From NCBI RefSeq assembly GCF_007753095.1, contig NZ_CP036348.1:5247411-5311410 (forward strand): a DNA stretch of 64,000 nucleotides. The letters are read 5' to 3'. The notes under the pieces were generated by a model. That model had not been told where the DNA came from. It was given only the letters and a program-made list of their open reading frames with translations, and did not search any database. The translations under genes were made by a program, and so were the position numbers. Within the stretch, counting starts at the first letter, position 1. Every line of letters starts with the position of its first letter. The DNA is from Rosistilla carotiformis. Its GTDB lineage: Bacteria > Planctomycetota > Planctomycetia > Pirellulales > Pirellulaceae. Shown here one piece after another: positions 1 through 64,000 of this stretch.

Positions 1-364
1 GCGTCGTGATGCCGTGGCCGTACATCCGCGATCCATCGTGCCGACCATAATAGCCTTCATCATCCTGACGCCCGTCGGCAAGCACGTAAGCCAACCCCTT
101 GGTGACCGCTTCGCCAGCGGGAGTTGGATCGCCCGGCAGATGTCCGACCGAAGCCAACGCCATGATCGCCAAGGAGGTCATCGTGGTGTCGTGGCTGCGA
201 TCGACAATCGCTCCATCGGCTCGTTGCTTGCCGACCAAAAAAAGAACGGCCTTGTCGACGGCGCGGTCGATTTCGTCTCGCTCAAAACTGGAGTCTGCCG
301 CAGAGGCTGGAGTTGCGGTTGCAAACAGCAACGCCAGCAGGGCAAGTGACGATCGACAACACAT
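1..364 (-). CDS. Prenyltransferase/squalene-oxidase-repeat secreted protein (partial, C-terminus outside window)
   Basis: The first 121 codons of a minus-strand gene that runs off the left edge of the window. It begins with ATG at 362-364 and a signal peptide (MCCRSS then LALLALLFATATPASA, likely cut after ASA). The mature part has the alpha-helical repeat pattern of squalene-cyclase/prenyltransferase-fold proteins: KAVLFLVGKQRADGAI, then TTMTSLAIMALASVGH, then GLAYVLADGRQDDEGYYG. Planctomycetes have many secreted proteins with this fold; most have no proven enzyme activity. It lies 95 bp downstream of the pseudopilus operon in the same orientation and may be co-transcribed. Function is inferred from fold only. 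Confidence 0.7.
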   Translation of the reverse strand, partial: MCCRSSLALLALLFATATPASAADSSFERDEIDRAVDKAVLFLVGKQRADGAIVDRSHDTTMTSLAIMALASVGHLPGDPTPAGEAVTKGLAYVLADGRQDDEGYYGRHDGSRMYGHGITT

Positions 365-459
365 GCTACGGAACCGAGTTGTAGGGGAGTGGATGGAACA
401 CCGGACCAATCATCCGCAACCGATTCGCGTTCCGGCGTCTTCTTCCGCCGGACGATCGA

Positions 460-1638
460 CTAGTTCAAATCGTCCGCCTTGGCGTCGGCCAAGCTGCGGT
501 CGTGTCGCAGAATGAAACGTTGATCATCGCTTTCGAAAACCGCAAAACGATCGGTCACTTCCACGATTGTACCCTCGATCGAACCGACTTTGAACGTATC
601 GCCGACTTTCAATTTCAGCAGCTTGTTCTGCGTCCGAACGCGAATCCACGCACTCCATTGACCGCGGCTTTGCACCAACCCGGTCAGCACCGCCTGTTGC
701 GATTCGTCAAACGGCGGCGGCCCCTCGGCGACGACAGGCTCCGGCGGCGGATCGCCCACTTTGAAAACCAGCATCGTTTCGATCTCGCGACTTGGCAAAC
801 CGTCGTCCCAAGCTCGCACCTTGATATCGAATTCTCCCTTCTCCTTCGGGCGGCCGATCAATTCGCCGCGGCTGAATTGCATGCCGGCGGGAAGATCGCC
901 AACGACTTCGTATTCGACGCGGTGATCCTTATCGGGGTCATCGAACTTCAACCGCTTCGAGAAATCGGTATCGATCGATGCCGTCAATGTCTTTTCGCCA
1001 CTGTAACGCGGTGGCTGGTTCGCGGGACTGAACATGTTGCGGTTGACGATCGTTTCGACCAACAGCGGCGCAACCCCATCGACTCGCGGATCGGTCGTGC
1101 TGGGAGCGGGCTGATCTCGCGCCGCATCGGCCAGGGCGATCGCTTCGACATCGATGTTCATCAACAACTTCCCCTCTTCGCTCGAGGGGCGCAGGACCAA
1201 CTTCTTGGCGCGTTGCAGATAGTTCTTCTCGTGGAAAGTCGTCAGGAATTCACTGACCTTTTGAATGTTCCCCACGCCGCCGATCCGGAACGTGTAGACG
1301 CGATACAGTTTGTTCGATCCCTGTTCGCCCACATAATCGACAGCTCGATTTTGCAGTCCCGAAGCGCTAACCAACTTCTCCAGCCATTCCTTGTATTCGG
1401 CCTGAGCCCGCTGGGGATCGCTGGGGAGAGAACGTCGACGGTATTCGGCGATCTGGGTTTCCGCCTGCAAGCCGGCAAATTCCTGCTCTTGCTGATCCAG
1501 CAACTTGTCTTCCAAGTTCCGCAGCTTGTTCGCCCGCGTCTGCAGCCCCGATCGATACCCGCTGAGACTGAACTGCAGCCCCACGGCAACGACCAAACCG
1601 CCAACCAAATAGACAAGTAATTTTTCGCGTTGGTTCAT
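460..1638 (-). CDS. Type II secretion GspM/PilO-like protein with a C-terminal GspC/PilP-like domain
   Basis: A 392-residue inner-membrane protein, last gene of the pseudopilus operon. Residues about 9-27 form one transmembrane helix (LVYLVGGLVVAVGLQF), followed by a coiled coil (about 30-75) and a PilO/GspM-like ferredoxin-type domain (about 80-170). Residues about 215-300 look like a cadherin/dystroglycan-type Ig domain (VEYEVVGDLPAGMQFSRGEL, then a VRAWDDG segment). Residues about 318-385 (LTGLVQSRGQWSAWIRV, LKLKVGDTFKVGSIEGTIVE, DRFAVF) resemble the small beta domain of GspC/PilP that contacts the secretin. GspM is normally about 160-200 residues, so this protein is much larger. Its ATG overlaps the stop of the GspL-like gene by 4 bp, implying coupled translation. 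Confidence 0.65.
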   Translation of the reverse strand: MNQREKLLVYLVGGLVVAVGLQFSLSGYRSGLQTRANKLRNLEDKLLDQQEQEFAGLQAETQIAEYRRRSLPSDPQRAQAEYKEWLEKLVSASGLQNRAVDYVGEQGSNKLYRVYTFRIGGVGNIQKVSEFLTTFHEKNYLQRAKKLVLRPSSEEGKLLMNIDVEAIALADAARDQPAPSTTDPRVDGVAPLLVETIVNRNMFSPANQPPRYSGEKTLTASIDTDFSKRLKFDDPDKDHRVEYEVVGDLPAGMQFSRGELIGRPKEKGEFDIKVRAWDDGLPSREIETMLVFKVGDPPPEPVVAEGPPPFDESQQAVLTGLVQSRGQWSAWIRVRTQNKLLKLKVGDTFKVGSIEGTIVEVTDRFAVFESDDQRFILRHDRSLADAKADDLN

Positions 1639-3368
1639 GCGGACACCTCGTCGCTCTTGCTTTCGTCGCTCTCTGATGCGTCGCTATCGCTTGCGTCGGC
1701 TTTGGTTTCTTCCGTATCCGATTCGTCGGCTTTCGATTCGCCCGCGGCGGGATCTGCTTGATCGGAATCGTTTGCTGGCGTCGCGGCTTCGGTCGTGGTC
1801 GACTCTTCTTCGCCGGAACCCTCCGGCGTTGTATCCGCTTCGGTCTTCACAGGCTCTTCGGTTTTCGCAGGCGCCTCTTTCGCATCCGCCTGCGCGGCCT
1901 TGGGTTCAGCCGAATCGACAACTACCGGCGCGGCGAGTCGTTGCTCACGAACGCTTGCCGCTGGGATGCGGATCGTATCGTTGAACTGGAACTTAAAAGT
2001 CTCGTTCCGCGGATCGCTCTTCACCCCGTCGCCGGTCACCGCGTGGTCGGCGTCGCGCAATTGGCTCTCCATCGCGATCACCGCTGCCGGTTCGCGAGCG
2101 ACGCCTTTGATCGACATCGTCGCGCCCCCGCGTGGATCGGCAGCGACCGTCAACTGCTCGACTTGCATCTGTTCAGGCGGACCTAAGTTTTCACTCAGGT
2201 ATGCCAACTCGCCCAGCATAAAGACATCGCCGTCGAGGAACTGGTCGATGCGAGCCAGGTTTGCTTTGCTGATTTGCGCCGCGGCAACCGCATCGTTCAA
2301 ATCGTTGCTGGCAACCAATGTCTGTTGGTACTTGGCATCCAAGCGACTCAGTTGACTCCACGCCAACCAACCGATCAACAACACCACCGCAGCGGCCAGC
2401 CCGCCATACAACGCGTAGCGATCGCGATTTGATTTCGGTTCGGGCGGACGACGTGGGTTCAGGAAATCGATCAGCCCTTCGCCCTTCAGCACGTCCCCTT
2501 CCAAGAGGCCCAAGAGCGGCGCGAAGCGGCCGATGTATTGTGGCATTCCATTGGGAAGCGCGGCCGGCATTTCGACCAGACTGAAGGGATCGACCGATTG
2601 AGCTTCGATTCCCAGTTGTGCGGTCAATTGCTGACGCAGTTCGGCATGATACGCGGGGTTGCCCCAGACGATGATCTGCCGTTGGCTGGAATTGCTGCCG
2701 TCGCGGCGAACGGCCATCAAACTGCGACGCGTTTCGTTGACGATCGTCCGCAGCCGAGCTTGCTCGTCCGTTGGAACGCGAACCGAACGCAAGAAGGCGG
2801 GCGTCTTGCCACGCATCACGATCAGATCGACCTCGTCGGCCAACGTATCGATCAGGATCGTCTCGCCCGAATCGGGCTGCTTCAGCAGCTGGAACAGCGC
2901 CGCGGCCGCGGTCGGACGCAGCACGATCCGCTGCAACTGCAGTTCCGATGGCTCGCAGACCCGGCGAATCTCTTCGATGTGTTCGGGAGCCAAAGCGGCC
3001 GCGGCAACTTCGACTCCCGTTTCGCTGCGAGCGATCGGCAGGTAATCGATCGCCGCCCGTTCCCCCGCGGCGGCGAACTGCCGAACCGCTTGAAACCGCA
3101 CCACATCGGGAAGCTCTTCATCGGGAATCGCCGGCAGACTCAATTGGCGCAGCTCCGCCCGGCCTCGTCCAATCGCTATCAGCGTCGGCAATTTCTGCAG
3201 CCCACGCTCTGCCAATGCGTCGGCCAACTGCTTGCCAATCGCTTCGGGCTTCGCTCCGCTGATGTCGACCGTAAAGACATCGGTGACGACAAACCGATTG
3301 CCGCGCGGCCGCGCCGCGACCACGCGGATCTCGTTGTCGTCCCATTCGATTGCTAACTGCTTTGCCAT
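1635..3368 (-). CDS. Type II secretion GspL-like (PilM-PilN fusion) assembly protein with acidic tail
   Basis: 577 residues. The N-terminal about 300 residues have the actin-like PilM/GspL fold (IEWDDNEIRVVAA start, ILIDTLADEVDLIVMR, a long middle segment). A single transmembrane helix lies near residues 321-343 (YGGLAAAVVLLIGWLAW), followed by a PilN-like periplasmic domain (about 350-475). The last about 93 residues are a low-complexity tail rich in Glu, Asp, Ser, Thr and Ala. GspL links the cytoplasmic GspE ATPase to the inner-membrane platform; GspE is not in this window. It overlaps the GspM-like gene by 4 bp and starts 40 bp after gspK. Family placement rests on architecture and operon position. 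Confidence 0.72.
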   Translation of the reverse strand: MAKQLAIEWDDNEIRVVAARPRGNRFVVTDVFTVDISGAKPEAIGKQLADALAERGLQKLPTLIAIGRGRAELRQLSLPAIPDEELPDVVRFQAVRQFAAAGERAAIDYLPIARSETGVEVAAAALAPEHIEEIRRVCEPSELQLQRIVLRPTAAAALFQLLKQPDSGETILIDTLADEVDLIVMRGKTPAFLRSVRVPTDEQARLRTIVNETRRSLMAVRRDGSNSSQRQIIVWGNPAYHAELRQQLTAQLGIEAQSVDPFSLVEMPAALPNGMPQYIGRFAPLLGLLEGDVLKGEGLIDFLNPRRPPEPKSNRDRYALYGGLAAAVVLLIGWLAWSQLSRLDAKYQQTLVASNDLNDAVAAAQISKANLARIDQFLDGDVFMLGELAYLSENLGPPEQMQVEQLTVAADPRGGATMSIKGVAREPAAVIAMESQLRDADHAVTGDGVKSDPRNETFKFQFNDTIRIPAASVREQRLAAPVVVDSAEPKAAQADAKEAPAKTEEPVKTEADTTPEGSGEEESTTTEAATPANDSDQADPAAGESKADESDTEETKADASDSDASESDESKSDEVSA

Positions 3369-3408
3369 GTTTCTTTGCCGTATGCTTCCGCGGTATTCTC
3401 TCGCTGCA

Positions 3409-5160
3409 CTACTCTGCGATACTTAATGTTTGCATCCCGTCCTCGCCACGGACGCCCAACGTGCCGACGTCAAAGCCACGTCCCAAATGACTCAGGCTTC
3501 GCCAATAAACGATGTCGGGATTGATCGTCGTCGCGTCGATCACGACTTCCACCCGCGCCGACTGATTCGCCCCTTCGAAATAGCCGACAACTTGAGCTCG
3601 GTAGACATCGCCCCCGGCGGTGACCAACGGCAACAGTTGTCGCATCTGTTCCAACGTCACGATCCCTTCGACCAACGGCCAGGTCTCAAAGCGTCGGTTC
3701 TCGCTCTCGGATTGCTCGCCGCGGGCCTCGACCAACGCCAGCGCCGTCTCTTCCTCCAAGATGGGCAGACCGTAAATCAGTTCCGCCGGACATTCATTCA
3801 GATTAATCCGTCCCGGCATCGAATCGTAGTCTTTCGAGGTCAACAAGCCCATTAAATAAGGCATGTAGGTCGCCATCGCTAACGGTTCGTCCGCAAACGG
3901 CGATTGGTAGACCGTTTGATCGTTCCCTTCGCCAACGACCACGGTCGCTCCGACCAAGTCCAACAGCTGCGAGACCTCGACTTTCCCCTCCGATAGATCC
4001 AGAGAGCCCAAGGCCGAGGAGGTCCACGCTTGCCCGCCGCTCGCCTGCGACACCGCCTCGGCGGCATCCGAATCGCCCCCTGCCGTGGCCGTGGCACCCG
4101 ATTGCCCGGCGACGCGGTAGGCGACGATAAAACTGGCCCAATCTTCGTTGCCCAACACGTCGGTCAGATCGGCTTGCAATTGTTCCAGATCTTCGGCGTT
4201 GACATCCACGCGGTCCGCCCCATCGGCGGTCTTGTTCCCTTCGCGGCTGTAGACCGTCAGGTACGCAGACCAGCCGAGCGATGCGGTCGATTGATCGCCC
4301 GTCGTAATGTAGGTCTGTTCGATCGGATCGATGATGCCATTGCGATTGGTGTCGGCACCAAACAGCAGCTCCGGCGTCACACCGCGAACCAACAGCAGCT
4401 CCTCCACGCTGTCCAACGGTCCGTTCTTGGGACCGTACGGCGTCGGCAGGGCGTTGTAATAATCGTACTCGGCGCCGAAGTCGCGTTGTTCGTCGTCTTC
4501 GTCCAACCAATCCAAGATCGAATCGGCGACGTCTTCGGTCATGTTGGGAAGCGCCATCAGCAGCTCGCGGGCGATGCTGTCGCTGACCACCATCTGATCG
4601 GTATCCGCCAACCCCAGATCGGCCGCCGCTTGCAACGCTTCGTCGCCGACGGCATAGTTCTCTTCGATCACCGTCAACACGTTCAAATTCAGCCGCGCCG
4701 ATTCGTTTTGCAACCCGTACCGGATTCCCGAAAACTCTCCCATCGCATCGATCGACGGCGCGATCACTGTGACGTTGCCGCGACGCTGCGGATCGAGATC
4801 GGGTACCACATTGATCGCTTGGAACATCGCCGGATTGTTGTCGACGCCTCCCAGCTCCTCGCGGCCGGTAGGCGTTTGAGCGAGCATCAACCGCGCCAAC
4901 TCCGTCCCCGATTCGACGAGCATGTCGGCTTGCGTTTTGCGTCCGCTCAAAATCGTCGATTCGTCGTAAGCCAACATCAGGTCGGTAAACGAATAAGCAG
5001 CCATCGTGCTCACCGCGATCACAACAAGTGCGATCAGCAGGAAGATCCCGCGACGGGCGCGACGCGGGACGCACTGCTTTGTCGGCGCCCGATCATCCTC
5101 TTCGACCACCAACGCGGGATCGAGCTCGACAGGGCATCGCAATTTATCCACTTGTGCCAT
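3409..5160 (-). CDS. gspK: Type II secretion system minor pseudopilin GspK-like protein
   Basis: 583 residues. After a basic leader (RRARRG near residue 33) comes a hydrophobic helix (IFLLIALVVIAVSTMAAYSF) typical of the prepilin-like N-terminus of GspK; the Glu at position +5 is absent, as is common in this family. The body contains the GspK signature region, a helix-hairpin-helix-type segment (NMTEDVADSILDWLDEDDE, then SVEELLLVRGVTPELLFG), and a second HHH-like stretch near residues 465-490 (INLNECPAELIYGLPIL). GspK caps the pseudopilus tip with GspI and GspJ. The Ala/Gly/Ser-rich insertion near residues 355-375 is not typical. It is 3 bp from gspJ, so the operon is tight. Confidence 0.85.
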   Translation of the reverse strand: MAQVDKLRCPVELDPALVVEEDDRAPTKQCVPRRARRGIFLLIALVVIAVSTMAAYSFTDLMLAYDESTILSGRKTQADMLVESGTELARLMLAQTPTGREELGGVDNNPAMFQAINVVPDLDPQRRGNVTVIAPSIDAMGEFSGIRYGLQNESARLNLNVLTVIEENYAVGDEALQAAADLGLADTDQMVVSDSIARELLMALPNMTEDVADSILDWLDEDDEQRDFGAEYDYYNALPTPYGPKNGPLDSVEELLLVRGVTPELLFGADTNRNGIIDPIEQTYITTGDQSTASLGWSAYLTVYSREGNKTADGADRVDVNAEDLEQLQADLTDVLGNEDWASFIVAYRVAGQSGATATAGGDSDAAEAVSQASGGQAWTSSALGSLDLSEGKVEVSQLLDLVGATVVVGEGNDQTVYQSPFADEPLAMATYMPYLMGLLTSKDYDSMPGRINLNECPAELIYGLPILEEETALALVEARGEQSESENRRFETWPLVEGIVTLEQMRQLLPLVTAGGDVYRAQVVGYFEGANQSARVEVVIDATTINPDIVYWRSLSHLGRGFDVGTLGVRGEDGMQTLSIAE

Positions 5161-5163
5161 GGT

Positions 5164-6192
5164 TTAAAGCCCCGCTGCGGAAAGGTCGGTCTCGGTCATT
5201 TCCTCTTCGGACACGATCTGCGCCATCGGCAAACGGACCATCAAATCATAGACGTCACCGGTCGTCGGATCCCCAGCGGTCGCAAGGCCTGCAGTTGCCG
5301 GATCCTCGGCCGAACCGGGCGGCTTGCCGAGCGTTAGCCGAATCTGAACGGCGATCGGCAAACCTTGCAATTCGTCGGAATTCCATTCGTAGATCCACTG
5401 CGTGCCATCGAAGTAAGCGAACTCGATCTGCAGCACCTCCGGCGCCAACACGTCGCCGGTCTGATTCAACCGCATCACGTCTCCCGATTCGGAGGCGTAT
5501 GTTGTCAGTTCGCGGGAGAGCGCTCGTCGCACAAGGCCGCTGCTAGATTGCAGGTTCGTCGCCCCGCCGCTGCTCAATTGTCCGATGCTGTCGCCAACGC
5601 CCGACAGATTTGCTTGCTGGACAAAATAGGCGACCGTCTTGACGTCGCTCGGCATGTCTTGAATTCCGACGTCGGTCGGATTGGTCAACATCGGCAAATA
5701 CTCTTCCATCCGCGGCAGCCGGCTGACGTCGAATTGGATCTGATATTGATTGCCGATCAGACCTGGGCGAACCGTTGAAGCCATCGAATCGGAGATCGCT
5801 GTCGCTTCTAATTCGTCCCCCTCCTCCACGGTCACCGCATCGGATTCGGAACTCGACGAGGAACCACTCGAAGCGCCCGCGGCAGCTCCCGTCGCCGACG
5901 AGGCCAGGACTTCGGCGAGCGCACCGGCATCAAACTCTTGCGGATAGATACAAGCCTGCAGATCTTCAGCAATCATTCGCAGGATCGCTCGAGCCAGTTG
6001 CGTTCGGCGGGCTTCGGAATCGCGAACGTTCAACTGCATCGCATAAAACTGCATTGCAAATCCGATCATGCTCATCAACACGACGCTCAAGCCCAACGCG
6101 ACGACAACTTCGAACAGCGTGAAGCCGCGGCGAGTCGCTTGGTAGCGACAAGCCCTCGCCGTCGATCGGTGGTGAAAGACCTCGCGGATCAT
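5164..6192 (-). CDS. gspJ: Type II secretion system minor pseudopilin GspJ-like protein
   Basis: 342 residues with a class III prepilin leader: cleavage predicted after Gly23 (TRRG|FTLFE), with Phe at +1 and Glu at +5, followed by the helix VVVALGLSVVLMSMIGFAM. The body is beta-rich and carries a Ser/Gly/Glu insertion around residues 95-125. Size and position between gspI and gspK point to GspJ, a pseudopilus tip subunit. The start overlaps the gspI stop by 4 bp, so translation is probably coupled. GspJ is usually about 200 residues, so this version is long, mainly through the insertion and the C-terminal part. Confidence 0.82.
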   Translation of the reverse strand: MIREVFHHRSTARACRYQATRRGFTLFEVVVALGLSVVLMSMIGFAMQFYAMQLNVRDSEARRTQLARAILRMIAEDLQACIYPQEFDAGALAEVLASSATGAAAGASSGSSSSSESDAVTVEEGDELEATAISDSMASTVRPGLIGNQYQIQFDVSRLPRMEEYLPMLTNPTDVGIQDMPSDVKTVAYFVQQANLSGVGDSIGQLSSGGATNLQSSSGLVRRALSRELTTYASESGDVMRLNQTGDVLAPEVLQIEFAYFDGTQWIYEWNSDELQGLPIAVQIRLTLGKPPGSAEDPATAGLATAGDPTTGDVYDLMVRLPMAQIVSEEEMTETDLSAAGL

Positions 6193-6716
6193 ATCCCCGC
6201 TCCATCGCTAGTCGCCATCGCTTCTTCTTCCGCTGCCAATGCCGCCGCTTCGTCCTCTAGGCCTTGCAGGTCCATCGCCGGATCGATGATCCAACGCGTT
6301 AACGTGAAATCAACAGGCACCACCGATGCATCCTGCGACACCGACTGAACTCTGACTTGAACGGAAACCATCCCCGACATCGGCGCCGGTTCGGTAAGCA
6401 CCGAATACTCCCATTGCCGAAGCGTGTCATTGGACTCCAACGATACGTTGGCGATCGGTTGCGGACCGGCAGAATTCAACATCACTTCGGCCATCTTCGA
6501 TTCGCACATGATCTGGGCGCGGGCCAAGTCGCGGGCTTCGATCGCCGCTTTGGCTCCGTTGGAAACTATATTCCCCAACATCGCCATCGCGATCCCAAAG
6601 ATCGCGATCGCCAAAATGATCTCAAATAACGAGAACCCCGTCCGAAGAATTGTTTTGTGGAACGTTGCGGGGCGACGGGTTGGAAGCTCGTGTGACCAGG
6701 CGGTTTTAACTTTCAT
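6189..6716 (-). CDS. gspI: Type II secretion system minor pseudopilin GspI-like protein
   Basis: 175 residues. The leader is unusually long (27 residues) and ends in the prepilin peptidase site TG|FSLFE with Glu at +5, followed by IILAIAIFGIAMAMLG. The short globular domain and the position between gspH and gspJ identify it as the GspI-like tip subunit. The ATG lies 11 bp inside the end of gspH. A shorter start is possible, but there is no other Met before the cleavage site, so the given start is needed for any leader. Confidence 0.82.
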   Translation of the reverse strand: MKVKTAWSHELPTRRPATFHKTILRTGFSLFEIILAIAIFGIAMAMLGNIVSNGAKAAIEARDLARAQIMCESKMAEVMLNSAGPQPIANVSLESNDTLRQWEYSVLTEPAPMSGMVSVQVRVQSVSQDASVVPVDFTLTRWIIDPAMDLQGLEDEAAALAAEEEAMATSDGAGI

Positions 6717-7359
6717 CGCTCGTCACCTCCGAAACCGTCGCTTCGCCGGTCAGCCCACGCAATTGGACTTTGACGATGCTGCCATCCTCGGATTTCACTC
6801 GAACCACCGCCGTGCTGGTCGTTCCATCGGCGTACAGCAGAATTGGTTGCGACCATCCCTCTTCGGCTGCCATCGCGGCTTGTTGAAGAATGAACATGCT
6901 GCGCTGCGACGATTCGACTTGTTCGTCGGCAAAGACGATGTTTTCGGGCAGCTCCAAGACATCCGCGGCCGTTGGTTCGGGAGGCGTGTAGCTGGCGACA
7001 GCGGCTTGAGTTCCCGCGGTCCCCGGCAACGTCTGCCCCGACATGTCGGCAGCTTCGGTCATGTCGCTGGCATCGTTCCACGGCTGGACACTGTACCGGC
7101 TGGTGCCGATCTCGCAGCGGAACATGTGCGTCCGTCCGGTTCGCATCGCTTTGAGCCGCGATTGGGCAAGCACGATGCGAACTTCATCGCCGGCCCGTTT
7201 GATCCGCCCATCGGCCATCAGCACGCTGATCGCCGGAACGGCCATCGCCGACAAAGCGGCGATCAGAACCAAGACCAACAGCAGTTCCAACAGGGTGAAC
7301 CCTCGGCGAACTGCCCGCGGGCAGCGACGAGATGGAGTTGGAATCGGGGTTGGCTGCAT
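6706..7359 (-). CDS. gspH: Type II secretion system minor pseudopilin GspH-like protein
   Basis: 217 residues with a class III leader cut after Gly20 (RRG|FTLLE, Glu at +5) and the helix LLLVLVLIAALSAMAVPAI. GspH-type features follow: an ISVLMADGRIKRAGDEVRIV segment and a beta-rich C-terminal half ending near TASTAVVRVKSEDGSIVKV-type strands. It sits 17 bp downstream of gspG and overlaps gspI by 11 bp. It probably joins the GspG filament to the I-J-K tip complex. Confidence 0.82.
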   Translation of the reverse strand: MQPTPIPTPSRRCPRAVRRGFTLLELLLVLVLIAALSAMAVPAISVLMADGRIKRAGDEVRIVLAQSRLKAMRTGRTHMFRCEIGTSRYSVQPWNDASDMTEAADMSGQTLPGTAGTQAAVASYTPPEPTAADVLELPENIVFADEQVESSQRSMFILQQAAMAAEEGWSQPILLYADGTTSTAVVRVKSEDGSIVKVQLRGLTGEATVSEVTSDES

Positions 7360-7376
7360 GATGTTGTCCGTCAGAC

Positions 7377-7796
7377 CTAAACGGTACCGCTGGTCACAAC
7401 GACATCATCTTCGGATCCTTCCTGACCATCGGCCCCAGCGCTTCGCAATTCGAAGCCGGTGCCGCTGGGAGCGTACTTGTAGTTATTCCCCCAAGGATCC
7501 GCAGGGATCTCTTCATCGAAGTAGGGCCCCTTCCAGCGGGTGGGGTCGGCAATGTCGTTCGGCTTCTCGCGAAGACCTTCCAAGCTGCTCGGCAGGGTGC
7601 CGACTTGCAACTGATACAACTTGATCCCGCTCTTGATATTGTTCAGCTGGGTCCGAGCGGTGTCATCTTGGGCCCCCTTTTGGATGCCGACGAAATTCAC
7701 GGTCACAATTCCACCAATGATCACCAGGATGATCAAAACCAGCAGAACTTCCAACAACGTAAACGCCGCGCGAGGGCGCGATCGCTGCTTACGCAT
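7377..7796 (-). CDS. gspG: Type II secretion system major pseudopilin GspG
   Basis: 139 residues, the first gene of the operon. The N-terminus RAAFTLLEVLLVLIILVIIG is a major pseudopilin helix with Glu at +5. The residue before the cleavage site is Ala (RA|A|FTLLE context: Ala10-Ala11-Phe12), not the usual Gly. The body has the family hallmarks: QLNNIKSGIKLYQLQVGTLP, WKGPYFDEEIPADPWGN, and a C-terminal SAGADGQEGSEDDV loop that carries the Asp/Glu ligands of the GspG calcium site. A GGGAG ribosome-binding site lies about 8 nt upstream of the ATG. GspG builds the periplasmic pseudopilus that drives secretion through the GspD secretin; GspC, D, E and F are not in this window. Confidence 0.9.
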   Translation of the reverse strand: MRKQRSRPRAAFTLLEVLLVLIILVIIGGIVTVNFVGIQKGAQDDTARTQLNNIKSGIKLYQLQVGTLPSSLEGLREKPNDIADPTRWKGPYFDEEIPADPWGNNYKYAPSGTGFELRSAGADGQEGSEDDVVVTSGTV

Positions 7797-8135
7797 TCTT
7801 CATACTCCCTTGGACAAAACGGATCGAATCGCCATGGATTCATCCAGATTCAAGCGATTTGTTGCATCGCCCGACGCGTTGCACAATTTTTGACATTGTA
7901 TTCAACCCTGCCAGGCAAACATAGTTCCGGCGAATTTCGCAGCGGGTGCAACCGTTACAAACGGTCGCCTAGAAATCGAGGCACGGAAATTGCGGAAGAT
8001 CTGGAAAAACCAGCATTCCTTGGGATTTTTCAGGATCGCCCGGCAAATCGCAGTCCCAGTGACGCTTGACGCCCGATCGATTCCGTGTTAATTTCCGCCA
8101 ACCAAACGAGGCCCATCGGTCTCGAACCCAAATCC
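7797..8135. other. Intergenic region between gspG and tRNA-Ala
   Basis: About 340 bp separating the divergent gspG operon and the tRNA gene. No coding sequence is supported. It must hold the promoters of both transcription units, but no convincing -35/-10 pair was recognised. Confidence 0.5.
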
Positions 8136-8208
8136 GGGGGATTAGCTCAGTTGGGAGAGCGCCTGCATGGCATGCAGGAGGTCATCGGTTCAAGTCCGTT
8201 ATCCTCCA
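8136..8208 (+). tRNA. tRNA-Ala (anticodon GGC)
   Basis: A 73-nt cloverleaf. The acceptor arm GGGGGAT pairs with ATCCTCC and keeps the G3-U70 wobble, the main alanine identity element. The D arm is GCTC/GAGC, the anticodon arm CCTGC/GCAGG with loop ATGGCAT (anticodon GGC at 8169-8171), and the T loop is TTCAAGT. The discriminator is A. CCA is not encoded. One T-T mismatch is visible in the T stem. Confidence 0.95.
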
Positions 8209-8218
8209 CTCGAAAATG

Positions 8219-8253
8219 AAAGCCGCCGATCGAATGCGATCGTCGGCTTTTTT
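8219..8253 (+). terminator. Rho-independent terminator of tRNA-Ala
   Basis: Arms AAAGCCGCCGATCG and CGATCGTCGGCTTT pair around an AATG loop with one mismatch, and the right arm runs into a T tract. It lies 11 bp after the tRNA. Confidence 0.85.
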
Positions 8254-8684
8254 CATAGGCTTTTCGGTGTAAATCGCTGGTCTCAAAAAGTTCAATCAGT
8301 TCGTGCAATTTGGGGCATGAATTCGTAAGTGGCTTTCAACAAACCACTTGCTGGGTTTCACTGTCCACTATCCTTGCGGGCGGTGCAGCTATCGTTCGAG
8401 TCTGCAACGGGGAGCTTCAAATGTCCGGGTCGCGCTCCGAATCAATGCCATTCCATGGCAACTTCTTCTGTGGCTGAGGGTTTTGTCATTGCCTCCCATG
8501 TCGAATGCGTTGTGTCAGTCTTCGGTCAGGTGTGACCTCAATTTCATCTCCGAACACGTGACAAAGTTCATCCGGCTCGACAGTTGCGACTTTTTGAGTC
8601 TGGTCGATTTGCTCGGCCGCAGTATGAGTGGCGGGTAGAGCTTACTCAATCGCCAAAAATTGCACGCTCTCTAATCTTACGCAC
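8254..8684. other. Intergenic region after tRNA-Ala; no gene supported
   Basis: About 430 bp between the tRNA terminator and the end of the HxlR gene. Short open frames exist on the plus strand but have no recognisable product, ribosome-binding site or codon bias. Composition is less GC-rich than the flanks. No copy of the tRNA 3' end was found here. Confidence 0.5.
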
Positions 8685-9056
8685 TTAAGACTCGCTCGAC
8701 ACTCGTGCGTCGATGAGTTGGACCGCGTGAGACTCACCCCACTTCTTCAGGGCGTTCAAAATGGACTTGAGCGACTTGCCTTCTTTCGTCAATTCGTATT
8801 CGACACGCGGTGGAACTTCGGCGTAGACGGTTCGATTGACCAGACCGCTGGCCTCAAGTTCTCGCAGCTGCTTGGTCAGCATGCGCTGAGTTACGCAACC
8901 CACCTTGCGTTTCAGTTCACTGAAACGAAGCCGGCCTTCGAGCAAATGGAATAGGATAATTCCTTTCCACTTGCCGCCGATCAGCTCCAGCGTGGCTTCG
9001 ACTGGACACGCCGGTTTGTCGTAGTCAACGTGCCGATTCTTGCCTTTAGTATCCAT
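8685..9056 (-). CDS. HxlR-family winged-helix transcriptional regulator
   Basis: 123 residues spanning the whole HxlR domain: [19 protein letters not shown] (helix 1), [26 protein letters not shown] (recognition helix), [16 protein letters not shown] (wing), then the C-terminal dimer helix. Cys17 occupies the conserved N-terminal position that senses quinones and other electrophiles in YodB/CatR-type members. A second Cys54 (KVGCVTQRM) replaces a residue that is usually Ile or Pro-Gly-Ile. It is divergent from the redox cassette at 9199-11729 and probably represses it together with itself. Confidence 0.9.
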
Positions 9057-9198
9057 TGTGTGCCTACTGGTCCAAAATGTGCGTTCTTGCCATTTATTGT
9101 GATATCCATACTATCTGTTCAATCGGAAACGGATAGGGGGATTTGACGGAAAGCGAATTTGCGGCCGTCGCAATTAAAAACATGAACGAGGACTTCAA
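9057..9198. promoter_or_regulatory. Divergent promoter/operator region of the HxlR cassette
   Basis: The 142 bp between the two divergent starts must carry both promoters. Two TACT half-sites are visible (CCTACTGG near 9064 and CATACTATC near 9108), reminiscent of TACT-type operators of YodB relatives, but no clear full dyad was found. It also holds a six-codon reading frame (ATG at 9182) whose TGA overlaps the GTG start of the next gene. Confidence 0.3.
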
Positions 9199-10326
9199 GT
9201 GAACAAACTCAGTTGCATTTTCGCTTTTGCTGTGACGGTGCTGTTTTGCGGCAACGCGTCGGGGCAAGATCCGAACGTTGAACTTGAACTGTTTGCTCAG
9301 CTCGACCAAGCGGTTGGGAACATCGCATACACGCATGATGGAACACTGGTTCTGAGCCATCACCCTTTCTTCAAGCCAGACATACGCGTAGCGACTTACG
9401 ATGCGACGGCAAAGACTGTTGTGCCGTTTCCGAACAAGCAGTGGAACACGCCTCGCGATGAGAATGATTGGTATCTCGATGATGTGCTGGGAATTCGGAA
9501 TGACTCGAAGGGCATTGTCTGGATGCTCGATATGGGCACGCGCAACAACATCACGCCCAAGCTGGTCGCGTGGGATACTCAGAAGAACAAGCTGCATCGG
9601 ATCATCTACATTCCGGCGCCCGCGAGTCTGGATATTTCGCAGCTCAACGATTTCGCGATTGATGAGAAGCGGAAGCTGATTGTGATTGCTGATGAAGGAA
9701 TCGCTCGGGGCGGCGATGGTTCCAAAGCAGCTTTGGTGGTCGTTGATCTGGCAACTGGAATGGTCCGACGCGTCCTGCAAGATCATCATTCGACGGCTCC
9801 CGATCGTGACATGCCGACATTGATTGATGGCAAACCGCTGGGTGTCAGCGCGAACGGCAAGATGACGCCAATCTTCGTGGGAGCGGACGGCATTACGCTC
9901 GATGCGAACAACGAGTGGCTCTATTTCTGCCCTCTCAACGGTGGCAAGATTTATCGCCTGCCGATCGCGGCACTCGCCGACCACGAGATGACCGACCAAC
10001 AACTCGGCGACAAGGTCGAGACTTACAGCGACAAAGTGAACAATGGCGGCCTTTCAATTGACCAGCAGGGCAATCTCTACTTCACGAACGTTGGCAGCCA
10101 CAGCATCGGTTTTGTTTCCTCCCCTGAACGTAAGTACTCAATGATTGCCTCTGACGAGAGGATGCAATGGCCTGACGGAATCAGCTACAGCCAAAACGGC
10201 TATATGTACGTATCGGCTGCTCAAGTCCACTTGGGATCGGCGTTCAATGGCGGCAAAGACAAAACATCGAAACCGTTCTATATCTTTCGATTCAAGCCGT
10301 TTAGCGAAGGCATGTTGGGACGATGA
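9199..10326 (+). CDS. Secreted major-royal-jelly/SMP-30-like beta-propeller protein
   Basis: 375 residues starting at GTG, with a signal peptide (KLSCIFAFAVTVLFCGNASG). The rest has the pattern of the MRJP/yellow family, related to SMP-30 and dopachrome-converting proteins: GNIAYTHDGTLVLSHHPF, GIVWMLDMGTRNNITPKLVAW, LNDFAIDEKRKLIVIADEG, GADGITLDANNEWLYFCPLNG, LSIDQQGNLYFTNV and WPDGISYSQNGYMYVSA mark propeller blades. It is the first gene of the cassette divergent from HxlR. The substrate is unknown; periplasmic conversion of a quinone-like or aromatic compound would fit the neighbours. Confidence 0.8.
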   Translation: MNKLSCIFAFAVTVLFCGNASGQDPNVELELFAQLDQAVGNIAYTHDGTLVLSHHPFFKPDIRVATYDATAKTVVPFPNKQWNTPRDENDWYLDDVLGIRNDSKGIVWMLDMGTRNNITPKLVAWDTQKNKLHRIIYIPAPASLDISQLNDFAIDEKRKLIVIADEGIARGGDGSKAALVVVDLATGMVRRVLQDHHSTAPDRDMPTLIDGKPLGVSANGKMTPIFVGADGITLDANNEWLYFCPLNGGKIYRLPIAALADHEMTDQQLGDKVETYSDKVNNGGLSIDQQGNLYFTNVGSHSIGFVSSPERKYSMIASDERMQWPDGISYSQNGYMYVSAAQVHLGSAFNGGKDKTSKPFYIFRFKPFSEGMLGR

Positions 10327-10372
10327 GACGTTCGACAAAAACAGAACACAATCCATACAGGGACAAATACAG

Positions 10373-11389
10373 ATGAAAGCCGTTGGACTGACACACTACC
10401 TTCCTATCGACGACCCGAATTCGTTGATGGACCTCGAACTCGACAAGCCAAAGCCAACGGGGCATGACGTATTGGTCGCGACGAAAGCGATCGCGGTCAA
10501 CCCGGTGGATTACAAGGTGCGTGCGCCCAAAGACACGATCGAGGACTCACCCAAAGTGCTCGGCTATGACGCTTCAGGCGTCATTGAAGAGGTTGGGTCG
10601 GACGTCACACTGTTCAAACCGGGCGACGAAGTTTTCTACGCTGGCGACATCACTCGGCAAGGAACGAACTCTGAGTTCCATCTGGTTGACGAACGCATCG
10701 TCGGTGCTAAACCACAGTCACTGAATTTCGCTCACGCCGCAGCGTTGCCGTTGACTTCCATCACTGCTTATGAAGCTTTCTTTGACCGGCTGGGCATTGA
10801 TGTTGATGGAGCGAACAAGGGCGAGACGATTCTCATCATCGGTGGAGCCGGAGGTGTTGGTTCGATTGGCATTCAGCTTGCCAAGATCGCCGGGCTGAGC
10901 GTGATCGCGACAGCTTCCCGTCCGGAATCGATCCAATGGGTCACCGACCTCGGAGCTGATCACGTCATCAATCATCGCGAACCACTTCGCCCGCAAATTG
11001 AACACCTCGGCATGAAGCACGTTGACTACATCGCCATGTTCAACGACACCGACGGGCACTGGACGGCATCGACGGACTTAATCCGCCCACAGGGCCACAT
11101 CGTCACGATTGTTGAGAACAGCGAACCGCTGGATCAGCAGAACATGAAAATGAAAGCCGCGTCATTTTCGTGGGAGTTCATGTTCGCCCGTTCGATGTTT
11201 CAGACGCCCGACATGGTCGAACAGCATCGATTGCTCAATCGCATTGCCGGTTGGATCGACGAAGGCCGTATTCGAGCAACGGCCAACGACGTCGTCACGC
11301 CTATCAACGCCGCGAATCTACGAGACGCGCACGCCAAACTCGAAACGGGCAAGGCGATCGGCAAAATCGTTATTGAGGGCTGGAAGTAG
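10373..11389 (+). CDS. Zinc-type alcohol dehydrogenase-like / quinone oxidoreductase-like MDR protein
   Basis: 338 residues with the MDR layout: an N-terminal GroES-like domain (NPVDYKVRAP, LGYDASGVIEEVGSDV, FKPGDEVFYAGD) and a Rossmann domain with the NADP-binding loop GGAGGVGSIGIQLAK. It matches the subgroup of zinc-binding-named but probably zinc-free quinone reductases (LTSITAYEAFFDRLGI, IVTIVENSEPLD). ATG at 10373 is chosen because it begins the conserved MKAVGL motif; the frame is open further upstream but that part is not family-like. It is followed 49 bp downstream by the monooxygenase, in an operon probably controlled by HxlR. Confidence 0.85.
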   Translation: MKAVGLTHYLPIDDPNSLMDLELDKPKPTGHDVLVATKAIAVNPVDYKVRAPKDTIEDSPKVLGYDASGVIEEVGSDVTLFKPGDEVFYAGDITRQGTNSEFHLVDERIVGAKPQSLNFAHAAALPLTSITAYEAFFDRLGIDVDGANKGETILIIGGAGGVGSIGIQLAKIAGLSVIATASRPESIQWVTDLGADHVINHREPLRPQIEHLGMKHVDYIAMFNDTDGHWTASTDLIRPQGHIVTIVENSEPLDQQNMKMKAASFSWEFMFARSMFQTPDMVEQHRLLNRIAGWIDEGRIRATANDVVTPINAANLRDAHAKLETGKAIGKIVIEGWK

Positions 11390-11438
11390 TCCGATCACAC
11401 AGAACCACTTTTTTTCATCCATTACGAGGAAACGAACC

Positions 11439-11729
11439 ATGGCAAAGCTAACCATCGTCGGCAACATCAAAGTCAAAGCGGACCACATCGACAGTGTGAA
11501 AGCAGAACTCGAAAAGCTGATTCCGATCACGCGAGCCGAAGACGGATGTATTCAGTACGACCTGCATCAGGACAACGAAAACCCCTCGCATTTTCTGTTC
11601 TACGAGAACTGGGAGTCGCGTGAACTGTGGCAAACGCACATGAACAATCAGCATTTGAAAGACTACATGGCGGCCACTGACGGAATGGTTGAAGATTTCA
11701 CACTTAACGAAATGACTCACATCGCTTAG
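11439..11729 (+). CDS. Antibiotic-biosynthesis monooxygenase-domain (YgiN-like quinol monooxygenase) protein
   Basis: 96 residues forming one ABM ferredoxin-like domain: AEDGCIQYDLHQDNENPSHF and FYENWESRELWQTHMNNQHL are the family signature blocks. Such proteins act as small cofactor-free monooxygenases or quinol binders. The start at 11439 has a GAGGA ribosome-binding site about 8 nt upstream; the open frame further upstream overlaps the previous gene. Together with the MDR enzyme and HxlR it suggests response to quinones. Confidence 0.88.
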   Translation: MAKLTIVGNIKVKADHIDSVKAELEKLIPITRAEDGCIQYDLHQDNENPSHFLFYENWESRELWQTHMNNQHLKDYMAATDGMVEDFTLNEMTHIA

Positions 11730-11775
11730 TGAAGCTTTCGATCGTTCTGGCTCCTCTTAGTCCAAACACGCTGGA

Positions 11776-12741
11776 GTGTTTTTCGTGTCTCAAACAATCA
11801 CGATTGGCGTGACCGATCTTTCGTTTCATCGTCTGACCGCGTCGCTTGTTGCCCATGTTTTGCAAGACATGGGGTTTGAGGTCGAACGTGTTTGTTCGCC
11901 CCACGAAGACAACTTCAAAAAGCTGCAAGCCGGGGAGACCGACATGCTCGTGTCAGCTTGGCTTCCGTCCAGTCACGGTGGCTACAAAGCCAACGTCGAG
12001 CAGACGGTACCGCTGCTTGAACTTGGTTTGCACTACGAGCCGTATGCATTGTGGGGTGTGCCTGATTATGTTCCCGAATCGGCGGTTGCCGAGGTTGCGG
12101 ACCTGCTGAAGCCGGAAGTGCTTGAGAAGATGAAGCGGGACATTCAGGGCATTAATCCCGGTGCGGGAATCAGTCGGTTTTCCGTCAAGATGATAGACGA
12201 ATACGGACTTGGCGATGCAGGCTACCAATTCCACCACGGCACCGAAGAAGATTGCTTTGACGCATTCGAGAAGGCTGTCGCAAACAAAGAGTGGCTCGTC
12301 GTCCCGCTCTGGAAGCCGCAGTTTTTACATTCTCGCTACACGATTCGTGACCTAAGCGATCCCAAGGGGCTATTGGGAGTTGTTGACAAAGCCGTGTTGT
12401 TACTGAGGAAAGACAAGGAGTCGTTGTTCACGCAGGAGCAGTTAACGAAACTCGATTCTCTAAGGTTCGATAACGACATCATTGCCAAGCTCGATTATCA
12501 GGTATGCCGCGAAGGCACACCGATCGACGAAGTCACTCGCAACTGGCTCCAGCTCGCATTTCGCGATCGAGAGCCTCAACAGGGCGGAACACAAATCCGC
12601 ACTTCGTCTACCGCAGTTCAAGCGTCTTTGCCCACAGCCAATCGCCTCGCGCCACCGTGCCGACAGAACGATGGTCCCGCCGGACCAACAATCGCTCCGC
12701 CAGCGAAACAGTCAACGAATTTCAATGCACATTCCCAATAG
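11776..12741 (+). CDS. Glycine-betaine (OpuAC)-type substrate-binding protein, orphan, with aberrant C-terminus
   Basis: 321 residues. Residues about 7-265 are an OpuAC domain: ITIGVTDLSFHRLTASLVAH, ETDMLVSAWLPSSHGGY, GINPGAGISRFSVKMIDEYG, EWLVVPLWKPQFLHSRYTIR and LDSLRFDNDIIAKLDYQV. There is no signal peptide or lipobox and no ABC ATPase or permease nearby, so it may be a soluble ligand-binding protein, not a transporter part. The last about 55 residues are Pro/Gln/Arg-rich, lack family similarity and read like translated non-coding DNA. GTG at 11776 is the track of the longest frame; GTG at 11785 is an equally good start. Confidence 0.75.
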   Translation: MFFVSQTITIGVTDLSFHRLTASLVAHVLQDMGFEVERVCSPHEDNFKKLQAGETDMLVSAWLPSSHGGYKANVEQTVPLLELGLHYEPYALWGVPDYVPESAVAEVADLLKPEVLEKMKRDIQGINPGAGISRFSVKMIDEYGLGDAGYQFHHGTEEDCFDAFEKAVANKEWLVVPLWKPQFLHSRYTIRDLSDPKGLLGVVDKAVLLLRKDKESLFTQEQLTKLDSLRFDNDIIAKLDYQVCREGTPIDEVTRNWLQLAFRDREPQQGGTQIRTSSTAVQASLPTANRLAPPCRQNDGPAGPTIAPPAKQSTNFNAHSQ

Positions 12742-13114
12742 TGCAAATCAGCAAAGATTAGCGTTCTTGCAAACGGCACTGCACGCAGCGCTTCCAGAAT
12801 AGAGGGCGCACTGATCAGCGTTCATCTTCGCCAATGAAGCACCACAACTGGCAGCCTTTCGACTCAGGCTGAGTTCTTTCAATCCCTCCGGCCGTGACTC
12901 CATGGCAACCATGGCGGCGAGAGGTGGGACATCGCATAAGTCTGCCAAACGCGCAAAATGAGAACGCCCAAGACAGCACCAGGATCATTCACCGCGCAAG
13001 ATACGCACGGTAACATCCGCCAAGAATCAGTAATCACAACCGACAAGCCAGCATCGCACACCAGACCGCAGACCGCTCAACACGGTTGGCATCGAGTCAG
13101 CCCAGGTAGCTCGC
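12742..13114. other. Intergenic region, no gene supported
   Basis: About 370 bp between the OpuAC-like gene and the end of the convergent xylonate dehydratase gene. Short open frames on the minus strand (around 12748-13061) have no recognisable family or ribosome-binding site. The base composition resembles the redox cassette to the left. Confidence 0.45.
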
Positions 13115-15133
13115 TCACGTGCCTTCCTTTTCCAACGCCTGTCGGCCCGCGTCGAGCGTGGCGATAATCTTGTCGACATCGTAGACGCATCCGCTCCACG
13201 TGCCGCCGCCGACTTGCTGCAGTGCGGCCCAGAGTCTTGAATCGTCGGGCATCTTGGGGTCGACAGCCAATTGCGGATGCGGCGACCTCGATGCGAGCAG
13301 CGCTTCGGCTTCCGCCGGCGTCAGCGATTTGTCAGCGGTCCCGATTAAGTTCACGCTGCCGTGCAATCCGATTCGATCGACAACGACTTCGATCTGGTCG
13401 CCGTCCTGGACGCGGCCGATCGGTCCTCCCGCCAACGCCTCCGGGCCCACATGGCCGATGCACGCGCCGGTGCTGACCCCCGAGAACCGAGCGTCGGTGA
13501 CAAGCGCTACATGTTTGCCCCAGGGCAAGAACTTTAAAGCCGACGTGATTTGATAGGTCTCCTCCATTCCGCTCCCCAACGGGCCACGGCCGACCAGAAC
13601 AACAACATCTCCCGCCTGAACCGGCTGGGGATGGTTCCCCTTGATCGCCGCGATCGCATCGCGTTCGCTGACAAAGACCCGCGCCGGGCCAGTCTTACGA
13701 TAGACGCCGTCGTCGCCAACGACACTCGGATCGATCGATGTCGATTTAATCACCGATCCCTCGGGACAAAGATTCCCCTGCGGGAAGCAGACGGTGCTGG
13801 TCAGTCCACGTTTTTTAGCGGTTGCCGGAGGGATGATCACATCGTCGGGATCGACGCGATCGGATTCGATCAAACGCTGGCGCAATGCGCTCCGACGAGC
13901 CGACTGTGGCCAGGCGTCGAGGATCTCGTTCCAACTGACGCCGGCGACCGTCATCGCATCGCCGCGCAACAGCCCCAACTCGCGGAGATGCCACATGATT
14001 TCCGGAACACCGCCGGCCAGGAACAACCGGACCGTCGGATGCCCGACGGGGCCGTTGGGCAAGACATCGACGAACCGAGCGACCAGTTTATTGACTTGGT
14101 GCCAGTCATCGACAGTCGGTGACCGCAGCCCAGCCGCATGAGCGACCGCGGGAATGTGCAGCAACAGATTTGTCGAACCGCCGCAGGCCGCGTGAACCAA
14201 CATCGCGTTGTAGATCGAATCGTCGGTAACGATATCGGCCAGCGTGAGCCCGCGAGCATCCAAGGCCATCAGACTGCGAGCACTCTGCCGCGCGATGTCC
14301 AACCAAATCGGCTGGCCGCTGGGTGCCAGCGCCGCATGCGGAACGGTCAGCCCCATCGCCTCGGCAACCACTTGGCTGGTCGCCGCGGTCCCCAGGAACT
14401 GGCAACCGCCCCCTGGCGATCCGCATGCCCGGCAGCCTTCGAGACCAGCCTGTTCCAGCGATATTTCGCCTTGAGAATACCGAGCCCCGATCGTTTGCAC
14501 TTTGCCCGCATCCTCGCCGACCGTCGGCGGCAGCGTCACGCCGCCGGGAACGATCACGCTGGGCAAGTGGTTGGTCCCGCAGACGGCAAGCATCATCGCC
14601 GGCAGTCCTTTATCGCACGTCGCGACGCCCAACACGCCACGGCGGCGAGGCAACGAACGGATCAACCGACGCATCACGATCGCCGCATCGTTCCGGTAGG
14701 GCAAGCTGTCGAACATCCCATTGGTTCCCTGCGATCGGCCATCGCAAGGGTCGCTGCAGAAAGCGGCAAACGGAACGCCGCCCGCCTCGGAAAATTGTTC
14801 GGCTGCCGCTTGAACCAACAGCCCCACTTCCCAGTGCCCGGTGTGATAGCCCAAAGCGATCGGCGTTCCATCGTGATCGCGAACGCCCCCCTGCGTACTG
14901 AGACACAGATATTGAGGTCCCATCATGCGAGCTGGATCCCAGCCCATGCCGGCGTTTTGCGTCAGCCCAAACAGATCGCCGCTGCTCCACGAGCGAAGGA
15001 TCTCGTCGGTCAACGGCAACTGACCACTCGGCCCCGACGCCGACGTGACCACCGACGCGGCGACGTCGCCGCCATCGAGGTGTTGGTCGAGCGAAAACAA
15101 ACTGTCGTCGGGATAGTTAAACGCGGGAGGCAA
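13115..15133 (-). CDS. YjhG/YagF-family dehydratase (D-xylonate dehydratase)
   Basis: 672 residues, full length for the YjhG/YagF branch of the IlvD/Edd superfamily. These enzymes dehydrate D-xylonate to 2-keto-3-deoxy-xylonate. The iron-sulfur Cys motifs are intact: [33 protein letters not shown] and [18 protein letters not shown]. Other near-invariant blocks are [28 protein letters not shown] and [20 protein letters not shown]. The start is TTG at 15133: an in-frame stop lies about 50 nt upstream, and no ATG is available. The gene follows a xylose-reductase-like gene in the same orientation. Confidence 0.9.
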
Positions 15134-15170
15134 TGGATCACTCGCAATAAAGGCAAAATGTTGGTGGGCA

Positions 15171-15250
15171 AACGGTTTGACTATTCATAGATAGGGCAAA
15201 ACGTATTCGGTCCAACGGTTTGACTATTCATAGATAGGGCAAAACGTATT
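15171..15250. repeat. Two identical 37-bp direct repeats with a 6-bp spacer
   Basis: Copies at 15171-15207 and 15214-15250 are identical and begin with AACGGTTTGACTATTC. The right-hand copy covers the last eight codons, including the stop, of the AKR gene; the left-hand copy lies in the gap just upstream of the dehydratase start. It looks like a 43-bp tandem duplication of the AKR gene end. Confidence 0.95.
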
Positions 15251-16204
15251 AAAGGCAGCTTGGCAGAAGACGCCGGGGTCATTGTAGCGTTGATTGCGAT
15301 TCAGCCCGTCGATCGTTGCCATCTCCGCGTCGCTGAGGCTGAAGTCGAAGAGGCTGAAGTTCTCGGCCAGCCGCTCGGTTTTAGTGGTTTTCGGAATCAC
15401 CGCGGTCCCGCGTTGCACGCCCCAACGCAACAACACTTGGGCTGGGGAGCGATCGTGGGCGGCGGCGATCGCCCGGATCGGTTCGATCTGCAACAGCGAA
15501 TCGGAGCCGTCGGCCATCCCAATTTCGTGGTAGGAGAGGGCTCCCAAAGGCGAGAAAGCCGTGTAGGCGATCTGTTCTTCCCGGCAGAACTGGAACAGTT
15601 TTTCCTGTGTCAGGTAGGGATGCGTTTCGACTTGCAAGACCGCCGGTGGATCGTTGGCGTAGGCGAGCATGTCGCGGAGCAGGGCGATGTTGAAATTGCA
15701 GACGCCGATCTCTTTAACCAGACCGGATTGCTTCAGTTGTTCCATCGCCGCCCAGGTTTCGGCGACCGAAACGCGATCGATCTCCATCTTTGGCTCGGCC
15801 GCTTCGGGATCGAAGAACCAACCCGGCGGATACCGCTGCTCGGGCGAAACGTATCGCAGCGGGATCGGGAAGTGGATCAGATAGAGATCCAGGTAATCGA
15901 GCTGCAGATCGTTGAGCGTCTTGCGGCAGGCGGCTTCGACATGTTCGCTGCGATGAAACGTGTTCCACAGCTTCGAAGTCACCCAAAGATCCTCGCGGCG
16001 GCAGACTCCGCTGTCGATCACTCCCCGCAACCCGTCGCCGACTTCGCGTTCGTTCCCGTAATCGCAAGCGCTATCAAAATGGCGGTATCCGACTTCGGCG
16101 GCCGCTTGAACCAACGAAGCGCACTGTTCGTTGGGGATTTTCCACATTCCGAGACCAAGAACGGGCAATTGGGCTCCAGAGCGGAGCGAAAGCGAGGGAA
16201 TCAT
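15224..16204 (-). CDS. Aldo/keto reductase, xylose-reductase-like
   Basis: 326 residues, normal AKR length. The catalytic tetrad is visible: Asp in HFDSACDYGNE, Tyr in the same motif, Lys in WVTSKLWNTFH and His in LYLIHFPIPL. The insert SPEQRYPPGWFF and the ending RYNDPGVF then CPIYE follow the pattern of fungal-type xylose reductases (AKR2). IGVCNFN and the IPKTTK cofactor motif are present. ATG at 16204 matches the AKR N-terminus (SLRSGAQLPVLGLGMWKIP) and has an AAGGA-type site upstream; the frame is open further upstream. With the dehydratase it suggests pentose or sugar-acid metabolism. Confidence 0.88.
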   Translation of the reverse strand: MIPSLSLRSGAQLPVLGLGMWKIPNEQCASLVQAAAEVGYRHFDSACDYGNEREVGDGLRGVIDSGVCRREDLWVTSKLWNTFHRSEHVEAACRKTLNDLQLDYLDLYLIHFPIPLRYVSPEQRYPPGWFFDPEAAEPKMEIDRVSVAETWAAMEQLKQSGLVKEIGVCNFNIALLRDMLAYANDPPAVLQVETHPYLTQEKLFQFCREEQIAYTAFSPLGALSYHEIGMADGSDSLLQIEPIRAIAAAHDRSPAQVLLRWGVQRGTAVIPKTTKTERLAENFSLFDFSLSDAEMATIDGLNRNQRYNDPGVFCQAAFNTFCPIYE

Positions 16205-16486
16205 GGATAAGCGATCCTTGGAGGAGGCGGGGCGTGAGTTCATAGAGTTCCAGGTGGATAGCTTGGCAAATCGATTGTCGATTGCAAGGCCTTCGCCGGG
16301 TGGAGCATAACCGGCCGCGGCCCCGCATTGCGGAAATCCGTGTTTCGGCACGAAAAACGCAGGCGGCGGGATGAGGTTGATTTTAGGCAAGATCCTCCCC
16401 TACTATCCGCAGCGGATGCCAGAGTGCTGGTAATATATAAGCAATGCACCGCAAGGCTGTTTCGCCAGCCAGAGGAGAGTTTGACA

Positions 16487-17101
16487 ATGCCCCTGCCTAT
16501 CGATGTTGACGCGATCGTCCAATTACAAGCAGATGCTGTGGATCAGTGGCATCGCGACCCGATCGCGAATCCGTACTCCGACTTCATGCAGCTGGTTTGC
16601 CAGCAACACGAGCACAATTATCGCCTGTGGCACCAAGAAGACATCGCTCGGGCGAAGGATGTTTCCGACGCGGAGATCGCTCAAGTGAAGCGGAACATCG
16701 ACGATCTGAACCAAAAGCGGAACGACTGGATCGAAAAACTGGACGATTCGATCACGCTGATGCTCGCGCAACATGGCGTCGAAACTACGGAAGGTGCTCC
16801 GATCAACACCGAAACCTCCGGCAGCGCGATCGATCGACTGTCGATCATGTCGCTGCGGTTGTACCACTACGAAGAGCAGCTCGAACGCGACGACGCCTCC
16901 GACGCCCACCGCGAATTGGTCACCCAGCGGATCGCGTTGTGCCAGCAGCAACAGGGGGATCTTTCCAATTCGCTGAAAGAATTGTTGGTCGATCTGTTCG
17001 CCGGGCGGAAAGCGCATCGCACCTACCGCCAGATGAAGATGTATAATGATCCGACGTTGAACCCGTATTTGTACGCCGCCCAAAAGCTGCGTGCTGGTTG
17101 A
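16487..17101 (+). CDS. DUF4254 domain-containing protein
   Basis: 204 residues, almost entirely predicted alpha-helical. The DUF4254 pattern is clear: WHRDPIANPYSDFMQLVCQQ, HEHNYRLWHQEDIARAKDV, VKRNIDDLNQKRNDWIEKLD and HRTYRQMKMYNDPTLNPYLY. The start at 16487 has a strong AGAGGAGAG site about 9 nt upstream. The function of the family is unknown; in other bacteria it occurs near lipopolysaccharide and sugar genes. The PDZ gene follows 53 bp downstream. Confidence 0.85.
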   Translation: MPLPIDVDAIVQLQADAVDQWHRDPIANPYSDFMQLVCQQHEHNYRLWHQEDIARAKDVSDAEIAQVKRNIDDLNQKRNDWIEKLDDSITLMLAQHGVETTEGAPINTETSGSAIDRLSIMSLRLYHYEEQLERDDASDAHRELVTQRIALCQQQQGDLSNSLKELLVDLFAGRKAHRTYRQMKMYNDPTLNPYLYAAQKLRAG

Positions 17102-17154
17102 ATCGAAGTCCTTCCCACGGCTGCCGCGGAGCCGCATCAGTAGGTCGATTGGTT

Positions 17155-18417
17155 ATGAGGCTGAATTTTCTGAAGTGCTCCACGATCGTCATGCTGTTTT
17201 TCGCGGCGGTCTCGACCTGCCGCGGTGACGAGCCCGACGCGGCCGCGGAAAGTCCTGCCACCGATCCGCCGACAAGCGCGGTGGCGGAGATCGGTGAATC
17301 GCAGCTGAAGCAGTGGGTCGCACAGCTCGCTTCGGACCAGTACCGGCTGCGTGAATTGTCGACCACGCGATTGCTGTTGGCCGGTTCCGCCGCGGTACCA
17401 GCGTTGGAAGCGGGGCTGCAGGATGGCGACTTGGAAACGACGTCGCGGATTTTGTCGGTGCTGCGCAAATTGTCCGTCGCATTCGATCCCCAACGCCAAA
17501 CGCGCGACCTCGCCTGGGAGTCGCTGGAACGTATCGGCGCTGCCGGGGCGTCGTCAGCCGCCACGCGTGCCCAGTTGGCGATGGACGAGGTTCGCGACGA
17601 CCGCAAGCAGCGGGCAATGGAAGTGCTGACGGGCGCGGGAATCTTCATCGGCTTTGGCGAATATCACCTCGCCTCGTCGGTCGTCAGCAACAATTACCAC
17701 ATGCGGATCCCCAAGGATTGGGCGGGAAACGTCGCTGCGCTCTCGTGGTTGAAATGGCTGCATGGTGTCGAGACCGTCATTCTGAGCGGCGATAAAATTA
17801 CCGCCGATGTGGTCAAGCACGTCGCCAACATTCCCGATCTGCGGAATTTGGTGATTCGCGACACCACGATCACTGTCGACGACCTGCAGGGTTTGACCGA
17901 GCTATCGCGGTTGGATCACTTTCAATTGGTCAACGTTTCGGCGGGGGACGAATTGATCGACACGCTCGCCGAACTCCCGTTGCGGCGCGGCCTGACTCTG
18001 TTTGGCACCGACATCTCGTTCGAGGGCTCCGAACGACTGAAAACCCTGTTCCCCAATTTGGATGTTCAGTGTCGCGGTGGTTTTCTGGGCGTCCGCTGCA
18101 GTCCCTTGAATCCGAACTGTGAAGTCGGAACGGTGGAACCCAACACGGCCGCGGCTGAAGCGGGAGTGCGATCGGGCGATGTGATCACGAAGTTTGGAGA
18201 GTTCGACGTGAAGTCGTTCGCCGATCTGCAAGCAGCGATTGCGAAACATACGGCGGCGGAAAAACCGATTCCGATGCTCGTTAACCGAATCGTTGAAGAG
18301 CAGGTTGAAGTGGAACTACCCAAACAAGACGGTCAACCGACGCCAAAATTAATTCGCACGATTCGTCGCCAGAAGACCATCCCGCTGACGGTCAAACTGA
18401 AGCGTCAGTTTCCATAA
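17155..18417 (+). CDS. Secreted PDZ-domain protein
   Basis: 420 residues with a signal peptide (RLNFLKCSTIVMLFFAAVSTC). Residues about 45-160 are alpha-helical with HEAT-like character. Residues about 195-300 look like leucine-rich-type strands (VKHVANIPDLRNLVIRDTTI, then DLQGLTELSRLDHFQLVNV). Residues about 300-400 form a PDZ domain (GFLGVRCSPLNPNCEVGTVE, NTAAAEAGVRSGDVITKFG). It lacks protease motifs, so it is probably a binding or scaffold protein. ATG at 17155 is chosen because it starts the signal peptide. The last 26 bp overlap the end of the convergent Trm112-like gene. Confidence 0.8.
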   Translation: MRLNFLKCSTIVMLFFAAVSTCRGDEPDAAAESPATDPPTSAVAEIGESQLKQWVAQLASDQYRLRELSTTRLLLAGSAAVPALEAGLQDGDLETTSRILSVLRKLSVAFDPQRQTRDLAWESLERIGAAGASSAATRAQLAMDEVRDDRKQRAMEVLTGAGIFIGFGEYHLASSVVSNNYHMRIPKDWAGNVAALSWLKWLHGVETVILSGDKITADVVKHVANIPDLRNLVIRDTTITVDDLQGLTELSRLDHFQLVNVSAGDELIDTLAELPLRRGLTLFGTDISFEGSERLKTLFPNLDVQCRGGFLGVRCSPLNPNCEVGTVEPNTAAAEAGVRSGDVITKFGEFDVKSFADLQAAIAKHTAAEKPIPMLVNRIVEEQVEVELPKQDGQPTPKLIRTIRRQKTIPLTVKLKRQFP

Positions 18418-18685
18418 CCCGCCCGGCGTCCAAGGCGCAATCGATCGGGATCGCTTCGTCGGGTATCAAAGTGGGGATACCGGCCCAGACGGGATACAGT
18501 AGCGAATTGTCGGCGTTGACAAGCCCCGCATCGAGCGGTCGTTGAACTGGGCGATCGATCCGGTTGCGTGCCGTCCCATCGGAGATCCGCTGGTTGATCC
18601 GCTGGATTAAATCATCCGCTCCTACGCGCAAGATCGATTGCGTGACGGGACAGCGAATGTATTCAAACAGGCTTGGGTCGATCAC
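18392..18685 (-). CDS. Trm112/YcaR-like small protein
   Basis: 97 residues from GTG at 18685 (ATCGACCCAAGC follows). The N-terminus IDPSLFEYIRCPVTQSIL and the C-terminal block SLLYPVWAGIPTLIPDEAI are typical of Trm112-like/UPF0434 proteins. The usual second and third zinc-binding Cys pairs are missing, leaving one Cys in the first CPV motif. Such proteins often activate methyltransferases or sit near lipid A genes; partner unknown here. It overlaps the convergent PDZ gene by 26 bp. Confidence 0.75.
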   Translation of the reverse strand: MIDPSLFEYIRCPVTQSILRVGADDLIQRINQRISDGTARNRIDRPVQRPLDAGLVNADNSLLYPVWAGIPTLIPDEAIPIDCALDAGRVMETDASV

Positions 18686-19069
18686 GGTAGGATTTCCAGT
18701 GAGGGATCTTTTGCAGCCCAGCACCCGCCCGCCACGCTACCGGGGGGATCGGCAAAATCCAGTGCGTAGATCAGCGAGTGGTGAATATCATGGGAAGGGT
18801 CGCAGCAAGCGAGCCCCCTACCCACCGAACACCAGGCTGCGGTGCATTATATCTCAATCGCGAGCAAATGTCCCCCCATGCATGACGTCTCTAAAAGTCA
18901 GAAAATGAAATTGCCAATCGCCAAATCGGAGCTAGAGTTTCCATTGGGCAAGTCAACGATTCGCTTTCGTTTTCCTTGGGAATCGTTGATTGCGGTTGTG
19001 TTTCGGGGCACTGCTTCGCCGACCTGCGATCGAAAGATCGTGGGCCGGCGAAGCTATTTTGGGAACGCT
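18686..19069. other. Intergenic region, no gene supported
   Basis: About 380 bp between the divergent Trm112-like gene and the next plus-strand gene. The plus-strand frame stays open from 18842 but the part before 19070 has no coding character. Nothing else was recognised. Confidence 0.45.
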
Positions 19070-19633
19070 ATGCGTCCGCGCACATCTCCTCGGCGAAACG
19101 TTCGTAGGCAACCTACACGAGCCCGTATTGCCGGGTGCGTGGCCATCGGGTGCTGGGGCGTTTGCGGTCTCGCATCGGCTGATGGTCCGTCGGATCAGCA
19201 GATCTTCCGTGTACATGTCCCGCAACGTGTGGGGCTGGGAGACGCGGAAAGTGTGGTTGTCACCAAACGAGATCCAACCGATAACGACCCACAATTCTCA
19301 ACGCAAACTTTTGATGTCGTTTCGCAAACGCCCGCCGGCGCGGTGGTCGTGTTTGAATCGCAGCAGGTGTTCCGCCATCGATCGCATCCGGCCAAGCGAA
19401 GCGATCTCCGAATGCGGCTGGATCCACCGCAAGCCTCGCGGTGGCGAGTGACTCAGGCTTCCGACCAAACCGATTACGCGGCGGGACGGACAATCGCGAC
19501 TGTCGTCGCCCAATCGAATCAAGCGGGGGACGCGCGGCTTTGCTTGCGGGTAGAATTAGTGGATCACCCGCGGCCTCAAACCATGACGGGCGATTATGAA
19601 ACAACCGTTGTGGCAACGATTTCAGCGAAGTGA
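19070..19633 (+). CDS. Secreted protein of unknown function
   Basis: 187 residues from ATG at 19070, chosen because a basic, hydrophobic leader (RRNVRRQPTRARIAGCVAI then WGVCGLASADG) follows it directly. The mature part is beta-rich: QIFRVHVPQRVGLGDAESVV, GAVVVFESQQVF, ASRWRVTQASDQTDY and the ending MTGDYETTVVATISAK. The ending resembles the last strand of pilin or spore-coat-U-type domains, but the family is not clear. It ends 29 bp before the preferred DUF1499 start. Confidence 0.6.
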   Translation: MRPRTSPRRNVRRQPTRARIAGCVAIGCWGVCGLASADGPSDQQIFRVHVPQRVGLGDAESVVVTKRDPTDNDPQFSTQTFDVVSQTPAGAVVVFESQQVFRHRSHPAKRSDLRMRLDPPQASRWRVTQASDQTDYAAGRTIATVVAQSNQAGDARLCLRVELVDHPRPQTMTGDYETTVVATISAK

Positions 19634-19662
19634 ATGTGAACGGAAACGCTCGAAGGAAAAAG

Positions 19663-20109
19663 ATGGGAATTGCGATCGGAGCGTTTGTTCTGCTGGTCAC
19701 CGGTTGGATCTTTTGGCAAGTCGACGACTGGCGTCGCGATTTCACGACGAATCACGCTCAGCTCGATCCGGCGGCGGACGACCCGATTCTGCGACCGGTT
19801 TTGGCAGCCGAATCGGTCGGTGAACTTGTCGCGCGCGTCCTGGCGTTTGTTGAAAAGACAGCCCACTGGCAACTGGAACGACAGCGCGGCGGTGCCGATG
19901 GGACCGAACTGCATCTGACGCGCACGACGTCGCTGTTCCACTACGTCGACGACATTCAGGTCCGCATTTCGCCGATCGACGGCGGGGCGCAGCTGGATGC
20001 CGAAAGCCAATCTCGGCTGGGCAAAGGAGACCTCGGCCAGAACCCTCGGAACCTGAAAGAGCTGGTTCGAGGCATCGACGGCTTTCCAAGTTTGCAGGAG
20101 CCGCGATAA
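19663..20109 (+). CDS. DUF1499 family protein
   Basis: 148 residues. The N-terminus is a membrane anchor (IAIGAFVLLVTGWIFWQV). The DUF1499 core follows: LHLTRTTSLFHYVDDIQVRI, DGGAQLDAESQSRLGKGDLG and NPRNLKELVRGI. ATG at 19663 is preferred because GAAGGA lies 5-6 nt upstream; a GTG at 19630, overlapping the previous stop, would add 11 residues. Function of DUF1499 is unknown, though a membrane-associated role is common. Confidence 0.8.
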   Translation: MGIAIGAFVLLVTGWIFWQVDDWRRDFTTNHAQLDPAADDPILRPVLAAESVGELVARVLAFVEKTAHWQLERQRGGADGTELHLTRTTSLFHYVDDIQVRISPIDGGAQLDAESQSRLGKGDLGQNPRNLKELVRGIDGFPSLQEPR

Positions 20110-20133
20110 TCGGGGGATCATCAAACCGCACCA

Positions 20134-21237
20134 ATGATTGAAAAGGATGTTCCATTGTCCCGCCTCGACCAACTTAATCCCGCCGCCGACGCTTTTCTGA
20201 AGACCGCCATCGAAACCCCCAGCCCCTCGGGTTACGAAGAACGGATCCAAGCCCTGGTCCGCGAATACATTCAGCCCGCTGCCGATGAAGTGCGCACCGA
20301 CGTCCACGGCAACGTGATGGCGATCGTCAACCCAGCCGCAGACACGCGGCTGATGTTCGCCGGCCACTGCGACCAGATCGGAATGCTTGTCACGTACATC
20401 GATGAGTTAGGTTTTCTGTACGCCCAGACAATCGGCGGCTGGGACCCTCAACAATTGATCGGCCAGCGGATGATCGTTTGGACCAAAACCGGCCCGATCC
20501 CCGGCTCGATCGCGCGGAAACCGATCCATCTGCTGAACGATGCCGAGCGGAAGAAGGTTGTCAATCTGAATGAACTGTGGATCGATATCGGTGCCAAGGA
20601 CCAACAGGCGGCGTCCGAATTGGTTCGCATCGGCGATCCGGTCACGCTGAAACTGGAACTGACCCAGCTGCAAGAAGATCTGATCTCGGGTCCAGGAATG
20701 GACAACAAGACCGGCATGTGGGTCGTCATCGAAGCACTCCGCCGAGCCGCTGGAATGGCTCCCACCTGTGGTATCTACAGCGTCTCGACCGTCCAAGAAG
20801 AGATCGGTTTGCGTGGTGCGACAACAGCCGCCGCCAGCATCAAACCGCACGTGGGAATCGCCGTCGACGTCACCCACGCGACCGATTGCCCCACGATCGA
20901 CAAGACGCAGCAGGGAGACATCAAGCTCGGTAGCGGACCGGTGATCTTCCGCGGTCCCAACATGAATCCGAAAGTCGTGCAGCGGTTGGTGCAGATCGCC
21001 GACGAACTGCGGATCCCGTATCAGATGGCTGCGGCGGGTCGAGCGACGCCCAACGACGCCAACGCATTGCAGATCAGCAGCGGTGGCGTGGCGACCGGCT
21101 TGGTCGCGATTCCTAACCGCTACATGCACAGCGCCGTCGAAACGGTTTCGATGAACGATCTCGACAGCGCCGCCGAACTGTTGGCCAACTTCGCAGCGCG
21201 ACTGACCGCCGAAGACGACTTCACCCCCAGCGTTTGA
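20134..21237 (+). CDS. M42 family metallopeptidase (aminopeptidase/endoglucanase-like)
   Basis: 367 residues, full length for M42. Ligands of the dinuclear metal site are visible: His-Asp in FAGHCDQIGMLV, Asp in SGPGMDNKTGMWVV, the general-base Glu pair in VQEEIGLRGA, Asp in AVDVTHATDCP and His in RYMHSAVETV. The PDZ-like insertion between residues 70 and 160 is also typical. Members are cytoplasmic aminopeptidases. A TTG at 20155 with AAGGA upstream is an alternative start. Confidence 0.9.
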   Translation: MIEKDVPLSRLDQLNPAADAFLKTAIETPSPSGYEERIQALVREYIQPAADEVRTDVHGNVMAIVNPAADTRLMFAGHCDQIGMLVTYIDELGFLYAQTIGGWDPQQLIGQRMIVWTKTGPIPGSIARKPIHLLNDAERKKVVNLNELWIDIGAKDQQAASELVRIGDPVTLKLELTQLQEDLISGPGMDNKTGMWVVIEALRRAAGMAPTCGIYSVSTVQEEIGLRGATTAAASIKPHVGIAVDVTHATDCPTIDKTQQGDIKLGSGPVIFRGPNMNPKVVQRLVQIADELRIPYQMAAAGRATPNDANALQISSGGVATGLVAIPNRYMHSAVETVSMNDLDSAAELLANFAARLTAEDDFTPSV

Positions 21238-21315
21238 TCTTTTCGCTTTTCATAAGACAGCCGGTCCAAGCAAGCTCTTGGGCCGGCCCTCCTTCTCCAC
21301 CGCAAACGCTTGAAC

Positions 21316-21714
21316 ATGTCGCAACAACACACGCTCACGATCCGCGTCAACTACCACGAAACCGATGGCCAGGGACGCGTTCATCACGCCAACTATCTCA
21401 ACTACTTCGAGCGTGGCCGCGTTGAATTGCTCCGCAGTCTCGGTTCCAGCTACAAGCAGTTCGAAGCCGACGGGCGGATGTTGGTCGTCGCCGAAATGAA
21501 CGTCAAATACCACCAGATGGCGGAATTCGACGACGAGCTGACGCTGACGACAACGGTCCTGGAAGCTCACGGTGCGAGGATCCGCCATCGGTACGAGATC
21601 TTCCGCGACGACGAATTATTGGTCTTCGCCGAATCGGTGATCGCATGCGTTCGCTCCGATGGAAGAGCCACTCGCCTGCCGGCGGAACTACAGCAGGGCC
21701 GACGCCGATCCTAG
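21316..21714 (+). CDS. YbgC-like acyl-CoA thioesterase (hotdog fold)
   Basis: 132 residues. The hotdog signature of the YbgC/4-hydroxybenzoyl-CoA thioesterase group is clear: RVNYHETDGQGRVHHANYLN (catalytic Asp replaced by the ETDGQG form), then YFERGRVELLRSLG and the strand AEMNVKYHQMAEFDDEL. ATG at 21316 is preferred; a TTG two codons upstream is possible. The substrate cannot be set from sequence. Confidence 0.88.
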   Translation: MSQQHTLTIRVNYHETDGQGRVHHANYLNYFERGRVELLRSLGSSYKQFEADGRMLVVAEMNVKYHQMAEFDDELTLTTTVLEAHGARIRHRYEIFRDDELLVFAESVIACVRSDGRATRLPAELQQGRRRS

Positions 21715-21878
21715 CCTCTCTCCTATAATGAAAGTAGGCCGTCAGGCGGGGCCATCCGGTCGGCTCCTATCGTCTGTCCGCCCCAGTCAATAAACTGACA
21801 GAGGCGGGAACGGTCTCTCGCCGACCGCCCTTTGACCCCGCGGATCACGCGCCCAACCGAACCTCTACAGCCGCCACC

Positions 21879-22316
21879 ATGTCGAATTCTTATGGAGCGA
21901 TCGATCAGACGTTGATCGATCATTTTGAGGATCCCTACCACCGTGGCGATTGCGAAGCGGCGACGCACGTGGCCGAGGGAGAAAATTCGTTGTGCGGCGA
22001 CACGATGCAGGTGCAACTGAGAATCAGCCCCAGCGATGGCCAGATCGAAGAGGCGTGGTTCGACGGCGACGGATGTGTCGTCAGCCAAGCGGCTGCATCG
22101 ATGTTGATGGAGACGATCGAAGGGATGACGCCCGATGCGATCCGCGACTTCGACACCCGGGCGATGTTGGAACAGGTAGGTCCTTCGATCGCCGTGAGCC
22201 AACAAAAGTGTGCGCTGTTGGCTTGGCGAGTGCTTCAATTGGCGCTGCAATCGCCGCTGGATGAATTCGGCGACGGACCGACCTTCGGCGGACCACATCT
22301 CGGCGAGGAAAACTGA
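21879..22316 (+). CDS. sufU: SufU/IscU-like iron-sulfur cluster assembly scaffold
   Basis: 145 residues. The metal/cluster ligands of SufU are present: Cys in ENSLCGDTMQV with the following Asp, Cys in GDGCVVSQAA, and Cys in VSQQKCALLAW. It has the SufU-type insert before the last Cys. SufU accepts sulfur from SufS. It lies 20 bp upstream of sufS, so the two act together. The sufBCD genes are not in the window. Confidence 0.9.
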   Translation: MSNSYGAIDQTLIDHFEDPYHRGDCEAATHVAEGENSLCGDTMQVQLRISPSDGQIEEAWFDGDGCVVSQAAASMLMETIEGMTPDAIRDFDTRAMLEQVGPSIAVSQQKCALLAWRVLQLALQSPLDEFGDGPTFGGPHLGEEN

Positions 22317-22336
22317 CAACCATCATTGGAACCAAA

Positions 22337-23608
22337 TTGAATACGACAGAACGCTCTCCGCTGGCGATCGATGCTGCGGCCTATCGCCAAGACTTCCCCA
22401 TCCTCTCGCGCGAATTGCGCGAGGGCGTGCCGTTGGTCTATCTCGACAACGCCGCCAGCACCCAGCGGCCGCGAGCGGTCATCGATGCGATGGATGCCTG
22501 CTATGAGGGCTATTACGCAAACGTCCATCGCGGCATCCATACGCTCAGCGAAGAATCGACCCAGAAATACGAAGATGCTCGGCTGCGAGTCGCTCAGTTC
22601 CTGTCGGTTGCCAACGAGTGCGAACTGATCTTCACCGCCGGCACGACCGCCGCGATCAATCTCGTCGCTCGCAGCTGGGGCGATGCCAACATCCAATCGG
22701 GCGATGTGATCCTGACGACGATGATGGAACACCACGCCAACATCGTCCCTTGGCAACAGCTTGCCCAGCGGACCGGTTGCCGCGTCGAATTCGCTCCGCT
22801 GACCGAAGACGGTCGGCTGTGCATCGAATCCTTCGACAAACGGTTATCCGACTTGCAACCGAAATTGGTCGCCTTGACCGCAGCCAGCAACGTGTTGGGG
22901 ACGATCAATCCGGTCGCCGAATTAGTCGCCAAAGCCCGCGATGCCGGAGCGGTGACGTTGGTCGACGCGGCCCAAGCGGTCCCGCACGCGCAGGTCGACG
23001 TGAATCAATGGAACGCCGATTTCGTGACCTTCAGTGGACACAAGGTCTGCGGTCCCACAGGGATCGGCGTCTTGCACGGCAAGCAAAAATTGCTCGACGC
23101 AATGCCTCCCTTCCTCGGCGGTGGTGCGATGATCCACCGCGTGACCACCTCTGGTTTTGAACCGGCGGGCCTGCCCGAGAAGTTCGAAGCGGGAACGCCT
23201 GCGATTGCCGAAGCGATCGGCTTGGCCGCGGCGATCGATTACGTCGACTCCGTCGGACTCGATCGGATTCACGCCTACGAGCTGCAACTGTGCACGCTCG
23301 CACACGAAGCACTCCAAGAAATCGAAGGGTTGCACATCTTGGGGCCCGACCCAAAACACAAAGCGGGCATCGTCAGCTTTGCGATCGATGGAGTGCATCC
23401 ACACGACATTTCGCAATGGCTCGATCGACGCGGCATCGCCGTCCGGGCGGGGCACCACTGTGCCATGCCGCTTCACGAACTGCTGCAGATCTCGGCTTCG
23501 ACCCGAGCCAGTTTCTACTTCTATAACACTCCCGACGAAGTGCTTCAGTTTGCCGCCGCGGTGCGCAGTGCGCGGGACAAATTCAACCGTCCGCGGAAGC
23601 GGACTTAG
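22337..23608 (+). CDS. sufS: Cysteine desulfurase SufS
   Basis: 423 residues, a fold-type I PLP enzyme that takes sulfur from cysteine. PLP Lys lies in VTFSGHKVCGPTGIG; the catalytic Cys lies in VRAGHHCAMPLHE; N-terminal VYLDNAASTQRP and VHRGIHTLSEEST are SufS/CsdA hallmarks. The start is TTG at 22337, fitting the DFPIL-type N-terminus. It is co-oriented with sufU, 20 bp apart. Confidence 0.93.
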   Translation: MNTTERSPLAIDAAAYRQDFPILSRELREGVPLVYLDNAASTQRPRAVIDAMDACYEGYYANVHRGIHTLSEESTQKYEDARLRVAQFLSVANECELIFTAGTTAAINLVARSWGDANIQSGDVILTTMMEHHANIVPWQQLAQRTGCRVEFAPLTEDGRLCIESFDKRLSDLQPKLVALTAASNVLGTINPVAELVAKARDAGAVTLVDAAQAVPHAQVDVNQWNADFVTFSGHKVCGPTGIGVLHGKQKLLDAMPPFLGGGAMIHRVTTSGFEPAGLPEKFEAGTPAIAEAIGLAAAIDYVDSVGLDRIHAYELQLCTLAHEALQEIEGLHILGPDPKHKAGIVSFAIDGVHPHDISQWLDRRGIAVRAGHHCAMPLHELLQISASTRASFYFYNTPDEVLQFAAAVRSARDKFNRPRKRT

Positions 23609-23658
23609 GCTTGCAACCGGGGATCGCCCCACGCCGTTGCCGCCACTACCGGCGCGCG

Positions 23659-23681
23659 ACGCAGTGACAACACTGCGTTTT
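23659..23681 (+). terminator. Rho-independent terminator after sufS
   Basis: A perfect 8-bp stem (ACGCAGTG / CACTGCGT) around an ACAA loop, followed by TTTT. It lies 50 bp after the sufS stop, between two convergent genes, and could also slow transcription from the other side. Confidence 0.75.
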
Positions 23682-23706
23682 GCGCCTGGTAGAAACGCGA
23701 TGCCGA

Positions 23707-24867
23707 TCAATACTTCAACGTCGCTGCCATCTTTGCTCGAACCGGCATATCGCTGGCCGGTGCTGCGTGGATACATCCGCCATGCAAGATCGTCTGCACC
23801 ATCGCGGTTTCGATCAAATCACGGCAATTTTCGCGAGGCCGCCCCTGAGGAGGCTGACCACTTTCTTGCAAAATGTTGCGATCGCGGTGGAAACGACCGT
23901 AGAGTGTCGCGTCGCGATCGAAGAAAAGTGTGTCAATTCGGCCCACCTGTGCGGCACACAAGATTTCCCTCGTGTCGAGGGTAACGGGCCGACGCCGTTC
24001 CCGGAATTCCCGCGCGTCGGATTCTCGTTGGAGTCGGAGCTGTTCGGTGGCGACCGGCCGGGCTTCGCGGAGTAGTGTTTCGGGGGAGTATTGGTCAATA
24101 TTCCCGTGCAGCGTCGGCCCAACACGTTGCGAACAGACACTGCGTTGTTGATACAGTGCCGTTTCCTGTTCGGACCCGGCGACGATTAAGAATCCCGTAC
24201 GATCGTGCAAATATGCACACACCGCCTCATCCACCTGTTCGAGGTATCCGATCCAGGCTGGAGTGGCCACGGAAGGATCGTTGGCTCGATGGTCAAAATC
24301 GGAAGTGTTTAACGAGTGCATCCCCTCGGATCCTGTGTGAACCAGCATCGGTTCCAACGCCGTCGTTCGCATTGCTTCTTCAAAGTTCGCCGGCAGCCCC
24401 GCGTTATGAACTTGGGTAATCTCCGTCAAGTTGGCGCGGTACAACGCAAGCTTTTGCTTCGTGATTGTCAGCAGGTAAAAGTCCGCGAATTGATTTTCCG
24501 CAAGCAGCATCGGACGCAGGCAAAACGTTTCCGCTACGATCGCTCGCGCCTCTTTTTCCTCGTATCCCGGGACGATCTCAAACACGTCGTTGGATAAGTA
24601 AATTGCAGTTCCGCCACGCTTTGTGCGGCAAAATTCCGGATCCTCTTGCAGATCGTACAACGGCTTCAAAAAGTCGTTGGCGTCGGTTGCGGACATCCAA
24701 TACTGTGCCAACTGGTGACGCGACTTGTCGATCAGTTGAGCCAGCCCGATGCTGGCATCCGAGGCAAGCCCCTGTTCAGGAGCTGCGGGTAAGAAAAGGG
24801 TGACATGAGGCGCTCCCTGTAGGCCCGAGAGACGTCGCACTTGGTCGCGATTGATTGAATGAATCAT
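23707..24867 (-). CDS. Bacterial archaeo-eukaryotic release-factor-like (baeRF) protein
   Basis: 386 residues. It follows the baeRF layout: an N-terminal segment GAPHVTLFLPAAPEQG, a helical stretch, the block GGTAIYLSNDVFEIVPGYEE, FYLLTITKQKLALYRANLTE, then a C-terminal eRF1 domain-3-like part (ILCAAQVGRIDTLFFDRDAT, then the short ENCRDLIETAMVQTILHGG). The family is related to eRF1/Dom34; roles in ribosome rescue or defence have been proposed from genome context. No GGQ motif is visible, so peptide release as in eRF1 is not expected. The subfamily (3 or 7) is uncertain. Confidence 0.75.
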   Translation of the reverse strand: MIHSINRDQVRRLSGLQGAPHVTLFLPAAPEQGLASDASIGLAQLIDKSRHQLAQYWMSATDANDFLKPLYDLQEDPEFCRTKRGGTAIYLSNDVFEIVPGYEEKEARAIVAETFCLRPMLLAENQFADFYLLTITKQKLALYRANLTEITQVHNAGLPANFEEAMRTTALEPMLVHTGSEGMHSLNTSDFDHRANDPSVATPAWIGYLEQVDEAVCAYLHDRTGFLIVAGSEQETALYQQRSVCSQRVGPTLHGNIDQYSPETLLREARPVATEQLRLQRESDAREFRERRRPVTLDTREILCAAQVGRIDTLFFDRDATLYGRFHRDRNILQESGQPPQGRPRENCRDLIETAMVQTILHGGCIHAAPASDMPVRAKMAATLKY

Positions 24868-25213
24868 TTATTCCTCCATGAGTAAAAGATTTTCTGCAAA
24901 TAGGACATCTGTGTGTGCTCCGCAAAGTTCGTTCCGAACGGCAAAAAATGTTTTAAAAATGGACAGATTCGGTGTGTCGCAATCGCGAGTTCGTTATGCT
25001 GATGAGGATGCAAGCATTATGGTCCTCGAGGACGTTTGTAGTGCTTGGTTCCAATGACAAGGAGCGATCTTGGTCCGAGATCAAGACGTTAGGATTGCGT
25101 CTATCGGCAACGCGAATTTAGGCAAACTGGTCCGCATCTAACATCTGGATTAACAAGTTCCGAAAACTGCCTTTTCGCTTCGTTCCTCGTTTCACTGCAC
25201 TGGCTCACACCCG
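24868..25213. other. Divergent intergenic region
   Basis: About 345 bp, more AT-rich than the flanks, between the baeRF gene and the VWA gene. It must hold both promoters. A 12-bp palindrome, GTCCTCGAGGAC, lies at 25022-25033. No gene is supported. Confidence 0.45.
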
Positions 25214-26419
25214 ATGGCAACTTCAAAACCTATCGCTCCGGAACAGCTCGGTCGCTGGCGTTTGATCCTCGGAGCAAGCTCGCAGGATCAATTGAACGAA
25301 TACGGCGGAGGGCAGTTGTCGCTCGACGCCGACCAACAATTGATGGACGAAGCGTTGGCGGCGATCTACGACCAGACGCAGGAAGGTTCCGAATCGGGCG
25401 GCAAGCGTTCAGCCGGTTCGGGCGGATCCTCACCTCGCTTGGCGAAATGGCTCGGCGACATCCGCACCTACTTTTCCGAAGACGTCGTCGCGGTGATCCA
25501 ACAGGATGCGATCGACCGCAAAGGGATGCGGGAACTGTTGCTGGAACCGGAACTACTTAAGAACGTGCAGCCGAACGTGCAACTGGTCGGGACGTTGTTG
25601 AGTCTTGGCGGTCAGATTCCCGAGCGAACCAAAGAGACGGCGCGGATGGTCGTCCGAGCCGTCGCCGACAAGATCAAACTCACCCTGGAACAACGGATCC
25701 GGCAAGCGGTCCAAGGGGCGCTCAATCGGAACGAACACTCTCCGATCCCGCACGCCAACAGCATCGATTGGAAGTGGACGATCGGGCGGAATCTAAAAAA
25801 CTACAACGCCCAATTGGGACGCTTGATTCCCGAGCGGGTCTATTTCTATTCGCGGGCCCAACGGACGAACAACTGGACCGTGATCGTCGATATGGATCAA
25901 AGCGGTTCGATGGCCGATTCGGTTGTCTACGGCGCGGTCACCGGTTCGATCTTCGCCAGCCTCCCCGCCCTGAAGACACACGTCGTCGCGTTTGACACCG
26001 AAGTCGTCGACCTGACCGAGACCTGCGGCGACGATCCGGTCGACATGTTGTTTGGCGTTCAATTGGGCGGCGGCACCGACATCAACAAATCGGTCGCCTA
26101 CTGTGAACAATTTATCACCGAACCGAGCGAGACGTTGTTCATCCTTCTGACCGATCTGTTTGAAGGAGGCAACCAAGCGCAATTGGTCCGTCGGTTGGGC
26201 GAAATGGTCGAATCGGGCGTCCGCGTGTTGTGCTTGCTGGCCCTCTCCGACAGCGGAACTCCCTGTTTCGACGAAGCCCTTGCACGGCGACTTTCCGCCC
26301 TCGGAATCCCCTGTTTCGCCTGCACTCCCGATCGTTTGCCCGAATTGGTCGAAGGGGCACTTCGCGGTCAAGACTTGCAATCGCTGGCAACTCGAATTAA
26401 GTCTGATGACTCGCATTAA
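25214..26419 (+). CDS. VWA-domain (CoxE/MoxR-associated type) protein
   Basis: 401 residues. The N-terminal half is helical and includes a VVIQQDAIDRKGMRELLLEP segment. The VWA domain occupies about residues 215-390 with an intact MIDAS site (VIVDMDQSGSMADSVVYG, the later Thr in LGGGTDINKSV, and Asp in ILLTDLFEGG). This type usually works with MoxR-class AAA ATPases in complex assembly; none is next to it. Codon use is like the neighbours. Confidence 0.82.
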   Translation: MATSKPIAPEQLGRWRLILGASSQDQLNEYGGGQLSLDADQQLMDEALAAIYDQTQEGSESGGKRSAGSGGSSPRLAKWLGDIRTYFSEDVVAVIQQDAIDRKGMRELLLEPELLKNVQPNVQLVGTLLSLGGQIPERTKETARMVVRAVADKIKLTLEQRIRQAVQGALNRNEHSPIPHANSIDWKWTIGRNLKNYNAQLGRLIPERVYFYSRAQRTNNWTVIVDMDQSGSMADSVVYGAVTGSIFASLPALKTHVVAFDTEVVDLTETCGDDPVDMLFGVQLGGGTDINKSVAYCEQFITEPSETLFILLTDLFEGGNQAQLVRRLGEMVESGVRVLCLLALSDSGTPCFDEALARRLSALGIPCFACTPDRLPELVEGALRGQDLQSLATRIKSDDSH

Positions 26420-26421
26420 AA

Positions 26422-26455
26422 TGCCAGTCGACATCACCAAGCTTCGCGACTGGCA
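26422..26455. repeat. Inverted repeat between the VWA gene and the mfnD-like gene
   Basis: Perfect 9-bp arms TGCCAGTCG (26422-26430) and CGACTGGCA (26447-26455) flank a 16-nt loop. There is no T tract. It could be a partial terminator or an mRNA processing/stability element. Confidence 0.5.
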
Positions 26456-26484
26456 CCGGCAATCATATTCAGGGCAGGTTTATC

Positions 26485-27570
26485 ATGCAGGTCTTCATTG
26501 GTGAATACACAATCGGCGGCGGTCTCGCTTCAACTCCCTTGGCCTCGCTTCCGCAGAGCTTGCTGGCCGAAGGAACCGCCATGCATCACGCGATCTGCGA
26601 AGACGCAAGCCGATGTGCCCGCGTGGTCACGACGATCGACTCCCGTTTGCCCCATCGCATCGATGATTCGATCCAAACGATCCCGGTCGATAGCTCCGCC
26701 GACCTGATCTCGCAATGGTTGGCCGCGTCGGCCGACTGCGACGCCGCGATCCTGATCGCACCGGAATCCGATCGGCTGCTCTACAAACTAGTCGCCGCGT
26801 TTCGAGGCTTCGGCCGCAACGTGATCGCAGGGAATGCCAACTTCCTCGCTTCGGCAACCGACAAACTACAACTGAGCCAACGTTTACGGGAAGCGAAGAT
26901 TCCTCATCCGATCTCCTTTGGGCCACGGCAAGCTCCGCAGAAGACAAGGGACAAGGGATGGATCTTAAAACCAAACGACGGCTGCGGAGCGATCGAGATT
27001 CAGCGTTTTGGCTCCTTCACCCACGCCGACAACCAACGCCGACGCCGTAGCGGCGACTGGATTATCCAAGCCTATCACCCTGGGCAAGCGGTCAGCATCG
27101 CCGCGATCGTGACTCCCAGTGCGATCCATTGGTTGCCGGCCTGTCTGCAGAAAATCGAGTCCCCCTGTTTCACTTATCACGGTGGCAAATGCCCGCTCCC
27201 CGCCGCGATCGTCGACCGTACCGAATCGTTAGCAGCCGCTGCGCTCGATGCCCTGATCGACCGATCGTCGCTCTGCGACGATGCCGCCAGCCCGGTCGGC
27301 TACGTTGGCATCGACCTAGTTCTCGCCGACGACCCGCGCAACGATGTCGTGATCGAGATCAATCCTCGATTGACGACCTCTTATGTTGGCGTTCGCCATT
27401 TGATGAAAAGCAATCTTGCTGCAACAATGCTCGGCCTCGACGCGGCGCCGCTGACCCTTGATCCCTCCGTTTCCGCAGTCCGTTGGGACGGGGCGGGGCA
27501 AGTCGACATATCGCCGACCGGCTCCGGCCCCTGCCGCCGCAACCCATCCAAAATTCCGCAATCGCAATGA
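26485..27570 (+). CDS. ATP-grasp ligase, MfnD-like (tyramine-glutamate ligase type)
   Basis: 361 residues with an ATP-grasp fold: an N-terminal domain starting VFIGEYTIGGGLAS, an ATP-binding part (KTRDKGWILKPNDGCGAIEI), and the metal-binding motif VVIEINPRLTTSYVGVRH. In methanogens MfnD joins glutamate to tyramine in methanofuran synthesis; bacterial homologues serve methylofuran-type cofactors. The next two genes overlap in turn and resemble MfnF and MfnE, which supports the call. The start is ATG at 26485. Confidence 0.8.
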   Translation: MQVFIGEYTIGGGLASTPLASLPQSLLAEGTAMHHAICEDASRCARVVTTIDSRLPHRIDDSIQTIPVDSSADLISQWLAASADCDAAILIAPESDRLLYKLVAAFRGFGRNVIAGNANFLASATDKLQLSQRLREAKIPHPISFGPRQAPQKTRDKGWILKPNDGCGAIEIQRFGSFTHADNQRRRRSGDWIIQAYHPGQAVSIAAIVTPSAIHWLPACLQKIESPCFTYHGGKCPLPAAIVDRTESLAAAALDALIDRSSLCDDAASPVGYVGIDLVLADDPRNDVVIEINPRLTTSYVGVRHLMKSNLAATMLGLDAAPLTLDPSVSAVRWDGAGQVDISPTGSGPCRRNPSKIPQSQ

Positions 27571-28622
27571 ACGACGCCATGTTGGCCCAAGCAGCCGCCT
27601 CGAAATCCGAACCGCCCGACATGCGTTGGATCGGAATCGACGTCGGCGGTGCCAACATCAAAGCGGCCGATACATCGGGCTGGACCTGCGCAGAACCCTT
27701 TGCGTTGTGGAAGTATCCCGAACGTCTAGCGGATCAACTGAGACAGTTGCTGCCAACACCAACCGCAGCAACGCGTTATGCCCTGACGATGACCGGCGAA
27801 TTGGCCGACTGTTTCGTCGATCGCCCGCAAGGTGTTCGCCAGATCGTCGACGCCGTCGCGGAAGCCACGCAATTGAAAGCGTCCGCCGGCGTCGATCCAC
27901 TGAGGGTTTACAGCTTGGACGGCCAGTGGCTGCGAGCCGATGAGGCGAAGTCGTCCCCCGACGACGTCGCGGCGGCGAACTGGCACGCGACGGCCAGCTA
28001 CGCCGCACGATATCTCGGCGACAATGAAACCGGATTGATGATCGACATCGGGTCGACGACAACCGATCTGATCGCGGTCGATTCCCGCGGCGTACCAACG
28101 TCTTCGCGGACCGACCTCGACCGCCTGGAACGTTCCGAATTGCTCTATCTTGGCGTGGGGCGAACTCCACTGTGCGCCGTCACTTCGACCCTGCCGTTTC
28201 GCGGCCGCGAGGTTCCGGTGATGGCGGAGTTCTTCGCGACGACGGACGATTGTTTTTTGGTCCTCGGTCGAACCGCCGCGATGCCCGAGGATTGTGATTC
28301 GGCCGATGGCAAGCCGCGGACGGTCCAGCACAGCATCAACCGAATCGCACGGATGATCGGCTTGGATCACCGCACCTTCACCCTCGACGATGCGATCGTC
28401 GCGTCCAAACATATCGAAGCGATTTTGAAGGACCGGATCGCCGCCGGAATCGCCGAAGTTGCAAGCGATGCGTCCGCGTGGGTCATCGCCGGACATGGCG
28501 ACTGGTTGCTGCCCGAGTCGGTGGCGCGGCAGATCTCGCTGGCTCAAGAACTTGGGGTCGAGCGGTCCCGTGTCGGCCCGGCCTACGCCCTTGCCTGTCT
28601 CGCCGAATCGAGGTTCGCATGA
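27567..28622 (+). CDS. Hydantoinase/oxoprolinase-fold protein, MfnF-like
   Basis: 351 residues. It carries actin-like phosphate motifs: WIGIDVGGANIKAADTSG at the N-terminus, LTMTGELADCF, and the MIDIGSTTTDLIAV block. In methanogens MfnF condenses tyramine-glutamate with the aminomethylfuran phosphate unit; the bacterial gene is annotated as a tetrahydromethanopterin-linked C1 protein. ATG at 27567 overlaps the preceding stop in an ATGA junction, and the end overlaps the next ATG in the same way. The open frame further upstream is part of the previous gene read in another frame. Confidence 0.8.
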   Translation: MNDAMLAQAAASKSEPPDMRWIGIDVGGANIKAADTSGWTCAEPFALWKYPERLADQLRQLLPTPTAATRYALTMTGELADCFVDRPQGVRQIVDAVAEATQLKASAGVDPLRVYSLDGQWLRADEAKSSPDDVAAANWHATASYAARYLGDNETGLMIDIGSTTTDLIAVDSRGVPTSSRTDLDRLERSELLYLGVGRTPLCAVTSTLPFRGREVPVMAEFFATTDDCFLVLGRTAAMPEDCDSADGKPRTVQHSINRIARMIGLDHRTFTLDDAIVASKHIEAILKDRIAAGIAEVASDASAWVIAGHGDWLLPESVARQISLAQELGVERSRVGPAYALACLAESRFA

Positions 28623-29233
28623 CCGACAAAACGCCTGCCGTGCGAGTCGTCAAACTAGGCGGCAGCCTACTGGTCAATCCAGGCCTCGCCGTGGCGGTTC
28701 GTCGTTGGTTGACGGCGCAGTCGCAACGAAAGACAGCGATCATCGTTGGCGGCGGCGAACTGATCGATGTGATGCGAGGGATGGACCGCCGCTTCGAACT
28801 CGATCTCACAGCGATGCACTGGCGGTGTATTCGGTTGTTGCGGCACACATTCGAGATCGTTTCGGAGCTGATGCCCGAGCTTATACCGATCGGCGACGCG
28901 AAGGCATTAGAGCGGTGGAGCCTCGACCGCGGAAACCGTTCGGCGGCGCTGGTCGCTGTCGATGCGTTCTACGATGCGAACACTCGCGGCCCGATCAGCC
29001 TGCCCACCAACTGGGCGACGACAACCGATTCGATCGCAGCGCTGTTGGCTCAGCAATTGGAAGCAACGGAGCTGGTGCTGTTGAAGAGTTGCTCCGTCTC
29101 GGAGACTATCGATTGGCGAGAGGCCGCGCGACGCGAGATCGTCGACGCCGCTTTCCCACAATTCATCGAAGGCATCCCCGACGTGCGACTGGTGAATCTA
29201 AAGGATCACCTGCCGGGGACGGCGATTCAGTAA
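28619..29233 (+). CDS. Amino-acid-kinase-fold protein, MfnE-like
   Basis: 204 residues. The amino acid kinase fold is shown by VVKLGGSLLVNPG, KTAIIVGGGELIDVMRGMD and the nucleotide-site block WATTTDSIAALLAQ, then ELVLLKSCSV. MfnE in methanogens phosphorylates aminomethylfuran phosphate to the diphosphate. The ATG at 28619 overlaps the MfnF-like stop by 4 bp, so three genes are coupled. It ends 4 bp before the convergent TM2 gene. Confidence 0.8.
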   Translation: MTDKTPAVRVVKLGGSLLVNPGLAVAVRRWLTAQSQRKTAIIVGGGELIDVMRGMDRRFELDLTAMHWRCIRLLRHTFEIVSELMPELIPIGDAKALERWSLDRGNRSAALVAVDAFYDANTRGPISLPTNWATTTDSIAALLAQQLEATELVLLKSCSVSETIDWREAARREIVDAAFPQFIEGIPDVRLVNLKDHLPGTAIQ

Positions 29234-29237
29234 ACGA

Positions 29238-29669
29238 CTAGCCCATCGACATCGCCGAATGGCCGGCGTAGGCTTCGTGATTGCACTCACTGACCTGCGC
29301 GTTGAGTGTCCACATATCGTACAGATAGCCAAGCATGAACAGCCCGCCGGTACAGAACCACAGCGCGCCGGTCAGCCACTTGCCCATGTAGAAGCGGTGG
29401 ATTCCGAACATCCCTAAAAACGTCAAGAGAACCCACGCGACGTTGAAGTCGTACGGGCCGCTGTTGTAGCGAAGGTTCGCCGTGCGGCTCATGCTTGGGA
29501 TCAGGAACAGGTCGACGATCCAACCGATCAAGAAGAAGCCGAGGGTAAACGCCCAGATCGTACCGCTGATCGGGCGACCGAAATAAAATCGATGGGCTCC
29601 AAAAAATCCGAAGATCCAACAGATGTAGCCGACCGTGGTCGAGTGGGTTTGTGGTTGATAGGTATTCAT
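29238..29669 (-). CDS. TM2-domain membrane protein
   Basis: 143 residues with two TM2-type units. The first is VGYICWIFGFFGAHRFYFGR then LGFFLIGWIVDLFLIPSM; the second is VLLTFLGMFGIHRFYMGKWL then TGGLFMLGYLYDMWTLNAQ. Each unit has the G-x-H-x-F-Y-x-G loop between helices and a D after the second helix. Function is unknown; membrane location is clear. Confidence 0.88.
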   Translation of the reverse strand: MNTYQPQTHSTTVGYICWIFGFFGAHRFYFGRPISGTIWAFTLGFFLIGWIVDLFLIPSMSRTANLRYNSGPYDFNVAWVLLTFLGMFGIHRFYMGKWLTGALWFCTGGLFMLGYLYDMWTLNAQVSECNHEAYAGHSAMSMG

Positions 29670-29966
29670 AATGGTTCACCTTGGCAGGGTTGCGAGCGTT
29701 GATTCGGAAAGGAATTCGTTCCAGGTTGTCGATCTTGGCACAATTCGCCGCGTTGTTTTGCATTGTCGCAAAACTCATGCCAAGAATCGACTGACGTTTT
29801 GGGTGTACGCGGCTTCGGTTCCCATTGATAATGGGCGCTGGAGTAGAGGCTTCAGCCGATCGATGCTCCGATTCATCGCAGAAGAGTTCGCCTGAAGGCT
29901 CGACTCCAACGGCCAATCCGTCTTTAAATTCTCTCCGTCCTTAAGACCCTGGATTTCAAAGCAACG

Positions 29967-30689
29967 ATGTCGCACGCAGGCTCGCAAACCGCAGTTTTCC
30001 GAGCAGTCGACGTCGCGAAGATCTATCGCATGGGTGAAGTCCAGGTGCACGCGCTGCGAGGCGTTTCGTTGGACCTGTTCGACGGCGAGTTTATCGTTTT
30101 GCTGGGGGCCTCCGGAAGCGGCAAGTCGACGCTATTAAACATCCTCGGCGGGCTCGATACGCCGACCTCCGGAACGGTTCACTATTTGGACCGCGAACTG
30201 ACAGCAAGCGACGATGCCGAACTCACCCAATACCGGCGGCAGAGCGTCGGTTTTGTCTTCCAGTTCTACAATCTGATCCCCAGCCTGACGGCTCGAGAAA
30301 ATGTCGAACTGATTACCGAGATCGCCAGCTCGCCGATGGATCCGTTGGAAGCGTTGGAACTGGTTCAGTTGCGTGACCGAGCGAATCACTTTCCCGCTCA
30401 ATTGTCCGGCGGCGAACAACAGCGAGTGGCGATCGCGCGGGCGATCGCTAAGAAACCGAAAGTCTTGTTGTGCGATGAACCAACCGGCGCGTTAGACGTT
30501 CACACCGGGATCGTCGTCCTCGAAGCGATCGCCAGGATCAATCGCGAACTGGGGACCACGACCGCCGTGATCACGCACAATGCTGTGATCGCGCAGATGG
30601 CCGATCGCGTGATCTCGCTGTCCGATGGGCAGATCGCGGGCGTGCAGACTAACACCGACAAACGATCGGCTCAGGCGTTGCAATGGTGA
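29967..30689 (+). CDS. ABC transporter ATP-binding protein (MacB/LolD/DevA type)
   Basis: 240 residues. Walker A is GASGSGKS, the signature is [14 protein letters not shown], Walker B is [12 protein letters not shown], and the H-loop His is in VITHNAV. The Q-loop region [20 protein letters not shown] is typical of the LolD/MacB group, which energises FtsX-type permeases by a mechanical cycle. The permease (30742) and a membrane-fusion adaptor (33129) follow. Confidence 0.92.
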
Positions 30690-30741
30690 TCCCAAGCGAC
30701 ACCCGACGACGCGAGTTCCCCGCTACGAATCGGCGGCACGC

Positions 30742-33105
30742 ATGTTAAAGCTCGATCGCAAATTGATTCGCGACCTGATGCAGATGAAAGGGCAAGTGGT
30801 CGCGATCGTGCTGGTGATCGCTGCCGGAGTGGCGACGTTTGTGATGTCGATGTGTTCCTACGCATCGCTGGCGACGAGCAAGGATTCGTTTTATCGCGAG
30901 TTCCGTTTTGCGGATGTCTTTTCGTCGGCCCGCCGCGTCCCCGACACGATGCTGCCGCGGATCGCCCAGATCTCGGGCGTCGCGTCGGTCGAAGCTCGGA
31001 TCGTCGACGACGTGCTGCTGGACGTTCCGGAGATGGCCGATCCCGCAACCGCTCGGCTGATCTCGGTCCCCGAACGCGGCGACGCGGTGCTAAACAAGTT
31101 GTACATCGCTCGCGGCCGGATGCTCGAAGCGGGCCGAACGGGAGAGGTCGTCGTTTCCGAAGTCTTCGCCGACGCCCACGGCTTCGTCGCCGGCGACACC
31201 GTCGATGCGATCATCAATGGCCGGCGTCAGACGCTGAAAATCGTCGGCGTCGCGCTCTCGCCCGAATACGTGATCCAGGTGCAACCGGGCAGCATCATGC
31301 CCGACAACAAGCGGTTTGGCGTTTTCTGGATCAACCAACGCGATCTCGAAGCGGCGTTGGACATGACCGGGGCGTTTAACAGTGTCACGCTGAAGCTCGC
31401 CTACGACAGCAACGTCGACGAGGTGATCGACCAGTTAGATCGATTGCTCAAGCCGTATGGCAGCGTCGGCGCGTACGATCGCGATCAACAGATCTCACAC
31501 CAATTCCTGTCCGACGAAATGGCGCAATTGCGTTCGACCGCGATCATGGCCCCCGCGATCTTCCTCTCGGTCGCCGCGTTTCTGCTGAACATCGTGATCT
31601 CGCGGATCATCGCACAACAGCGAGAACAGATCGCCGCGCTAAAGGCGTTCGGATACACGCACGTCGAAGTCGGCCTGCACTATCTGCACATGGTGTTGGT
31701 GATCTCGTTGACCGGCACGGTGATCGGGGCGGGGCTCGGTTTTTGGATGGCGGCCAACATCGTTCATCTGTACGAAGAGTTCTACAAATTCCCACAGCTC
31801 GAATTCCAAGTCGATTGGTTGGCGATCGCACTGGCGTTCCTGTTGACGACCGCCGCGGCATTGATCGGCACTTGGTTGAGTGTTCGCGAAGTGATCACGC
31901 TGCCGCCGGCTGAAGCGATGCGTCCGGCACCGCCAGCAAACTATCGTCCCACGCTGATCGAAAGGATTGTCCCCGCCGGATCACTGCCGTCGGAGGTTCG
32001 GATGGTGATTCGCAATGTGGCGAGAAAGCCTTTGAAGGCGAGCCTCTCGATTTTGGGGATCGCGATGGCCGTCGCGGTGATGATCGTCGGCAACTTTTCG
32101 CTCGACTCGATCAACTACATGATGGACTTCCAATTCCGCTTGGCACAGCGACAGGATATCTCGGTCACTTTTGTCGAACCGGCCACCGCATCGGTCGTCT
32201 ACGAAGTCTCTCGGTTGCCGGGGGTGCAAGAGAGTGAAACGATGCGTTCGGTCGCGGCGGAGGTGAAGTTTCAGAACCGCTCGCGACGCGTTGGGATCTT
32301 GGGACTGCAACACGATCCTCAGTTGTATCGCTTGCTCGACAGTCGCGAACAAGTAGTCCAGGTTCCCGACTTTGGGATCATGCTCAACAGCAAGCTCGCC
32401 GATCTGCTGGGCGCCCGGCCAGGCGATCTTGTCACGCTGGAGATCCTGGAAGACAAACGCCCCACGGTGGAGATCGAAGTCACCGCGATCGTCGAGGAAT
32501 ACACAGGCGTCAACGCTTATATGAACAAACAACAACTGCACAAGTTGTTGAAAGAATCGGAGGTTGCGTCGGGGGCTTATCTAAAAGTCGATTCGAGCCG
32601 TTTGCAGGATGTTTTTCGCGAGTTGGAGCAACGACCGGGCGTCGGCAGCGTGGCGATCAAGTTGGCGGTGTTGGAGAGTTTCAACGAGACGGTCGCCAAA
32701 AACATCCTGGTGATGCGTTCGTTTATCATTATGTTTGCCGCAGTGATCGCGATCGGCGTGGTCTACAATAGTGCAAGGATTTCGCTGTCCGAACGCAGCC
32801 GCGATCTGGCCACGATGCGCGTCGTTGGCTTCACCCGCCGAGAGGTCTCGATCGTGCTGTTGGGTGAGATCGGCCTGTTCACTGTGTGCGCGATTCCGAT
32901 AGGCTGTTTGTTGGGCTACGCTTTGGCCGGCGTGATGGCGGCGGGACTCGATACCGACAACTACCGGATCCCGTTGGTTGTCAGCCGCGAGACCTTCGCT
33001 CTGGCTGCGATGGTCGTTGTCGTCGCGACGTTCCTGTCGGGCTTGATCGTGCAACGGCGAATCAACGAACTGGATCTTGTCGCCGTGTTGAAGATGCGTG
33101 AGTAA
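30742..33105 (+). CDS. FtsX-like/MacB-type ABC transporter permease (duplicated)
   Basis: 787 residues with two FtsX units. The first transmembrane helix (VVAIVLVIAAGVATFVMSM) is followed by a periplasmic core domain, three helices (about residues 270-420, including AFLLNIVISRIIAQQREQIA), a second N-terminal helix (ILGIAMAVAVMIVGNF), a second periplasmic domain and three C-terminal helices (about 650-775). The NSARISLSERSRDLATMRVV block is the FtsX hallmark. ATG at 30742 starts MLKLDRKL; the longer open frame overlaps the ATPase gene. Confidence 0.9.
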   Translation: MLKLDRKLIRDLMQMKGQVVAIVLVIAAGVATFVMSMCSYASLATSKDSFYREFRFADVFSSARRVPDTMLPRIAQISGVASVEARIVDDVLLDVPEMADPATARLISVPERGDAVLNKLYIARGRMLEAGRTGEVVVSEVFADAHGFVAGDTVDAIINGRRQTLKIVGVALSPEYVIQVQPGSIMPDNKRFGVFWINQRDLEAALDMTGAFNSVTLKLAYDSNVDEVIDQLDRLLKPYGSVGAYDRDQQISHQFLSDEMAQLRSTAIMAPAIFLSVAAFLLNIVISRIIAQQREQIAALKAFGYTHVEVGLHYLHMVLVISLTGTVIGAGLGFWMAANIVHLYEEFYKFPQLEFQVDWLAIALAFLLTTAAALIGTWLSVREVITLPPAEAMRPAPPANYRPTLIERIVPAGSLPSEVRMVIRNVARKPLKASLSILGIAMAVAVMIVGNFSLDSINYMMDFQFRLAQRQDISVTFVEPATASVVYEVSRLPGVQESETMRSVAAEVKFQNRSRRVGILGLQHDPQLYRLLDSREQVVQVPDFGIMLNSKLADLLGARPGDLVTLEILEDKRPTVEIEVTAIVEEYTGVNAYMNKQQLHKLLKESEVASGAYLKVDSSRLQDVFRELEQRPGVGSVAIKLAVLESFNETVAKNILVMRSFIIMFAAVIAIGVVYNSARISLSERSRDLATMRVVGFTRREVSIVLLGEIGLFTVCAIPIGCLLGYALAGVMAAGLDTDNYRIPLVVSRETFALAAMVVVVATFLSGLIVQRRINELDLVAVLKMRE

Positions 33106-33128
33106 CTCCCTATAGATATTCCTCGATC

Positions 33129-34337
33129 ATGAAGTTCTCACTCAAAACATTCATCTGGTTGACGATGTTCGTTGCCCTGGCATTGGCCAGCGCTTTCACA
33201 TTGATCCCCAAACCGGTCGCCGTCGAATTTGCGACCGCCACGATCGTGCCGCTGCGCGTGACAGTGCAAGAGGATGGCAAGACGCGGATCCGCGAAAAGT
33301 ACATCGTGTCGGCTCCCGTCTCCGGACGAATCTCTCGGATCGAATTGGACGCGGGAGACCATTGCGACGAGAAAACGCTACTGGCCGTGATCCTGCCGAG
33401 CGATCCGGCGATCCTCGATTCGCGTGCGCGAGCTGAAGCAAATGCGAGAGTCCTGGCTTCCGAAGCCGCGCTGCAGCGAGCCAACTCCAGCGCCGAACAA
33501 GCTCGGATCAACCATGAACTAAGCGAATCGAAACTGGAACGGGCCGAGACGCTGTTGGCCAGTCGAGCGATTTCGCAGGAACAGTACGACGTCGTGCGAG
33601 CCGAAAGTTTGGCAGCAGCTCAAGCGATCAAGACCGCCAGTTTCGACACCGAGATCGCCCGCTTTGAATTGGAGATGGCCGAAGCCGCCGTCGATCAGTT
33701 CTCCGATAAACAGAAGGAATCGTCGGCGGAGCCGTTTGAAATCTATGCGCCGATCTCGGGGCGTGTGCTGCGAGTTTTTGAAGAGAGTTCCACGGTCGTT
33801 GCCGTGGGGACGCCGCTGTTGGAGTTGGGCGATCCCAGTAATCTGGAGATCGAAATCGACGTCCTCTCCACCGACGCGGTCCGGATCAAACCGGGAGCCG
33901 AATTGATGGTCGAACACTGGGGTGGCGACACGCCGCTTTCGGGCAACGTCCGCGTGATCGAACCGGGTGCGTTCACCAAGATCTCATCGCTGGGGGTTGA
34001 GGAGCAACGCGTCAACATCATCGCCGACTTCAACGAACCGGCGGAAAGGATCGCTTCGCTGGGGGACGGTTATCGGATCGAAGCTCGGATTACCGTCAAG
34101 GAACTCAGCAAAGCGCTGCAGATCCCCAACAGTGCGTTGTTTCGTCACCAGCGGAAATGGCATGTGTTGTCGATCGTCGATGGGAAAGCGAACCTGCAAC
34201 CGGTGCAGATCGGATTGCAGAGCGAATCGGAGACCGAGATCACCGACGGGTTGAGCGCGGGTGATCGAGTGATCGTCTACCCCAGCGACGCGATCCGCCC
34301 TGGAACCGCAGTCAAACCGGTCCCACGCGTCCCGTGA
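33129..34337 (+). CDS. HlyD-type membrane-fusion adaptor of the ABC exporter
   Basis: 402 residues with a signal anchor (SLKTFIWLTMFVALALASAF). The lipoyl-like half-motifs are IVSAPVSGRISRIELDAGD and IYAPISGRVLRVFEESS, flanking a long coiled-coil hairpin (about residues 95-205). A beta-barrel and a C-terminal membrane-proximal domain follow. Together with the ATPase and FtsX permease it forms a DevABC/MacAB-like set. The gene starts 23 bp after the permease stop. Confidence 0.9.
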   Translation: MKFSLKTFIWLTMFVALALASAFTLIPKPVAVEFATATIVPLRVTVQEDGKTRIREKYIVSAPVSGRISRIELDAGDHCDEKTLLAVILPSDPAILDSRARAEANARVLASEAALQRANSSAEQARINHELSESKLERAETLLASRAISQEQYDVVRAESLAAAQAIKTASFDTEIARFELEMAEAAVDQFSDKQKESSAEPFEIYAPISGRVLRVFEESSTVVAVGTPLLELGDPSNLEIEIDVLSTDAVRIKPGAELMVEHWGGDTPLSGNVRVIEPGAFTKISSLGVEEQRVNIIADFNEPAERIASLGDGYRIEARITVKELSKALQIPNSALFRHQRKWHVLSIVDGKANLQPVQIGLQSESETEITDGLSAGDRVIVYPSDAIRPGTAVKPVPRVP

Positions 34338-34347
34338 TCCCGCACAT

Positions 34348-34427
34348 CGTTTCACCGCGGCGGCAACGCCCCGCGCGTCCACGTTTCGGCGCGTGAGCGC
34401 GCGGCCCGGTGGGCACGCGGTGAAACG
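34348..34427. repeat. Inverted repeat with 12-bp arms
   Basis: Perfect arms CGTTTCACCGCG (34348-34359) and CGCGGTGAAACG (34416-34427) flank 56 bp that is itself rich in short palindromes (GCGCGTGAGCGCGC). It starts 10 bp after the adaptor stop, so it may act as the transcript end or belong to the element at 34426-34570. Confidence 0.75.
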
Positions 34428-34570
34428 CAATACCGTTCAATGTAGGAGCCTCGGACCGTCGAAAGAATTCGCGGCGGGATGTATTGGACGAGGTTACGAG
34501 TCCCAGCGATTTGGTCTGCTGCAAAAGGACTCGTAACCTCGTCCACTACGCTTCGTTGAACGGTATTGCG
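34426..34570. repeat. Nested palindromic element with outer 15-bp and inner 19-bp arms
   Basis: Outer arms CGCAATACCGTTCAA (34426-34440) and TTGAACGGTATTGCG (34556-34570) are perfect inverted copies. Inside, TGGACGAGGTTACGAGTCC (34485-34503) is perfectly inverted at 34527-34545. The structure resembles a REP/MITE-type element between two convergent genes. Confidence 0.85.
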
Positions 34571-34583
34571 GCTTAACGACGCG

Positions 34584-36413
34584 TTACGTCCCGGCTTCTT
34601 GTCTCCGCGGGCCGAGGGCGGCGACGATTTCGTCGACTGCCGATTCGGGCAACGTGGGAAGGATCGCTTCGACTTTTGGGATCTCTGCCGCGGGAAGGTC
34701 GCCCGCCAGCTGCGTTATCCAGTACAGGCCGTATCCGCTACTCTTGCTGCCCAGTTTTTCGATCGCCGCGATCCAGCTGTCGGTCGCTTCGGCGTGACCG
34801 ATGCGGATCATCACCGCCACGACGTTGCGAAGCTCATAGACGCGGGCGCTTCGTTTCAAAAGAGCGGCAAACTTCGTCGAAAGATATTCGTCCAGCGGCG
34901 GTGTCGACACGGTCGCCAGTTCGGTCACCGCCTCCAGATCGTCTTGAGCAATCGCGTCGTCGAGCCAAGCGGGATCCCAAACCCGCGGTCGGGATGGGGC
35001 GGCTTCGTCGCCATCGCTGTCGCGATGCGCCGCGGCGACGCGGGAGTGCATGTACCAGAGATCGCGATCGCCACCGTAGACGATGAAACGCTGAACCGCC
35101 TCGTGCCGCTGTTTCGCTTTCCCTCGCGACTTGCTGCCGACTTGATAGTAGGGGGAGAAGACTTTGTAGACTTCTTGCGGCGTCAACGACTCGACTCCCG
35201 CTCGCAAACAGTTCACAAAAATATCATCAGGCAACTCATCGCGACTCTCGACAAGCAATTGATGCATCGACGCCGCGCCGGTGCTGAGCATCACCTGCGT
35301 CAACTGCTGCACCACGTCGGCACCGGAGACCGGCGTCCCCTTGAGCGCCGTCAACGCAGGGTGCTGCGCAAACAGCCACTGCAACAATTCCAACGTCGGC
35401 TCATCGCTGCGTTCTTGCAACGTCAACAACAACGTATGGAAACGGACAAGCGACGGGCCAAGCTTGGTACGCGTTTTCGATTCGAGCAAATCGGTCGCTT
35501 GTTGCCGGACCGTCTCCCGCGCGACTTCGGCCAACGTGGCGCTTGCGTTCTGACTGACCGGGATCGCGGCCAGTTCGAGATCCTTTGAATTCAAAGCGGC
35601 GGAATAGATGGCGATGGTTTTGTCGTCGTCGAATCGGGCCAGTCGTTCCAGGGCGACACGACGGACCTCTTTGGAACGCGCCTTGGCTTGGTCGTGCAGA
35701 TGCGGCAGGTCGTCGTCGGAATCGCCAAGGCATCCGAGCGCGGCAATCTTCATCTCTTTCGAACCGTTTTCAAACGCTTCCAAGACCAGCGGGCGAGCGG
35801 CTTGCGGATCCAAGCGGTAGAGCGTTCGCAACCGCCGTACGTTCCCAGCCCGTCCCTTGATGTCGATCTCTTTGGCGATCAACGGCACGATCGCGCGGCC
35901 GTAACCGGGCAGGATCCGATCGGCGACAAAATCGGCCAGTTCGGGATAGGTATCGTCCAACGCGGCGACTGCCAAATTGATGATCCTCAAATCGGCAAAC
36001 GCTCCCTGATCGAAGGCCTCGCGAATCGTTTCCATCCGCCCCGAACCGGTCGAGGTAAGGGCTTCGATCAAGGGCTTCATCAACTTGGCCGAAACCTGAG
36101 TCGTCTGGGTTCCGAGGCTGGACGTCGCGATCGGCTCCAGATCGCCCTGGATCGTCGTTTGCCCCTGCGTATAAAGGATGGCCGAGACGAGAGAGCTGAG
36201 GTCCAACAGCGCCTGCGCCGATTCGTCGGCCGGCGCGTCAACAAGCCGTTGGATCGACGCGGCGACCTGTCCGAATACGGGAGCCTTGGCGGCCGACTTC
36301 TCCAACGGATCCACCAGTTTGGTCAAACGGAAGTCCCCGGCGGCGAGATTACTGCCAGCGATCGCGAGCCGCCGCGTTTCGTCATAGACTTGATTTAAGA
36401 CCGCTAGACTCAT
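34584..36413 (-). CDS. HEAT-repeat-like cytoplasmic protein
   Basis: 609 residues, nearly all alpha-helical, with HEAT-like units in the middle (LYRLDPQAARPLVLEAFENG, KEMKIAALGCLGDSDDDLPH, KEVRRVALERLARFDDDKT). There is no signal peptide. The C-terminal third is also helical (WLDDAIAQDDLEAVTELATV, then LGSKSSGYGLYWITQLAGDL). Such proteins occur in planctomycetes near MoxR/VWA/SWIM-type gene sets, and one VWA protein of that type lies at 25214, but they are not adjacent. Specific role not recognised. Confidence 0.7.
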   Translation of the reverse strand: MSLAVLNQVYDETRRLAIAGSNLAAGDFRLTKLVDPLEKSAAKAPVFGQVAASIQRLVDAPADESAQALLDLSSLVSAILYTQGQTTIQGDLEPIATSSLGTQTTQVSAKLMKPLIEALTSTGSGRMETIREAFDQGAFADLRIINLAVAALDDTYPELADFVADRILPGYGRAIVPLIAKEIDIKGRAGNVRRLRTLYRLDPQAARPLVLEAFENGSKEMKIAALGCLGDSDDDLPHLHDQAKARSKEVRRVALERLARFDDDKTIAIYSAALNSKDLELAAIPVSQNASATLAEVARETVRQQATDLLESKTRTKLGPSLVRFHTLLLTLQERSDEPTLELLQWLFAQHPALTALKGTPVSGADVVQQLTQVMLSTGAASMHQLLVESRDELPDDIFVNCLRAGVESLTPQEVYKVFSPYYQVGSKSRGKAKQRHEAVQRFIVYGGDRDLWYMHSRVAAAHRDSDGDEAAPSRPRVWDPAWLDDAIAQDDLEAVTELATVSTPPLDEYLSTKFAALLKRSARVYELRNVVAVMIRIGHAEATDSWIAAIEKLGSKSSGYGLYWITQLAGDLPAAEIPKVEAILPTLPESAVDEIVAALGPRRQEAGT

Positions 36414-36568
36414 CGGGCGTTTCCTGGGAGCGATGGTTTCTCGAAAAGCGTGAGCTAAGTCACATAGGGCATCTGGCCGCAGCGGTACAATTGTAGGCCT
36501 GCCCGGTCGCGCCGAGCAACTGTTCTCATCTTCTCTTCGCTTATCCGATCTCGATCAGGAGCAATCGC

Positions 36569-37654
36569 ATGAAATCCCTCCTCGCCATCGCGATGGCTGT
36601 CGTCGCCGCCGCGACCTCCGCACGCGCCGACGATTCCCCCACGGCGCCCGCCGACGATTTGGTCCCCCGTTATTTTTTGGCCATGGTCCATGCTCCCGAG
36701 GTCCATGCCGAACTGGAGCTCTCCGAAGCGCAGATCGCAGATTTGGAAAACGTCTTCCAAAGTGTCGATTCGACTTGGTTTCAATCGCGTCTGCTGCCTG
36801 CCGACCAACAGAACAAGATCATCGATCAGACCGAGCTACCGGTTCGCAAGTGGTTCGCCGACAACACATCTGCGAAACAACAGCAACGACTGAAGCAACT
36901 GGAATGTTATTCGCAAGGCGTGCGGATGCTGTTGACCGATGAGATGGCGACGCAGTTGGATATCGATCGCGGCCAACAAACCAAGCTGATCGCGTTGGCA
37001 AAGACCTGTCGCGATCTGGAACAACGCCTTCAGAAGGCGGCCGCCGCCAAACAGCCGACCGACGAACTGACCGAGAAATTGCAAAAGGCAGTCGCCGCGG
37101 AACGCGAGGGCTACAAACAGGTGCTCAAGCCACAGCAGATCCAAAAACTGGGGCAGGTTTTGGGAGAGCCCTTCGACACCGGCCAGCTGAAGCGGACCTA
37201 TCCGATGGCTCCCGAATTCGTCGCCGTCGAACACTGGATCAATTCGCCGCCGCTGCAGATCCGCGAGCTGAAAGGGAAGGTGGTGCTGGTTCATTTTTAT
37301 GCGTTCCAGTGTTACAACTGCCACGCCAACTTTGCTCATTACCAACGCTGGCATCGCGAACTGCGCGACAAGGGCGTCGTCGTGGTCGGTATCCAAACGC
37401 CGGAGACCTCGCGGGAACGCGATCCCCGGGCGGTGCAGGCCGCGGCGGTCGAGCGTCATCTGGAGTTTCCGATCCTTGTCGACCTGGGTTCGCAAAATTG
37501 GCGTGCCTGGGGAAACACGATGTGGCCAACCGTCTACGTCGTCGACAAACAGGGGTACATCCGACACTGGTGGCAAGGTGAATTGAATTGGCAAGGGGCG
37601 ACCGGGGACAAGACGATCGAGGACCTGGTCGAACAATTGCTTCAAGAAGGCTAA
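36569..37654 (+). CDS. Secreted thioredoxin-like (TlpA/redoxin) protein
   Basis: 361 residues with a signal peptide (KSLLAIAMAVVAAATSARAD). Residues about 30-200 are helical and Gln-rich (KQQQRLKQLECYSQGVRMLL). The thioredoxin-like domain (about 225-355) contains VVLVHFYAFQCYNCHANFAH, a GVVVVGIQTPET block, and the cis-Pro loop MWPTVYVVDKQG. The active site is Cys-Tyr-Asn-Cys-His. This fits TlpA/DipZ-like periplasmic redox proteins, but CYNCH is also a c-type heme motif. Confidence 0.82.
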   Translation: MKSLLAIAMAVVAAATSARADDSPTAPADDLVPRYFLAMVHAPEVHAELELSEAQIADLENVFQSVDSTWFQSRLLPADQQNKIIDQTELPVRKWFADNTSAKQQQRLKQLECYSQGVRMLLTDEMATQLDIDRGQQTKLIALAKTCRDLEQRLQKAAAAKQPTDELTEKLQKAVAAEREGYKQVLKPQQIQKLGQVLGEPFDTGQLKRTYPMAPEFVAVEHWINSPPLQIRELKGKVVLVHFYAFQCYNCHANFAHYQRWHRELRDKGVVVVGIQTPETSRERDPRAVQAAAVERHLEFPILVDLGSQNWRAWGNTMWPTVYVVDKQGYIRHWWQGELNWQGATGDKTIEDLVEQLLQEG

Positions 37655-37785
37655 GCCGCACCGATCGATTGGTGACTCTGTAGAAATGGGCTCCATCGGC
37701 CATAGCCCGTTGGTGTGCGCGGTCGCTTTGTGCGACAATATGACCTCGGATCTTTCGATTTGACGTCGGTCAGCGAGCCACAGTT

Positions 37786-38394
37786 TTGTCCCAATCCACC
37801 ACTCAATTTCTGCTCGACCGCGCCCGCGAAGGGGACGCCGACGCTTTTGGCGAGCTGCTGGAACAGTATCGCAGCTATCTGTGGATTCTAGCGCATCGCT
37901 ATCTCGACGATCGGTTGCGGCAACGGATCGATCCGGCCGATCTGGTTCAGATCACGTTCATGGAAGCCCAACGCGACCTTCCCGCGTTTCGAGGCCAGGA
38001 ACCGGCGGCGTTTGTCGTTTGGATCCGCAACATCTTGCGGAACAACCTCGCGTCGGCGGTCGCTCGGCACGTGATCACTCAAAAACGCTCGGTCGCTCAC
38101 GAAGTTCGGCTGGCCAACGATTCATCGCGCGGTCCGGGACTGGCGGGACAATTGGCGGGCAGCACGACCAGCCCCAGCCAACAGATCATGCGGGCGGAGA
38201 CTTCGCAGGCGCTGTTGGACGCGTTGGATCAATTGCCCGAGATGCAGGCGGCGGCGATCAAGCTGCGTTATATGGAGGGGCTGAACATGAAAGAGATCAG
38301 CGAAGCCGTCGGGAAGACCGAGATGGCTGTCGGCGGACTGTTGAAGCGAGGGCTGAAACGGCTGCGGGAAATTCTGTTGGACGAGAGCCAATAG
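37786..38394 (+). CDS. ECF-type RNA polymerase sigma factor (planctomycete type)
   Basis: 202 residues from a TTG start. Sigma region 2 spans about residues 15-85 (FGELLEQYRSYLWILAHRYL, DPADLVQITFMEAQRDL), and region 4 about 140-195 (ALDQLPEMQAAAIKLRYMEG, MKEISEAVGKTEMAVGGLLK). The kinase gene starts 62 bp downstream. In planctomycetes such sigma factors are commonly paired with Ser/Thr kinases, so the kinase probably controls it by phosphorylation or binding. Confidence 0.88.
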   Translation: MSQSTTQFLLDRAREGDADAFGELLEQYRSYLWILAHRYLDDRLRQRIDPADLVQITFMEAQRDLPAFRGQEPAAFVVWIRNILRNNLASAVARHVITQKRSVAHEVRLANDSSRGPGLAGQLAGSTTSPSQQIMRAETSQALLDALDQLPEMQAAAIKLRYMEGLNMKEISEAVGKTEMAVGGLLKRGLKRLREILLDESQ

Positions 38395-38456
38395 TCTGGT
38401 CCACAATACGAACACTTAAATGAAGCAATTCGTGAATTGAGAGCGGTAAAACGGGG

Positions 38457-40619
38457 ATGCCTGATCCAACAAGTTCCAATCAACCGGAGGAGTCCGATCT
38501 TCCCGATCCGATCGACGAGGCGTTTGTCGCGTATTTAAAAGCGCGCGATGCGGGTGGATCGGACAGCCGCGCCGACTTCATCGAACGATTCCCCGAACTG
38601 AAGTCGCAGCTCTCCGAACTTCTCGACGCCGCCGATCTGATCGAACAACTGGCGGGCTCCAACGGTGCGACTGAAAAGGCCGATCCCGCGGCTGATACGC
38701 GGGCGGGCGTGCGGATCGACAGCATCGGCGACGATCTCGAAGCCACGCTAGCGATCACGCCGGTCCCAGGAGAGGGCGCCGGTCCGCAGTTGCCCTTTGA
38801 AATGGGGGACTACGTTCTGGAGAGCGTTCTCGGACGCGGCGGCATGGGAGTCGTCTACCTTGGTCACCAGAAGAATCTCGATCGGCCGGTCGCCGTGAAG
38901 ATGATTCGGTCGGGCGTGCTGGCCGGCCGCGATGAGATCAAGCGTTTCTGTTCCGAAGCCAAAGCGGCGGCGAAGTTGAAGCATCCCAATATTGTTGCGG
39001 TGCATCATTTTGGTCTCGAGGCGGGGCACTACTATTTTTCGATGGACTACGTCGAAGGCTTCGATCTTTCGAAGAAGGTCGACGACGGACCTCAGGACTG
39101 TCGCGAGGCAGCGCGGTATGTCCGCGATGTCGCCGCGGCGATTCACCATGCCCACCAACGGGGCTTGCTGCATCGCGATCTGAAGCCGGGCAACGTCTTG
39201 ATCGATGCATGCGACCAAGTCCACGTGACCGATTTTGGATTGGCCAAACATGTCGATGCCGAGAGCAGTCTGACGAACAGCGGCGCCGCGATCGGAACGC
39301 CGAATTACATGGCTCCCGAACAGGCCAGCGGCGACCACGAAGCGACCTGCCCACAATCGGATGTCTACTCGCTGGGGGCGATCCTATTCGCCTTGATCAC
39401 CGGTCGGCCGCCGTTTGTCACCGATTCGGTGATGCAGACATTGATGCAGGTGATCCATCGGCCAGCGCCGGCGCTCCGATCGTTCTGCGATGCGCCGGCA
39501 GATCTCGAAACGATCGTCGAGAAGTGTTTGCAGAAAGAGCCGCAGCAGCGTTACGCGACGGCCGAAGCGTTGGCGGATGATCTGGATCGTTTTTTGAATG
39601 GCCAGCCGATTAGGGCTCGCCCGCGCACGCCGCTGCAACGCGGGCTCGATTGGCTGTCGGAAGTGCCGATCTTCGCTGCGCTGATCGGACGCCGGTTAAT
39701 GCATACGTCCGACAGCCATCGGCGCTTTCAATCGATGATGTTGTTGCTGGTCTTATCGCTGCCGATGATCCTGGCCGCCGTTTTGTTTGGCGCTCGAATG
39801 CTGCACGACCGCTTGCCATCGGAGCCGAAGATCGCGGGAGGCCCGACCGGGGATGTCTATGCCCATGTCGCCGGTGAGCTGGCCAACCGGTTGCAACAAG
39901 CGGTTGATCGTCCCGTCGAAGCGTTGACGACCGAGGGATCGGTTGACAATCTAAAACGTTTGCTGGCCGGCGACGTCGACCTGGCGATCTTGCAAGCCAG
40001 CGCCGTCCGTGGCGAACAGGTGAGCGTGATTGCACCACTGTATTATGAGGCCCTGCATCTGATCGCGCGCAGCAATCTGGAAATTAAGAAGCTTTCACAG
40101 ATCGTTGGAGAACGCGTGGCGATCGGTAGCCAGCAGAGCGGTTCGCAATTGGCGGCTCACATGCTGTTCGATTCGCTAGGGCTGGACAATGGCGAGGTTG
40201 AATTTGTCTACCAACCGTTCCAGCAGTCACGGCTGGACGAAACGATTCCCATCTCGATCGTCTGCGTTGCCCGAGGTAGCAAGATCGTGGCTGCCGCGTT
40301 GCAGAGTAAGCAGTTCCGGCTGCTGGCGGTGGACGATCCACTCAATATCTCGTTGGACCATCCAACGCTGCGGCCGTTGCAGATCTTGCCGACCGATTAT
40401 CCGGCGGCGGACCTGCCCGAGGACGGGATCGCGACCGTTGGCACCACCGCGTTTCTGGCGACCCGTCGCAACGCGCCGTCGGTGCTGGTAACCGCAACGC
40501 TCGAAGCACTCTATCGGAACGAAATCTCCGTGCCGCGAATGATCACACGTCAACAAGCCGCAGAATGGCAAGGCTTGGCCCTACATCCTGCGGCTCGCGC
40601 GTTTTACGAATCGGAGTGA
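38457..40619 (+). CDS. Ser/Thr protein kinase with a TAXI-type solute-receptor sensor domain
   Basis: 720 residues. The N-terminal 60 residues (AFVAYLKARDAGGSDSRADF, FPELKSQLSELL) are of the kind found in sigma-factor-linked planctomycete kinases. The kinase domain (about 118-380) is complete: GRGGMGVVYLG, VAVKMIRSG, LHRDLKPGNVLI, VTDFGLAKHV and GTPNYMAPEQAS. One transmembrane helix lies near 425-446. The C-terminal about 260 residues outside the membrane read as a TAXI/NMT1-like solute receptor (DVYAHVAGELANRLQQAVDR, LLAGDVDLAILQASAV, VIAPLYYEALHLIARSNLEI, GSQQSGSQLAAHMLFDSLG). This makes it a likely one-component receptor kinase. It is 62 bp after the ECF sigma gene. Confidence 0.85.
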   Translation: MPDPTSSNQPEESDLPDPIDEAFVAYLKARDAGGSDSRADFIERFPELKSQLSELLDAADLIEQLAGSNGATEKADPAADTRAGVRIDSIGDDLEATLAITPVPGEGAGPQLPFEMGDYVLESVLGRGGMGVVYLGHQKNLDRPVAVKMIRSGVLAGRDEIKRFCSEAKAAAKLKHPNIVAVHHFGLEAGHYYFSMDYVEGFDLSKKVDDGPQDCREAARYVRDVAAAIHHAHQRGLLHRDLKPGNVLIDACDQVHVTDFGLAKHVDAESSLTNSGAAIGTPNYMAPEQASGDHEATCPQSDVYSLGAILFALITGRPPFVTDSVMQTLMQVIHRPAPALRSFCDAPADLETIVEKCLQKEPQQRYATAEALADDLDRFLNGQPIRARPRTPLQRGLDWLSEVPIFAALIGRRLMHTSDSHRRFQSMMLLLVLSLPMILAAVLFGARMLHDRLPSEPKIAGGPTGDVYAHVAGELANRLQQAVDRPVEALTTEGSVDNLKRLLAGDVDLAILQASAVRGEQVSVIAPLYYEALHLIARSNLEIKKLSQIVGERVAIGSQQSGSQLAAHMLFDSLGLDNGEVEFVYQPFQQSRLDETIPISIVCVARGSKIVAAALQSKQFRLLAVDDPLNISLDHPTLRPLQILPTDYPAADLPEDGIATVGTTAFLATRRNAPSVLVTATLEALYRNEISVPRMITRQQAAEWQGLALHPAARAFYESE

Positions 40620-40627
40620 GGTTCGTC

Positions 40628-42178
40628 TTAGATTCGCAAGATCGCATCGATTCCCAGCATGAACTGGTTGTCGTCGTTGCCATCGTCAAACGGTTGACGG
40701 ACGGCAGTGCCATCGAACCAATCGGCCCGCAGTTCAGGGCGAATCGTTAGGCTCTTGGAAACCGCTAGATTCAAACCGGCCGACAGGCTGTAGAAGTCGC
40801 CCACAAATGGCGGATCGTTGGGGTTACTGGATCGGTTCAAACCGACGCGTGTCCCCTCTTCGTCGCGGAACCATTCGAACCGCAACGCACCCTTCACGCA
40901 GTCGCTGAAGCTGTAGGTGAGGTATTGGTCGATTCCGTACCAATCGGCTCGGCTGCCGTCGGCGGCACCCTCTTCTTGGAAGCCCAACCAGTGATGGAAC
41001 ACGTAGTCCAAACGTTTGGTCACGGGCAACGCCATCAACCAGCTGTAACGTGTGCGGTTGGTGAAGTCGGGATTCAATGCGTTGCCAGAGAGGTTGTTGC
41101 TCGAATCGCCCGTCGTGATCGCAAACGAGGTCCACGCATTGCTCGACTGAGAATCGTAGCGGACCTTCCCGATGAAGCCGGGCTTATCGCTCTCGCGATC
41201 TAACGAATCCCAGCCGTTGTGAATTCCCAGGTTAAAGCTCAACGCGTCGGTTGGGCGGACGTTCAACTGGGCACCCCAGTGAGTGAACGGACCGGCAAAT
41301 TGGTAGCTGTAGGATTTGCTGTAGAAGAAGTTATCCGGTGCCATGACTCCTTCGTAACCGACAACCGAATAGAAGTGACCGACCTGCAGCGAGACGTCTT
41401 CGTTTCCCATCGAAACATAAGCTTGTGGCAATGCCAAGCCATAATATTCGCCGTTCCAGCGAGCCGACCCATCGTCGCGGCGTTCCAAACCGTTGGACTG
41501 AGCCAACAAGTAGTCTTCGCCGTAGAGAATATCAATGCGGCCACCGATGCCAGCGCCATCACGTGGCAGCCGTTTCTCGACGATCATGTACAGCTGGTTC
41601 AACATCCCTTCGTTGCTACGATCGACAGCGTTGTAGGGCCCGTTGAACTTGCTGTCAGGGCTCGACGTGTTTCCGATGAAGCCGGCATCGACCCAACCCG
41701 AAATGTTCCAACCGCTGTGATTTCCTCCCAGCAATCCCAGCCCGAACAGGCCGTCGGCACAGCAACTGTCGCCACCAGCACTGTCGCAAAACAGTCCCCC
41801 CTTGCCGCAGCCGGAACCCCATCCGTCGCATCCCGCACCGGAACCGCTGTTGCAGCCGGCACCGCATCCGTCGCAACCGGCGATGGAACCGCTGTTGCAG
41901 CCGGCACCGCATCCGTCGCAACCGGCGATGGAACCGCTGTTGCAGCCGGCACCGCATCCGTCGCAACCGGCGTTGGAACCGCTGTTGCAACCGGATCCAC
42001 ACCCGTCGCAATCAGAAGCGAGGCCGCTACTGCAACCGGCAGCACAACCATCACCACGAATCATTCCGGCATCGCATTCGGAACCCGAACAGCTGGCGGG
42101 GTTGCCAGCCCATAAGGCGCTGTGTTGTGTGGCAATCGCCAGGGCGATCGACAGCGCACCCAAGATACTTTTCCGCAT
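40628..42178 (-). CDS. BBP2-type outer-membrane porin with N-terminal Cys/Gly repeats
   Basis: 516 residues from ATG at 42178, which begins a signal peptide (RKSILGALSIALAIATQHSA). Residues about 30-140 contain 21 Cys in Gly/Asp/Ser-rich repeats. From residue 150 a beta-barrel of the BBP2/OmpL-like family follows: WNISGWVDAGFIGNTSS, GGRIDILYGEDYLLAQSNG, LQVGHFYSVVGYEGVMAPDN, WGAQLNVRPTDALSFNLGIH, and the terminal strand FMLGIDAILRI with the aromatic/hydrophobic end of porins. The longer upstream start (ATG 42226) would put a leader before the signal peptide. It is divergent from the Fur-hemP locus. Confidence 0.82.
   Translation of the reverse strand: MRKSILGALSIALAIATQHSALWAGNPASCSGSECDAGMIRGDGCAAGCSSGLASDCDGCGSGCNSGSNAGCDGCGAGCNSGSIAGCDGCGAGCNSGSIAGCDGCGAGCNSGSGAGCDGWGSGCGKGGLFCDSAGGDSCCADGLFGLGLLGGNHSGWNISGWVDAGFIGNTSSPDSKFNGPYNAVDRSNEGMLNQLYMIVEKRLPRDGAGIGGRIDILYGEDYLLAQSNGLERRDDGSARWNGEYYGLALPQAYVSMGNEDVSLQVGHFYSVVGYEGVMAPDNFFYSKSYSYQFAGPFTHWGAQLNVRPTDALSFNLGIHNGWDSLDRESDKPGFIGKVRYDSQSSNAWTSFAITTGDSSNNLSGNALNPDFTNRTRYSWLMALPVTKRLDYVFHHWLGFQEEGAADGSRADWYGIDQYLTYSFSDCVKGALRFEWFRDEEGTRVGLNRSSNPNDPPFVGDFYSLSAGLNLAVSKSLTIRPELRADWFDGTAVRQPFDDGNDDNQFMLGIDAILRI
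41834..42013 (-). repeat. Tandem 45-bp coding repeats encoding 15-residue Cys units
   Basis: Four units of GCDGCGAGCNSGSIA type, each 45 bp, lie in the porin gene; the middle units are almost identical at the DNA level. A shorter, degenerate unit follows toward the barrel. Recombination between units is likely to vary the copy number. Confidence 0.88.
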
Positions 42179-42635
42179 CGTTATAGTTTCCCATCCTTGG
42201 AAGAACTTACGTGAAACACTGAACACCTTTGTTATCTACAAAAGTGTATGTCTCGGAATCGTCTCGGGCTGATCCGCGGGAACACGCAATGCCTAGGCTT
42301 GGCACTAAAATTGTTAAAATGCGATCTCCCATTGCGACAATTCGGAATCAATTACCAAGTCTCCTCAACCCCACCCACCCACGCAGCCCTTTGTCCGGAA
42401 CCAGCGAATCGAACGGCGTGCATCGCTTGCCTATCCTGCCCAATAGCACCCCATCGCTTTGAAAAGCGACGGCCCGAAAACGCATTTAATGAGAATCAGT
42501 ATCATTACTGTCTTGCATGGGGCACCATTTTTCACAACAATGGCAGCGTAAATGATTTTTGAAGCCACCCGCCGCAGCGCGGTTGCGACGGTTTCTAAGA
42601 ATCGAGACTTCCCGCCGTCAATCGGACCCTACGCA
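42179..42635. other. Intergenic region between porin and hemP
   Basis: About 455 bp, AT-rich around 42300-42360 and 42480-42550. It carries the Fur box at 42488-42506. The frame upstream of hemP stays open to an ATG at 42552, but the shorter start at 42636 is preferred for hemP. Confidence 0.5.
42488..42506. promoter_or_regulatory. Probable Fur box
   Basis: AATGAGAATCAGTATCATT contains a 7-1-7 dyad (TGAGAAT C AGTATCA) that differs from the consensus at one base per half. It lies about 130 bp upstream of hemP. Iron-repressed transcription of hemP, and perhaps of the divergent porin, is likely. Confidence 0.75.
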
Positions 42636-42812
42636 ATGGACTCGCCTAAGCCCCCCGTCGACCTCGCCCATCTCGGCGGCGCGGCGATCCTCCCCAAAGT
42701 ATTCGAGTTTTCCACGCTATCGGGAGATCGGCAGGAGGTTTGGATCGAGCTGGACGGGATCACCTACCGGTTGCGGAAGACCCGCCAAGGCAAACTAATC
42801 CTTACGAAATGA
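42636..42812 (+). CDS. hemP: HemP-like hemin uptake protein
   Basis: 58 residues. The HemP core is SGDRQEVWIELDGITYRLRK then TRQGKLILTK, which matches the family end almost exactly. HemP-type proteins are small factors in heme/iron uptake regulation. ATG at 42636 gives normal length; a longer frame from 42552 is open. A Fur box lies upstream, and a small Cys protein gene follows after 10 bp. Confidence 0.85.
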   Translation: MDSPKPPVDLAHLGGAAILPKVFEFSTLSGDRQEVWIELDGITYRLRKTRQGKLILTK

Positions 42813-42822
42813 GATCCTGTCG

Positions 42823-42993
42823 ATGGCCAAAGAACTCTGCAAACTTAAGAAGTCATTGCGTGGCGAAATCGGGATGTACGTCCGTTTGATCGATCAACCG
42901 ACCCACGTCTGCCTGAAGTGTGGACGCGCCGCGAACGATAAAAAGCTGCTCTGCAAACCACAGAGCATTGCCTCCGCGATGCAAAAGGCTTAA
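42823..42993 (+). CDS. Small Cys-containing protein downstream of hemP
   Basis: 56 residues starting MAKELCKLKKSLRGEIGMYV. The sequence HVCLKCGRAANDKKLLCKP has C-x2-C plus a further Cys, as in a small zinc ribbon or metal site. It starts 10 bp after hemP, ends with TAA at 42991, and is probably in the same iron-controlled operon. The family is not recognised; the strong sequence organisation and spacing argue for a real gene. Confidence 0.72.
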   Translation: MAKELCKLKKSLRGEIGMYVRLIDQPTHVCLKCGRAANDKKLLCKPQSIASAMQKA

Positions 42994-43231
42994 ACGCAGT
43001 AGCCCCGTTTGGCGGCAAACGCCACGACATTGAACTCTTTCTTCGCGGACTCTCCGATCGCTGCGAACCCTCGCGTTGGGAGCGGGTGGGTTGGACAGGT
43101 GCCGCTAGTCGGCTTCAAGCGTTATAAACAAACCTCCCCGGACATCCGTCCGGCGGTCTCCCGGTTTGTTGCGCTCGCGATGTTCGTTCCCCGCGAACCG
43201 GCTTCCTACGCATTCCTTTTAACCCAACCAA

Positions 43232-44224
43232 ATGACAATGAAGTACGACGTATACGGCGTTGGAAACGCCTTGGTAGATATTCAAGCCCGCGTCAGCGAC
43301 CAAGTCTTGGCCGCCACAGGATTCGACAAAGGGATCATGACGCTGGTCGACGACATCCAACAGCAAAGCGTGCTGTCGAGTTTGGGCGACGTTTCGCTGA
43401 ACCGCTGTGCGGGCGGATCGGCAGCGAACACGATCGTCGGAATCGCCGACTTTGGCGGCAAGGTCGCCTACGCGGGGAAGGTCAGCGGCGATGAAGTCGG
43501 TGGCTTCTTTCTGAAAGACATGCGGGAACTGGGCGTTACGATCGAAGTCGCCCCTGCGGAATCGGGACCGACCGGAACCTGTGCGGTTTTGATCAGCGAA
43601 GACGCGCAGCGAACGATGCTGACCAATCTTGGCGTCTCGATCACGCTCAGCGAAGCCGACATCGACGAAGCGGAAATCGCCCAGGCGAAATACCTGTACG
43701 TCGAAGGCTATCTATTGACCGGCGAATCGACCAAAGCGGCTGCTTACAAGGCGATCGATTGCGCCAAGCGGAACAACGTCAAAGTGGCCTTCACCGCATC
43801 GGATCCCTTTTTGGTAAACACGATGCGCGACGAGATCTGGAGCCTGATCGAAGGGCCCGTCGACCTGTTCTTCTGCAACGAAGAAGAGGCGAAGAGCCTG
43901 ACGAAACTAACCGATCCGATCGCGTGCGCCGCAGAGATTCACAAGCACTGCGAAAACGTTGCGATGACCTTAGGGGCCAACGGATCGATCATCATGCATG
44001 GCGGTGAATCGTTCCCGATCGAAGGTGTCGCGACCGACGCGATCGACACCACGGGCGCTGGCGACATGTATGCCGGCGGCGTGTTGTACGGCATCACCAA
44101 CGGTTTGTCGTGGAAACAAGCGGGGCATTTGGGATCGCACGCGGCCAGCCGCATCGTATCGCAGCTGGGCGCCCGCATGGAAAAGAAGTTCAGCCCCGAA
44201 GAGATTAAGCAACTGATGGCCTAG
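43232..44224 (+). CDS. PfkB-family carbohydrate/nucleoside kinase (adenosine-kinase-like)
   Basis: 330 residues. The PfkB motifs are [18 protein letters not shown] (N-terminal GG motif) and [18 protein letters not shown] (catalytic Asp in DTTGAGD). The N-terminus [17 protein letters not shown] and the [19 protein letters not shown] segment are like adenosine kinases and inosine-guanosine kinases. ATG at 43232 or 43238 can start it. The substrate is not fixed by sequence. Confidence 0.88.
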
Positions 44225-44253
44225 TCGCCACGCAGTTGTCCAATCAACCAATG

Positions 44254-44279
44254 CTCTGGCAGGCGAATTCCTGCCAGAG
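44254..44279. terminator. Stem-loop between convergent genes
   Basis: A perfect 10-bp stem (CTCTGGCAGG / CCTGCCAGAG) around CGAATT lies 29 bp after the PfkB stop. There is no T tract on either side, so intrinsic termination is uncertain, but position between convergent genes fits a transcription end. Confidence 0.55.
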
Positions 44280-44330
44280 TCGATGATGGCGTGTCTGCGG
44301 CCACCTAATACGGCGGGCCGACCGACTATC

Positions 44331-45251
44331 TTATTGGAAGCGTTCCAGCAGCTTCTTGGTCAATCGAATACCTTCGTATTCGTCCGGCGTTCCGCCTTCC
44401 CATTCGATTCCGACCCAGCCGTCGTAGCCGGTAGCCAGGACGATCTCCATCAAGCGAGCGTAGTCCAGATTGGCTTCGTTCCCCTGGTCGTCGAACTTGT
44501 GTGCCTTGGCGCTAACCGCCTTCGCGTACGGCATCAATTCCTTGGTCCCAAGGTAATTGTCGTATTTTTCGCCGGTTCCACGATTGATGTAGAAGTTGCC
44601 GAAGTCGGGGAGCGTTCCGCAGTTGTCCAGTCCGACCATCTCGATCGTGCCCGCAAGCCATTTGCCGTTGGACGACAGGCCACCATGGTTTTCCACGATC
44701 ACATTCAAACCGTGCGGCTTGGCAAATTCGCTCAAACGGCGAAGGCCATCGGAAGCCAGTTTCTGTTGTTCTTCGTATTCGCCCGAACTGCCGGCGTTGA
44801 CGCGAACGCTGTGGCAGCCGAGTTCCTTGGCCGCTTCGACCCACTTGTAATGGTTCTCGACAGCTTGCGTTCGCTTCTTGTCGTCGGGATCGCCCAAGCG
44901 ACCTTCGCCATCGATCATGATCAACAGCTGCTTGACGCCATTGTCCTCGGCTCGCTTATTCAATTCGGCAAGATACGCCGCGTCTTTCGCTTTGTCCTTA
45001 AAGAACTGGTTCACATATTCGATCCCCTCGATGCCAAATTCATTTTTGGCCGTCTCTGCGAATTGCAAGTTGTCCAATTTGCCGCCGCGAATCGTGCGAT
45101 GCAGCGACCATTCGGCCAGCGAGATCTTGAACTTTGGTTTCGTTGCAGCTTGTGCAAACGCCGACGAGCCAAGGCTGCTGAGCGAAAATGCCGCGGCGCT
45201 GGCGGCGATACCGGTGCGGAGGAATCCGCGACGACTGGTAGCTTGAACCAT
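44331..45251 (-). CDS. Tat-exported TIM-barrel sugar isomerase/epimerase-like protein
   Basis: 306 residues. A twin-arginine signal is clear ([19 protein letters not shown], ending near SSAFAQA). The mature part is an AP-endonuclease-2/xylose-isomerase-like barrel: [95 protein letters not shown] and the Glu near [16 protein letters not shown]. The Glu/Asp/His metal ligands are retained. Such secreted proteins are common in planctomycetes; substrate unknown. Confidence 0.85.
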
Positions 45252-45654
45252 GGAAGTTGTTCCTTGAAGGATTGTGGGAATGATCGGTCCGCTTATGGAT
45301 AGCTAAGGGGGCCATCAAGCCCCGCCTCCGATGCGTCCTGGAGTTAAAGGTAGTGTAGTCAAAAAGCTCTCGAGCGTGTTGCCCCCATTCGTCCGAAGCC
45401 CTCGCTGGCTTTGTGATAACACCGCCGTCTCTCTTCTGGTTGCATGCAATTTGTCCGTCGCCATCGCGGTCGCCCCCCAAAGAACCAGAAGATCCTGCAA
45501 TCTCGTCTTCCGCGTGAGTTTGTAGCGGCGGAAATGTTTCGGGTTTGCTAGCGTGCCCCTGTTTGGCCGATAGGGGTTATTGGTCGATTTCGCGTGGATT
45601 TCTCCGCCCCCATCGAAGCCTTCTCCAAACCAACAAGCTGGCACAGGCAGACGC
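45252..45654. other. Intergenic region, no gene supported
   Basis: About 400 bp between the divergent TIM-barrel gene and the GAF-HlyD gene, presumably with both promoters. The open plus-strand frame before 45655 is not family-like. No other element was recognised. Confidence 0.45.
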
Positions 45655-47637
45655 ATGGAAACACTTTGTCCGAACGAACCGTTTCGCTTCTCGGCCCAGT
45701 CTCCGACTGCGACCGGTAGCGGCAACGCGTCGAACGAGGACTTGGTGCTCCAGACACGCCGCGAAATCCAACGCTTGGTTCGCGAAGCCTCCGATTTGGT
45801 TCACAGCAGCCGCGACGCAAAGACCTTTTGGCCTGCATTTTTGGACCGCGTTCATCGGGCCACGGCCGCAAACGAAGTCAGTCTCTGGAGCATGCACGAA
45901 GAGCTTGCCGTCCAGGGGAATCGCGTGGGGCAACCCTCGCATCCCGATGGCGATGCCGAATCGGTCCGCTGTCACGCTCAATTGGTCGCAGAAGTTGCGG
46001 CGAGAGGCGAACCGGTGTTGGTTCCACCGACGGCAGAAAGCTCCGATCACACGCAGGCCAGCAACACGACCGATTCGTTGGCCGTGTTGGTACCGATCTT
46101 GGTCGATGGCCGCAGTGAAGCGGTTCTCGAGGTCTTGATGCCAACCGGCGGCGGACTGGCAACGCAACGCGGGTACTTACGCTTCGCGGCTCAGATGGGC
46201 GATTTGGCGGGAGAGTTCTTGAGGGCGGAAACGCTGCGACAATCTCGGTTGGACGAACAAGCATGGGTTCGATTGGGGCGCAACGTCGCCAACTTGCATC
46301 GTTCGCTATCCTTCGATCAGACCGCCGCGGGGATCGTCGATATCGCGGCAGCGACCTTTGAGATCGACCGCGTCAGTTTACTGCGGCGCGACGGCAGCCA
46401 TTGGCGAGTGGTCGCGATCAGCGGCGTCCCGGACTTCGACAGCCACGCGCCGACCGTGAAAGCCCTGGCCGGATATGTCGCTGTGCATCAAACGTCCAAC
46501 CAGAGCGCATCGTGGGAAACCGATTCGATCGATACGGCCGGGGACATCATCCCGGTGGTCGGACGTTTACCGCTGGGCCCGTCGGCAATGTTGTTGTTGC
46601 AACGAACGGGAGATCCGTTGACTGTGGCCCAACAGCAACGTTGGCTCGCCTTTGCCGATCATGCCGCATCGGCATGGGCCAACACCGATCGCTTCGAATC
46701 GATTCCTTGCGCCTCGCTGCAATCGCAGCTGTTCACCGCCGGGGGACGTGTCGAGGGCTCGCGTCGGAAGCTTCTCCTTGCCAGCGCAATCGCGGTGCTG
46801 TTGGCCTTCATCGCCATGCTGCCAGTCCCGATGGTCGTTTCCGCCGATGGCAAGTTGGAGCCGGTGGACAAACAAATCGTTTACGCGCCACGGAATGCCG
46901 TGGTCACCAAAGTGCATGTCGAACACGGCGACATGGTTCGCCCAGGCGACCTGTTGGCCGAAATGATTGACCCCCAATTAGATCAACAAATCGACGACTG
47001 CCTTGGGCAGCAGAACGTCTTGGAAGAACGCGATCGCGAACTGAAAGCCATGATGATTTCCATGGCGCGGAAATCGAGCGAAGAACGCGAAAGGATCGAA
47101 GGCGAATTTCGAATCGTCCAACAGAAACGTGATGGCATCGCGAGGCAGTTGCAGTTATTGCAGGATCAGCGGGCGGAATTGACCCTCCGAGCCGATCAAG
47201 CGGGCCAAATCATCGGCTGGCAAATCCAGCAGGAATTGACCGATCGCCCGGTCCACCGCAGCCAGAAACTGTTGCAAGTTGTCGATCCCGATGGACGGTG
47301 GGTTGTCCATGCGGGCGTCCCTCAGCAACGGATCGATCATGTGCTGGGTGCGATCGATGCGAGCGAGGCGGATGTCGATGTCCAATTGATTTTTCGGTCG
47401 TTCCCCAACCAACCGATTGCGGGCGCTTTGCGCAACGTGGGCCTGGCCGCGGTGACGTCGGAATCGGAAGCCGCGGTGGGAATGGCGGAGATCCGGGTGG
47501 AAACTGCGGCGCTCCCGATTCGCGAACCGGGAGCCACCGCGACCGTGGCGATTCCCTGTGGCCGCAAGCCCTTGGTTTATGTCGCCTTTCAAGATTTGAT
47601 CCGGACCGTGTCCGAAGCGATTGGTGTTTATCTGTAG
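45655..47637 (+). CDS. GAF-domain/HlyD-type adaptor fusion protein
   Basis: 660 residues. Two GAF-like domains are predicted: about 40-180 (FWPAFLDRVHRATAANEVSL) and about 200-345 (AGIVDIAAATFEIDRVSLLR, then WRVVAISGVPDFDS). One transmembrane helix lies near 370-390 (LLLASAIAVLLAFIAMLPV). The rest is HlyD-like: PRNAVVTKVHVEHGDMVRPG, a coiled coil, IIGWQIQQELTDRP, and a final beta-barrel. ATG at 45655 begins METLCPNEPF; upstream codons are not conserved-looking. The GAF part should be cytoplasmic, the HlyD part outside. Two more adaptor-like genes follow. Confidence 0.8.
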   Translation: METLCPNEPFRFSAQSPTATGSGNASNEDLVLQTRREIQRLVREASDLVHSSRDAKTFWPAFLDRVHRATAANEVSLWSMHEELAVQGNRVGQPSHPDGDAESVRCHAQLVAEVAARGEPVLVPPTAESSDHTQASNTTDSLAVLVPILVDGRSEAVLEVLMPTGGGLATQRGYLRFAAQMGDLAGEFLRAETLRQSRLDEQAWVRLGRNVANLHRSLSFDQTAAGIVDIAAATFEIDRVSLLRRDGSHWRVVAISGVPDFDSHAPTVKALAGYVAVHQTSNQSASWETDSIDTAGDIIPVVGRLPLGPSAMLLLQRTGDPLTVAQQQRWLAFADHAASAWANTDRFESIPCASLQSQLFTAGGRVEGSRRKLLLASAIAVLLAFIAMLPVPMVVSADGKLEPVDKQIVYAPRNAVVTKVHVEHGDMVRPGDLLAEMIDPQLDQQIDDCLGQQNVLEERDRELKAMMISMARKSSEERERIEGEFRIVQQKRDGIARQLQLLQDQRAELTLRADQAGQIIGWQIQQELTDRPVHRSQKLLQVVDPDGRWVVHAGVPQQRIDHVLGAIDASEADVDVQLIFRSFPNQPIAGALRNVGLAAVTSESEAAVGMAEIRVETAALPIREPGATATVAIPCGRKPLVYVAFQDLIRTVSEAIGVYL

Positions 47638-47667
47638 GTTGTCCCAACAACGTACCCGCGTACCGCA

Positions 47668-48672
47668 ATGAATTATAAAATCCTAAACGACCGTCGCCCG
47701 CCAACTCCGCATCCGAGTTCCCATCCGATGTCACTGTCGACACGATGTTGGAGCCGACGCGTCGCGATTGCGGCGATGCGCGCGAGGCTGCTGATCGTGG
47801 TCGTCGCGACGACGATTGCGTCGCACGGTTTCGCGCAGTCGTCGGCGGCGGCGATCGACGTCGAAGACTGCGCGGTTCGATTTGCCGAAGAAATTCGCAT
47901 ACCCGCCGTCGAAGCGGGACGGGTTGTCGAAGTCAGGGTACAGGTGAACGACATCGTAACGGCGACACAGATGCTCGCGCGCCAAGATGATTCGGCGGCA
48001 CTGCTGCGACGTCGGGCCGCGGTTTGGCAACAGACGGCCGCTCGCGAAGCAACCAGCGATGAAGTCGATTTGGATTATGCCAAAGCGTTGTATGCCGAAG
48101 CGGTTGCACAGCGCGACGCCGACTCCTCCATTTATCAAAAAGGTGGCGGTTCGTTGCGCACACTCCGACAGAGCGAATTAGGTGTGGAGCGTGCTCGTTT
48201 AGAAATCGCGCGGGCGGAGAAAGCGTTACGGTTGGCCCAGATCCAATATGAACTGCGTTCTGCGGAACTGACCGCGATCGACGATCAATTGAATCGATTG
48301 AAGATCGCGTCACCAATCGCAGGGGTGATCCTTTCACTGGACCGTCGTGCAGGGGAATGGATCAAAGAGGGGGAGACGATAGCGACCGTGGCGCGAATGG
48401 ATCAATTGCGGATCGACGCGTTCTTGTCGGTCCAGCAGTTGCCGCCTCAGCAGGCGGCCGGCTTGCAGGTCAGTGTCGTTTGGCAAAACGGCGACCAGAG
48501 GCATCAATTGCGTGGCGTGATCGATTCGGTCGATCCGCAGATCTTGACCGGTCAACGTTACCGACTGCACGCGACGATTGAAAACAAGCGGTCGGGGAAT
48601 GCCTGGGTGTTGGTTCCTGGGATGGAAGTTGCGATGCAGGTCCATCCCGAACGGAAGGACCGCGAGAATTGA
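47668..48672 (+). CDS. HlyD/RND-type periplasmic adaptor protein
   Basis: 334 residues. A hydrophobic stretch (ARLLIVVVATTIASHGFA) acts as signal peptide. The lipoyl half-motifs are IPAVEAGRVVEVRVQVNDIV and IASPIAGVILSLDRRAGEWI, around a coiled coil (about residues 110-205). ATG at 47668 is used, but later Met codons at 47728 and 47776 would give a more usual signal peptide. The stop TGA overlaps the TTG start of the M50 gene (TTGA), so translation is coupled. Confidence 0.82.
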   Translation: MNYKILNDRRPPTPHPSSHPMSLSTRCWSRRVAIAAMRARLLIVVVATTIASHGFAQSSAAAIDVEDCAVRFAEEIRIPAVEAGRVVEVRVQVNDIVTATQMLARQDDSAALLRRRAAVWQQTAAREATSDEVDLDYAKALYAEAVAQRDADSSIYQKGGGSLRTLRQSELGVERARLEIARAEKALRLAQIQYELRSAELTAIDDQLNRLKIASPIAGVILSLDRRAGEWIKEGETIATVARMDQLRIDAFLSVQQLPPQQAAGLQVSVVWQNGDQRHQLRGVIDSVDPQILTGQRYRLHATIENKRSGNAWVLVPGMEVAMQVHPERKDREN

Positions 48673-50726
48673 CCCCTCCGATCGATGTTGCCGATGCGCC
48701 GCAGCGCCCCGCCGATTCGCGATCGGACCGGAGCACGACCGGCGATGCGCCGCGAGTTCGGATGCGATCGGATCTTCATGCGACGGCCACGTATCATCAG
48801 GGGCGTCGGTATTGGTTGATTCGAGATCCGTTGGCGCGTCAGGTCGTGCGATTGTCGGAGACCGATTATCAGCAACTGCAGCAAATCGAGGACGCCGATC
48901 CGGGATTGATCGCCGAAGCGGCTGAGCAGCAGTTGCTGCAAGGTGTTCGGCCATCGCGGCGTGGCCATTCTGAAAGCCGCTTTAATCCGTTCTATATCCG
49001 TCTGCCCGGCGTCGACCCCGAGGGCTTGCTTGGTTGGTTGGTCCCACGCACGCGATGGTTGTTCGGCATTCGCGCTGTCCTGTTTTGGGGCGTGATCATG
49101 GCGTTGGCGATGGCGATGGTGCTAACCCACAGCCGCCAATTCGTGCAGGCGTTGCCATCGTTCCATACGTTCTTCGGTCCTCAGAACTGGCTATCGTTGG
49201 CGGTGACGATTCTGGCGACCAAAGTGCTTCACGAATTGGCCCACGGAATCGTCTGCCGTCGGTTTGGGGCTCGGTGTCCCGAGATCGGCGTGCTGTTGTT
49301 GTGCGGAACGCCATGCATGTATTGCGACGTGACCGATACGTGGTCGCTGCCCAGCCGCTGGCAACGCGCCGCGGTAATGCTGGCCGGCGTTTATGTCGAA
49401 GCGATCCTTGCCGCCGTGGCGACTTTGATCTGGTGGTTCGCGCGGGTCGGGCCGGTCTATTTCACGTGCATGAATTTAATGTTTGTATGCGGCGTCAGTA
49501 CGCTGGTCTTTAATATGAATCCGTTGATGCGGTTCGACGGCTATTATGTCCTCAGCGATTTGGTCAATGTCCCCAACCTTCGCAGCCAAGCGGCGGTGGC
49601 GTGGCGATCGGTGGTCCTTGCGCCGTTGGGTGGCGATGCCTTTCGCAACGCTTCACCACGGCGACCTCGCGGCGCACGCTGGCTTGTCTTGTTCCATGCC
49701 GCATCGACCGCGTGGCGGTGGATGGCCGTGGTGGCAATCGCTTATTGGGTGATCGCCGTGGCCGACACGGCACGGTTGTTGCCGTTTGGGTATTTGGCCG
49801 CATGCGGTTTGATCGCAGCGGCGGTGATGCCGATGTTTCGAAAGGGGATCGGTTTAGCGAGTGGAGACGACGCTTGGAAGGGAGTCCATCGAATGCGACG
49901 TGCAATTTTGGTAACAGCTTTCGCAGCCGGATTGCTCGCGATCCTTTTCGTCCCGTTGCCACGGCGATTATCAGCGACTGGGATCGTGGATTATTCCGAC
50001 GCAACCACGCTGTACGTTCGCAGCGAAGGGCGGGTCGATCGCGTGCAAGTCGAATTTGGACAACCGGTGGAGGCCGGGCAAACGATCATCCAGCTGGAGA
50101 GTCCCTCCTTGCGAAAGGAACAAATGGAACTGGTCTCTCAAAACGCGGAGGCCCGTCTGCGGGTGGTATCGCTGCGCCGCCGCGCGCTTTCGAATCCTGA
50201 CCTGATGGAACAATGGGACAGCCAGCAAGCGACTGCAGAGAGCCTGCAACAACGCGTTGCGTATCTCGATCGCCAGGTCCAGCAACTGGCGATTCAAAGT
50301 ACCGCCGCGGGTGTGGTGCTTCCGATGATCGACCCCGACCGGGCGGCAAGGATTTCGTTGGACGAGTTAACCGGTCAACATCTGACCGAAGGTACCAAGC
50401 TGTGCCGGATCGGCGACCCGCTTCGGCGAGAGGTTGTTTTGGAACTGGACGCCGATGCCCGGTCAGCGATCGAACCGGGCAGCCGGGTGCGGGTTCGATT
50501 CGATCAGAATGGTGTTGGCGTTGTCGTGACCCGAGTGGATGCGATTTCGGAAATTCGCCGCGGAGGCGATGCGCTGGCAACGGGCGAAGTCGAAAAGTTT
50601 CGGGTCGTTTGCAAACTGCCCAACACAACGACGGCGCTTGCAGGAACCCAGGTCCGTGCGAAAGTGACGGCTTCCCCCCAACCACTCATCCATCGAATCG
50701 TGCGGGCATGGCGTGAGACCTTCTAA
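48669..50726 (+). CDS. M50-type membrane zinc metalloprotease fused to a HlyD-type domain
   Basis: 685 residues. The N-terminus has a segment like PqqD-linked binding domains (YHQGRRYWLIRDPLARQVV, then LSETDYQQLQQIEDADPGLI). The membrane protease core carries the zinc motif KVLHELAHGIVCRRFGARCP and the third-ligand region VFNMNPLMRFDGYYVLSDLV, as in S2P/M50 and peptide zinc metalloproteases. About nine hydrophobic helices are predicted. The C-terminal about 230 residues are HlyD-like (TTLYVRSEGRVDRVQVEFGQ, VAYLDRQVQQLAIQSTAAGV). The TTG start overlaps the previous stop. No ABC ATPase is beside it. Confidence 0.85.
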   Translation: MTPPIDVADAPQRPADSRSDRSTTGDAPRVRMRSDLHATATYHQGRRYWLIRDPLARQVVRLSETDYQQLQQIEDADPGLIAEAAEQQLLQGVRPSRRGHSESRFNPFYIRLPGVDPEGLLGWLVPRTRWLFGIRAVLFWGVIMALAMAMVLTHSRQFVQALPSFHTFFGPQNWLSLAVTILATKVLHELAHGIVCRRFGARCPEIGVLLLCGTPCMYCDVTDTWSLPSRWQRAAVMLAGVYVEAILAAVATLIWWFARVGPVYFTCMNLMFVCGVSTLVFNMNPLMRFDGYYVLSDLVNVPNLRSQAAVAWRSVVLAPLGGDAFRNASPRRPRGARWLVLFHAASTAWRWMAVVAIAYWVIAVADTARLLPFGYLAACGLIAAAVMPMFRKGIGLASGDDAWKGVHRMRRAILVTAFAAGLLAILFVPLPRRLSATGIVDYSDATTLYVRSEGRVDRVQVEFGQPVEAGQTIIQLESPSLRKEQMELVSQNAEARLRVVSLRRRALSNPDLMEQWDSQQATAESLQQRVAYLDRQVQQLAIQSTAAGVVLPMIDPDRAARISLDELTGQHLTEGTKLCRIGDPLRREVVLELDADARSAIEPGSRVRVRFDQNGVGVVVTRVDAISEIRRGGDALATGEVEKFRVVCKLPNTTTALAGTQVRAKVTASPQPLIHRIVRAWRETF

Positions 50727-50891
50727 AATCGATGCCCCCGCAACGGCTTGACGAGCGGATGGTGAGCGTTCCACCGATTGCAGATCGCTGCGTTGCTTTC
50801 CCGATTGGTTCGTGCGAAACTAGCGGCCCCTGTCGATGACAGGGTGAGCTGAATCGCTGATGCACCGTTCACACCGTGAGACCTCCTGCAG

Positions 50892-51767
50892 ATGTCCAAT
50901 CGCCCGCTGCCTGCTTGTTGTATTGCCGAGACGTTAGGCACGTTTCTGTTAGTGTTTTTTGGATGCGGTGCAGTCCACGTGGCGGTACTAACCGGTGACC
51001 TGCAGGGCTTGTGGCAAGTCGGGATCGTCTGGGGTGTTTCGATCATGTTGGCGATCTACGTGGTTGGTTCGATCAGCGGCGCCCATATCAATCCCGCCAT
51101 CACGCTGGGCCTGGCGACTTGGGGCTTGTTTCCGTGGTCGCGGGTCCCCGGGTACGTGCTGTCTCAAATGTTAGGCGCGATTCTGGCGGCGGCCGTGTTG
51201 TTCACGCTGTTCGAACCCTATCTGGCGGCGAAGGAAGCGCAAAAGGGAATCGTCCGTGGCGGGGCAGGAAGCGAATTGACGGCGATGTGTTATGGTGAAT
51301 ACTTCCCGAATCCGGGAGGCATGGCGGGCAGCCCCGACAGCTACGACGCAGCCGTTCACGCCGACCACAACAAATTGGTCACCGAACCGCTCGCGTGCCT
51401 GATCGAAGTGATCGGAACCGCGATCCTCGCGTTGGTCGTGATGGCGGTCACCGATTCAAAAAATCAACAGGGCCCTGGTGCCTTCGCTCCCGTCTTCATC
51501 GGCCTCACCGTCGCGGCGTTGATCTGCGTGATCGCTCCGCTGACGCAGGCCTGCTTTAATCCGGCACGCGACTTCGGCCCGAGGCTGTTCGCTTATTTTG
51601 CCGGCTGGGGTTCGATTGCGATCCCAGGAGCTCAGGGGACTGGATTTCTGACCGTCTATATTGTCTCGCCGATCGTGGGGGCGTTGCTGGGGACCGGGCT
51701 TTACCAGGGCATGCTGGGACGTTGGGTCGGTCAACACGAAGCGGCCGCCCCTAGCGAAGCCGCCTAG
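50892..51767 (+). CDS. MIP-family channel (aquaglyceroporin GlpF type)
   Basis: 291 residues with six transmembrane helices and two NPA boxes: SGAHINPAITLGLATWG and CFNPARDFGPRLFAYFAG. Asp after the second NPA (NPARD) is typical of glycerol facilitators. The large loop between helices 3 and 4 (about residues 110-165) is GlpF-like. No glycerol kinase gene is next to it. Confidence 0.92.
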   Translation: MSNRPLPACCIAETLGTFLLVFFGCGAVHVAVLTGDLQGLWQVGIVWGVSIMLAIYVVGSISGAHINPAITLGLATWGLFPWSRVPGYVLSQMLGAILAAAVLFTLFEPYLAAKEAQKGIVRGGAGSELTAMCYGEYFPNPGGMAGSPDSYDAAVHADHNKLVTEPLACLIEVIGTAILALVVMAVTDSKNQQGPGAFAPVFIGLTVAALICVIAPLTQACFNPARDFGPRLFAYFAGWGSIAIPGAQGTGFLTVYIVSPIVGALLGTGLYQGMLGRWVGQHEAAAPSEAA

Positions 51768-51896
51768 TTGCGACGGATCCACGACTCGGCAACGTCTTAA
51801 TAACAACCGGGCCGCGATCCACGATGCCCCCGTGTCCGAGCGCGTCTTGCGACGGATGTTCGTGGTGTGCTGCGCGGCCCTTTGTTCAGCAGCCTG

Positions 51897-53210
51897 CTAC
51901 GCTGCATGCCGGGCGGGGATGCTTTGCACCGGTGGCAACATTTGTTCGATGACGGAGATCGTGCGGTCGATTGCTCCCTGGCCCCCAACGACGAGAACTT
52001 GGGCACGCTGGCCCTGTTGGCGGCGCGCGACCGGGTTCTCGATGCAATTGCTGACAAACTGTTCCATCGCAGCCTTATCGTTTACGACGGTCGCCGCATC
52101 GGCCGCCAGCAATTGGGCGACGATATCGCGAAAGTTTTTTGTGTTGGGGCCAAACGAAACCGCAGCGCCGAAGCCCGCCGGTTCGAGCATGTTCTGCCCA
52201 CCACGCGACCCCATGCTGCCACCGACAAAGGCGATGTCGGCAAGCCCCCACCAACACCCCAGTTCACCGATCGTGTCGACCAATAGCACGGTGTCGCTAG
52301 GCCACGATTCGGCAGGTGTTTGTAATTCGCTACGGCGACGCAGCTTCATTCCCGCCCCAACCACTTGATCGGCAACGGCATGAAAACGCTCGGGGTGCCG
52401 CGGTACCAGAACCAATCGCAATTGAGGGAACCGCGAGGAGAGACGTCGATAGACGTCAAGCGCAATCCGCTCTTCAGGCGATTGCGTGCTGCCGGCAATC
52501 CATACAATCTGGTCTTTGCTGGCGGCCGATAGTTTCCGCAACGCGATCACATCGGGGGCGTGGCGATCGGTGCGCGCGCCATCGAATTTAATCGACCCGG
52601 TAACACGGATGCGACTGTGGTCGACGCCAAGTTGCAAGAACCGGCGGGCATAGGTTTCGTCTTGAGCCAGGACCAGCGAGAGCCGTCGAAACGTTGGTCG
52701 CAGCAACGACGCGACGCGGCGATAACCGCGGAAACTGCGTTCGCTGAGCCGTGCGTTGAGGACAACCACTTCGGATTGCTTCTGCCGCGCAATACAGATC
52801 AGGTTTGGCCAAAGCTCCAATTCACTGAGCACCAGGACATTGGGTCGAATGCGGCGAAACGCGCGGCGAACGGCCCAGCTGAAATCCAACGGGCAATAGA
52901 AAACGCAGTGGTCTGGGAACCGTGAACGGGCCAATTGCATGCCGGTCGCGGTCGTTGTGCTGATCACGATCTGCATGTCGGGGCGCGCTTGCGCCAAGCG
53001 TTTGACGACATTCGTCAACAGGTTGACTTCCCCCACACTGACCGCGTGCAACCAAGCACAGGGCGCGTCGCCGTCGCGACTGGGAACGTTGCCAAACAAT
53101 TTCGCAGACCATCCGCTGCGGTATTTCCCCGTCTGGACCGACCGCCAAACGAGTATCGGCGAGACGACGATCGCCACCAACAGATACACAATGTTCAACA
53201 GATAGGTCAT
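51897..53210 (-). CDS. waaA: 3-deoxy-D-manno-octulosonic acid transferase (Kdo transferase)
   Basis: 437 residues. The signal anchor YLLNIVYLLVAIVVSPI is followed by the GT30 domain: WLHAVSVGEVNLLTNVVKRL, IVISTTTATGMQLARSRFPD, VLSELELWPNLICIARQ, LNARLSERSFRGYRRVASLL and GSIKFDGARTD, then the GT-B C-terminal half with FVGGSMGSRGGQNMLEPAGF, the donor-binding Glu. Kdo transferase adds Kdo to lipid A, showing a Gram-negative type outer membrane. ATG at 53210 has AAGGAT upstream; the frame is open beyond. Confidence 0.93.
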   Translation of the reverse strand: MTYLLNIVYLLVAIVVSPILVWRSVQTGKYRSGWSAKLFGNVPSRDGDAPCAWLHAVSVGEVNLLTNVVKRLAQARPDMQIVISTTTATGMQLARSRFPDHCVFYCPLDFSWAVRRAFRRIRPNVLVLSELELWPNLICIARQKQSEVVVLNARLSERSFRGYRRVASLLRPTFRRLSLVLAQDETYARRFLQLGVDHSRIRVTGSIKFDGARTDRHAPDVIALRKLSAASKDQIVWIAGSTQSPEERIALDVYRRLSSRFPQLRLVLVPRHPERFHAVADQVVGAGMKLRRRSELQTPAESWPSDTVLLVDTIGELGCWWGLADIAFVGGSMGSRGGQNMLEPAGFGAAVSFGPNTKNFRDIVAQLLAADAATVVNDKAAMEQFVSNCIENPVARRQQGQRAQVLVVGGQGAIDRTISVIEQMLPPVQSIPARHAA

Positions 53211-53411
53211 CTCAGCATCCTTGCCATATTCCGCCACACGCACCGGCCGGAAACACATCCATGATTTCCCGATGGCCTTACGATTCAACCATGAACCGCG
53301 CGGGCGACGCAATAGCCATGTGAGGTACTGCTGATTTTCACACAAGGCAAATGCGAGTCACGGAGTTCGGAACTCGATTGCTCGCATTGCATGGCGATCG
53401 GCTGGCCCCGT

Positions 53412-57119
<3,708 letters not shown>

Positions 57120-57692
57120 CGTATTCCTAATCCAGTCGTATCGATCATCCCTGGGGTGGCCGGTTCCCGGCTGCCCGTTGCAGGCGATTCCTTGCGCTAC
57201 CCTTAATAGACAACACAATCGCGGGGAATCGCGGTACCTGCATTCCGCAAGGATTCGAAGACAACCTATTCATTGTTGTTTGAATGCTGCGCATGCGACA
57301 AAACGCCACGATCCATCGTGGTAAAACCTGCGGAACCGGTGCCCCTGCAGATCAATCCAGCCATCTCGCCAGCGGCGAACCGCCCAGGTCACTGACCTGC
57401 GGCGGCGATTCGGACCGTAAATGTCGACATGTTCTAAAGTTACGGGCTTGGAGAATTTGGGTCAACCGCGATCAATTGACGTCCCACCCGACCGGTTCGC
57501 CAGAATGGTTCGTATCGGTAGTACCGTAAGCGGTAAAATCGGCCTACATTTGGAACCAATTATTTCCGCAGAACCTCCCTAAAGTTCATATTTATCTAAA
57601 ACTACGCATGCCACCCAGTTGACCTTGCATATTCAAGCAGTAAACTCTCCGTGAACCCACCTTCCTTTAGAACACTCCTTGGAGACCTTACG
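57120..57692. other. Intergenic region, no gene supported
   Basis: About 570 bp between divergent secA and the Cys-rich protein gene. The first 100 bp are part of the longer secA frame but not conserved-looking. AT-rich stretches around 57540-57610 could hold the strong promoter expected for the Cys-rich gene, but no clear boxes were seen. Confidence 0.45.
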
Positions 57693-58046
57693 ATGCGTTC
57701 AATTCTTGCTGTCTGTGTAGTCGCTACTTTGATGTCGATCACCGCTCCTTCGGCTGAAGCTGGCCTTTTCGGTTGCTTCAAGAAGAAGAGCTGCTGCGAA
57801 CCAGCACCGGTTTGCTGCCCAGAACCCGTATGCTGCGAACCAGCTCCTGTTTGCTGCCCACCACCAGCACCTGTTTGCTGCGAACCAGCTCCAGTATGCT
57901 GCCCAGAACCAGTATGCTGCGAACCAGCTCCTTGCTGCGATCCTTGCAAGAAGCCAGGTCTGTTCGCTCGCATCCGTGCTAAGATCGCTGCAAAGAAATG
58001 CTGCAAGCCCGTATGCTGCGAACCAGCTCCAGTTTGCTGCAACTAG
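57693..58046 (+). CDS. Small secreted Cys-rich repeat protein
   Basis: 117 residues with a signal peptide (RSILAVCVVATLMSITAPSA). The mature part has over 20 Cys in tandem CCEPAPVCCPEPV repeats, split by a basic spacer (KKPGLFARIRAKIAAKKCCK). ATG at 57693 has GGAGA about 8 nt upstream; a strong terminator follows at 58126. Planctomycetes have Cys-rich envelope proteins linked by disulfides, and this may be one. No homologue with known function was recognised. Confidence 0.82.
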   Translation: MRSILAVCVVATLMSITAPSAEAGLFGCFKKKSCCEPAPVCCPEPVCCEPAPVCCPPPAPVCCEPAPVCCPEPVCCEPAPCCDPCKKPGLFARIRAKIAAKKCCKPVCCEPAPVCCN

Positions 58047-58125
58047 TTCAACTGGGTGTGCCTTCATCGGCACCATTCGCGTTTTGAAAGCTTATGCTTT
58101 TCAGTTCCGCGATCCAATCCATATT

Positions 58126-58156
58126 AACGGGCTGTCTTCTGACAGCCCGTTTTTTC
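58126..58156 (+). terminator. Rho-independent terminator of the Cys-rich protein gene
   Basis: A perfect 11-bp stem (AACGGGCTGTC / GACAGCCCGTT) with a TTCT loop and a T tract. It lies 80 bp after the stop codon and is the clearest terminator in the window. Confidence 0.93.
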
Positions 58157-58301
58157 GTGGATTAACAGCGGTTCAGGCGACATCCTTCGTCGCCTCCGCC
58201 GCAATTGGGCCTCGGTTCGCCCGGGCTGCTGATTTGCGAAGCTGCGGGAGAGGTTAGAATCCGATCGATACCGAATTCCATCGCACTCAGCCGAGGCCAC
58301 A

Positions 58302-58694
58302 ATGAACCGACACGAAGCGATCAACTACGTTGAATTCCCCGCCCGCGACCTGCCTTCGACCAAGGCTTTCTTTAGCGCGGCGTTCGGTTGGACGTTTGTC
58401 GATTACGGCTCCGAATATGTCGCCTTCTCCGACCAAGGTCTCGATGGGGGATTCTACCAAGCCGATTTAGCGGCGGACACGGCCAACGGTTCCGCATTGA
58501 TCGTCTTATATAGCGATTCGCTGGAGCAGACGCTCGCCAAGGTGGCGCAAGCCGGAGGGGTCGTGGTCAAGCCGATTTTCAGCTTTCCCGGGGGCCGACG
58601 TTTTCATTTCACCGAACCCAGCGGCAATGAACTGGCGGTCTGGTCGGATAAAGAGGGGGATGGAAGTGGAGACGCCGCTCCGCCCGCGTCCTAA
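58302..58694 (+). CDS. VOC-family (glyoxalase/bleomycin-resistance-like) protein
   Basis: 130 residues, one VOC module: INYVEFPARDLPSTKAFFSA, FGWTFVDYGSEYVAFSDQ, then PIFSFPGGRRFHFTEPSGNE. His and Glu in these positions could bind metal. The function is not fixed by sequence. It is convergent with the DUF1501 gene. Confidence 0.88.
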   Translation: MNRHEAINYVEFPARDLPSTKAFFSAAFGWTFVDYGSEYVAFSDQGLDGGFYQADLAADTANGSALIVLYSDSLEQTLAKVAQAGGVVVKPIFSFPGGRRFHFTEPSGNELAVWSDKEGDGSGDAAPPAS

Positions 58695-58817
58695 CTCGAA
58701 TATAGAACGCGTCTCATTTTGAAAGGATGCCGGTTCGGCGTCACATTCGGATGCGGGATGCCGCGGGCGGAGCTGCCGCCCCACCACGATCGGCATCGGC
58801 ATCGGCATTGGGGAATG

Positions 58818-60287
58818 CTACGCAAATAGCTTCGTGACGGCTTGAGCTTTGACCAGTTCCCGCGGCTGATTCAGATGGTTGTAGACCATCGTCTCGGGAT
58901 GGATGCCGAAACTGTGATAAATACTGGCCAACAATTCGCCCGGATGGACGGGATCTTCCAGCGGTGCCGACGCGGTTTTGTCGCTTTTACCATGCACATA
59001 GCCACGGCGCGTGCCCGCACCGGCGACGACGCAGGTGTAACAATAAGGCCAGTGATCGCGACCGTCGGCGCTGTTGTTATTGCCGCTGGTGCTTACCCCT
59101 CGCTGCGGGCTGCGGCCGAATTCGCCGACTCCCACGACCAGCGTTTCATCCAGCATTCCGCGATCGTCCAGATCGGCGATCAACGTCGAGAAACCGGCGT
59201 CGAACATCGGTGCCGACTGGTCTTTCATCCGTTTGGAGAGCCCGGAGTGCTGATCCCACGAATGGTTGTCGCTGTTGGCAACCTTCGGCCAAACGACTTC
59301 GACCACGCGTGTTCCCGCTTCGACCAAGCGACGAGCCAACAGACAGCTTTGTCCGAAGGTGTTCTGACCGTAGCGTTCGCGCAACGCCACCGGTTCGGAA
59401 GCGATATCGAACGCCTCGCGAGCCCGTCCCGAAACGATCAACGAGAGTGCACGATCGTAATATTCGTCCAATTCGTAAGATTCGACCGCTTTATTGATCG
59501 TCGGCATCTGCTTGTTGATCAGGTCGCGTAACCGTGCCCGGCGTTGCAAGCGAACGCTGAAGACCTCCGGTCGCAGCATTAGGTCGTCGATCTTAATACG
59601 GCTCATCTTTTCCATATCCATGTCATCCCCCGATGGATACAGCGTGTAAGGGTCGTAGGCTTTCCCCAGAAAACCGGCTGAGCCCCCTTTCCCGACGACG
59701 TTCGATTCTTGCAGCGGGCGAGGCAGCATCACAAACGGCAGCATCGGTTCATCGACAGGACGCAGACGGATCAGGTTGGATCCAAAGTTGGGAAAATCCT
59801 TGGGGCTGGGCGGCTCCAACTGGCCTGACGGGCTGACCTTGTCGGTCGTATAGCCGGTCATCATTTGATAGATCGCCGCGGTATGGTTGAACAATCCGTT
59901 AGGCGTGTAGCTCATCGAACGGATCATCGTAAAGCGATCGTTCAGCTGGGCCAGTCCGGGCAGATTCTCGGTGAATTGAATCCCGGGAATCTTCGTGCTG
60001 ATCGGGTTAAACACGCTTTTTACGTTGTCGGGGACATGCTCCTTGGGATCCCACAGATCGATATGGCTGGGGCCACCTTGCAGATAGACCAGAATAATCG
60101 ACTTGGCCTTTCCCCAACCCGGTCCGCCGCCAACGGGCGATTCCGACGCCTGGGCCTGCAGGTTGAGCATCGATCCGAGCGACAGTCCCAACATCCCTGA
60201 ACCGCCGACGCGTAAAACGTCGCGGCGGGTCGGCTTTAAACTGGGATCACACAAATCTTTTCCAGCAGCACCTTTAATCGACAGCAT
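58818..60287 (-). CDS. DUF1501 secreted protein
   Basis: 489 residues. The N-terminus has a twin-arginine-like motif ([20 protein letters not shown]) and a signal peptide. The DUF1501 blocks are [60 protein letters not shown] and [20 protein letters not shown], the last resembling a sulfatase/phosphatase-fold metal region. In planctomycetes it usually follows a DUF1549/DUF1553 gene; here it stands alone. Role unknown, possibly polysaccharide use. Confidence 0.92.
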
Positions 60288-60905
60288 GATTCATCCTTTT
60301 CGGTAGGGAAGGGAGAGGTGGATCGATCTGCGCTCCCGTGGCCGTGGTGGGGGAAAACCGCGGCAGGGACATCGGAGGGTGGGAACGGCGAGGCTTATTG
60401 TATCAGATGCGAAACGGGGAAAATGAGTCTCTTTAGGAATCTTTTTGGTGCCATTGCCGCTCCTTGAAACCGGCGGAGATCGCGATGCCGCCAGGCCGCA
60501 GCCAGGGGCGGCCGCGCCAAACCGCCACCAGCACGCGGAGGCCATGGAAACCGTGGTGTAGGGCGTAAAGAGGCGTTGAAACGTGATTTGGCACCCCATT
60601 TGCTTCCCATAGCGTGGTGACTCAACGGCTTTGTTTTGCCGCCGTTTTTTCACTGCCTCGCTACAACTGTTGCAACTTGCAACAACGGTTGTCGCGGCAA
60701 AATGCAACGCTACAGATTGCGACAAGTTGGCTTTTTTCTTGGAAGTGTGGCAATGGTCAGAATAGAATCGAACGGGGCGCGTCCATTCGCTGCCTTCCGC
60801 AGTGCTTATCCAAACCGATCGGTGGCCACGGCCGCCCTTGGTGACGCCACGAACAACCACTTCGACACCACCTCTCTTCTGCAAGGTCATCGGGAGACCC
60901 CGCGC
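60288..60905. other. Intergenic region, no gene supported
   Basis: About 620 bp between the divergent DUF1501 gene and the large VWA-type gene. Its left part is GC-rich; around 60600-60740 it is less so. It includes a 15-bp palindrome at 60669-60683. No coding sequence is supported. Confidence 0.45.
60669..60683. promoter_or_regulatory. Possible operator: perfect 7-1-7 palindrome
   Basis: GTTGCAACTTGCAAC is perfectly symmetrical and lies about 220 bp upstream of the next start, with related TTGCAAC-like half-sites nearby. A regulator-binding site is possible; no known family is proposed. Confidence 0.3.
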
Positions 60906-63900
60906 ATGGAAATCCACCGTCCGAAACACCTCATCCCTCGCCAGCCCAAACTTGCGCGACTGGTGCTGTTGATGCTTGCGATCACGTTGACCAGCCATCT
61001 GGCAACGGCTCAATCGCCCGAATCGAACAGCCGTTTGGCGACTTACCAGACCCCTGCCGGGGATGGATATTTCGCCATCAGCGTCACGCCTCAGCTGGAT
61101 CCTCAGCAAATGGCGGCGGTCACCCAGGGTCCCCGCAGCGTGGTGCTGGTTGTCGATACGTCGGCCAGTCAATCGGGTTATTACCGCAACCAAACGCTTG
61201 AAGCGGTCCGTTCGGTCTTGGCCGGACTGGATGCCGACGTTGCCGTCAGCATCGTCGCGGTCGATGTCCAAGCGACGCGTTTGAGCGATCAGTTCGCCAA
61301 GCCGGCTTCGGAAACGACCACCAAGGCGATGAAGAACCTTGCCAACCGTTTGCCACTGGGCAACACCGACTTGGCTTCGGCGTTACGAACTGCCGATGCG
61401 ATGCTCGCACCGCAGTCGGGGCATCGCGCGATGGTCTACGTCGGCGACGGCAGCTCGATCGGCGACGTGCTTGACGAACAGGCGTTCGGAAAGATCGCCG
61501 ATTCGCTTCGCAGTCATCAAATCGCCGTCCACTCGCTGGCAATTGGCCCGACGACCAACGTGCAACTGCTGGCATCGATCGCCAACCAAACCGGTGGCGT
61601 GACGTTGGTGCAAGCCGACGATTCGAAGAACTCGCCGCTGCAGATGGGAACGATGTTGGCAAACGCTGCCAGCCACTCACCGTTGTGGGTTCAATCGGCC
61701 ACGCTGCCCGCCGGTTTTGTCAGCGCCCATGGCGATCGCTTGCCGCCGCTGCGAACCGATCGCGATTCGGTTTTGATCGGTCGCTTCGAAGGCGAAGGTG
61801 CTGACCATTTGATGGTTCGCACGACCGCTTCCGACAAACAAATCGATTTGAACTGGGATTTGAAACGCGAACCCAGCAACCCTGATTTTGCTTTCCTGCC
61901 TTCGTTGGTCTCCCAAAGTAGCGAAACCGATGGGCTGTTCCTGCCCACGGCCGGTTCGGTTTACCTGCGGGAAACCGCTCGGATGATGACCGAAAACGCC
62001 GACCAGTTGGCCAAAGCAGGCGCCTTGGCCCTGAAGCGTGGCGAATTGAAGGGAGCCGCGGCGGTCGCCGACATGGCACTCAGCATCGACCCCACCAATC
62101 CACAAGCGCTGTCGGTCTCGAACCTGGTATCCAACCAGACCAAATTGACAGCTCAGGTTGTTGACGCCGAAGGGAGCGGTTTGCTGGATCCTCAAGCTCC
62201 CGCCATCGCGCCCGATCCATTGGAAGCTCCCGGCGTTTTCATGAACACGGTCGAAGCCGAACGCGATCAATTGACCGGTCGTGTGCGGGCGGAGGTGCGG
62301 GCTCAATTGAAGGCCGCGCGTCAACGCCTGGCGCAAGATCCTACCGGTGTCGCAGCTTCGCTGAAGATCTTGTTGGATTCGGTACAAGCTGAAAACAATC
62401 TGGACGTGCGAGTTCGCGACGAATTGGCCGCTCAGATCGTCAGCGCGATCCAAGTTTCGGAACGCTCCGAAGTTCGGTTCTCGGAAACTCAAGGACGCCA
62501 ACAAGAAATCAAAGCTCAAGCGGCGACCACCGAACGTTTGTTGCAGGATACCTTCCGGCACGAAGCACGCGTGAAAACGCTTGTCGATCAATTCGCCTCG
62601 CTGATGGATGAAAATCGCACCGAGGAAGCAGTCTTCGAGGTCGCACCGCAAGTCGCAGAGCTGGAGCCCGACACGGTGATCTCCAATTCGTTGAACACGC
62701 ACGGGCACATGGTTCACAATTACCGGCGTTGGAAGAAAGCGCAATCGATGCGTCAGCGGAACTTTGTCGATTCGCTGCTGCTGAACGAAGAAGCGTTTAT
62801 CCCGTTTGTGGATGATCCACCCTTGCACTACACCGACGCCGAAACCTGGCAACGCATGAGCCGACGTCGTTTGGATCGCTATGGTGCGATCGAATTGACC
62901 GGAAACAACGCGGCCGAACGTCGGATCTACAAAGCGTTGAACGACGACACGTCGCTGAAGTTCATCGACGAACCGTTGGAAAACGTTGTCGACATCCTGA
63001 AAGAGAAGCACAACATCCCGATCGTGATCGATCTGCGAGCGTTGGACGATCTGGGCCTGACCCCTGATATTCCTGTGACCAAGAACCTGGAAAGCGTCTC
63101 GCTGCGTTCGGGTCTCCGATTGCTGCTGCAGGATCTCGATCTGACTTACATGATCAAAGATGAAGTGTTGCAGATCACCACACCTGATGCAGCGGAAACC
63201 AACCTCGTGACCAAGGTTTATCCGGTCGGCGATCTCGTCGTTCCCGTGATCCAACTTGGTGGCGGCGGCATGGGCGGCGGCATGGGCGGCGGCGGCGGCT
63301 TCGGCGGCGGCGGTGGCGGCATGGGCGGCGGTATGGGCGGCGGCATGGGTGGCGGCATGGGTGGCGGCATGGGCGGCGGCATGGGCGGAATGGGCGGCGG
63401 CGGCGGTATGTTCGCCGTACCCGACGAGGTTCGCTTGTCCGAGAAGACGTCCGCGTCAGAAGCTCCCGCAGCAAAGCCTGAATCGGTTCCGCTGGCGGTT
63501 CAATTGAATCAATTGATTAAGGTGACACCTTCCGAAGGACAAACCGAAGCGGAAGCGTGGGACGAATATTTCGCCGACCTTTCGTTTGCCGACGAACGTC
63601 AACGCGCGATCCACGATTCGCGACTGCGGATGACGATTCGCCAAGGACTGCGACGCGCCGAGAAGGCTGACGAAGCGGGGGACGCGGAAAAGACGAAGGT
63701 CGAATTCCAACGGATCTGCGATCTGGTGGGTGGCGCGTTGCGTCAAGGACACGCCCAAGCTTGGATGTATCACGGACTGGCGCTTGCTTTGCAGGGCACC
63801 GGTGCGGATCAGAGCGAGGTGGAACGGGCGATGTTGTCGGCTGCCGATTTTGCCGAATCGACCGACGACCTGCTGAACATCGCGCGCCACATGAATCAGA

Positions 63901-64000
63901 TGAACATGCAAGCCCGGGCGATCAGTCTGTGCAAGAAGGCGGCCCAGTTGGATCCTTACAAAAGCGAAGCCTATCTGATGGGGCTCGGGATTGCCCGGCA
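60906..64000 (+). CDS. Large secreted VWA/STN/Gly-Met-rich protein (partial, C-terminus outside window)
   Basis: 1031 codons are visible and the gene continues beyond the right edge. ATG at 60906 has a GGGAG site 8 nt upstream and a signal peptide (ARLVLLMLAITLTSHLATAQ). Residues about 75-245 are a VWA domain with MIDAS motif (RSVVLVVDTSASQSGYYR, then GNTDLASAL). A helical region with coiled coil (about 450-600) follows. Residues about 675-760 resemble a secretin/TonB short N-terminal (STN) domain (FIDEPLENVVDILKEKHNIP, then LRSGLRLLLQDLDLTYMIKD). Residues about 784-836 are a Gly/Met repeat. The visible end is TPR-like. Function unknown; envelope location is likely. Confidence 0.8.
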   Translation, partial: MEIHRPKHLIPRQPKLARLVLLMLAITLTSHLATAQSPESNSRLATYQTPAGDGYFAISVTPQLDPQQMAAVTQGPRSVVLVVDTSASQSGYYRNQTLEAVRSVLAGLDADVAVSIVAVDVQATRLSDQFAKPASETTTKAMKNLANRLPLGNTDLASALRTADAMLAPQSGHRAMVYVGDGSSIGDVLDEQAFGKIADSLRSHQIAVHSLAIGPTTNVQLLASIANQTGGVTLVQADDSKNSPLQMGTMLANAASHSPLWVQSATLPAGFVSAHGDRLPPLRTDRDSVLIGRFEGEGADHLMVRTTASDKQIDLNWDLKREPSNPDFAFLPSLVSQSSETDGLFLPTAGSVYLRETARMMTENADQLAKAGALALKRGELKGAAAVADMALSIDPTNPQALSVSNLVSNQTKLTAQVVDAEGSGLLDPQAPAIAPDPLEAPGVFMNTVEAERDQLTGRVRAEVRAQLKAARQRLAQDPTGVAASLKILLDSVQAENNLDVRVRDELAAQIVSAIQVSERSEVRFSETQGRQQEIKAQAATTERLLQDTFRHEARVKTLVDQFASLMDENRTEEAVFEVAPQVAELEPDTVISNSLNTHGHMVHNYRRWKKAQSMRQRNFVDSLLLNEEAFIPFVDDPPLHYTDAETWQRMSRRRLDRYGAIELTGNNAAERRIYKALNDDTSLKFIDEPLENVVDILKEKHNIPIVIDLRALDDLGLTPDIPVTKNLESVSLRSGLRLLLQDLDLTYMIKDEVLQITTPDAAETNLVTKVYPVGDLVVPVIQLGGGGMGGGMGGGGGFGGGGGGMGGGMGGGMGGGMGGGMGGGMGGMGGGGGMFAVPDEVRLSEKTSASEAPAAKPESVPLAVQLNQLIKVTPSEGQTEAEAWDEYFADLSFADERQRAIHDSRLRMTIRQGLRRAEKADEAGDAEKTKVEFQRICDLVGGALRQGHAQAWMYHGLALALQGTGADQSEVERAMLSAADFAESTDDLLNIARHMNQMNMQARAISLCKKAAQLDPYKSEAYLMGLGIAR
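63262..63412 (+). repeat. GGC/ATG-rich coding repeats (Gly-Met tract)
   Basis: Repeated GGCGGCATGGGC-type units code for (GGGM)n in the gene starting at 60906. Unit length varies by multiples of 3, so the frame stays open. Slippage-prone. Confidence 0.88.

Follow-up and report, generated by a model that had tools for sequence, protein, structure and literature searches.

A TAXI-type domain fused to a Hanks-type kinase beside an ECF sigma factor gene in Rosistilla carotiformis: a putative one-protein receptor

The stimuli of bacterial Ser/Thr kinases are named as an outstanding question in PMC6069109, and Hanks kinases are numerous in planctomycetes, with about 20-60 in the groups of Pirellula, Bythopirellula and Saltatorellus and 98-140 in Gemmataceae (PMC11032199). 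The locus analysed here raises the question of whether one such kinase carries its own solute receptor, and whether the sigma factor encoded next to it could be the output. The window, that is, the whole stretch of DNA analysed, comprises 64,000 nt (C1:5247411-5311410). The original prediction had read in it an ECF sigma factor gene followed, after 62 bp, by a gene for a Hanks kinase with one membrane helix and a TAXI-like outside domain. Both open reading frames and the gap were recovered as described, and the sigma factor scored 196.5 bits against TIGR02984 (Sig-70_plancto1), exceeding the cut-off of 183.75. The genes and the predicted parts of the kinase protein are:

37786..38394, + strand: ECF sigma factor of the TIGR02984 family (202 aa, TTG start)
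38395..38456, + strand: intergenic gap between the sigma factor and kinase genes (62 bp)
38457..40619, + strand: kinase-membrane helix-TAXI receptor (720 aa, ATG start)
38508..38651, + strand: N-terminal helical segment (residues 18-65)
38811..39578, + strand: Hanks Ser/Thr kinase domain (residues 119-374; PF00069, E 1.3e-51)
39711..39806, + strand: membrane-spanning helix (residues 419-450 in the model)
39831..40610, + strand: extracytoplasmic TAXI domain (residues 459-718; PF16868 NMT1_3)

The 720-residue protein thus runs from a helical N-terminus through the Hanks kinase and a single membrane helix to the C-terminal TAXI domain. Residues G126/G128/G129, K148, E167, H239-R240-D241, K243, N246, D259-F260-G261 and P287-E288 show no variation in an alignment of 50 relatives. 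That is, the G-loop, the Lys and Glu, and the HRDxxxxN, DFG and PE motifs are all present, and by its motifs the protein would be a Hanks-type Ser/Thr receptor kinase, as originally proposed. In the N-terminal segment, D20, D31, G33, F41, P46, L52 and L55 are conserved at 90% or more; the idea that this segment holds a docking motif lost in kinases unlinked to a sigma factor was rejected, since it is kept in both groups.

Whether the outside part is indeed a TAXI domain was addressed by profile and structure comparison. PF16868 (NMT1_3) matched residues 459-718 with an E-value of 2.8e-21 and 76.8 bits (cut-off 27), whereas the TIGR02122 (TRAP_TAXI) score of 78.9 bits lies just below its cut-off of 84.35. 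The AlphaFold2 model of this part has a pLDDT of 91.9. All seven distinct PDB sequences matched in a profile search were TAXI proteins (best E 1.8e-37), and the top seven rows of a Foldseek search were likewise all TAXI chains, with TM-scores by target length of 0.66-0.79; ranks 1-4 were occupied by VcGluP and TtGluBP, which are glutamate-binding TAXI proteins. The modelled outside part therefore has the TAXI fold. Membership of the TIGR02122 TRAP subunits does not follow, given the score under the cut-off and the lack of an accompanying TRAP permease: none is encoded beside the kinase gene, and the only DctM matches of the genome lie at C1:4391572-4393140, about 0.85 Mb from the window.

The original prediction was staked on this fold and on a ligand cleft within it. 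Comparison with VcGluP, using 57 non-redundant TAXI-kinase fusion proteins, placed five putative contact residues as follows:

39858..39860, + strand: Y468, corresponding to VcGluP Y45 (Y in 57/57)
39939..39941, + strand: S495, corresponding to VcGluP S75 (S in 53/57, T in 2, A in 2)
39993..39995, + strand: Q513, corresponding to VcGluP Q93 (Q in 57/57)
40047..40049, + strand: E531, corresponding to VcGluP E125 (E in 53/57, D in 4/57)
40140..40142, + strand: G562, corresponding to VcGluP G156 (G in 57/57)

By conservation entropy these residues rank 1, 3, 6, 18 and 16 among 260 columns. In VcGluP, the Y45A and Q93A substitutions lower affinity 213- and 990-fold, and in the same study the two key affinity residues are present in 78% and 54% of the published TAXI alignment (PMC11574862). 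The invariance of Y468 and Q513 in all 57 fusions indicates that the cleft has not been lost, so that neither of the two outcomes that would have undone the prediction, a different fold or an absent cleft, was encountered. In the only other TAXI protein of the genome, Phe stands in place of the Tyr and Asn in place of the Gln. Among 36 TAXI proteins without a kinase, the same residues occur almost as often (Y in 34, S in 35, Q in 35, E in 29 and G in 36), which supports a working cleft but not control of a kinase by it; the argument that cleft conservation by itself shows kinase sensing had to be tempered accordingly. Moreover, the VcGluP residues Y200, M201, H123 and D157 are not conserved in the fusion proteins, and the stretch between Q513 and E531 is about 12-14 residues shorter in the alignments than in transporter TAXIs. 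The ligand may therefore be something other than glutamate.

The fusion itself is unlikely to be a chance product. In 70 records (the window and 69 others), each of the 61 TAXI frames that reach 590 aa or more also contains a kinase, one of the 61 being a duplicate record, and comparison with congeners gave dN/dS values of 0.03-0.12 across every part of the kinase protein. Sigma factor dN was 0 in the congener comparison, and the 38395-38456 gap has identities of 100% and 95.2% to its counterparts in two congeners. Elsewhere in the phylum, none of the 48 TAXI loci read (28 loci plus 20 places with long frames, a part of all TAXI places listed) had a kinase in the same frame, and in three of the long-frame places (L271, L281 and L283) a separate kinase frame lies in the stretch. 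Among the loci read, the TAXI-kinase fusion is therefore confined to the family to which the window's own protein belongs. The impression that the arrangement is little described agrees with literature searches in an open-access library, in which no description of a TAXI-Hanks kinase fusion was found.

A relative of the sigma factor gene lies directly upstream of the kinase gene, on the same strand, at 42 of the 58 loci with readable upstream DNA, which makes this a conserved adjacent ECF-Ser/Thr kinase pair. The pair is also present in Rhodopirellula baltica (locus L021), a relative that can be cultivated. On the kinase tree, linkage requires 4 changes, compared with 14.3 in shuffles, and linked kinases occur in both halves of the tree as divided by its midpoint root. 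The remaining 16 kinases have no adjacent sigma gene, though several of these unlinked genomes do contain a sigma match at another place. Some genomes hold one partner of the pair without the other; for example, the sigma factor occurs in genome G016 (98% complete), which lacks a TAXI match. The redoxin, porin and HEAT genes that flank the pair in the window recur only in two congeners among the 69 loci searched, which hold about 1.5-3 kb per side and less at contig ends. No promoter was found by a sigma-70 scan over 37600-40800. A search for gapped motifs shared by the upstream regions of 42 sigma genes gave no regulon signal: each motif reached at most 10 loci against a best of 3-5 in mononucleotide shuffles, a comparison that ignores kinship, and no ECF-like AAC/CGT pair stood out.

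Two places in the sigma factor could receive a phosphate:

37951..37956, + strand: I56-T57, candidate phosphosite (the acidic residue of the core-binding motif is absent and a conserved Thr is next to it)
38167..38178, + strand: TSPS, residues 128-131, a further candidate phosphosite area, in the linker that joins regions 2 and 4

Among 53 relatives (51 distinct sequences; L182 was excluded because the region is missing), position 56 is never acidic and T57 is present in 51, while Ser or Thr occupies linker positions 128, 129 and 131 in 52, 53 and 53 sequences, respectively. The 56/57 pattern is also retained in 12 of 12 sigma factors from genomes without an adjacent TAXI kinase. In other distinct ECF sigma factors of the same genome, position 56 is acidic in 14 of 21 and Thr stands at 57 in 7 of 21 (five more have no readable region there, and one of the first 22 is a second gene copy). 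Twelve sigma factors encoded within 3 kb of other kinases, drawn from 71 loci (L024-L094), two of them on the opposite strand and the most distant of uncertain alignment, are acidic at position 56 in 4 cases and non-acidic in 8. Loss of the acid is therefore not unique to the sigma factors of TAXI kinases, and only the Thr is distinctive. Activation of the EcfP type, with a Thr in the DAED position, was rejected: D49 and D52 are kept in 53/53 and position 51 is Ser or Thr in only 16/53. Q55 is kept as well. Thr57 is thus a candidate phosphosite unlike that of EcfP, and the retention of both DxxD aspartates means that these sigma factors may bind core without phosphorylation. The adjacency originally described is conserved at most loci; linkage is not universal, and a conserved EcfP-type site is missing.

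We consider it probable, on the whole, that the locus encodes a receptor kinase made of one protein, together with a sigma factor dedicated to it. In this view, the periplasmic TAXI domain would bind a small amino or organic acid between its two lobes, the most likely ligand, judging from the fold and the conserved contacts, being L-glutamate or a close relative. Lobe closure could be relayed through the single membrane helix and would probably alter how the kinase domain dimerises, as other receptor kinases of the Hanks type suggest by analogy. The kinase would then phosphorylate the sigma factor encoded upstream, most likely at Thr57 and/or in the TSPS linker, and the phosphorylated sigma factor would become able to bind RNA polymerase. 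A more specific version is tentative and, taken whole, rather unlikely: a single-chain kinase acting as receptor of extracellular L-glutamate or of a compound close to it, in which a phosphate on Thr57 replaces the missing acid of the sigma factor and activates it, making the system a fused, transcription-linked counterpart of GlnH-GlnX-PknG and a second sigma-activation chemistry beside EcfP.

There is an appreciable chance, somewhat short of even, that the receptor works as proposed with another carboxylate or amino-acid derivative as its ligand, the TAXI cleft being a general site for such compounds. The four VcGluP residues that are not kept and the shortened Q513-E531 loop point this way, as do the alpha-ketoglutarate and orthophthalate bound by other TAXI proteins (PMC11574862); against it, the Tyr and Gln on which glutamate affinity depends most do not vary here, while the alignment of that study has them in 78% and 54% of its sequences. 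It is doubtful that the kinase senses a ligand but has its main target elsewhere, the pair being merely co-transcribed or the sigma factor regulating the kinase gene. The unlinked loci, the genomes with a single partner, the intact D49 and D52 and the lack of a conserved EcfP-type site would fit such a situation, whereas linkage in both halves of the midpoint-rooted tree, other neighbours that, in the 1.5-3 kb flanks read, are shared with congeners only, sigma matches elsewhere in several unlinked genomes and the conservation of T57 and TSPS speak against it. Finally, it is improbable that the TAXI domain acts by protein docking, reporting the occupancy of a transporter or other protein rather than a free ligand: the conserved columns include the cleft residues and the only DctM permease of the genome is remote, even if the binding protein of GlnH-GlnX-PknG is described as signalling through a partner membrane protein (PMC6069109).

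The favoured receptor kinase reading has several relatives among known systems. PknT-EcfP and PknS-EcfK are precedents for ECF-kinase modules (PMC8999054, PMC13147305), so such modules are already known, and what the TAXI sensor provides is an unusually concrete ligand hypothesis. As here, a Hanks kinase gene lies beside an ECF sigma factor gene in the ECF43 pairs EcfP-PknT (Vibrio) and EcfK-PknS (Xanthomonas); in these pairs, sigma phosphorylation promotes contact with RNA polymerase, and the same step could be expected here by analogy. In contrast to ECF43, the present sigma factor belongs to TIGR02984, keeps the DxxD aspartates and lacks the conserved Thr of EcfP; it would not, from its residues, count as an ECF43 member, in which uncharged residues replace DAED and a phospho-Thr is present. 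The sensor of PknS is described as TPR repeats, that of the present kinase being TAXI. In the actinobacterial GlnH-GlnX-PknG system, Ser/Thr kinase signalling similarly stands under an Asp/Glu-binding protein, but through three separate proteins with GarA/OdhI as targets, whereas here a single chain would act, likely on the sigma factor. GlnH and the present TAXI domain presumably belong to different binding-protein families. With VcGluP and TtGluBP, which are TAXI TRAP solute-binding proteins, the domain shares the fold and the main glutamate-contact residues, and it differs in being tethered to a kinase, in having no TRAP permease nearby, in its shorter loop after the Gln and in some changed contacts. 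TAXI-GltS fusions of Lachnospiraceae show that TAXI domains have been recruited beyond TRAP transporters by gene fusion elsewhere too, the role proposed there being transport and not signalling. PASTA-domain kinases (PknB, PrkC) have the same plan of an inside kinase, a membrane helix and a ligand-binding outside part, which in their case binds peptidoglycan pieces and is of a different kind from TAXI.

Because the sensor fold has a solved glutamate complex and candidate sigma sites can be named, the signal, the kinase and the output are each open to testing with purified components. Taken together, the locus suggests a bacterial receptor of compact design, in which sensing of a small nutrient would lead to gene activation.

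The two genes lie on the same strand, as follows:

37786-38394, + strand, ECF sigma gene, 202 aa, passing the TIGR02984 cut-off
38457-40619, + strand, gene for the TAXI-kinase fusion, 720 residues, starting 62 bp beyond the sigma gene

The arrangement announced in the original prediction, that is, an ECF sigma gene followed after 62 bp by a single kinase protein, was thus found. The sigma scored 196.5 bits against TIGR02984, a planctomycete-specific subfamily (curated cut-off 183.75), and membership tests placed it in that subfamily and the fusion among proteins with a Hanks kinase and the TAXI fold; an ECF43 identity of the sigma and a role of the fusion as a TRAP transporter subunit were both ruled out by test. 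The Hanks kinase covers residues 119-374, and its catalytic residues showed no variation across 50 aligned relatives, bearing out the claim of complete kinase motifs. The C-terminal NMT1_3/TAXI domain (residues 459-718) matched with 76.8 bits (cut-off 27), and the stricter transporter model TIGR02122 gave 78.9, slightly under its cut-off of 84.35. In the whole-chain model (pLDDT 87.4, pTM 0.62; residues 1-13 and 67-104 below 50), a helical N-terminal segment (18-65) is followed by the kinase, one helix at 419-450, which agrees with the single membrane helix expected, and the TAXI domain. Because this helix comes after the inside kinase, the C-terminal part is predicted to lie outside.

The resemblance of this outside part to TAXI receptors was upheld by structure prediction. 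AlphaFold2, given 56 aligned sequences, modelled residues 412-720 with a mean pLDDT of 91.9, and the top seven Foldseek matches in the PDB were all TAXI chains (VcGluP 9ibo and 8s4j, TtGluBP 1us4 and 8u79, 4ddd, and both chains of 9ibp), with TM-scores by target length of 0.66-0.79. Below them the matches dropped sharply (E 1.3e-17 versus 8.9e-11 for the following match). A sequence profile of the fusion family also recovered TAXI proteins (1us4, E 1.8e-37).

In VcGluP, a glutamate-binding TAXI protein, the ligand is contacted by Y45, S75, Q93, E125, G156 and M201, together with water-mediated contacts, and Y200 lies beside it; Y45A and Q93A are reported to lower affinity 213-fold and 990-fold, and Y45 is shared by 78% and Q93 by 54% of the TAXI alignment in that study (PMC11574862). 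According to our alignments (paper-to-chain numbering offset of 28, worked out by hand), Y45, S75, Q93, E125 and G156 correspond to Y468, S495, Q513, E531 and G562 of the fusion. Among 57 fusion proteins, obtained by thinning 60 distinct records at 95% identity, Y468, Q513 and G562 were invariant (57/57 each), S495 was Ser in 53, and E531 was Glu in 53 and Asp in 4. The original prediction held that loss of the cleft would speak against it; with these contact residues conserved, the cleft was found to be present. VcGluP Y200, M201, H123 and D157 are not conserved, and the loop after the key Gln is shorter than in transporter TAXIs, so that the ligand need not be glutamate, as far as the alignments suggest. 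Since the same positions are also kept in 36 kinase-less TAXI proteins (Y 34/36, S 35/36, Q 35/36, E 29/36, G 36/36), their conservation shows that the predicted pocket is retained and is no argument for kinase control. The genome encodes just one further TAXI protein (G000:C1:782861-783718), in which Phe and Asn replace the key Tyr and Gln. The sole DctM matches of the genome (L265/L266, G000:C1:4391572-4393140) lie millions of bases from this protein.

In the window's own family, the outside domain was matched in 151 of 241 genomes, in about 109 of them as part of a frame 590 aa or longer (hand count, among the matches listed). We read 70 records: the window, 60 loci from this search picked to span many genera, and nine more full-length loci (among them Roseiconus, Stieleria and Rhodopirellula, R. 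baltica included; where a family name is given, it is Pirellulaceae). In 61 records the TAXI frame measured 590 aa or more, and every such frame also held a kinase; as L158 duplicates L023, this leaves 60 distinct long fusions. The remaining nine were a kinase fusion (L181) and a TAXI fragment (L180), both cut at contig ends, and seven TAXI proteins without kinase. In a phylum-wide sample the domain was matched in 80 of 392 genomes; 30 of these loci were read, and a kinase was found in two, both from the window's own family, and in none of the other 28. Nor was a kinase detected in the same frame at 20 further places outside the family (frames of at least 562 aa), a test that detected both domains in the positive control, the congener L125. 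Within the loci read, the fusion therefore looks confined to the family. Three of the 20 places (L271, L281, L283) have a TAXI frame and a separate kinase frame together within 5-7 kb, and may represent the receptor in split form.

Other TAXI architectures were also seen. Kinase-less TAXI proteins of ~430-500 aa (L176, L164, L239, L252, also L160, L163, L175, L177) have, in the first four, a membrane helix, the TAXI domain, a second hydrophobic stretch and a charged tail of ~110 residues; by sequence they look like a second TAXI receptor type with a helical output part, and frames of this length are common in the phylum-wide sample. Outside the family, L269, L272, L273, L274, L275, L276 and L277 have at least two TAXI matches in a single frame (residues 15-343 and 355-608 in the 640-aa L273), making them tandem TAXI proteins.

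Linkage to the sigma was scored for 58 distinct fusions, L143 and L150 being excluded as too close to a contig end. A sigma relative lies directly upstream on the same strand in 42 and is absent there in 16. Outside the genus, linked sigmas are 40-60% identical to the window's; for those at 40-47%, which come from the remotest genera, strict orthology is uncertain. On a maximum-likelihood tree, rooted at the midpoint only, the linkage label needs 4 changes versus 14.3 in shuffles, as expected if the linkage is old and was then lost a few times. The sigma was found at E 1e-60 or better in 67 of the 241 genomes, adjoining a TAXI match in 53 and not in 14 (hand comparison, among the matches listed; for some of the 14, short contigs leave adjacency undecidable). 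G006, G147, G163 and G166 have both genes, apart, and G016 (98% complete) has the sigma and no TAXI match in the family search. Across 69 loci, the redoxin, porin and HEAT neighbours were found again only in the two congeners, so that within flanks of 1.5-3 kb on each side the pair is the conserved unit. The porin (40628-42226, - strand) is of BBP2 type, with N-terminal Gly/Cys/Ser-rich repeats. The 68 bases directly before the sigma start (37718-37785) are identical in both congeners, a possible promoter or leader.

Every part of the pair is under purifying selection. The sigma protein does not differ from that of either congener (100% identity, dN 0), and comparison with the same two gave dN/dS of 0.03-0.04 for the kinase domain and 0.10-0.12 for the TAXI domain. 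Values of dS were 0.18-0.22 for the sigma, 0.51-0.65 for the N-terminal part, 0.33-0.47 for the kinase domain and 0.88-0.94 for the TAXI part. Because dS jumps in the TAXI part (39807-40616 versus L125 and L126), the sensor half may have been swapped between lineages by recombination.

The RNA polymerase-facing DxxDxxQE surface is described in primary sigmas and in ECFs without a kinase partner, and EcfP and EcfK (ECF43) carry a phosphorylated Thr there, EcfK also at T106 in the linker (PMC13147305, PMC8999054). Among 53 sigmas (41 linked, 12 unlinked; 51 distinct), D49, D52 and Q55 are invariant, position 56 is never acidic, and position 57 is Thr in 51, Ser in one and Ala in one. In the control, other distinct ECFs of the genome with a readable region, position 56 is D/E in 14/21 and position 57 Thr in 7/21; in a second, less clean control of 12 sigmas near other kinases, the figures are 4/12 and 2/12. 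The TSPS linker motif (residues 128-131) is conserved too, and in our reading T57 and this motif are candidate phosphosites. Strict EcfP-type regulation is absent. Because the Asp residues are kept, the sigma may also work unphosphorylated.

ECF-Ser/Thr kinase pairs are already known, with predicted groups including planctomycete ones (PMC8999054), and at least seven more pairs of an ECF sigma and a Hanks kinase are encoded in this genome (L227, L228, L229, L233, L206, L210, L213), same-strand within each pair and several overlapping or nearly so. TAXI-GltS fusions are likewise known (PMC12344293). A kinase survey lists 105 accessory-domain groups, and the word NMT1 is absent from its main text (PMC11032199); we found no description of a TAXI-kinase in the open-access literature searched. 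One working precedent is the GlnH-GlnX-PknG pathway, where a protein that binds Asp/Glu has been proposed to govern a Ser/Thr kinase (PMC6069109, PMC9769921). Another is PknS, whose periplasmic part appears to hold back autophosphorylation in cells (PMC13147305). In its anatomy, the fusion is a receptor kinase with a predicted ligand-binding outside part.
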